Part shown: positions 1 through 35,702 of the stretch, piece by piece
How the letters are laid out: the number at the start of each line of letters is the position of its first letter
Position numbering within the stretch: position 1 is the first letter of the stretch
Assembly: GCA_030655145.1 (NCBI GenBank)
Contig: JAURWD010000108.1
Span: 1-35,702, forward strand
DNA from: Ferruginibacter sp.
GTDB lineage: Bacteria; Bacteroidota; Bacteroidia; Chitinophagales; Chitinophagaceae
Length of the DNA stretch: 35,702 bases
Direction: 5' to 3'
Notes under the pieces: model-generated
Database searches by the model: none
What the model was told of the DNA's origin: nothing
Seen by the model: the letters and a program-made list of their open reading frames with translations, nothing else
Translations under genes and position numbers: made by a program

Positions 1-754
1 CTGACCCATTTAAATTAAAGCGGCGTAGGGTTTGGTAGCTGCTGTAGTCGGCGTAATTGAAGCCGCGGGACAGCACGACAATTTTGTTTCCCTGCATGCC
101 AAATAAGTACTCGAAATCTTCCGGATACCAGTTTTCCAGCGGTACAGGATCCCCGAGGGAAATATCCGACGCCAGGCCTGTGGTGAGGTCATATTTATAA
201 AAATGATTCGCAGCAAACCCACCCACCAGGGAAGCGCTGCTGGCACCAACTATCAGCACAGTATTCTCGATCAGTACATTTCTAACTTCATCGTATGAAG
301 CCTGGGTCGCTGATTTGTAACTGATCCCGGTGCCATCGAAAGACGCATCCAAAACACCACCAGTTGTAAACCGCGCTAACATAATATCCGTATGGAAATC
401 AGAATAGTAGTTTTCGTTGGTAGTACCGATCAGTATTAATTTTCCATTGGCCTGGGCCACGGCATCCTGGAAACGAATTGGCACAGAAGCCGAATAGCCG
501 GCCGTCCCGTAACTAAGATCAATCGTTCCCGCAGGCGTATACTTCACCGCGGCCACAAAATCTTCGTCCATTCGGGTCACCTGGTAATAACCGCCATCCG
601 CAAGCGGAACTAATTTCAGCGAAGTTGAAACTGTAGGCGAGGGTTGAAATACACGGATACCATTTACATCATAAGTGAGGTCCAGGCTTCCAACCTGGGC
701 GTTAACATTGATCAATAAAATGGAAGAGAGGAGGAGGAGGAGAAGTGTTTTCAA
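1..754 (-). CDS. Delta-60 repeat (beta-propeller) secreted protein, C-terminus beyond the window edge
   Basis: Manual minus-strand reading from TTG at 754 is open to base 1: LKTLLLLLLSSILLINVNAQVGSLDLTYDVNGIRVFQPSPTVSTS... signal peptide ending NAQ, then 'RFQDAVAQANGKLILIGTTN...LARFTTGGVLDASFDGTGI', typical of delta-60 repeats. Missing from the ORF track, probably because there is no ATG and it runs off the window. Confidence 0.8.
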   Translation of the reverse strand, partial: MKTLLLLLLSSILLINVNAQVGSLDLTYDVNGIRVFQPSPTVSTSLKLVPLADGGYYQVTRMDEDFVAAVKYTPAGTIDLSYGTAGYSASVPIRFQDAVAQANGKLILIGTTNENYYSDFHTDIMLARFTTGGVLDASFDGTGISYKSATQASYDEVRNVLIENTVLIVGASSASLVGGFAANHFYKYDLTTGLASDISLGDPVPLENWYPEDFEYLFGMQGNKIVVLSRGFNYADYSSYQTLRRFNLNGS

Positions 755-1534
755 GCAAATCTTTTTTAGGGTTAAGGGGTTCAGATCCTGGGAGTGAATG
801 TAGAAAAAATTGAATTATCAACCTCCAACTGTGCGTAATTTTCTTGAAATCGTGTGGTAATTACGGCTGAATTGTGGCAATTATGCGGCGCAGGGCTGCG
901 ATATGGGGATTAATAGCTGGTTAGCGATCGACCAGTTGCAGGTTGTGGCGAACGGTCAGGAATAGTCAGCTGCATTTTCAAAACTTCATTGGTTACGGTT
1001 GGTGGACGATCTTTTCATAGATGTACTCCGGCAGTAAAGGGAAAATACAGGAGTTCAGCGATGGATGCATCGTATAAACGACGGATGAATAAGCGTGTTT
1101 TCGCCCACGAATACGTTCGACCATAAAGCAATTGGCTCATGAATTCGCAGATGCTAAAAGTGCAAGCACCGCCGTCAGATCCAATTTCGCATATGCGGTA
1201 TTGTTATAATAAGAACAATCGGTCAAAACACATTTCTCAAGGTTCATTGGAGCGCATCGTTTTGTAAGGGCAAAGCGATTTTTGGACCGGTCGGCGAAAA
1301 AAATGGCCATAAAACTTGGGTGAAAGCTTTTAGATTAAATTAATTTTTCAAAAATTTGTGAAGTAAACTTACAGGACACTTGAATGGAAGCACTCACCCT
1401 AACCCGCAGCGTACTGGTTAGGCAGAGAGTAGGATGGAAAGTGGAATGCTGACCGAGGTAGCCGTCGGTACAAGACCGGCAAAGACAAATACAGCAGGAG
1501 CTATGGAAACGAAATGGAAACGTAACTGACCCGA

Positions 1535-2017
1535 ATGAACTATCCCTTACAAATCGCTAAACATATCCGGGAAATACATTCTGGAGGCAACTGGACCTCC
1601 GCGAATGTCCAGGAACAACTGGCCGGCATCACCTGGCAGCAGGCAAACAAACGGGTTTTCAACTTCAATTCTATTGCCGCCCTCGTTTATCACATGAACT
1701 ATTATGTGGTCGCCATCTCCCAGGTTCTGCGGGGAAAGGCTTTGAGTTCGAAGGATGAATTAAGTTTCGATCACCCGCAAATAACCTCGAAAGAAACCTG
1801 GGAGAAGCTGATCCGAAAAACCCTTACGGATGCGGAAAATCTCGCCACCCTCGTAGAGCAACTTCCCGAAAATAAACTTGCCGAAAATTTCTCCCAGCCA
1901 AAATATGGTTCTTACGATCGCAATCTTCATGGAGTTATTGAACACCTGCATTACCACCTGGGCCAGGTCGTGTTGATCAAAAAGATCATCCTGCAGGAAC
2001 CGGCCCCATTGAATTAA
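1535..2017 (+). CDS. DinB family protein
   Basis: 160 aa helical protein with 'NSIAALVYHMNYYVVAISQVLRG' and 'GVIEHLHYHLGQVVLIKKI', typical of the DinB/YfiT-like fold with spaced His residues. Confidence 0.75.
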   Translation: MNYPLQIAKHIREIHSGGNWTSANVQEQLAGITWQQANKRVFNFNSIAALVYHMNYYVVAISQVLRGKALSSKDELSFDHPQITSKETWEKLIRKTLTDAENLATLVEQLPENKLAENFSQPKYGSYDRNLHGVIEHLHYHLGQVVLIKKIILQEPAPLN

Positions 2018-2175
2018 CAACCGGATCGATTGACTTTATTCTCTGGGTTCACAAATCAACTTTACATTTGACAGACACTATTCAATGATGGGATGGCTGC
2101 GCCTGTAGGGGTCATACAGATTTACAAGATCATCGAAGAGTAACGGCCCTGCTTATACGAAAATAATTGTAAACG

Positions 2176-3096
2176 ATGCGCCCGATTCAATCACCGTTCT
2201 ATCTTGTCAGCAGTTTTTTATTTGCCTGTACCGCAATCATTTTCGGTTGCAGCAGCGAATCGGTTTCCCGGCCAGCGATCGTTCCCCGCCATTTTAAGGT
2301 GGAGGTGCCGTTCCTGCTCACCAGTCGTGGCATCATCATCAATACTTACTGGGGGCCCAAGAGAACGCATCATGTGCTGTGCCTTGACAACTATTCCCCT
2401 TCCTGGATCAGGAAGGGCGCCATTCAATACGACAATTCTTTTGTGCGTCTCAAAAAGCAAACTTTCAAAACCACCACAGCCGATGGTACTGCTGTCGCGG
2501 GAGAAGTGGGCATCTGTGACAGTCTTCGCTTTGAAGACTTGACTTTTTTAAACGCTCCCTTCTACGTAATGCCGGCCCAGGCGGACGGAAAGGAAAATGA
2601 CGACGGCGTGGTTGGCAGCGAGCTGATGGCGCAGGGTATTTGGAAAATCGATTTTCGGAGCAGTGTGCTCACTTTCACCTCCACAATTGATTCTCTTCCG
2701 GGAATGAATGCAACCGAAGTTTTTCCTGCCAGTTTTACCGAGGGGTCAATCGAACTCGGCGTGAAATTCAGCAATGATGTTGAACAATCAATCGCCATTG
2801 ACCTGGGTTTCAACGGTGATTTTCTTCTACCCGCCGACGCATTCAAGAATGTAAGTGGCCAACGGAAAAGTTTTACTGAGACGAAAAAATTCAGTACGCC
2901 TGCCAGCTGGAACATCGTCAACGTCACCACTACGTTGGACACAGTGCAGATAGGTCACAATTGGTATTTCGCTTTTGTTTCTACCAGCGATACGGTGAAA
3001 GAGCGTCTGCTCGGGCTGCAATTTTTCCGCCGTTTTGATTACGTTATTTTCGATTTTATCAACGAACGCGTTTACTTGCCAAAAAAGGTTTGGTAA
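2176..3096 (+). CDS. Lipoprotein with two degenerate retropepsin-like (clan AA) aspartic protease repeats
   Basis: Lipobox-like 'IIFGCSS'. Repeat 1: '...HHVLCLDNYS...DDGVVGSELMAQGIWKIDFRSSVLTF'. Repeat 2: 'QSIAIDLGFNGDFLLP...ERLLGLQFFRRFDYVIFDFINERVYLP'. Confidence 0.55.
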   Translation: MRPIQSPFYLVSSFLFACTAIIFGCSSESVSRPAIVPRHFKVEVPFLLTSRGIIINTYWGPKRTHHVLCLDNYSPSWIRKGAIQYDNSFVRLKKQTFKTTTADGTAVAGEVGICDSLRFEDLTFLNAPFYVMPAQADGKENDDGVVGSELMAQGIWKIDFRSSVLTFTSTIDSLPGMNATEVFPASFTEGSIELGVKFSNDVEQSIAIDLGFNGDFLLPADAFKNVSGQRKSFTETKKFSTPASWNIVNVTTTLDTVQIGHNWYFAFVSTSDTVKERLLGLQFFRRFDYVIFDFINERVYLPKKVW

Positions 3097-3188
3097 TCAT
3101 TTACTCCTTACAACCGCCTCGTTCGAGCCACCCTTTTTAAAGAAGAATATATTTATCTTTAGCGGCGCCGGTCAAAAATGCTCAATTC

Positions 3189-4745
3189 ATGAAAGGATTA
3201 TCCTGCAGCTTCCTGCTTTGTATTTTGTTTACTACCAGTTACGGGCAGCCGCTGAATGGAAAGCAACTTGATTCACTTGTCCTGCGGGCCATGAAAGCCT
3301 TTGATGTTCCGGGTATCGCCGTAGCCATTATCAAAGATGGGAAGCCGGTGCTTATGAAGGGTTATGGCGTTAGTTCGCTTAACAGTAAGGCACCGGTAAA
3401 CGAGCATACATTATTTGGTATCGCCTCTAACACGAAAGCCTTTACCACCGCCGCACTTGGGATACTGGTAGATGAAGGCAAGTTGAAATGGGATGACAAG
3501 GTTTCTAACTATATTCCCGAGTTTAAACTGCACAACCCTTACGTAACAGATGAATTCACCATTCGGGACCTGCTCACGCATCGCAGTGGTCTTGGCCTGG
3601 GGGCAGGCGACCTGATGTTTTATCCCGATTCCTCTGATTTCACTATTAAGGACGTCATTTATAATCTTCGTTTCCTGAAGCCTGTTTCAAGTTTTCGTTC
3701 CAAATATGATTACGACAATACGCTGTACATTGTTGCCGGCGAGGTGATCACCCGGGTGAGTGGAATGAGTTGGGACGTTTTTGTTGAGGAACGCATTTTG
3801 CAACCGTTAGGGATGAGCCATAGTGCTGCTTCTTACGATCGCCTAAAAGACAAATCGAACGTAGCAGATCCACATGCGCTGGTGGAGGGAAAGGTAAAAG
3901 TGGTGAGCCGGCATGGCGCCAGTTACAGCCGGGCATCGGGAAGCATGTATTCGAGTGTGGCTGATCTGGGCAAATGGGTGCAGGTTCATCTTGATAAAGG
4001 AAAATTTGGCGCCGGGCTTGATAAAAAAATATTCTCTGCGGCGGTGTTTGAAGAACGTTGGACGCCGCAGACCATCCTCCCGGTACGTAGCGCCGGAGAT
4101 TATAATACTCATTTCTCTTCCTACGGCCTCGGCTTTTTTCTCAGCGATGTCCACGGTTTAAAACAAGTGACTCACACGGGTGGAACGGTGGGTATGCTCA
4201 CGCAGGTAACCATGATACCGGAATTAAACCTGGGCATCATCGTGCTGACCAACCAGGAAGAGTCGGGCGCCTTTCGTGCGATCGCAGACCAGGTGAAAGA
4301 CGGTTATTTTAATATGAAAGGAACGGATCGGGTAGCGCAATATTCGAAAGGAAGAAAAACCCAACGGGAATTTGCCCGTACGATCACAGACTCTATTTGG
4401 AATAACATCGGTATTGCCCAGAAAGCAACAGGTGAAAAGATTGATATCGCCGCCTACGCGGGAACTTACCACGATAAGTGGTTTGGTGATGTGGTTATTT
4501 CTATGGAAAATGGAAAGCCCTGGTTTGCTTCGAAAAGGTCACCAAAGTTGACCGGCCAGCTCTTCCCCTATAAAGGAAACAGCTTTGTTGTAAAATGGCG
4601 GGAGCGGAGTATGGATGCAGATGCCTTTGTGAACTTTACCCTCGATGCCGCAGGAAAGGCCGCTGGTATCACCATGTCGGCCATTTCACCGCTAACTGAT
4701 TTTAGCTATGATTTTCACGACCTGGATTTTATCCGTGTAAAGTAA
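3189..4745 (+). CDS. Serine hydrolase, beta-lactamase class C family, with DUF3471-like C-terminal domain
   Basis: SxxK 'SNTKAF', YxN 'YDN', 'HTGGTVG' motif; N-terminal signal peptide; C-terminal 'YAGTYHDKWFGDVVISMENGKPWF'. Confidence 0.9.
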   Translation: MKGLSCSFLLCILFTTSYGQPLNGKQLDSLVLRAMKAFDVPGIAVAIIKDGKPVLMKGYGVSSLNSKAPVNEHTLFGIASNTKAFTTAALGILVDEGKLKWDDKVSNYIPEFKLHNPYVTDEFTIRDLLTHRSGLGLGAGDLMFYPDSSDFTIKDVIYNLRFLKPVSSFRSKYDYDNTLYIVAGEVITRVSGMSWDVFVEERILQPLGMSHSAASYDRLKDKSNVADPHALVEGKVKVVSRHGASYSRASGSMYSSVADLGKWVQVHLDKGKFGAGLDKKIFSAAVFEERWTPQTILPVRSAGDYNTHFSSYGLGFFLSDVHGLKQVTHTGGTVGMLTQVTMIPELNLGIIVLTNQEESGAFRAIADQVKDGYFNMKGTDRVAQYSKGRKTQREFARTITDSIWNNIGIAQKATGEKIDIAAYAGTYHDKWFGDVVISMENGKPWFASKRSPKLTGQLFPYKGNSFVVKWRERSMDADAFVNFTLDAAGKAAGITMSAISPLTDFSYDFHDLDFIRVK

Positions 4746-4801
4746 ACTGCGTTTATACTTAGCGTTAGTACACCTGCTTTACAATTTAATTTCGTTAACT
4801 C

Positions 4802-5031
4802 ATGAATGTTAAGAAATCAACAGTTGCCTTCTTTTTCTGCAGCACCTTGTTGGACTATTTGTAACTAATGCGCATACTCAAAATGTTTTTGCACGGCACC
4901 TTACCATTTTTACCCGAGCAACAGTCACTGTCGAGCGTGGAATTGTTCACCGGCTGATGTCATTCGAAAACACCCGGAGGTTTTTCAACAATAAAGCGTT
5001 CGTCTTAGCAATATCTGAATGTAGAGTGTAG
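4802..5031 (+). pseudogene. Small secreted protein ORF apparently interrupted by a single-nucleotide frameshift
   Basis: ATG at 4802 gives MNVKKSTVAFFFCST; one frame over it continues as LVGLFVTNAHTQNVFARHLTIFTRATVTVERGIVHRLMSFENTRRFFNNKAFVLAISECRV* (stop 5029-5031). The composite is a normal signal peptide plus a mature domain. Confidence 0.4.
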
Positions 5032-5109
5032 TGTAACGTCGATGGATAACCGCAATAGCACAACCCGGTTTTTAAACCCGCTGGCACGGGAGTCTGAATT
5101 TTTTTACAC

Positions 5110-5661
5110 ATGAATCAAGAAGCAATGGATACAAAAGAGGTAGATTGGCAACCCAAAGGTCTTGCGAACGATCTTGTTCAACTGGTACCTGTGAGTGCTT
5201 CGGATTTTGATCGCCTTTTCGCGGTCGCCTCGGACCCCTTGATCTGGGAACAACACCCAACGAAAAACAGGTTTGAACGGGCAGTGTTCCAGGGGTATTT
5301 CGACGGCGCGGTGGCCTCGGGCACCGCCTTTCTTATTATGGAAAGAACTACCGGCGAAATTGCAGGTTGTACGCGTTACTACGATTACAAACCAGGTGAA
5401 AGCATCGCCATCGGTTTTACCTTTCTCGCAACGGCGTACTGGGGCGGAGCGTTTAATAAAGCGGCGAAACAATTACTGGTGGACTATGCCTTCCGGTTTG
5501 TTGACACCATTTATTTTCATATCGGCGCAACCAACCTTCGATCGCAATTAGCAACGGGTAAGATCGGCGCCGTAAAGGTCCGGGAACTGGATATACCTAA
5601 CAATAACGGTAGCCCGCAGTTGCATTATGAATACGCGCTGCGGAAACCGGGTGCTAAATAG
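5110..5661 (+). CDS. GNAT family N-acetyltransferase
   Basis: 183 aa: 'LVPVSASDFDRLFAVASDPLIWEQHP', 'GEIAGCTRYYDY', 'AIGFTFLATAYWGGAFNKAAKQLLVDYAF', 'HIGATNLRSQ'. Confidence 0.85.
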   Translation: MNQEAMDTKEVDWQPKGLANDLVQLVPVSASDFDRLFAVASDPLIWEQHPTKNRFERAVFQGYFDGAVASGTAFLIMERTTGEIAGCTRYYDYKPGESIAIGFTFLATAYWGGAFNKAAKQLLVDYAFRFVDTIYFHIGATNLRSQLATGKIGAVKVRELDIPNNNGSPQLHYEYALRKPGAK

Positions 5662-5723
5662 CCGGCTCAACCTGGCTCGTGGTTGCTGCTAAAAATTTCA
5701 ATCAGAAGTTATGGTGTTCAGCT

Positions 5724-6560
5724 TTAGCGCTGAACTGTAACCCGTAAATACGTAGCTGGGATTGAGGTTGTACCAGGAGTTGTGCTGGTATTCTGGCTGA
5801 CAAAAAGCTCTTCTAATTCACGCTTAAGTTCAGCAGATTTGCCATTCTTTTCCGCCGCTTCAAATGCATTCATGGTGGGGCCATAGAATTGCTGGAAGAG
5901 TGCAACCAGCTCCTTCGGGTCCCCGGGAATATTAAACACAAAACTGTCCCGCAGGAATGAAACATTCTCTTTTGGTATGCCGGCACTTTCAAACCGTTCT
6001 GTAACATTCGTTTCCACTCCCCAAAGCATGGGACTCACAAAACCTTCTGGCGGAGGCGGTGTATACGCAGAGCTGATCTTTAAGATTTGTGCGACGAGGG
6101 TGGGGTCACCTGGTATCCAGTTTCCCATCACGATCCGGCCTCCTGGCTTGGTAACGCGGACCATTTCTTTTGCAACATCAAAAGGGCGGGGTGCGAACAT
6201 GGCTCCGAAAATGCTAACCACCAGGTCGAATTGACTATCCTTCAAAGCCTGCAGATCCATTGCATCGCCTTCCTGGAAACTACAGTTGGTTAGGCCTTCT
6301 TTGCTTACCCGTTCGTTACCTGCCGCAACCAGGTTTTGGGCAATATCGACGCCGAGAACATTGGCTCCCAATTTAGCGGAAGGTATTGCTGTTGTGCCGT
6401 CTCCACATCCAAGATCCAATACATCCATGCCTTTTGTAATACCCAGTTTTGCGACAAGCGCCGCGCCGCTTTCCCGCATGGTTTCTGCGATGCGGGTGAA
6501 GTCACCTTTTTCCCATAATGCTTTGTTCGGATTCATAAGCGAGATTTTTTGAGTAGCCAA
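5724..6560 (-). CDS. Class I SAM-dependent methyltransferase
   Basis: Motif I 'VLDLGCGDGTTAIPSAKLGANVLGVDIA', then 'FDLVVSIFGAMFAPRPFDVAKEMVRVTKPGGRIVMGNW'. Confidence 0.92.
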   Translation of the reverse strand: MATQKISLMNPNKALWEKGDFTRIAETMRESGAALVAKLGITKGMDVLDLGCGDGTTAIPSAKLGANVLGVDIAQNLVAAGNERVSKEGLTNCSFQEGDAMDLQALKDSQFDLVVSIFGAMFAPRPFDVAKEMVRVTKPGGRIVMGNWIPGDPTLVAQILKISSAYTPPPPEGFVSPMLWGVETNVTERFESAGIPKENVSFLRDSFVFNIPGDPKELVALFQQFYGPTMNAFEAAEKNGKSAELKRELEELFVSQNTSTTPGTTSIPATYLRVTVQR

Positions 6561-7149
6561 GGTAATATTTATCCCGGTATTTTTTTAGCGGTTTTAGTCC
6601 AGCCTTCCAGCAGAGCGATATCCATTTCTGCCTGAAGTCTTTGGCAGATCAGTTACCTATTTTAAACTTTTGTCGTGTTGGCAAATTGTCTCGTTTAAAC
6701 AGGTTGCTAAACAGCGTTGTGTCGCTAACGTTACCAGGCATTCTTTCGCAAAATTCATCCATTGAGAAAGTTTTTTTGCAAGATGGCAGGATGGAGTTCA
6801 ACCCTTGTATGCCTGTTGCAACATCGAATCGGAGAGGGACATTATTTTCTTCACAATCAAATAATTGGCACAATATGTGGATAATAATCCGGGAAGTTTA
6901 ATCGGAATTTATCCCCCGTTTTTCGGCAGTCACGGTGTAACGTTGCCCGTTTTTGATCTGCTACTTAGATTGGAAACTATTTCAGAAAAGCATTTAATTT
7001 ATAAACTATACCAGCTGCAAAACGGGATACATATTGATTGGAAATGTGTGCGCAGTTTTCGGGATTTCCTCAAGTGTAACCCGTTTCCTCTTTTTTAGTG
7101 AGCATATTCAATCGCCCGGTTTGCTTCCTTATTCTCACCAACTCATGTG

Positions 7150-7175
7150 ACCATCCTGGAAAGGATGGTTTTTTT
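7150..7175 (+). terminator. Rho-independent-type terminator hairpin
   Basis: ACCATCCT-GGAA-AGGATGGT (perfect 8-bp stem, 4-nt loop) followed immediately by a T run. Confidence 0.6.
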
Positions 7176-7372
7176 ATTGACAAGGTTTACGTGACAAAGG
7201 ATATACAAGTTTCTGCAAAGTCTAATAACATGTACTCCTCCCGGGCCTACTTTTAAATTTTAGGAGGCGACCAATATACTTCGCAACCTGGTAAGGTTGA
7301 AAGCTTCAGCATCTTCTCAATAAAATAAAATTACATTTGAAGAAGCGATCTGCTCCACCACAACACATTCCG

Positions 7373-9115
7373 ATGAAACGGTGCCATTATTGCCTGCTTG
7401 TCTTTTTTATCCTGTCCTTCGGTGCCCAATGGGCAACGGCCCAATCAATAGTGAAGAATGACCAGCCGGGTGAAAAATGGTGGAAAGAGGCCGTGATCTA
7501 TCAACTTTATCCACGCAGTTTCCAGGACAGTGATGGTGATGGTATCGGTGATCTTAAGGGGATTATTTCGCGGCTTGACTATATCAAAAGTCTGGGCATT
7601 GATGCTCTCTGGCTTAACCCGATTTATAGTTCTCCCAATGATGACAATGGTTATGATGTCAGTGATTACCGGAATATCATGAAAGACTTTGGGACGATGG
7701 AGGATTTTGAAGCCCTCCTGAAAGGATTGCACGAGCGGGGTATCAAACTCATCATGGACCTGGTGGTCAACCACAGTAGTGATGAGCACGAATGGTTTAA
7801 AGCCAGCCGCAGTTCGCGAACCAGCCCTTACCGTAAATACTACCATTGGTGGAATGCTGAGCAGGGAAAGCCTCCCTACCGGTACAGCCTGTTCGATATT
7901 AACCACGACGCCTGGATGTATGATTCTGTTACCAATGCCTATTACCTGCATTATTTCTCCCGCAAGCAACCCGACCTGAACTGGGAGCATCCCGCCTTGA
8001 GGCACGAGGTGTACGACATCATGAAATTTTGGGCAGGAAAAGGCATAGATGGTTTCCGGCTGGACGCATTCCAGTTTGCAGCAAAGGATACTACGTTCCC
8101 AATGTTTCCAAAAAATTTCGAAAAGAACTTCACAAAGTATTACGCCATGCAAGGTAACCTGCACGGCTACCTGCAGGAGATGCACAAAGAAGTCTTCAGC
8201 AAGTTTGATGTAATGAGTGTTTCCGAAGGCGCCGGCAATTCCTATGAAGATGCGCATAACCTGGTGGATGCCCATCGAAATGAATTGAACATGGCCTATG
8301 CTTTTGAAGGAGTTGATATCCCGAAGCAGGACGGGTACAGCCTGCTGCATTTCAAAGAGGTTTTTTCACGGTGGGACAGCGCCTTTGCAGAGAATGGCTG
8401 GTTATCAATTTTTCTTGCGAATCACGACCAGGCAAGGCTGGTAAGCAGGTTTGGAAACCCGGATCCGGCGTTCCGGGAATTGTCGGCGAAAATGCTCGCG
8501 ACTTTTATCATGGCAATGCGCGGCACTCCCTATGTATATTATGGAGACGAACTGGGAATGACCAATGCCGGGTTTACGAAGATTGAAGACTACCGCGATG
8601 TATCCACGCAAAATGAATATAAGTTTCAGAAAGCGAATGGTGGCGATCTCCAGAAGTTCATGAAGCGTATTCAATTTGAGAGTCGCGATAACGGGCGTAC
8701 ACCCTTCCAATGGGATACTTCGCCGAACGCTGGTTTTACAACCGGCAAGCCCTGGATCAACGTGAATCCCAATCACGCCACCATCAATTATGCCGCACAG
8801 GAAAAAGATCCGAACAGTGTGCTTAATTATTTCCGCAGGCTGGTAAAGCTGCGCAAGGACAATCGCCTGTTGGTATACGGGAACTACACGCTGCTGGATA
8901 AGAACAACACGAATGTTTATGCATTTACGCGGGAGAGTGGTGGAGAGAAAATGCTCATCCTGCTAAATTTTTCAGCAGCCACGGCACAAGCCGCGACCGG
9001 GCTCAACCAGGCTAACTTCGAACTGGTTTCCTCAAATTATAAAACAACGGTGTTGCCAAAGAAAGGAACACCGATCGTTCTGCGGCCGTATGAAGCGTTG
9101 GTCTTAAAATTTTAG
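7373..9115 (+). CDS. Secreted GH13 alpha-amylase/alpha-glucosidase (oligo-1,6-glucosidase-like)
   Basis: 'AVIYQLYPRSFQDSDGDGIGDLKGI', nucleophile region 'GFRLDAFQF', acid/base region 'SVSEGAG', 'LANHDQARLVSRFG'. ATG at 7373 gives a signal peptide (MKRCHYCLLVFFILSFGAQWATAQ); the ORF-track start at 7337 is a TTG. Confidence 0.92.
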   Translation: MKRCHYCLLVFFILSFGAQWATAQSIVKNDQPGEKWWKEAVIYQLYPRSFQDSDGDGIGDLKGIISRLDYIKSLGIDALWLNPIYSSPNDDNGYDVSDYRNIMKDFGTMEDFEALLKGLHERGIKLIMDLVVNHSSDEHEWFKASRSSRTSPYRKYYHWWNAEQGKPPYRYSLFDINHDAWMYDSVTNAYYLHYFSRKQPDLNWEHPALRHEVYDIMKFWAGKGIDGFRLDAFQFAAKDTTFPMFPKNFEKNFTKYYAMQGNLHGYLQEMHKEVFSKFDVMSVSEGAGNSYEDAHNLVDAHRNELNMAYAFEGVDIPKQDGYSLLHFKEVFSRWDSAFAENGWLSIFLANHDQARLVSRFGNPDPAFRELSAKMLATFIMAMRGTPYVYYGDELGMTNAGFTKIEDYRDVSTQNEYKFQKANGGDLQKFMKRIQFESRDNGRTPFQWDTSPNAGFTTGKPWINVNPNHATINYAAQEKDPNSVLNYFRRLVKLRKDNRLLVYGNYTLLDKNNTNVYAFTRESGGEKMLILLNFSAATAQAATGLNQANFELVSSNYKTTVLPKKGTPIVLRPYEALVLKF

Positions 9116-9173
9116 ACAACAACTTACAGTATAACATTACCCTTTTTCCCAATCCGTTGGAACGGGTGTTAAA

Positions 9174-11510
9174 CTATTGATCCAGGATCTTTTCAAAATG
9201 TAAGATCCTGCCATCGGCAGTAAATCCTTCTATAACAACCTGCATCCGTTTCACGCTTTTGTAGCGTTTAACCGTAAACGTTTGGCTGCTTTTTTCACCG
9301 TCCACTGAAATGTTTGGATTCCAGTAAAGCGTGGTTGGAACAAAGGTTTGCGTCGCTCCCACGATCTCCTGTTCCGTTTCAAAATCTTTGTTGGGCGAAT
9401 AACCTACATATTTGAAAGTATTGATTCGAGAGCTCGTAGGAAAACTCATTTCACTTGGTTTCTTTGTGTATACCACCAATGCCCCTGCAATGCCGATCCC
9501 CGGCAGGCTGCTTCCCGGCGAATAATATTTTACCAGCGCAACTTCCTGCACCTGGATGGGGATAAGAAATTCCAATGTAATATCTTGCTCGTTCAGGAAA
9601 AATTTAAACGGCGGAGTGTTCGATAATGATAATTGGCGCTGGCTGGAGATCGTATAATTCGCCCCGTTTTTAGTAATGATCAGGCCGGGGAACTTGCCTT
9701 GCAAATAATCTAAAATATTGCCACCCGTCATTGCAGGTGGATTGTTGATGAGGTCCAGCGATCTTGCCATATTCGAACTTTGAAATACCCCACGGGTGTA
9801 CCTGTCATTGACTTGCTGTGTTGGCGTTCCCCGCTTCGCGGTTACTTTCACCTCTGCGAGGGTGGTAGATCTCTTGTCTGCGTCAGCAAAATATTGGTAG
9901 GCGATCTTCGCCTGGGCGGTTACCTGCTCGGCAGGTAAATTGAAGCTACGGGCTTCTTGCAGGTGGCGCAGGTAACTTGCTGAAACCCTGGAAGAATCTC
10001 GCTGTTGCTGCTCGAGTTTGATCACGATCGCGTCTTTATTTTTGCCGTTTAGTTCATAGTTCACAACGCTGGTGTCATAAAAGATCAGGTTCGGAAGTTC
10101 AATACTGCCGTCGGGATTGATAGGAGAAGAAAGAAAAGAAGTAGTAGAATCTGCCCCGTGGAAGATAAAATTCACCTCACCTTTTTTCACCAACACATCC
10201 TGGTGTTTCTTGTACACTTTGCCACGGATGGTAAGAAAATTAGTGTCGTAAACCGCTGTGGTTGGTGCCGGGGCCAGAAGTTCTTTTAAGCCGATCGGTT
10301 GCCAGTCTGTCGTCGCCGCGTATAACTCCAATAATTTTTGATCAAAGCCAAATATCCCGGCGTTCGCAGTCTGTGCAATGATCGTCTCCGGGTGGTGCTG
10401 GTCCACCAACAGGTCTGCTGCAATCTCATTGCGGGAGAATTGAAATTCAATATCGAAGTTGGTTACGGACACAGCAAAGGAGCCAATCGTGCTGTCGGGA
10501 AAATCAATGGTGAATGCCTGGTTGTCCCCTAATGATTCGGACGCATTTGTTGAAAGCCGGATCGGCAAAGCGGCCGTTTCTGTACTCACAAAAATCGTGG
10601 TGGTAGCGAGAATAGTTGACGCGTCGTAGACAAAGATCCGGAGCAATCCTGTAAGTAATTCTTGTGTTGGCAAAATGAAACTGTAGTTGCCAGTTGCGCT
10701 GAATGTTTTCTGAAAAATAATGTCGTTCGCCATCAGGCCGACAATATTCAACGACTGCTCCTTTCCGACGGATTGAATGCTTATTCTTTTTCCTTTCGCT
10801 ACATCCGAGGTGCTGACAATGACACCCGTTTCGCTAACCAAAGGAAACTCCTTCACCTGCGTTTCACCATTTTTGAATTTGATTTCGGCCGAATATTTTT
10901 CATGCTGGGCAGGAACAAAATCAAATTTTCCCTTTCCATGGTACACCCCGTCGAACTTCAGGATGGGCTCCTTATTTGAATTTAAAAGAGCGCCTTCCAC
11001 CGCTACAGGAAACCCGTGTTCATCGGAAGCTTTAAAGTAGACCGTGTTGGTTATCCCCTGCACCAGGCTCATACTGCTGGTGTAGAAGATGATGTCCTGT
11101 TTCTTGGGAAGTTTTGCCGGCAGAGATTCTGTTGAAGACGAAGGGTTGAACACGTACAACATCTTCGTATAAATTGTTCCTTGCTTCAGTGGCTGTCGAA
11201 GCCCCAGGAAATAGATCCCGCCGGGGGCGGAACTAGGAAGATCAATATTGCCCGCAGCTGTTCCACCAAAAATCGGCAACACCTTCGACGCGATAGGTTT
11301 ACCGGAGCTATCGAGCAAGTCAATGCTGAGCGAAGTCTTACTCACTGTTGGGTAAAAATCAGTCAGGATGTACGCTTTGAACCACACCGTTTCGCCGGCC
11401 ACGTAGGCCGACCTGTCTAACTGCAAATGAAATTTATCGGTGGACTGGTTTTGAGCTGCAAGGGGAATGCTGATCAGCAGGAGCCAGCAATAGAATACGA
11501 TCTTGTTCAT
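9174..11510 (-). CDS. Secreted MG2-like / TonB-plug-like domain protein
   Basis: N-terminal 'FHLQLDRSAYVAGETVWFKAYILTD' (MG2-like, common in Bacteroidota); C-terminal 'GNILDYLQGKFPGLIITKNGANYTISSQ...GIGIAGALVVYTKKPSE' resembles a TonB-receptor plug with no barrel. Confidence 0.75.
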   Translation of the reverse strand: MNKIVFYCWLLLISIPLAAQNQSTDKFHLQLDRSAYVAGETVWFKAYILTDFYPTVSKTSLSIDLLDSSGKPIASKVLPIFGGTAAGNIDLPSSAPGGIYFLGLRQPLKQGTIYTKMLYVFNPSSSTESLPAKLPKKQDIIFYTSSMSLVQGITNTVYFKASDEHGFPVAVEGALLNSNKEPILKFDGVYHGKGKFDFVPAQHEKYSAEIKFKNGETQVKEFPLVSETGVIVSTSDVAKGKRISIQSVGKEQSLNIVGLMANDIIFQKTFSATGNYSFILPTQELLTGLLRIFVYDASTILATTTIFVSTETAALPIRLSTNASESLGDNQAFTIDFPDSTIGSFAVSVTNFDIEFQFSRNEIAADLLVDQHHPETIIAQTANAGIFGFDQKLLELYAATTDWQPIGLKELLAPAPTTAVYDTNFLTIRGKVYKKHQDVLVKKGEVNFIFHGADSTTSFLSSPINPDGSIELPNLIFYDTSVVNYELNGKNKDAIVIKLEQQQRDSSRVSASYLRHLQEARSFNLPAEQVTAQAKIAYQYFADADKRSTTLAEVKVTAKRGTPTQQVNDRYTRGVFQSSNMARSLDLINNPPAMTGGNILDYLQGKFPGLIITKNGANYTISSQRQLSLSNTPPFKFFLNEQDITLEFLIPIQVQEVALVKYYSPGSSLPGIGIAGALVVYTKKPSEMSFPTSSRINTFKYVGYSPNKDFETEQEIVGATQTFVPTTLYWNPNISVDGEKSSQTFTVKRYKSVKRMQVVIEGFTADGRILHFEKILDQ

Positions 11511-11621
11511 GTAGGGGTAAGGATTGATTAAATAATTTAAAGTTCATCGTCTCGACTGGTGCAATGTCCTCCTGTATCGTAGCACCCCTGTTTCATCACC
11601 ACTAACAGTATTGCGTATTCG

Positions 11622-12551
11622 CTATTTTACACCGAGGGATCTTTTGAAAACAGACGGGTTTGCCCCTGTAAGTTTTTTAAACAATTTATTAAAATACGAA
11701 AGGCTTTCAAAACCCACCTCGTAACAGGCTTCTGAAACGCTTACGTCTTTCAACAACAATGTCTTCGCCTGCGTTACCCGGTATTGATTCACAAAATCTG
11801 TGAAAGTCATTTTAGTTTGTTTTTTGAAATACCGGCAAAAGGCAGCCGTGCTTAAATGAACACTGGAGGCTACGATGTTTACGTCGGGCTTGTTGTTGTA
11901 GTTTCCATGGATGTATTTGTACACGGCACCCATCCGTATTTTATCATCGAAGAAAAGTTTGATGCTCGTATCCTGGTCGTTGAGTTCGGTAATGTCAGTT
12001 GAGGTGGCGAGGATCTGGAACACCTCCAGCAACCTTATCACCTGGTCAAAGTGCGACAGGTCCTGCATCTGCTGAAGTTTTTCGGCCACGATCGTTTTTG
12101 TGTTGCCACTGAACGACAATCCGAGGTAGGCTTTTTGAAACATGGCGTAAATAGCAGCAAATTCCGGGGTTTCTTTAAACGCTTCTCCTAAAAAATTTTC
12201 TTTAAGCTGCACGACAACCTGGTGGTAGGCAGTCTCTATCCCGTAGTCAAAATTGAGGTGGGGCACGTTGGGCCCGATCAACACCAGGTCGCTTTCCATA
12301 AAGCCGGAAATGTGCTGTCCAACGTGGCGGATACCATTGATCGCTTCAACATATACCAACTCATACTCGGGATGATAGTGCCAGTAGAAATAGTTTTTCA
12401 AGCTCGGCTGAAAGAGTTTAAACGATTGGCCCGAACCCGGTAACACTATTTCTTTCTGAATTTTCAATGGCGTTGATTTATCTGGGCGATTAGCTGTTGC
12501 TGATAAATTTAGCTGATAAATGTCAATAGAGAGCAAATATTGGTCATTCAA
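11622..12551 (-). CDS. AraC family transcriptional regulator (start uncertain; may begin near 12467)
   Basis: N-terminal cupin-like 'FYWHYHPEYELVYVEAINGIRHVGQHI', C-terminal double HTH 'NIVASSVHLSTAAFCRYFKKQTKMTFTDFVNQYRVTQAKTLLLKDVSVSEACYEVGFESLSYFNKLFKKLTGANPSVFKR'. Confidence 0.92.
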   Translation of the reverse strand: MNDQYLLSIDIYQLNLSATANRPDKSTPLKIQKEIVLPGSGQSFKLFQPSLKNYFYWHYHPEYELVYVEAINGIRHVGQHISGFMESDLVLIGPNVPHLNFDYGIETAYHQVVVQLKENFLGEAFKETPEFAAIYAMFQKAYLGLSFSGNTKTIVAEKLQQMQDLSHFDQVIRLLEVFQILATSTDITELNDQDTSIKLFFDDKIRMGAVYKYIHGNYNNKPDVNIVASSVHLSTAAFCRYFKKQTKMTFTDFVNQYRVTQAKTLLLKDVSVSEACYEVGFESLSYFNKLFKKLTGANPSVFKRSLGVK

Positions 12552-12617
12552 CAGGTTTTGAAGCGCTTCTTCATCATAGAAATTTGCAGTATCAATTCAA
12601 TCAAAAAACTTGTTATA

Positions 12618-13595
12618 ATGGAACAACAAACAATGACCCCGACCATGACCATGGGCACAGCGAATGTGCATAAAGATATTCCTGGTAATCCATCGACAGC
12701 AAAAAGCAGTAATGTCAAATTGAATGACCGCAGCAATGGCGAACCACTCCGCGTATTATCTGAGGAAGACTGGAAATTCTGGATCGACAATGGTTACATC
12801 GTTATCAAAAATGCGGTACCGAAACAACAGGTCGCACGCCTTGCCGCCTTTCTTTGGGAGTTTGAGGAGAAAGATCCGAATGATGTTGAATCCTGGTATG
12901 CGCCGGCAAGGGCTGAAATGCAAATGAAAGAACTCACCAATACCGGCATGGTAGAAGTATACAATCATCAATATTTATGGGATAACCGGCAGATGCCAAA
13001 AGTGCACCAGGCCTTTGCCGACATCTGGGGTACGGAGAAATTGTGGTGCACCATCGACCGGGCAAATTTGAACTTCCCGATTCGGCCCGGGCATGAATAC
13101 AAAGGGTTTATTCACTGGGATTATGATCCTGAAACAAAGCCACAAAACGTGCAGGGAGTGTTGGCGCTCGCGGATCAGACAGATGAGCATATGGGTGGCT
13201 TTCAGTGCATACCTGAACTGTACCGTACCTACGATACCTGGAAGCTGACACAGCCTGAAGACAGGAATCATTTCAAGCCGGATGTGGCCGGGTTTGACCT
13301 GGTAAAAGTAAAGATGGAAGCCGGTGACCTGTTGATCTTCAACAGCACCCAGCCACACGGAATCCGGGCGAATACCAGCGGTAATAAAGTGCGCATGGCC
13401 CAATATATTTCCATGATGCCGGCTGAAGAAGATAATGAAGCCTTACGGCAGTGGCGGATCAATTCCTGGAAGGAGCGGCAGGCGCCGGAAGGCTATGCTT
13501 TTCCGGGTGACCCAAGAAACTGGGAGAAAACAAAATACACCACAGCCGATCTATCGCCTTTAGGAAAAAAATTACTGGGCCTGGAAAACTGGTAA
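12618..13595 (+). CDS. Phytanoyl-CoA dioxygenase family protein (Fe(II)/2-oxoglutarate type)
   Basis: 'FIHWDYDPETKP' (HxD) and 'QPHGIRANTSGNKVRMAQYISMMP' (distal H and R). ATG at 12618 is more plausible than 12540, which overlaps the divergent AraC ORF. Confidence 0.85.
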   Translation: MEQQTMTPTMTMGTANVHKDIPGNPSTAKSSNVKLNDRSNGEPLRVLSEEDWKFWIDNGYIVIKNAVPKQQVARLAAFLWEFEEKDPNDVESWYAPARAEMQMKELTNTGMVEVYNHQYLWDNRQMPKVHQAFADIWGTEKLWCTIDRANLNFPIRPGHEYKGFIHWDYDPETKPQNVQGVLALADQTDEHMGGFQCIPELYRTYDTWKLTQPEDRNHFKPDVAGFDLVKVKMEAGDLLIFNSTQPHGIRANTSGNKVRMAQYISMMPAEEDNEALRQWRINSWKERQAPEGYAFPGDPRNWEKTKYTTADLSPLGKKLLGLENW

Positions 13596-13846
13596 TTAAA
13601 ATCCATCTGCACCAGCAGTCCTGCTATCTAAACCTTCGATTTTTTAAATTAATAATGTATGTGTTTCACAAGCTTAAACGAACTTCCGAAAACCTGTTCC
13701 TGTAAATATGCCGCATTCTGCCCCCGGCAGAAAAATGAAGGCCTGGGTTCAAACCAACCGGCAGCAGTTGCTCAACAAGTGGCGTTAAATTCATTTCAGC
13801 AGTTGCCGCATACAGCTACGAAAAACCTGCAACCTGGCTTGCAGCG

Positions 13847-14554
13847 TTAAAAGATCTTGACCAGCAGGTCCTGTACAAAACTTGAGAAAAAAAAACTGAG
13901 CCCGATGTTGAAGATCGTTTTGAGAATGATTATTGATTTCGATCCTTCCTTGAAAAAATTGAGGTTCGTTAATATGCAATAGGCGATGATGAGGGGAAGT
14001 TCTATGTACCGGGTTTCGATATGGGGGAAGATAAACTTCAACAAGTGAATAGCGGTCAATAAGAGGAAGAGAAAGGAAAACTGGTAGAGTTGCAACACCA
14101 TTGCTTCAGCATAATTAAACCGGGCGGATCTGAAAAACAGGAAGGCTAAAAGCGCGTGGAGCGGCAACATACAAACCTGCATGATGACCCAATACTGATG
14201 AAAGAAGGCTGCTTCCTGCGCCTCGCCGGCGTTGAAGTATTTTACCACCGAACTGTTGATCCAGTAAAGGGCCAGGGCTGCGAAAGTGGCGCAAAGAAAA
14301 AACATGGAAAACGGCTTCTGGTATTTAGAGCGGTCGCCATCAATGTAGGAACGCTGCATTTTGCCCGGCGCAACTACGAGTCTTTTCAAGGTGTAGGGAA
14401 AGCCGCTGTCGAGGTGGGTAAAAAAATGCGTGGCTTCGTGGATGATGCCCTTCAAGGTCAAACGTTTCACGACGAAGCTTTGGCCACAACAGTTGCAAAA
14501 TTTTCCTGACCCGTAAGAATCACAAAACCGGCACTGACTGATTTCGTTTGTCAT
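13847..14554 (-). CDS. DUF3667 domain-containing membrane protein
   Basis: 'CRFCDSYGSGKFCNCCGQSFVVKRLTLKGIIHEATHFFTHLDSGFPYTLKRLVVAPGKMQRSYIDGDRSKYQKPFSMFFLC' plus several TM segments. Confidence 0.85.
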   Translation of the reverse strand: MTNEISQCRFCDSYGSGKFCNCCGQSFVVKRLTLKGIIHEATHFFTHLDSGFPYTLKRLVVAPGKMQRSYIDGDRSKYQKPFSMFFLCATFAALALYWINSSVVKYFNAGEAQEAAFFHQYWVIMQVCMLPLHALLAFLFFRSARFNYAEAMVLQLYQFSFLFLLLTAIHLLKFIFPHIETRYIELPLIIAYCILTNLNFFKEGSKSIIILKTIFNIGLSFFFSSFVQDLLVKIF

Positions 14555-14797
14555 GTTTCAAAACTGGCATTCGGTTGTTAAAAGGAGCGAGCAGCCGTTC
14601 ACGTAAGCCTGCTTTTCATAAAGGAAAGTTGGCGTACCTGCAGTAAGAATGTCTGAATGAAGTTAAGGAGGAATGGGTAAAGTTGCGGGACGTCACATTT
14701 AAATGTAATTGAAACTCACCCTTCTGTTAGGTACATTGTAAACAACACCAGTCTTTATCAAATTACTTATTTAGTGGGTCAGCTTTTTTTATCCAGT

Positions 14798-15142
14798 TCA
14801 ATTATACCAAACAGCATAACCCTTTCTTCTCAGTTCCAGGGCGAGCTTTGCTTCCATCGCGAGTGCCTGTGCCCTGTTCATCGCTTTTAGATTTAAATGA
14901 TCGTACAAACTTGGACGCAGGTAAGTCCCGTACTTCTCAACAATGTTTGCGGACAGCTTGTGGCCTTTTTTGTTGATATACCCCGTTTTGTGTTGTTGAA
15001 ATCTCTCAGCGGGTAACTTGCTGGTCATGCCCACATAAAGACATTGCAACACACCATTAAATTGTGGATTGGCATCTCGGAATCTTGCGTTTTCCGTGAA
15101 GACCCGCCTGGATAATTCAACCACATAAACATTATAGATCAT
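14798..15142 (-). CDS. GIY-YIG-like nuclease-fold protein
   Basis: 'YNVYVVEL...CLYVGMTSKLPAERFQQHKTGYINKKG' and 'LAMEAKLALELRRKGYAVW' match the GIY-YIG pattern (Y..Y..G, R..H, E). Confidence 0.6.
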   Translation of the reverse strand: MIYNVYVVELSRRVFTENARFRDANPQFNGVLQCLYVGMTSKLPAERFQQHKTGYINKKGHKLSANIVEKYGTYLRPSLYDHLNLKAMNRAQALAMEAKLALELRRKGYAVWYN

Positions 15143-15223
15143 CAGGAAAAGATCGAAATTTTATAAGCCAGGCCGTTCACAGTTAGGTGGAAATTTGAAG
15201 ACGGGCAGGAGTGCACGAAGTAA

Positions 15224-15988
15224 TTAATTCCATATTTCATTTTGTTCCGTCAGGATGATTGGCTTGCCATCGGTAACAACAATGGTATGTTCGTGTTGGG
15301 CCATAAAGCCACCTTTGTTTCCAACCATCGTCCAGCCATCTTTCAAGGTTTCAGTGTAGGTTGAGGTTGTAGCGATGAAGGTTTCAATCGCAATGACCGA
15401 GTTTTTCTTAAACCTTGTTTGATTATACCGATCCCGGTAATTCGCTATTTCTCCCGGCTCCTCATGAAGGCTTCTTCCAATGCCATGCCCGGTTAAATTC
15501 CTGATCACTTTGTAGCCACGCTTCTTTGCTTCAGTTTCAATCAGGTGGCCAATGTCGGCTATTCGAACCCCGCCTTTAATATTAAAGATGGCTTTGTGCA
15601 GGATCTGTTTTGAAGCCTCCACTAATTTTTGATGTTGATGAATATCTTTTCCCAGCACAAAGGAATTGCCATTGTCTGACCAGAACCCATCTAGTTCCGC
15701 GGACACATCGATGTTTATAAGGTCGCCTTCTTCCAGGATGGTATTGTCGGAAGGAATGCCGTGACAAAACTCGTTATTGACGCTGATGCAAGTCCAGCCG
15801 GGGAAACCATACGTTAAATGCGGTGCAGACTTTGCGCCAAAATCAGCCAGTATTTTTGCGCCATATTCGTCGAGATGTTTCGTCGTCATGCCGGGTTGAG
15901 CGTATTTACTCATTTCCTTCAAGGTGCAGCCCACGGCTTCGCTTGCTTTTTTCATCCCGGCCAGTTCCGATTCTTTTGTTATTGACAT
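15224..15988 (-). CDS. map: Type I methionine aminopeptidase family (likely accessory paralog)
   Basis: 'CISVNNEFCHGIPS', 'INIDVSAELDGFWSDNGNSF', 'TGHGIGRSLHEEPGEI', 'VIAIETFIAT', 'QHEHTIVVTDGKP'. Start placed at MSITKESE (15988); the track start is 16024. Confidence 0.88.
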   Translation of the reverse strand: MSITKESELAGMKKASEAVGCTLKEMSKYAQPGMTTKHLDEYGAKILADFGAKSAPHLTYGFPGWTCISVNNEFCHGIPSDNTILEEGDLINIDVSAELDGFWSDNGNSFVLGKDIHQHQKLVEASKQILHKAIFNIKGGVRIADIGHLIETEAKKRGYKVIRNLTGHGIGRSLHEEPGEIANYRDRYNQTRFKKNSVIAIETFIATTSTYTETLKDGWTMVGNKGGFMAQHEHTIVVTDGKPIILTEQNEIWN

Positions 15989-16063
15989 GATTGCTATGCT
16001 GTTTATTAGGAACTTGAAAAACACGGGGCTAACGGCAACGGTTGATGCTTTTTAGCGAGTGCT

Positions 16064-16615
16064 TTATTTGAGTTCGTAATGGATGACGGTAATGCCACAT
16101 TGAAACCCGGCTGTATCTTTTAATTCGAGGTGTCGGGTGGAAGGGATATCGTGAAAAATGGCCATTCCATTACCGATCAATGTTGGATTTACCAAAAGGT
16201 AAAATTCGTCTATTAGTTTGTATTTGATCAATTTGGAGATGAAATTTGCACCTCCATATACGATGATGTCTTTACCGGTTTCGTTTTTTAGTTGAGTGAC
16301 TTCCGCTACCAGGTCGCCGGTCGCAAGTTTAGTATTGACCCAGGGAGATTCGGTCAATGTCTTAGAGAATACAATTTTTGGGGTTTGATTAATATTTTCA
16401 GCGCCTTCTTCTCCAGGATGTGAGGCCCAGTACGGGATAAAGGATTCGGCTAATTTCCGGCCAAGGAGGATGCTGTCAACCGTTTCCGTTAGTGCCGTCA
16501 CGTATTGTTTTAATGGCTCATCCCAGTCGAATATCATCCAGTCCATTTCCCCATTGGGTCCAGCGATGAAACCGTCAACGGATAGTTGTACCTGCAATTT
16601 TAATTTTCGTGGCAT
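16064..16615 (-). CDS. Dihydrofolate reductase family protein (RibD C-terminal-like)
   Basis: 'KLQVQLSVDGFIAGPNGEMDWM', 'DSILLGRKLAESF', 'KDIIVYGGANFISKLIKYKLIDEFYLLVNPTLIGNGMAIF'. Confidence 0.92.
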   Translation of the reverse strand: MPRKLKLQVQLSVDGFIAGPNGEMDWMIFDWDEPLKQYVTALTETVDSILLGRKLAESFIPYWASHPGEEGAENINQTPKIVFSKTLTESPWVNTKLATGDLVAEVTQLKNETGKDIIVYGGANFISKLIKYKLIDEFYLLVNPTLIGNGMAIFHDIPSTRHLELKDTAGFQCGITVIHYELK

Positions 16616-16863
16616 TTTTCAATTTTATTGAGCCATTTGATTAACGCCGCTGAATGCTGCTACCTTAGTTTTCCGCGTTGCGACTTGCCCTTGAATAGCT
16701 GCTCCGCTTGAAGAGCGACGGGATCAAAAGTAAAACGAAATTCTTTAGATGGGAAAGTGTTGTCAAAGGCAGGTATATCCCGGGTTCACAGAGTTGAAAA
16801 ACATAAGTACCTGCCTTGCCGCATCACTTGCTTAGGTTAGGGAACTATTTATACAGTCGGTTT

Positions 16864-17436
16864 TTATTTTGTCTTCCCCAAATGAATTTTCAGGCCAACA
16901 CCACTGTTGAATGTGTTGCTCCGCGTTGCTTCGAAGGCATTTAGTTTAGTATGTTTAAATCCGACTGTAAATTCTACTGCTATTTGTTTGCTGAGAAAAA
17001 TAGCAGGTCCGGCCATGATACTAAATCCATGCGATTTTTCAACATATTCGGGACTTTGTAAATTCCTCCACCGGGTCTTCTGATAGAGGTAGCCCGCATC
17101 AAGAAATGCATTTACCTTTCTTTGTACCGGAAGGAAGTAGCACCTTAAAAATGGCGAAATTGACGTGGTTCTGTACCTGGTTTCGACAAGTCTATTTCCA
17201 GAATTGTATGCGCCAAGATCCAGCCTGAAGCCACCTGCGATGTTATCTACAATGAAGTATCCAATATTTGGTGAAAAGATAAAATTGGTTGACGCATAAT
17301 CAGGGCTGTAATAATTTTTGTCCTTAACTGATTCGAAATTTATTTTACCGCCGACCAGGAAATTTCCTTTGGTCGTTTGCGTGTATCCAGGAATACTGAG
17401 GCACAGCAAAAAGAAGGAGAGGAGAAATGTTTTCAT
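16864..17436 (-). CDS. Outer-membrane beta-barrel protein
   Basis: Signal peptide MKTFLLSFFLLCLSIPGYTQ, then 'GNFLVGGKINFESV...PNIGYFIVDNIAGGFRLDLGAYN', ending in an alternating barrel strand. Confidence 0.82.
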   Translation of the reverse strand: MKTFLLSFFLLCLSIPGYTQTTKGNFLVGGKINFESVKDKNYYSPDYASTNFIFSPNIGYFIVDNIAGGFRLDLGAYNSGNRLVETRYRTTSISPFLRCYFLPVQRKVNAFLDAGYLYQKTRWRNLQSPEYVEKSHGFSIMAGPAIFLSKQIAVEFTVGFKHTKLNAFEATRSNTFNSGVGLKIHLGKTK

Positions 17437-17604
17437 GCGTGTTAGTGTGGGTAGGTGAAGATCGAAAGTATCCCGAAAACACTTAAGGAAATTGTAAAGT
17501 TTTAAAAAACCGGAACACGTCCCCGGCCCGTATAAAAATTAATAACCTGCCCTCCCTCGTATCAACAAATAACTTTAGCACCGTATCCAAAGGATACTCA
17601 AGTT

Positions 17605-17752
17605 TTAAAAGAGCACAGCGCTATTGATAGAAATTTTATCCAGGTCAATTTTGTTCGAGACGTTTTCTGTTAGGACATCCAGGCAATCGAAATTGAATTG
17701 GATGTAATCAGCTAATAAGGCGTCGTTTTCCGCTGTGCTGCCTTTTATTTAT
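17605..17752 (-). pseudogene. Orphan C-terminal coding remnant (no start codon)
   Basis: Minus-strand reading '...KGSTAENDALLADYIQFNFDCLDVLTENVSNKIDLDKISINSAVLF*', stop at 17605-17607, bounded upstream by a stop with no ATG. Confidence 0.3.
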
Positions 17753-17810
17753 TTTAAAAGAAAAAAGTGGTTGTAAGAGAATTTTGCAGGTTAGACGAAA
17801 CACTTGGGGA

Positions 17811-18236
17811 TTAGGGTGTGTCGAATAATTCTCTGCCCCCGGCTGTTTTACTTTTGAGGTACACAATTGGGAAACCCAGTACAGCTAATTCGGCTGTTTG
17901 TCCGGCCTGGTTTAAATTTTTGATTATTTCGTTTACGATCTGCCTCGCGATTGTATAAGTGAATCCGGGAGTAAAACTCATGTGAAGGCCGTCAGTGTCC
18001 TGGGAAAAATTGTAAGATTCCTCGTTTACTGTGTAGATGGTCGAATTTTTCATCGTGACCTTTGTCCAGTCAAAAGAATTCGGCGTCATGAGATTGTCGT
18101 ATTCCCCGGCCGGAATTTGAATGTTCCCGACTAAGAGGAATTCAAAATCTTTTCCTGTCCATTCAGACGTATCCATGTTCTCCGGGACAAAAAATGGTTT
18201 TAGATCTACTGTTTTATTACCTGGGTAGCCAAACAT
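17811..18236 (-). CDS. Hypothetical protein
   Basis: 141-aa ORF with unbiased composition and no strong competing frame. Confidence 0.55.
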   Translation of the reverse strand: MFGYPGNKTVDLKPFFVPENMDTSEWTGKDFEFLLVGNIQIPAGEYDNLMTPNSFDWTKVTMKNSTIYTVNEESYNFSQDTDGLHMSFTPGFTYTIARQIVNEIIKNLNQAGQTAELAVLGFPIVYLKSKTAGGRELFDTP

Positions 18237-18732
18237 TTGCGAGAGGGTTTATGGATGAAAGATAGCAAGCGTCTACAGTCATAAACCTAACACAAATTCC
18301 ACAAACTTCAACAGTACAATATCAAGGTTCAGCAGCAATTTTCTAGGAAAATTACCTTCACAGTTCAATAAACCTGGGATGGCAAACAAGTGTTTGTACT
18401 ACCGGTATCTTCATAATAAATTTATGGTTCCCTGATAGTTAAAGAACTTTCCAATGGGATGACTTTTACCTGCCCATAGCTGGTAAAGCAGGGGATGAAG
18501 ACCTAAATTAGAATTGCAAATTGTCTCATATACGATTTTTTGAAGTTATCACTGCACTGTTCCTGACAGGACGTTAGCCAGGTTATCTTTAAACTTTGTT
18601 GGTCATCTCCAGCAGTATTTAGAATGGCTTGTTAACATAAATTATTCAAATGAAACAAGCCACCACATTTGTAATACAGGTTATCATTTTGAAATGTTGG
18701 TGATGGTATCACTTTGAAAGCGGAGATGCCGC

Positions 18733-18850
18733 AATGTCTCGAGCTTTGGAAAAGAGACATTACGGTCATGTTAAGCCCCGATGATTCAAGAACTCAAGAA
18801 AACTGAGCCCTGGCATTTTGTTTTTTTAAAAGTCCGTTTAGTCATCGGGG
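18733..18850. other. Two intergenic inverted repeats (possible structured RNA)
   Basis: AATGTCTC (18733-18740) / GAGACATT (18754-18761), and CCCCGATGA (18776-18784) / TCATCGGGG (18842-18850), in a ~720-bp region without ORFs. Confidence 0.35.
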
Positions 18851-18959
18851 GTAGCAGTGTAACTCCATCCAGTTTATAATTGCTTGTGGCCTGGAGTAGC
18901 TATTTTCTATTCTAAAAAAAACGACAAACGAAAAAGCACATTTTATTTACTTCTTTTTG

Positions 18960-20021
18960 TCATTGTTCCTCAATACGTAAGGTTTGTTCCATGGCGTAGG
19001 CCTGGTCCCAAATGAAAACATCATAGCCTCCAAGCCTGGTAGACCATTTGGGTGTGACCGAGTTTACGATCTGGATCACGACGCGGTCAATATAATTCCC
19101 AAATCCCGCCCACGCATTCATGCCATCAGCAGGATCAAGCCCCTCGCCGAATTTGGTTGATGCTAATGCTACGCGGGCAGCTTTTTTCAAGTCATTCATA
19201 AATTCAAGTTGCTCAGCTACATCCGCGTGTGTGCCCGTTCTTTCAACATGTCCGGATACAAGCGTTTTCCACTTCATCTTATTTATTTCTTCAACCTGCG
19301 CAAAATAGCCGGGAACATCTTTTGCCAGGGCAAAGCGTCTCCAGGGCATCCAGCCTGGAAAGATAACATCAACGACCATCAGCGTTTGCTGCGCCGGGGC
19401 GTATATAAAAATGTTGCCTGGCTCATGTGCAACTCCATGGTACGACAGCTCGAGTTGTCGAGTGCCAACTTTAAGGGTGTATTTGTCTTTAAACGTAATT
19501 GTAGGAACCGGGCGACCGGCATCATTTGCCCTTACTAATAATCGTTTAGTTTCCTCCTGCCCTATAATGACAGGTTGCTTTTCTAAGTTGAGACTTTTGA
19601 CGCCACCGATATGATCAATGTGTGCATGGCTGTAAACCAAATGCGTAATTCGCTTATTTGTTACTTCAGCAATTGCCTTCCGGATGTGTTGAGCAAATGA
19701 AGGCGGTGCATCAATTACCACAACATCGCTTTCATACTCCATAAACATGGATTGGTAAGCATTGTCAGTGATCATGTAGATACCCTTACCTAGTTCCTGG
19801 ATTCGATAACCTTTACCAGGCTCGATGGCTGGTCCTTTCGACGATTCCGGCACTTCAAGGTGCTTCCCGATGTGCACAGCAAGTGGCGCTATCTCCGGCA
19901 TATCCGGGTAAGGAATCCCGGCAGCTCCTTTTTTTAATGCTTGTGCAAAGCTGCTTGTTGAAAGGAGTAAAACAACTCCTGTAAATAATAAATTGATGAG
20001 TATTGATCTGACCTGTTTCAT
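18960..20021 (-). CDS. MBL-fold metallo-hydrolase, secreted
   Basis: 'LVYSHAHIDHIGGVKSL' (HxHxDH), 'HGVAHEPGN', 'VVDVIFPGW', 'LVSGHVERTGT'; signal peptide. Confidence 0.9.
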   Translation of the reverse strand: MKQVRSILINLLFTGVVLLLSTSSFAQALKKGAAGIPYPDMPEIAPLAVHIGKHLEVPESSKGPAIEPGKGYRIQELGKGIYMITDNAYQSMFMEYESDVVVIDAPPSFAQHIRKAIAEVTNKRITHLVYSHAHIDHIGGVKSLNLEKQPVIIGQEETKRLLVRANDAGRPVPTITFKDKYTLKVGTRQLELSYHGVAHEPGNIFIYAPAQQTLMVVDVIFPGWMPWRRFALAKDVPGYFAQVEEINKMKWKTLVSGHVERTGTHADVAEQLEFMNDLKKAARVALASTKFGEGLDPADGMNAWAGFGNYIDRVVIQIVNSVTPKWSTRLGGYDVFIWDQAYAMEQTLRIEEQ

Positions 20022-20163
20022 TGTTTTTCATTTTTGATTGTTCCTTCAAAGTATTCAATGGCTGGAGCAAGTTTCTCCAAACCATACGGGAAGTATATTC
20101 TTGAAAATTGCTAAAATTTATTTCAGATTTTTCCAGGCTTGAATCAACCAACGGGAAGCGGTT

Positions 20164-20592
20164 TTATAAAAGGTAGTAGTCAACTTTTATATTTCCCTTG
20201 ACTGCTTTTGAATAAGGACAGGTATGCGTTGCATCTTCAACCAATTGCATTGCGATTTCTCTTTCCACCCCGGGGATCGTAATGTTAAGCCGGGCCTGGA
20301 GTGAGTAATCTCCGTTATCGGAGCAGAGATCAATTTCCGCATCAACCGCTGTGTCCTCGGGAAGTGTAATTCGCATTCTACGGGCAACGGTGCTCAATGC
20401 GCCTTCAAAACAGGCAGACCATCCTGCAGCAAATAATTGTTCGGGATTGGTACCGGTTCCGTTTGTGCCGGGCGTGGAAAGCCTGATGTCAAGATGCCCG
20501 TCAGAACTTTTTGATACACCATGTCCGCGGCCGCCTGTTGTGTGCGTTTTAGCCGTGTATAATACTTTGGTTGATTGAGAGATTGTTTCCAT
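20164..20592 (-). CDS. ohr: Organic hydroperoxide resistance protein (OsmC/Ohr family)
   Basis: 'LYTAKTHTTGGRGHGVSKSSDG', 'NPEQLFAAGWSACFEGAL', 'VEDATHTCPYSKAVKGNI', including both redox cysteines. Confidence 0.92.
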   Translation of the reverse strand: METISQSTKVLYTAKTHTTGGRGHGVSKSSDGHLDIRLSTPGTNGTGTNPEQLFAAGWSACFEGALSTVARRMRITLPEDTAVDAEIDLCSDNGDYSLQARLNITIPGVEREIAMQLVEDATHTCPYSKAVKGNIKVDYYLL

Positions 20593-20648
20593 TATTTGTC
20601 TTTTTAATAATTTATGATTTCTGATATTTTTATTTTTTTGAGAGCAGC

Positions 20649-21059
20649 TTATTTCACCGCCTCTACCAGCGGCTTCCCTTTTTCCACGATATAGGTTGCA
20701 AGTTCTGCCCCGTTACCGCTGCCAACGTTTTTCGCTGAATGGACCGTCCCGGCCGGGATGAACAGCACTTCTCCAACCTTAAGCGTAACAGGCGGCTTTC
20801 CTTCAACCTGGTATTCAAGCAATCCTTCGGTGACATAGATTACTTCTTCGCCAGGGTGCCGGTGATTCCCAGCCACGACTCCTTGCCCAAACTCAACCAG
20901 TAATTGAACAGCCTCACGCCCGGGTATGCTGAGGTCATGACGCTGCAGTTCGGTGCGGGTGATTCCTTCGGGCTTTTTCTCAGGGGAACAGGAAATGATA
21001 ACTGCTGATAGTACCGCTATTGCCACAGTACAGATGAGGAGGTTTACTCGCTTTTTCAT
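20649..21059 (-). CDS. Cupin domain lipoprotein-like
   Basis: Signal/lipobox 'AVIISCSPEKK', cupin 'GNHRHPGEEVIYVTEGLLEYQVEGKPPVTLKVGEVLFIPAGTVHSAKN'. Confidence 0.88.
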   Translation of the reverse strand: MKKRVNLLICTVAIAVLSAVIISCSPEKKPEGITRTELQRHDLSIPGREAVQLLVEFGQGVVAGNHRHPGEEVIYVTEGLLEYQVEGKPPVTLKVGEVLFIPAGTVHSAKNVGSGNGAELATYIVEKGKPLVEAVK

Positions 21060-21163
21060 TTTATTTATTTTGTCAAGCTCAAAATTTTATTGACGATTGC
21101 CTGCATTGCAAATACTTTTCATAAACAAAAGGAGCACAACAAGCTGCTGTCTTTGCCCGGGAT

Positions 21164-22459
21164 CTACCGTAGCGATGCAAATGCCGCACGAATTTCAGTG
21201 GTGAATAATGCAGGTTGTTCCCAGGCGGCAAAATGTCCTCCTTTATCTACCTCTTTGAAATAGACCAGGTTTTTAAAAGCCTTGCGGGCCCAGCTTTCGG
21301 GTGATGCATATACATCCTGCGGAAATGTCGTAATGGCTACAGGTATCTTGATCTGGTCAGATTTCATGCTGCCTGCACTTACAAGATTTATCTTCCTGTT
21401 TTCCCAATAGATCTTTGCTGAAGAAGCAGATGAACCCGTTAACCAGTAGAGAGAAATATCATCGAGCACTTCATCTTTTGTTGGCAACTGGTTCGCGTCT
21501 TTACCATAGGCCCAGTTTTCAAAACCTGGATGCATGAAGAGCCAGGCTGCAAGCCCGGTTGGAGAATCTGCCAGTCCATAACCTATCCCTTGTGGGCGAG
21601 CCTCCATGGTGGTCTTATAGGTAAACCAACCTGTTTTAATGGCTTTATTCAACTGATCGAAAGACGCACGTTCCTTGGCTGAAAATCCTTCGGGAGCAGC
21701 AGCTCCGCCCAGGGCCATGCCTGCTTCATTTGGTAAGGTTGCCGGCAAATTACTGTGGATGCCTAACAAGCCCGTAGGGGCCTGCATAGCCATACTGTGA
21801 ATGATGGCTGCACCCCAATCGCCACCCTGTGCAACATACCGTTTGTATCCCAGGCGATCCATCAACACGATCCAGGCTTTTGCAATACGCTCATTATCCC
21901 AGCCTGCTTCTGTGGGTTTGCCGGAGAAGCCAAATCCTGGTAACGCGGGGATCACCAAATCAAATGCATCTGCTGATTTTCCGCCAAATTCAGTTGGGTT
22001 GGTTAGCGGCTTGATCACGTTCATAAATTCAAAGACGGAGCCAGGCCACCCGTGGGTTAAAATAAGTGGCATCGCGTTTTTGTTGTTGGATTTTACATGG
22101 ATGAAGTAGATATCAACACCGTCAATTTTTGTCATGAATTGTGGGTAAGCATTCAGTTTGGCCTCGGCTTTTCGCCAATCATAACTGGTTCCCCAGTATT
22201 TCACTAACTCTTTCATGTTGGAAAGATTTGCGCCCTGCGACTGATCGGCAACCGTTTCCTTATCTGGCCATTTTGTGTCCTGGACGCGTTTCCGAAGATC
22301 CTTTATGTCTGCGTCTGAAATTTTAACATGAAAAGGTCGCACGGACTCGTCAGTTGTATTTTCGACATGCGGTCCGCCCTGCGCTGTTGCAAATGAACCC
22401 TGCAAAGCCATTGCTCCGCTGAGCATGGTACTGGCAAGGATTTTTGTTGTTTTGTTCAT
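21164..22459 (-). CDS. Epoxide hydrolase (EHN N-terminal domain plus alpha/beta hydrolase), secreted
   Basis: 'PFHVKISDADIKDLRKRVQDTKWPD' (EHN), 'LTHGWPGSVFEFMNVI', nucleophile 'QGGDWGAAIIHSMA', 'DKGGHFAAWEQP'. Confidence 0.92.
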   Translation of the reverse strand: MNKTTKILASTMLSGAMALQGSFATAQGGPHVENTTDESVRPFHVKISDADIKDLRKRVQDTKWPDKETVADQSQGANLSNMKELVKYWGTSYDWRKAEAKLNAYPQFMTKIDGVDIYFIHVKSNNKNAMPLILTHGWPGSVFEFMNVIKPLTNPTEFGGKSADAFDLVIPALPGFGFSGKPTEAGWDNERIAKAWIVLMDRLGYKRYVAQGGDWGAAIIHSMAMQAPTGLLGIHSNLPATLPNEAGMALGGAAAPEGFSAKERASFDQLNKAIKTGWFTYKTTMEARPQGIGYGLADSPTGLAAWLFMHPGFENWAYGKDANQLPTKDEVLDDISLYWLTGSSASSAKIYWENRKINLVSAGSMKSDQIKIPVAITTFPQDVYASPESWARKAFKNLVYFKEVDKGGHFAAWEQPALFTTEIRAAFASLR

Positions 22460-22462
22460 TGT

Positions 22463-22654
22463 TTAAATTTTTATGTTTTGGGATTTGATAAATATTACCG
22501 GGCTGCCTTCATGGGCAACTGCTGGATCTGTGTGGCGAGATTCCTCCAGGCTTTGAACGCCATAGGGATCAATGAAGTTTCTCATTGATCGGAAGGAACG
22601 GTGTATGCCATCATCACCATCAGAATTAAAGCCTATTTTTTTATGCGCTGTCAT
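22463..22654 (-). CDS. Candidate 63-aa small ORF directly upstream of the epoxide hydrolase
   Basis: Stop codon lies 3 bp before the epoxide hydrolase ATG; AT-rich leader and promoter-like elements upstream. No recognised family. Confidence 0.3.
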   Translation of the reverse strand: MTAHKKIGFNSDGDDGIHRSFRSMRNFIDPYGVQSLEESRHTDPAVAHEGSPVIFIKSQNIKI

Positions 22655-22678
22655 TGTTTATATTTCACATTGATTGCA

Positions 22679-22711
22679 CAAAAATATTATTGGCCGAGAG
22701 CCAAAGCCAAG
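22679..22711 (-). promoter_or_regulatory. Candidate Bacteroidota-type promoter for the sORF/epoxide hydrolase cluster
   Basis: Minus strand: TATTTTTG (matches TAnnTTTG) at 22679-22686, with CTTG at 22708-22711, 21-nt spacer. Confidence 0.35.
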
Positions 22712-22949
22712 TGCTAAAGGGTAAAACGGACCAAGTAAATCCTGAACCGTCCTTTTTTCAACCTGATCTTTAATTGCATGTTCAGGAAAAACGGGATGAT
22801 TCGGTAGGGATGTATTTTATGAGGATTAAAGGAAGACGGGTGAGTTGATCTGGATCGTATGTACCCGGCAGCAATTGAAACATAGCTGTACGGATGAAGC
22901 TTTTATAGTTAGGGCAGGAGAGGGTTGTGTCAGGAGGAGCGAGTATCAT

Positions 22950-24887
22950 TCATTCAAAATGTTCTTTCTGAATGCCGAGCTTTTTCATCTTTGATGCTAA
23001 GGTAGTGGGTGGTAAATTCAATATTTCGGCTGCGCCGCTACTACCCCATATTTTGCCGCTACATTTTTTCAATACCGTAATGATATAATCGCGTTCATTT
23101 TCATTGCTGGTCTTCATACGGAAATCTATAGGTGCATCTTTTTTTTGAACCGCGGGAAGCAAGCCATCTTCAATGATCGTTCCCTTTGCAAGTAACACAC
23201 TTCGTTCAATGACATTTTCCAATTCCCGGATGTTTCCGGGCCAATGATAAGCAATCATATTTTTTAGCACCTTCTCGGAAAGCCCGCTAATTTTTTTTCC
23301 TGCCTTCCGGTTGTAGATCTTTATGAAATGATCTGCGAGTAAGGGAACATCTTCAGCCCGTTCGCGTAATGGTGGTAGTGAAATGGGAAAAACATTCAAG
23401 CGATAATAAAGATCAAGCCGGAACCGGCCTTCTGCAACTTCTTTTTCCAGGTTACGGTTAGTGGCCGCGATGACCCGTACATCAACCCTGGTGATATCTC
23501 TTGATCCAATTCTTTCAATGTATTTTTCCTGCAGCACCCGCAATAATTTTACCTGGAGGTCAAGTGGCATCTCGCCAATTTCATCTAAAAAAATGGTGCC
23601 CTTATCCGCCTTTTCAAATTTGCCAATTCGTTTATCCAGCGCACCAGTAAAGGATCCTCTTTCATGCCCAAACAATTCTGACTCTATCAAGGTAGCGGGC
23701 AGCGCTGCACAATTAACCTTCACAAACGGCATTCCCTTCCTGGGAGAAAGATTGTGCATACAGTCCGCGATCCGTTCTTTGCCTGTTCCGCTTTCGCCTA
23801 AAATAAGCACGGATGTGTCTGAGTGAGCGACCTGCGTAACCAGGTCAAATACATTTAGCAGGGCGCGGCTCTTTCCAATTATGCTTTCAAAACCTTCCAG
23901 CTCGTAAGCATTTGGGTTAACTGGCGGCAAGCCGGTTTTTGGGGATTCAACAACACTATCCTTTTCTTCCCCCTTCAGCATAATTTCCATAACATTAGCC
24001 ATTGTCTTTTGCAAACGATTCATTAAACCGATGTGCGCCGTAGTATAGGTATCCGGCCTTTTGCAATAAAAACAAAATATAAAGACCTTGCCATTTGAAA
24101 GGTGCAACGGAAAATAGATAAACGATTTTACCTGGAAGATCTCTGAAAACAGTTTATTTAAAGAACGTTCAATGCAAGATTCTTCAAATGCTTTTTCAGC
24201 AACGATCCCCGGCATAGTTTCATACGCTGTGTTGTGAACCAGGGTTAACAGATCATTGAGATTCAAGCCAGCAATATTGAGCAATTCTGTTATGCCGATC
24301 GTTTGATATTCTTCGTAACCAATCCTTAAAAAACTGATCACTTTGGATGAAATGCCGTCGATGGTATTAAACCCTCCAGTGATATAGTCGAAGGATATGT
24401 GCAGTTTAAGTGTGGTGCAAATCGCCAACATCTTTTTTTCCCAGCTACCCGTATCATTTGCGATCGCAAGTAATTTTTCTTGTAGCATATTTTCTTTCCT
24501 GGTATTGGCCTCGATGCTATGTTCGTGCCGGTACCGGGCGATCTCCAGTGTTACCAGCAGGTCTTTTTCGCGGAATGGCTTTACTAAAAAGCCATAAGGT
24601 TGTGTTGCTTTCGCTGCACTCAGTACTTCTTCATTGGAGTTGGCACTCAGGTAAACAAATGGGATATTTTCATCCGACAGTTGCTTTGCAAGATCAATAC
24701 CTGTTAACTTTCCTTTCAGGAAAATATCGAGTAGTACAAAATCCGGCTTGTTATTGTTTATCATCTCCCGGGCTTGTACAACTGCATGCGCAATCCCCAT
24801 CACCTCGTATCCGGCTTTCACCAGCATAAGCCGGAGATAATCAGCTTCGATAAATTTATCCTCTACGATCAATATTTTCTCCTTCAT
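22950..24887 (-). CDS. Sigma54-dependent response regulator: REC, linker/GAF-like region, AAA+ and Fis-type HTH
   Basis: REC 'PDFVLLDIFLKG'; Walker A 'GESGTGKE'; GAFTGA-like 'GSFTGA'; 'GTIFLDEIGEMPLDLQVKLLRVLQE'; C-terminal HTH 'GSSGAAEILNLPPTTLASKMKKLGI'. Confidence 0.93.
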   Translation of the reverse strand: MKEKILIVEDKFIEADYLRLMLVKAGYEVMGIAHAVVQAREMINNNKPDFVLLDIFLKGKLTGIDLAKQLSDENIPFVYLSANSNEEVLSAAKATQPYGFLVKPFREKDLLVTLEIARYRHEHSIEANTRKENMLQEKLLAIANDTGSWEKKMLAICTTLKLHISFDYITGGFNTIDGISSKVISFLRIGYEEYQTIGITELLNIAGLNLNDLLTLVHNTAYETMPGIVAEKAFEESCIERSLNKLFSEIFQVKSFIYFPLHLSNGKVFIFCFYCKRPDTYTTAHIGLMNRLQKTMANVMEIMLKGEEKDSVVESPKTGLPPVNPNAYELEGFESIIGKSRALLNVFDLVTQVAHSDTSVLILGESGTGKERIADCMHNLSPRKGMPFVKVNCAALPATLIESELFGHERGSFTGALDKRIGKFEKADKGTIFLDEIGEMPLDLQVKLLRVLQEKYIERIGSRDITRVDVRVIAATNRNLEKEVAEGRFRLDLYYRLNVFPISLPPLRERAEDVPLLADHFIKIYNRKAGKKISGLSEKVLKNMIAYHWPGNIRELENVIERSVLLAKGTIIEDGLLPAVQKKDAPIDFRMKTSNENERDYIITVLKKCSGKIWGSSGAAEILNLPPTTLASKMKKLGIQKEHFE

Positions 24888-27379
24888 ACCAACTGAATTT
24901 GTTTGTTTGTCATTTGTGAAATTTCGCTGGCCATATCAGCATCATTTTCGAAACTGACTGTGATCTGCGTTCCGTTGTCACCACCTATTTTAAACCCGGC
25001 GCCGATCTCTTCGCTAAGTCCCTTCATCAGGTTCATACCCATTGACTTGGAATTATGGATGTCAAATGACGATGGTAATCCTCTTCCATTATCCGTAATG
25101 GTTAGTGTGAGTTCATCCGCTGAATTTTTCCTGAATGAAATGGATATTATTCCTGGAGAATCAAGCGGAAATGCATACTTGAAAGAATTTGTAATGGCTT
25201 CATTCAATATAAGGCCAAGGGGAATGCAGTGTGCAAGATCCAGTTCAATTGGCTCAATTTCCAGGTTGAAGCGTATGTGGTTACCGCTATTAAAACTTTC
25301 ACTCAAGGTATCAAGCAATTCATGAACATAGTCTGGCATCTTGATCGCGGAAAGGTTGTTGGATTGATATAATTTCTGATGGATCAATGACATGCTTTGT
25401 ATGCGCCGCTGGCTGTCAGTAATTGCGTTGACCGCGACATCATTCTTCTGGTAGCCGGCTTGTGTTCCAAGTAATCCCATCACGGTTTGGAAATTGTTTT
25501 TTACCCGGTGATGAATTTCTTTTACCAGCCAGTCTTTTTCATTTACCAGGTGTTGTAATTGTTCATTTTTATGAACGATGACTCCATTGTTTTTTTGTTT
25601 CAACTTCGTTTGCCTGAAAAGTAGTGCGGCGATAATTAACAACAGGACGATGCCACCAATTGTAATGTCTCTTATTAACGTAGCCTGCTTTAAATTGGCT
25701 TGTTCAAGTTTTGCTTTTTGATTGAGCGAGGCAATTTCCTTCTCCTTGTCTTCTGTCTGGTACATTACCTGTAATTCTTCCGCCTGCCTTAACTTCGAAA
25801 CCCGGAAGCTGGAGTCGAGAAGCCCTGTAAATTTTCGGTAATGAGCCAATCCTGCCTGGTGATCCTGGAGCACAGAATCTATATAGATCAACTTACGGTA
25901 TACAATAAGATCGCCCGAAAAGTTTCTCACCAGCACAGAACCGGAAGTGAAACTTTTTTCAAAATACATCTTCGCCTTTCGATACTCCCCCTGTCCAAAA
26001 TAAATGTGTCCAAATTGACTGGTGATCCAATCTCTTCTGAGTGGCCCCCTGATTGATTCCGCTATCGTCTCCAATGAATCAACCTTCGACAAATACATCA
26101 AAGCCATTTCAAACTTTTTCAGCGTAGTGTAACAGCTTGTATATGCCATGTTGTAAAAAATTTGTTCCTTCAGATTTACCGGGGGGATGTTTTTAGCGAT
26201 GTCATTTACAAGATCCAGTGCCTCTTTGCCACGTCCTTCGTCGCTCATCCGATTTATAAGGTTAAGTAGAGAATTATACACGTGGGGGTTACGATCCAGC
26301 AGAAATCGATCCACGGCTTTATGCAACCACTCCTGATCTTTTCTTTCATCTGCATCCACCATGCTATATAAAGTTGCCAGCCGGTCATAAAAATAAGCCC
26401 ACCCTATGCTATCAAGGCTGCTCTCCGCTGCTCTTATGGATTGCAGGCTGTATTTTAATGGTTCACCATATTTTCCACCAATTTGTGTTACGAGGGCAAG
26501 GACATCGGCGTTGTATTGTGTATAAGGATAGCCGATACTTTCTTCCAATTGGAAAGCTTTCAACAATGCATCATAAGATTGTTGTGGCTGCGAGGTAAGC
26601 ACAAATAAATAACCTATATCAGTCAATGCATTGATCTCACCCTCGGTGTTATTTAACCGGTGATAAATGTCTGCTGCTTTTTGCAAGTCTGCGATCATGT
26701 TTTGCCAGGTAGCCGGGGCAAGCGGTGTGTAAGTACCGCGGTATGAAAATGCTCTTGCCAATGTTTCGTTGTCCCCGGCAGCTTCGCATTCTTTGATCAA
26801 CGGCGCCAGGATGGAATCGCCCTTCTTCAATTGGTTTGCCTGTATGTACATTTTACCTAGCAGGCAGGATGCCTGTCTTCCTAACTTTTCTTCTTTTAGA
26901 CCTTTGCTTTCACTGATAGCTTTGGTAAGAAAATATTCAACGCTGTCTCTGTAACGATGATAATTACTCGGCTGAAAAGCATAATAAGCTCCCAGGAGTA
27001 TGAGTAATTCCAGGTGTTTTTTTTCCCTCGCCTGTGAAAGCCGCCGCATGCCCTCCCCTGGGTTATGTTGATCTACCCATTGTGACTGCGCCAGTAATGC
27101 CGGATCGTCAATTCCCTCTGCAAGTATGGATAGTCGGCTTAAACCTAAGGAACGGCTCGCCTGGATCAGGTAGGTGTCCAGGTCACTCTGTCCTTCGTTA
27201 ACTACAAGAAGAAAAGTGGCACTGAGCCACAAGTTCAATCGCTGCCAGGATGGTTTGACCGTGGATGGAGCATGATAGGAGTACGGGATGGACGAAACTG
27301 TTGCAGGTCGTGAATGCTGCTGTCCATGACTGGACAGGATGATAAACAGCAATTCTATTACAACTGTCAACCTTTTCAT
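24884..27379 (-). CDS. TPR-containing sensor histidine kinase, HisKA_2 type
   Basis: 'WLVKEIHHRVKNNFQTVMGLL' (HisKA_2 H-box), 'EAITNSFKYAF', 'DNGRGLP', 'GTQITVSF'; TM 'ITIGGIVLLLIIAALLF'; long helical TPR-like N-terminus; 4-bp overlap with the response regulator. Confidence 0.92.
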   Translation of the reverse strand: MKRLTVVIELLFIILSSHGQQHSRPATVSSIPYSYHAPSTVKPSWQRLNLWLSATFLLVVNEGQSDLDTYLIQASRSLGLSRLSILAEGIDDPALLAQSQWVDQHNPGEGMRRLSQAREKKHLELLILLGAYYAFQPSNYHRYRDSVEYFLTKAISESKGLKEEKLGRQASCLLGKMYIQANQLKKGDSILAPLIKECEAAGDNETLARAFSYRGTYTPLAPATWQNMIADLQKAADIYHRLNNTEGEINALTDIGYLFVLTSQPQQSYDALLKAFQLEESIGYPYTQYNADVLALVTQIGGKYGEPLKYSLQSIRAAESSLDSIGWAYFYDRLATLYSMVDADERKDQEWLHKAVDRFLLDRNPHVYNSLLNLINRMSDEGRGKEALDLVNDIAKNIPPVNLKEQIFYNMAYTSCYTTLKKFEMALMYLSKVDSLETIAESIRGPLRRDWITSQFGHIYFGQGEYRKAKMYFEKSFTSGSVLVRNFSGDLIVYRKLIYIDSVLQDHQAGLAHYRKFTGLLDSSFRVSKLRQAEELQVMYQTEDKEKEIASLNQKAKLEQANLKQATLIRDITIGGIVLLLIIAALLFRQTKLKQKNNGVIVHKNEQLQHLVNEKDWLVKEIHHRVKNNFQTVMGLLGTQAGYQKNDVAVNAITDSQRRIQSMSLIHQKLYQSNNLSAIKMPDYVHELLDTLSESFNSGNHIRFNLEIEPIELDLAHCIPLGLILNEAITNSFKYAFPLDSPGIISISFRKNSADELTLTITDNGRGLPSSFDIHNSKSMGMNLMKGLSEEIGAGFKIGGDNGTQITVSFENDADMASEISQMTNKQIQLV

Positions 27380-27583
27380 CTTTTAAATTTTTCAGGATGA
27401 ACTAAGTCATTAAAAAGTCGGGGCGATGCTGGAAATTATTTTGAAAAGAAGGCTTTCGATACCGGGTACAGGGAAATGCAGAAGTCGAAGGAAAATCTAT
27501 GATACATCATTCAAATGATACAAAAAATAGCGAATCACTTGAAGACGCCCGGCGAAAAAGCTCCTGCATTTCGTGGTAAAAGT

Positions 27584-27600
27584 AATATCGCTACGATATT
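27584..27600. promoter_or_regulatory. Operator-like perfect palindrome AATATCG-CTA-CGATATT
   Basis: 7-bp arms and 3-bp spacer in the divergent kinase/hydrolase intergenic region. Confidence 0.4.
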
Positions 27601-27699
27601 TAGTGGTATTAATTTTTAAAGAAATAATTAAACTGCTGATTCATAACAGTATACCGTAATGGCCTCTTGTTTGATTGATGGGAACCAAACAATGTGACC

Positions 27700-28482
27700 A
27701 TGAACTCCCCAGCATCGATCGTCTTTATCACCGGAACATTTTTCGGTAATAATTGCTGGGACGAATGGTGTTGTTATTTTGAAAGCAAAGGTTATACATG
27801 CATGGCACCCGCCTGGCCACATAAAGAGGCGTCTCCTGAGGAACTGCGCAACCGGCACCCGGATGAGTCGATCGCATCTAACAGGCTCGCATCGCTGATT
27901 GATCACTATGCAAACATCATTTATCGGTTTCCGCGAAAACCGATCTTGATCGGTCATTCGTTGGGTGGACTTATTGTGCAATTATTAGTACAACGTGGAC
28001 TGGCAGCTGCGGGTGTTGCTGTTCATTCTTTTCCACCGCAAAATGCAAGAAGATTAAACTTCGTTTTTCTAAAGACTTGCTGGGAGGCGATGGGTTTCTT
28101 CAATGCTGTCAACAAAACATATATGCCCTCCTTCAGAAAATGGAAACTGGACTTTGCAAATGGAATGACGGGCGATGAACAAAAAGATTTGTTTTACCAG
28201 TATTGCATTCCCGAATCAAAACTGGTTTTCCGGGATTGTTTCACCAGCATTTCAAAAATAGATTTCAACCATCCGCATGCTCCGCTGCTGTTTACTGCGG
28301 GTACCCGCGACGAGGTTGCGCCAGCAGTTCTTAACCACAATAATTATAAAAAATATCATCCGGGTAATTCGATAACTGATTACAAAGAATTTGAAGGACA
28401 CAATCACCTTGTGTTTGATGGGCCGGCCTGCACCGCAGAAACCGACTTTATCCTTTACTGGTTACAGGGCATTCATAAATAA
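27700..28482 (+). CDS. Alpha/beta hydrolase
   Basis: 'VFITGTFFGNNCWDEW', 'PILIGHSLGGLIVQLLV' (GxSxG), 'PLLFTAGTRDEVAP', 'EGHNHLVFDGP'. ATG at 27700; GTG at 27694 is the track start. Confidence 0.88.
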   Translation: MNSPASIVFITGTFFGNNCWDEWCCYFESKGYTCMAPAWPHKEASPEELRNRHPDESIASNRLASLIDHYANIIYRFPRKPILIGHSLGGLIVQLLVQRGLAAAGVAVHSFPPQNARRLNFVFLKTCWEAMGFFNAVNKTYMPSFRKWKLDFANGMTGDEQKDLFYQYCIPESKLVFRDCFTSISKIDFNHPHAPLLFTAGTRDEVAPAVLNHNNYKKYHPGNSITDYKEFEGHNHLVFDGPACTAETDFILYWLQGIHK

Positions 28483-28496
28483 AAAAACAACACAAC

Positions 28497-28964
28497 ATGC
28501 AAACTCAATTCAACCAAACCGATTGTGATGCAATGGAAAACTTCACAGGGACTAAAAATTTCGATCCGCGGGATCTGCCTTATGATCTCGATGACCTCCT
28601 GACCCGGATACAGGCATCAGCCGGCAAAAAGAGTTTCCTCGTGTTTGATCACAATAAATATCTCACCGTGCCGACACGAAACATTGCTTACTTCTACGTG
28701 AAGTATGAATCTCCAAAAATTGTATGTTTTGATAAGCATGAATATTTTGTCAACTACTCCCTGGAACAGATCCGCAACCTGGTTACTGAGAAACAGTTTT
28801 TCCGGGTAAACAGGCAGTACCTCATTAATTTCTCTGCCATAAAAGAAGTGGAACACTATTTCGCCCGAAAATTATTGGTAAACCTTGTGGTACCCATTGC
28901 CGACAAGATGCTTGTTGCCCGGGAAAAAGCAAGTGGGTTTCTACAATGGCTGGAGAACCGGTAA
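28497..28964 (+). CDS. LytTR-type DNA-binding protein without receiver domain (LytTR-A)
   Basis: 'NIAYFYVKYESPKIVCFDKHEYFVNYSLEQIRNLVTEKQFFRVNRQYLINFSAIKEVEHYFARKLLVNL', the LytTR signature. Confidence 0.9.
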   Translation: MQTQFNQTDCDAMENFTGTKNFDPRDLPYDLDDLLTRIQASAGKKSFLVFDHNKYLTVPTRNIAYFYVKYESPKIVCFDKHEYFVNYSLEQIRNLVTEKQFFRVNRQYLINFSAIKEVEHYFARKLLVNLVVPIADKMLVAREKASGFLQWLENR

Positions 28965-29147
28965 GCTGCACATCGCTACAATGGTTAAGATGACCTACAT
29001 GATCAACAAGCTTCAAATAACATATTGTTTCAAATCGCGGTACGGTGCTGTCAGCAATCGGGAGAAAATTATTGCAAACTGCCAGGCAAGTTTTATTATA
29101 TTTTTACGTGGGCCATATTCAAGCAAAATCTTCATACCCCACTACAT

Positions 29148-29720
29148 ATGAATGCCGAAGAAATTTTAAAATTGCATGTTGCTAAGAGTATCACCATACC
29201 TGGTGAACAGTTTAGTTATTTCTTCTCGCATTTTGAGCAACTCACTTTCAAAAAAGGCCAGGCCATTATTTCAGATGGAGACAAAGTAGAGCACGAGTAT
29301 TTTGTTTTGGATGGATGCCTGAAATCATTCTACCTGAATGACGAAGTGAGGATGTTCATACTACAGTTTGCAATGCCCGGCTGGTGGGCCTCCGACTACA
29401 ATGCGCTCTATAACGGCGGCCGTGCAACCATCAATGTAGATTGTGTTACGAATGCAGAAGTGTTGCGCCTGTCTTCTACCGATAGGGAAAAATTGTGCAA
29501 GGAGATCCACGAGATCGAATACTTCTTTCGCTGGCGTACAAACAAAGGTTATGCTGCAGCTCAAAAAAAGATGTTATCCTTCATGAATAATGATGCGAGG
29601 TCTCGCTACGAAGAACTCATGCAACAATACCCGGCACTGTATAATTTAGTCCCCAAGCACCTGATCGCTGCATACCTTGGCGTTTCCCGGGAAACACTCA
29701 GCAGGCTTTACCACACCTAA
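29148..29720 (+). CDS. Crp/Fnr family transcriptional regulator
   Basis: cNMP-fold 'KKGQAIISDGDKVEHEYFVLDGCLKSFYLND', C-terminal HTH 'VPKHLIAAYLGVSRETLSRLY'. Start at 29148 (MNAEEILK) preferred over 29025. Confidence 0.9.
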   Translation: MNAEEILKLHVAKSITIPGEQFSYFFSHFEQLTFKKGQAIISDGDKVEHEYFVLDGCLKSFYLNDEVRMFILQFAMPGWWASDYNALYNGGRATINVDCVTNAEVLRLSSTDREKLCKEIHEIEYFFRWRTNKGYAAAQKKMLSFMNNDARSRYEELMQQYPALYNLVPKHLIAAYLGVSRETLSRLYHT

Positions 29721-29727
29721 ACACTAC

Positions 29728-29743
29728 TGTGATATAGATCACA
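29728..29743. promoter_or_regulatory. CRP-consensus-like palindrome TGTGATATAGATCACA
   Basis: Both half sites are perfect (TGTGA-N6-TCACA), upstream of yceI and just after the Crp-like gene. Confidence 0.65.
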
Positions 29744-29764
29744 TAATTGCATGCGCATGTTGAA

Positions 29765-29780
29765 TGTGATGTAGGTCACC
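29765..29780. promoter_or_regulatory. Second CRP-like site TGTGATGTAGGTCACC
   Basis: TGTGA-N6-TCACC, 37 bp downstream of the first site; a promoter-like TTCCTTTG follows at 29803-29810. Confidence 0.55.
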
Positions 29781-29867
29781 CTATTACCTGTCAATTCCTT
29801 TCTTCCTTTGTGATGTCAAAGTATTCAAACAAAAATTTAATTATTAAACAATCTAAAAACAAAAAAA

Positions 29868-30419
29868 ATGGACACTCAAACATTCAAATTAGCAACTGCA
29901 CAAAGTGAAATCGCCTGGATCGGCCGTAAAGTAACCGGTGCGCACAATGGAACCATCGCCATCGAAAAAGGATGGCTGAATTTTTCCAACGATCAATTGG
30001 TTGGCGGACAATTCATCATTGACACCACTTCGATCAATATCCTTGACATCAGCGATCCTGCAACCAATGCACAATTTGCCGGGCACCTTGCCTCGGACGA
30101 TTTCTTTTCTTCGGCAAAATATCCAACTGCCAGTTTCGAAATTGTTTCCGCTAAACAAAAAACAGGCGGTAATTATGACATCACCGGCAACCTCACCATC
30201 AAGGACATTACGTACCCGGTAAATTTTGATGCAACAATAGTGAACGACGGACAGACCGTAAATGCATCAGGAAAAATTGTCGTCAATCGTACCCTGTTTG
30301 ACATGAAGTTCCGCTCCGGAAATTTCTTTTTGAATTTGGGAGATACGTTGATCTACAACGAATTTGATTTAAATGTACACATCACCGCCAAAGCTGTTAA
30401 TACAGCCGTACTGGCTTAA
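29868..30419 (+). CDS. YceI family protein, no signal peptide
   Basis: 'SEIAWIGRKVTGAHNGTIAIEKGWLNFSNDQLVGGQFIIDTTSINILD', 'HLASDDFFSSAKYPTASFEIVS', 'GNLTIKDITYPVNFDATI'. Confidence 0.92.
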   Translation: MDTQTFKLATAQSEIAWIGRKVTGAHNGTIAIEKGWLNFSNDQLVGGQFIIDTTSINILDISDPATNAQFAGHLASDDFFSSAKYPTASFEIVSAKQKTGGNYDITGNLTIKDITYPVNFDATIVNDGQTVNASGKIVVNRTLFDMKFRSGNFFLNLGDTLIYNEFDLNVHITAKAVNTAVLA

Positions 30420-30430
30420 AACGAACCATC

Positions 30431-30649
30431 ATGCCATACGTAAAAATTGAGCTCACCCGGGAAGGGGTGAGCAGGGAACAAAAACAAGTTTTGATCAAGG
30501 GGGTAACAGATCTGATCACGAATACACTGAACAAAGATCCGCACCTCACCCATGTGGTGATCCAGGAAATTGACCTGGATGACTGGGGCTATGCAGGAGA
30601 GCAGACTTCGGTATTACGTGAACGGGGAATTTCCGCCAATAAAAAATAA
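30431..30649 (+). CDS. 4-oxalocrotonate tautomerase family protein
   Basis: MPYVKIELTREGVSREQKQVLIKGVTDLITNTLNKDPHLTHVVIQEIDLDDW: Pro after Met and typical small tautomerase length. Confidence 0.9.
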   Translation: MPYVKIELTREGVSREQKQVLIKGVTDLITNTLNKDPHLTHVVIQEIDLDDWGYAGEQTSVLRERGISANKK

Positions 30650-30653
30650 AACA

Positions 30654-31388
30654 ATGAAAAAGCAAACAGTAATAATAACTGGCGCATCATCCGGGATAGG
30701 AAAAGAGATCGCAAAACATTTCCTCGACAAAGGCGATAATGTGGTGATCAATTCTTCGACAGAAGAAAAACTACAAAAGGTATTTGAAGAATTTGGAGCA
30801 GGACAAAACCTTGCAATGGTTGCAGGAAATGTGAGTGACAAAAACACGGGAAAAAAGCTCGTTGCCACTGCAATGGAAAGATTTGGATCGGTCGATGTGT
30901 TGATCAATAACGCGGGCATTTACGATACCAGGCCCTTCCTGGAAGTAACCGAGGAATACCTGGACACCTTTCTAAATACAAACCTGAAAGGAACTTATTT
31001 TACAACGCAGGCCGTAATTCCTCAAATGCTAAAACAGCAGGATGGCGTCATCATCAACATCGGTACGCCGTTGGTAGGCCACGCCCTTGGCGGCGCTCCC
31101 TCAACAGCACCGCTTACCAGCAAAGGAGCCATACATGCGCTGACGCTGCAGCTCGCGGCTGAATTCGGGATCAATAACATCCGGGTGAACACAGTGGCAC
31201 CTGGTGTTATCCGCACGCCAATGCATGGCGAAGATGCCGACCAGAGAGCAGGACTTCATTTGCTTAATCGCGTGGGTGAGGTGGAGGATATCGCAGAGAT
31301 GGTCATCACGGTGGCGAAAAGCCGGTTCATCAGTGGTGCCATTATAAACGTAGATGGTGGCATGGCGGCCGGTCATAACTTAAACTGA
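30654..31388 (+). CDS. SDR family oxidoreductase with atypical active site
   Basis: 'VIITGASSGIGKEIAKHF', 'NNAGIYDTRPF', 'VNTVAPGVIRTPM', 'INVDGGM'; the YxxxK position reads PLTSK. Confidence 0.92.
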   Translation: MKKQTVIITGASSGIGKEIAKHFLDKGDNVVINSSTEEKLQKVFEEFGAGQNLAMVAGNVSDKNTGKKLVATAMERFGSVDVLINNAGIYDTRPFLEVTEEYLDTFLNTNLKGTYFTTQAVIPQMLKQQDGVIINIGTPLVGHALGGAPSTAPLTSKGAIHALTLQLAAEFGINNIRVNTVAPGVIRTPMHGEDADQRAGLHLLNRVGEVEDIAEMVITVAKSRFISGAIINVDGGMAAGHNLN

Positions 31389-31408
31389 TATTGAAGCAAA
31401 CTTTAATC

Positions 31409-31442
31409 GCTTTCATGAGCCTTGATTTTAGCTCATGAAAGC
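31409..31442. other. Perfect 12-bp inverted repeat (hairpin) between the SDR and NTF2-like genes
   Basis: GCTTTCATGAGC-CTTGATTTTA-GCTCATGAAAGC; no T tract follows. Confidence 0.8.
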
Positions 31443-31457
31443 TCAACATTAAATGAG

Positions 31458-31838
31458 ATGAAAAACAACCAGGCAGATATTGACGTCATCAGCAATGCAC
31501 TTGAGCAGTTTTACTTCAAGGGCATTTACAAAGGAGATCTTGATTTACTCAACCAGGTATTTAATGAAGGTGCGTTGCTGTTCGGTGACGTAAAGGGGCA
31601 ACCTTATGCAAAAACACTGGAAGTATATTTGGAGGGTGTAAAGAACCGGGTAAGCCCGCAACATTCCGGCAAGCCGTTTAAGGGGGATATCCTTTCGATA
31701 AAAGTAATTAACTCGATAGCGATAGCTGAAGTAGCAGTGAAAATGTACGAGTTCAATTACCAGGAGTTTCTTTCCTTTCACCGCATTGATGGCAAATGGC
31801 TCCTCGTCAACAAAATGATGAGCGATGTAGAAAACTAA
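31458..31838 (+). CDS. NTF2-like / putative lumazine-binding family protein
   Basis: 'ISNALEQFYFKGIYKGDLDLLNQVFNEGALLFGDVKGQPY...FHRIDGKWLLVNKMM'. Start at 31458 (MKNNQAD); the track start 31422 lies in the hairpin. Confidence 0.8.
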   Translation: MKNNQADIDVISNALEQFYFKGIYKGDLDLLNQVFNEGALLFGDVKGQPYAKTLEVYLEGVKNRVSPQHSGKPFKGDILSIKVINSIAIAEVAVKMYEFNYQEFLSFHRIDGKWLLVNKMMSDVEN

Positions 31839-31849
31839 AAAAACACGCT

Positions 31850-32929
31850 ATGTGGTACAACACGCGAGCAACAGAAATACTCGGGATCGATTATCCAATT
31901 ATGCAGGGGCCGTTTGGTGGCGGACTATCAACCGTAGCATTGGTAGCAACGGTTTCGAATGCAGGTGGTTTGGGCGGCTATGGCGCCTATACCTTAAGCC
32001 CGCAGGAGATCTACGAGGTTGATAAAAAAATAAAAGCGGCGACGAACAGGCCGTATAATCTTAACCTCTGGGTTTCTGATTCGGATGCTATTGATGGTAC
32101 GGTTTCAGACGAATATTTCGAAGGCGCGAAAGCACTCTTCAAACCGTATTTTGATGAATTGGGGATTCCACTTCCCGAAAAGCCAGCTCCTTTTAAATCA
32201 CGTTTTGAAAACCAGGTTGAAGTGATATTGTCTATACGTCCAAAAGTGTTCAGTTTTATGTTTGGTATTCCCTCAGCAGATATTTTGGAGCAATGCCGCA
32301 GGCTAGGTATTAAAACGATCGGTGCGGCCACAACCCTTGATGAAGCGATCGCTTTGGAAACTGCCGGCGTGGACCTGGTCATCGCTTCGGGCTTTGAAGC
32401 TGGTGGTCACCGGCCCTCCTTCCTGGCTCCATCGGAACAGTCAATGCACGGCACGTTTGTGCTCACACAACTTATCAAAGAAAAAATAACAACACCGGTT
32501 ATTGCTGCAGGCGGTATCGCCAATGGACGTGGTATTGCAGCAGCACTCACCCTGGGTGCATCAGCGGCGCAAGTAGGAACTGCCTTCCTGGCTACTGATG
32601 AATCCGGCGCCGTACCCATTTACCGGCAAATGTTATTTTCAGATGCAGCAAAATACACAACCTTAACCCGTGCATTTACGGGTAGGCTTGGCCGTGGTAT
32701 CACCAACAGGATCGCAAAAGAGTTGTCCGGGAAGGAGAAAGAATTTTTACCGTTCCCCTTGCAAACCACGTTTATGTCATCGCTGAGAAAGGCGGCCATC
32801 GAACAGCAAAAATCGGATATGGTGTTGTTTTGGGGAGGACAGGTCGCTCCAGTATTGAAACATACCAGGGCGGCCGACCTCATGCATTCCCTCGTACAGG
32901 AAACTGGTGATATCCTGGCAAACAGATGA
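31850..32929 (+). CDS. Nitronate monooxygenase (2-nitropropane dioxygenase family)
   Basis: 'YPIMQGPFGGGLSTVALVATVSNAGGLGGYGA', 'VIASGFEAGGHRPSF', 'VIAAGGIANGRGIAAALTLGASAAQVGTAFLAT'. ATG at 31850. Confidence 0.93.
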   Translation: MWYNTRATEILGIDYPIMQGPFGGGLSTVALVATVSNAGGLGGYGAYTLSPQEIYEVDKKIKAATNRPYNLNLWVSDSDAIDGTVSDEYFEGAKALFKPYFDELGIPLPEKPAPFKSRFENQVEVILSIRPKVFSFMFGIPSADILEQCRRLGIKTIGAATTLDEAIALETAGVDLVIASGFEAGGHRPSFLAPSEQSMHGTFVLTQLIKEKITTPVIAAGGIANGRGIAAALTLGASAAQVGTAFLATDESGAVPIYRQMLFSDAAKYTTLTRAFTGRLGRGITNRIAKELSGKEKEFLPFPLQTTFMSSLRKAAIEQQKSDMVLFWGGQVAPVLKHTRAADLMHSLVQETGDILANR

Positions 32930-32956
32930 TTTAGATAACCAAACAAAATCAAACAA

Positions 32957-33508
32957 ATGGAAACTTCATCCAAAAGAAATATGATCATTCCCCGGGAGCT
33001 TTTTAGCAGCTTACCTGGTTTCAAAGAAGGCAACCTTTCAATGATGCCTTATAGCAGAGAAAATATTGATACGGAAGTTGAGAAAAAAGACAAGACTACA
33101 AAATTCTTTCAAAATTACCTTCAATCGATCCTGGATGAAACTTTACAGAAATTTATTACGCCAACAGGCAAGCAGAGCTTTCTTGTTTTCAAACATAATA
33201 AGTACATCCCGATACCAACAGAAAGTATCGCTTTCTTTTACGTCAAATATGAATCCTCTATTATTGTGACATTTGACCGGCAGGAATATTTTGTGAATTA
33301 TTCGCTGGATGAAATACAGCAACTCCTAAGTGACAGGCTGTTTACCAGGCTAAACAGGCAGTACGTCGTCAACTTCAATGCGATCAAAGAAGTTGAACAT
33401 TACTTTGCACGCAAGCTGTTGGTAAACCTCACGATTCCAACCCAGGAGAAAGTGCTGGTGTCCAAAGAAAAGGCGAGTGGCTTTTTGAATTGGTTGGAGA
33501 GCAGGTGA
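32957..33508 (+). CDS. LytTR-type DNA-binding protein without receiver domain (LytTR-B)
   Basis: Closely matches LytTR-A: 'SIAFFYVKYESSIIVTFDRQEYFVNYSLDEIQ...RLNRQYVVNFNAIKEVEHYFARKLLVNL'. Confidence 0.9.
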   Translation: METSSKRNMIIPRELFSSLPGFKEGNLSMMPYSRENIDTEVEKKDKTTKFFQNYLQSILDETLQKFITPTGKQSFLVFKHNKYIPIPTESIAFFYVKYESSIIVTFDRQEYFVNYSLDEIQQLLSDRLFTRLNRQYVVNFNAIKEVEHYFARKLLVNLTIPTQEKVLVSKEKASGFLNWLESR

Positions 33509-33540
33509 GCTTCCTGTTTTACTAGTGCGAATTAATTTTT

Positions 33541-34002
33541 ATGATACAACAACTGTTACAAACTGATGCCAGTTATACCTTGCTTTTGCTGCGGGTGGTA
33601 GCCGGCATTATTATTTTCCCCTACGGTATGCAAAAACTGTTGGGATGGTTTAATGATTTTGGTGGTGGCGTTGGTGTCAGAGGATCATTGCTTGAGTTCA
33701 GGAAGAAGAAGATCCCTGCAGTTTTTGCGTGGATGGTCATCATAGGACAATCTCTTGGAAGCATTGCACTGTTAACTGGATTTTGCGGTAGAATTGCAGC
33801 CCTTGGGAATTTCATCATTTTTACCGGTGCACTGGTAAGTCATTTGCCTGGTGGATGGGTAATGAACTGGAAGGGATATAAAAAAGAAGAAGGTATTGAA
33901 TATTTTGTGCTGTTGCTGGCGATATTGTTCGTAATTATTATCGACGGAAGCGGTGCTGTATCAATCGATCGTTGGCTGTTGCATGTGCTGAAATCAACCT
34001 AA
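33541..34002 (+). CDS. DoxX family membrane protein
   Basis: 'LLLLRVVAGIIIFPYGMQKLLGWF', 'GQSLGSIALLTGFCGRIAALGNFIIFTGAL', four TM segments. Confidence 0.88.
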   Translation: MIQQLLQTDASYTLLLLRVVAGIIIFPYGMQKLLGWFNDFGGGVGVRGSLLEFRKKKIPAVFAWMVIIGQSLGSIALLTGFCGRIAALGNFIIFTGALVSHLPGGWVMNWKGYKKEEGIEYFVLLLAILFVIIIDGSGAVSIDRWLLHVLKST

Positions 34003-34187
34003 ATAAATTGATATTAAATAGGAGGGTGTCGATGGTGCGCCAGTTAAAAATGAATTCCAGGCTTGCCTCAACAAGAATCCTGGTTGCATTCATATCATGG
34101 TTCCCGAACGCTTGCGAATGTTGTCATCAAAGAGCCATACAATTTTCGGGAAGCGCTGCTGTGGTATTCTTTCCCCCGTGAAATTAA

Positions 34188-34904
34188 CTAACGGAATTTT
34201 ATTTCACTTAATTCGATTGATACAATGAGCGGTCCACCAGGTTGAGGCATATTGTTTTCGCCGATGCTGAACACTTCTCTCTTGGTAGCAATTTTGATCC
34301 CGGATATTTCTTTATAGGCTGACAGGTAATGCGCAGCCGGGACATTACCTGAAATTTCTACTTTATAATCCTGCCTTCTTATCAAGCCCTGCTTGTCAAT
34401 GTACAGCACCTGTTCTTCGCTATGGGTATGAATATCGTTCGGCCATTTAATTCGGAGCCTGCGCCAGGTTTCGTTGCCTTCCTCCCAGGGTTCTTCTTCT
34501 CTTATTTCAAATCCCGGGCGTGCAAACAGGAAGGGTGTATTTAAATAATTCCACATGGCATACCCGGTAAAGTAGGCGAGTTGCAGGTTGCTCCAGGTTG
34601 TTTCCAAAGTATGATCTTTAAAAGATTGCCGTGGGTTATACAGCTCCTCTACTACGCTGCCGTTACCAGCTTCAATGGCTACCCTGTTCGGTGTATATGC
34701 GGTATGCCAGGCTTCGCCGGGAATGTGAGATGTTTTTTGTTCAAGCAGGTTCACTGTTACATCTATTTCATCAATCGCTCCCGCGTGGCCCTTCATTGCC
34801 CATAATACGCCACCTACTGCGAGATGCGCAGAAAGCGTATAAAATTTTCTCCATTGATCAAGACCTCCATGTGCGTTGATCGTATATTCAATCAGCTCGT
34901 TCAT
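34188..34904 (-). CDS. Conserved hypothetical protein, possibly LolA-like fold
   Basis: 238 aa; 'MNELIEYTINAHGGLDQWRKFYTLSAHLAVGG...EEQVLYIDKQGLIRRQDYKVEISG'. Confidence 0.7.
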   Translation of the reverse strand: MNELIEYTINAHGGLDQWRKFYTLSAHLAVGGVLWAMKGHAGAIDEIDVTVNLLEQKTSHIPGEAWHTAYTPNRVAIEAGNGSVVEELYNPRQSFKDHTLETTWSNLQLAYFTGYAMWNYLNTPFLFARPGFEIREEEPWEEGNETWRRLRIKWPNDIHTHSEEQVLYIDKQGLIRRQDYKVEISGNVPAAHYLSAYKEISGIKIATKREVFSIGENNMPQPGGPLIVSIELSEIKFR

Positions 34905-35128
34905 TGATTTGGTTTGTAATTTTTAAAAAATATTAGTTTACTTTTTTCATGAAGCCATGACCTGCAGTAACCTGCGTCCAACTGCAAGACAGGTGAGCCG
35001 CCAAACTGCAAGCAGAACCGGCAGTTTTTAAAAATGGAAATTGTGCAACATCCACTCTGTCGAAATTTCAACACAGGTGTATAAAGAAATCAGCGAGTCC
35101 CCACGTACGTTCTGTCTGTTAGCAAGAG

Positions 35129-35702
35129 TTAACTGCCAAACCCATCAACATCAATAATCGCTTGCACAAAGGCCGTTGGTGCTTCCTGCGGCAGGTTGTG
35201 GCCTATGCCCTTCAGCAGCCGGTGCGAATACTTGCCAGTAAATTTTTTGGCGTAAGAAATGGGATCCGGGTGTGGTGCGCCGTTAGCGTCACCTTCAAGT
35301 GTTATTGAAGGAACAGCAATGAGTGGCCCTTCGGCAAGCCGCCTTTCAAGATCGTCATACTGTTGCTCGCCTTCAGCAAGACCAAGCCGCCAGCGATAAT
35401 TATGAATCACGATCGCTACATGATCCGGGTTGTCTAAAGCAATTACCGTACGCTCAAAAGTTGCATCATCAAACTGCCAGGTGGGGGAGGCTAATTTCCA
35501 GATGAGCTTTGCAAACTCACTGCGGTATTTATCGTAACCTTCTTTACCTCGTTCGGTGGCGAAATAAAATTGATACCACCATTGAAGTTCAGAGCCCGGC
35601 GGCAACGGCTTTTTCCAGGCCTCCTGGTTGCCGATCAGATAGCCACTCACACTCACCATTGCCTTACATCGGTCCGGCCAGAGTGCTCCCAGGATACATG
35701 CA
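35129..35702 (-). CDS. Alpha/beta hydrolase, N-terminus beyond the window edge
   Basis: Frame is open to the window end: ACILGALWPDRCKAMVSVSGYLIGNQEAWKKP...; C-terminal 'KGIGHNLPQEAPTAFVQAI' contains the catalytic His region. The track start at 35659 is internal. Confidence 0.85.
   Translation of the reverse strand, partial: ACILGALWPDRCKAMVSVSGYLIGNQEAWKKPLPPGSELQWWYQFYFATERGKEGYDKYRSEFAKLIWKLASPTWQFDDATFERTVIALDNPDHVAIVIHNYRWRLGLAEGEQQYDDLERRLAEGPLIAVPSITLEGDANGAPHPDPISYAKKFTGKYSHRLLKGIGHNLPQEAPTAFVQAIIDVDGFGS

Follow-up and report, generated by a model that had tools for sequence, protein, structure and literature searches.

The window, by which we mean the entire 35.7-kb stretch of DNA that was analyzed, carries on its forward strand a gene encoding a 190-aa Crp/Fnr-family regulator (29148..29720), as judged from its open reading frame (ORF), Pfam, an AlphaFold2 (AF2) model, and its orthologs. 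Downstream on the same strand lies an apparent operon led by a yceI-like gene (29868..30419; Pfam YceI, E 4.9e-25), which is kept next to a pair of predicted operators located between the regulator gene and the operon. The yceI-like gene is followed by genes for a 4-oxalocrotonate tautomerase-family protein (30431..30649; Pfam Tautomerase, TIGR00013), a short-chain dehydrogenase (SDR; 30654..31388; Pfam adh_short), a lumazine_bd_2 (SnoaL/NTF2-like) protein (31458..31838; Pfam PF12893), and a nitronate monooxygenase (NMO)-family protein (31850..32929; Pfam NMO). The order yceI-tautomerase-SDR-lumazine_bd_2-NMO is retained together with the operators in most close relatives, and its gene content suggests that this may be a detox operon. 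The unit formed by the regulator gene and operon is flanked by two mutually similar LytTR-domain proteins that lack a receiver domain (28497-28964 and 32957-33508). Both LytTR-domain genes are also found around a Ferruginibacter ortholog of the regulator (L075), and they were not found near other orthologs.

The regulator gene begins with an ATG codon and its product terminates in GVSRETLSRLYHT, which includes the recognition helix SRETLSR. A longer TTG start is probably unused, because the orthologs align from the same ATG start. Pfam cNMP_binding (PF00027) matches the protein above cutoff (E 1.8e-9), while the same search returned no Pfam HTH domain, presumably because the protein's own HTH domain stops at the recognition helix. 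The AF2 model is a confident CRP fold ending at this helix (pLDDT 92.9), with a long central helix (residues 121-147) followed by an HTH (170-177/181-188), and a fold search with the model matched CRP, GlxR, and FNR. The protein therefore has both hallmarks of the Crp/Fnr superfamily, a cyclic-nucleotide-binding-type beta-roll domain and a C-terminal HTH. Its only cysteines are at positions 57, 99, and 117. Among solved structures, the nearest both in sequence (E 2.6e-24) and in fold (30% identity) is 3dn7, a cyclic nucleotide binding regulatory protein of Cytophaga hutchinsonii, which shares a WWxSDY motif with the window protein but has a TPEYLSE helix rather than an RE-type helix and lacks C99 and C117. 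The literature on Riemerella includes mention of a Crp without an HTH.

The initial annotation had placed two CRP-type palindromes ahead of yceI, and our search recovered both at the same positions: an upstream operator TGTGATATAGATCACA (29728..29743), with no mismatches to TGTGAN6TCACA, and a proximal operator TGTGATGTAGGTCACC (29765..29780), with a single mismatch, neither of which is assigned to a strand. There are no further sites with 0 or 1 mismatch elsewhere in the window. By simple base counting, ~0.03 perfect matches are expected per window, along with ~0.002 occurrences of a second match with ≤1 mismatch inside 60 bp. Sites with two mismatches are not enriched in the window (10 found vs 16 expected), so the argument rests upon the close, strong pair and its conservation. 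A pattern search over the 5.3-Mb genome located perfect GTGATNTANNTCAC at only three places, namely the two operators and one intracoding match (L087); the latter was set aside as an operator candidate due to its location inside an ORF. We also rejected the set of genomic TGTGAN6TCACA sites with one mismatch as a regulon, as these are only mildly enriched (114 vs 72 for the reversed control).

The loss of the palindromes from related genomes had been specified beforehand as an outcome that would count against their function. Relatives were gathered from 398 genomes of the order, 395 of the phylum, and additionally the GTDB species collection, which yielded a close group of 29 distinct proteins with >60% identity (63-100%, window included). 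These come from four Bacteroidota classes, with hosts including Ferruginibacter, Chitinophaga, Taibaiella, Pedobacter, Sphingobacterium, Chryseobacterium, and Chryseolinea. GTGAN6TCAC was present just downstream of the regulator gene in 26/29 members, and was absent there in L084, L115, and L118, the first of which has no such operon downstream. The refuting outcome was therefore not observed. The site consensus is TGTGATNTANNTCACA, with the Chryseobacterium operator having the CGTGATCTACATCACG form, and some relatives carry the operator upstream of the regulator gene instead of downstream. Roughly half of the close relatives have a counterpart of the window's upstream operator, positioned either 36-37 or 27 bp before the proximal site: the offset is 37 bp at six loci (window included), 36 bp at two loci, where the site is degenerate, and 27 bp at three loci that belong to one genus group, with no second site in the others. 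Since it is variable or absent, the upstream operator is likely auxiliary. The 37-, 36-, and 27-bp offsets are themselves about one helical turn apart, yet each leaves the tandem sites roughly half a turn out of phase; a 37- or 27-bp offset differs from the usual synergistic tandem-CRP geometry. In the wider subfamily, the perfect operator is often followed at a distance of exactly 23 bp by a degenerate asymmetric second site (TGTGAN6TCCTT or similar), as seen downstream of the regulator gene at L055, L059, L060, L065, L067, and L070.

A candidate -7 element, TTCCTTTG (29803..29810, forward strand), matches TAnnTTTG with one mismatch, having TT where TA is expected, and its TTTG is invariant and at a constant distance from the operator across 19 aligned loci. 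The operator center lies exactly 34.5 bp before TTTG in 24/26 operator-bearing close relatives, the exceptions being L052 and L113, and when the downstream sequence was shuffled 100 times the largest number of loci sharing any one distance was 3. This constancy is maintained across diverged sequence: among the aligned loci, identity is 81% for the operator, 91% for the half site, and 43% (pairwise mean) for the 22-bp spacer, with spacer pairs falling to a minimum of 18% while the operator, TTTG, and spacer length are all kept. In the close relatives, the distance from the regulator stop codon to the operator varies, whereas that from the operator to the promoter is fixed. The TAnnTTTG element of Flavobacterium psychrophilum spans -12 to -5 (PMC9723704). 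With that placement (TTTG at -8..-5), the proximal operator would be centered at -42.5, or at -41.5 if TTTG occupies -7..-4, and the upstream operator at about -78.5/-79.5. Thus, the class II activator position near -41.5 suggested in the initial annotation is supported by the exact 34.5-bp distance. Among distant relatives (33-60% identity), a perfect operator is found 56.5-57.5 bp from TTTG at up to 23/29 loci, which is near a class I position.

The classical specificity residues of this superfamily are R180 and G184 in CRP and V208 and S212 in FNR, with E. coli operators TGTGATCTAGATCACA and TTGATN4ATCAA, respectively. Arg181 of the window protein is equivalent to CRP R180, and the protein pairs an R-E-x3-R helix (R181-E182-x3-R186) with a TGTGAN6TCACA operator in the manner of CRP. 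We examined the association between helix and operator in 179 Bacteroidota relatives, seeking operators within 300 bp of each gene. GTGAN6TCAC adjoins the gene in 66/80 relatives having Arg at window residue 181 (0.65 expected), with TTGAN6TCAA at background in this group, while the relatives without Arg181 have GTGA in 2/99, TTGAN6TCAA in 22/99, and otherwise nothing. Since the non-Arg181 paralogs go with TTGAN6TCAA, the half-site difference between CRP and FNR recurs within this family. One counterexample, L177, has an RE helix with a TTGA site. When the association was tested on a tree, there were 3 phylogenetically independent pairs, none of which run against the rule, too few for significance. 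As an example from the genome that contains the window, the short Crp/Fnr paralog L224 (contig 294) has the helix TPETLSR and an FNR-type palindrome, TTGATCTTTGTCAA, located 21 nt after its stop codon and 57.5 bp from TTTG, followed by an NAD-binding-type gene. No other RE-type recognition helix was found among the Crp/Fnr-type (cNMP-domain) proteins detected in this genome; L222 does carry an SRET string, but comparison with its relatives L220 and L221 places this outside the recognition helix. Both the association and this exclusivity support the earlier proposal that the R-E-x3-R helix reads the palindromes. With no other RE helix found and GTGATNTANNTCAC confined to three genomic places, the regulator looks local.

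From these comparisons, we consider it likely that the 29148-29720 protein is a class II activator of the yceI operon that acts through the 29765-29780 site with assistance from the upstream site. A presumably dimeric local activator would bind the TGTGATNTANNTCACA-type operator via its R181-E182-x3-R186 helix, and protein bound at 29765-29780 would overlap or abut the -33 region of a Bacteroidota sigma-A promoter. The bound regulator would then recruit RNA polymerase in class II fashion, from a transcription start that we infer from the -7 element, such that yceI and the downstream tautomerase-SDR-lumazine_bd_2-NMO genes are transcribed, while the operator at 29728-29743, 37 bp further up, would serve as an auxiliary site. 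Overall, the regulator very probably serves to switch on the yceI operon locally. The main alternative is that the regulator binds both operators to repress the operon until an inducer releases it. The same overlap with the -33 region would suit repression, the upstream site could aid in occlusion, and detox operons of other phyla are often under the control of repressors. However, the distance between operator and TTTG stays exactly the same even though the spacers have diverged, whereas repressors tolerate variable spacing, and the alternative 56.5-57.5-bp distances in relatives fall near the class I position. Activation is therefore favored, and we regard repression as rather unlikely.

It is much less probable that the operators are read by a separate global cAMP-CRP and that the adjoining regulator gene is incidental. 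The operator does equal the E. coli CRP consensus and the genome encodes four Guanylate_cyc domains, but none of the other Crp/Fnr-type proteins found there has an R-E-x3-R recognition helix, GTGATNTANNTCAC is essentially limited to the yceI promoter, and the operator and regulator gene remain adjacent across four classes. The notion that the palindromes are RNA hairpins, acting either to terminate transcription of the regulator gene or as an attenuator, and not DNA operators is hardly credible, because even though they are perfect inverted repeats shortly past a stop codon, there is no terminator-like site at the palindromes and no Rfam match in the window, their position is fixed relative to the -7 element rather than the stop codon, and the operator is upstream of the regulator gene in some relatives.

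For the local activator favored here, the input is probably not cAMP. The initial annotation had remarked upon the lack of an obvious cAMP motif in the effector domain, and our alignment agrees, as the cAMP-contacting residues of E. coli CRP (Glu72, Arg82, Ser83, Thr127, and Ser128) are not conserved. An invariant Asp83 occupies the Glu72 position, close relatives have K, R, V, or P at the position of Arg82, and this is followed by Ala93 where CRP has Ser. Similarly, the protein scores 26.1 bits against the NCBIfam CRP equivalog, for which the cutoff is 266. These features support its description as a local Crp/Fnr-superfamily member that appears to have CRP-type DNA specificity without the CRP effector signature. 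With regard to other potential signals, Cys is present at C99 in 89% and at C117 in 77% of the operator-bearing Arg181 members, compared with 25% and 13% in the others, although both cysteines also track phylogeny. We surveyed the first genes behind the operators at 37 loci picked for diversity, so that the counts are not frequencies: DJ-1/PfpI 13, YceI 9, RidA/L-PSP 4, SDR 3, lumazine_bd_2 2, and a quinone-reductase-like flavodoxin fold, a glyoxalase, and DoxX with 1 each. This set points to electrophile or quinone stress. The enrichment of C99/C117 together with such stress-type first target genes makes electrophile/thiol sensing plausible, and we tentatively suggest that the regulator might sense a reactive electrophile or quinone through these cysteines.

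The window protein resembles E. coli CRP in operator sequence and length, in its R-E-x3-R helix, and in a class II position near -41.5. It differs from CRP in its 190-aa length, in ending at the recognition helix, in its nonconserved cAMP residues, in being local rather than global, and in a promoter containing the Bacteroidota -7 element TAnnTTTG. Its S185 corresponds to FNR S212, but unlike FNR it lacks an N-terminal [4Fe-4S] cysteine cluster. The Porphyromonas gingivalis protein CrpPg has been described as a cAMP-independent Crp homolog that acts as a global regulator through a box similar to the one used by E. coli CRP (PMC12040651). Like the window protein, CrpPg is a Bacteroidota Crp homolog that is, per that report, independent of cAMP and has an E. 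coli CRP-like binding box, but it belongs to another subfamily (PDB 2GAU) and is global rather than local beside its operon.

Our search of the open-access literature found no published operator for this short Crp/Fnr subfamily, and nothing directly relevant to this operon in Bacteroidota. Bacteroidota have many short Crp/Fnr proteins, with up to ~50 candidate places in a genome in an initial search. One broader scenario, which we put forward only as a possibility, is that there is a Bacteroidota-wide family of short Crp/Fnr proteins, often with an operator that directly follows their own gene and precedes the target operon, in which recognition-helix residue 181 would switch between GTGA and TTGA half sites and the Arg181 branch would be a cAMP-independent electrophile/quinone sensor using C99/C117. 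Because its operator is conserved and keeps a fixed distance from the promoter, both the targets and the mode of action of this uncharacterized regulator can be predicted, and the link between helix and operator gives a rule for inferring the operators of many sister proteins. The operator positions further suggest that the unusual sigma factor of Bacteroidota can operate with CRP-like geometries of both class II and class I.
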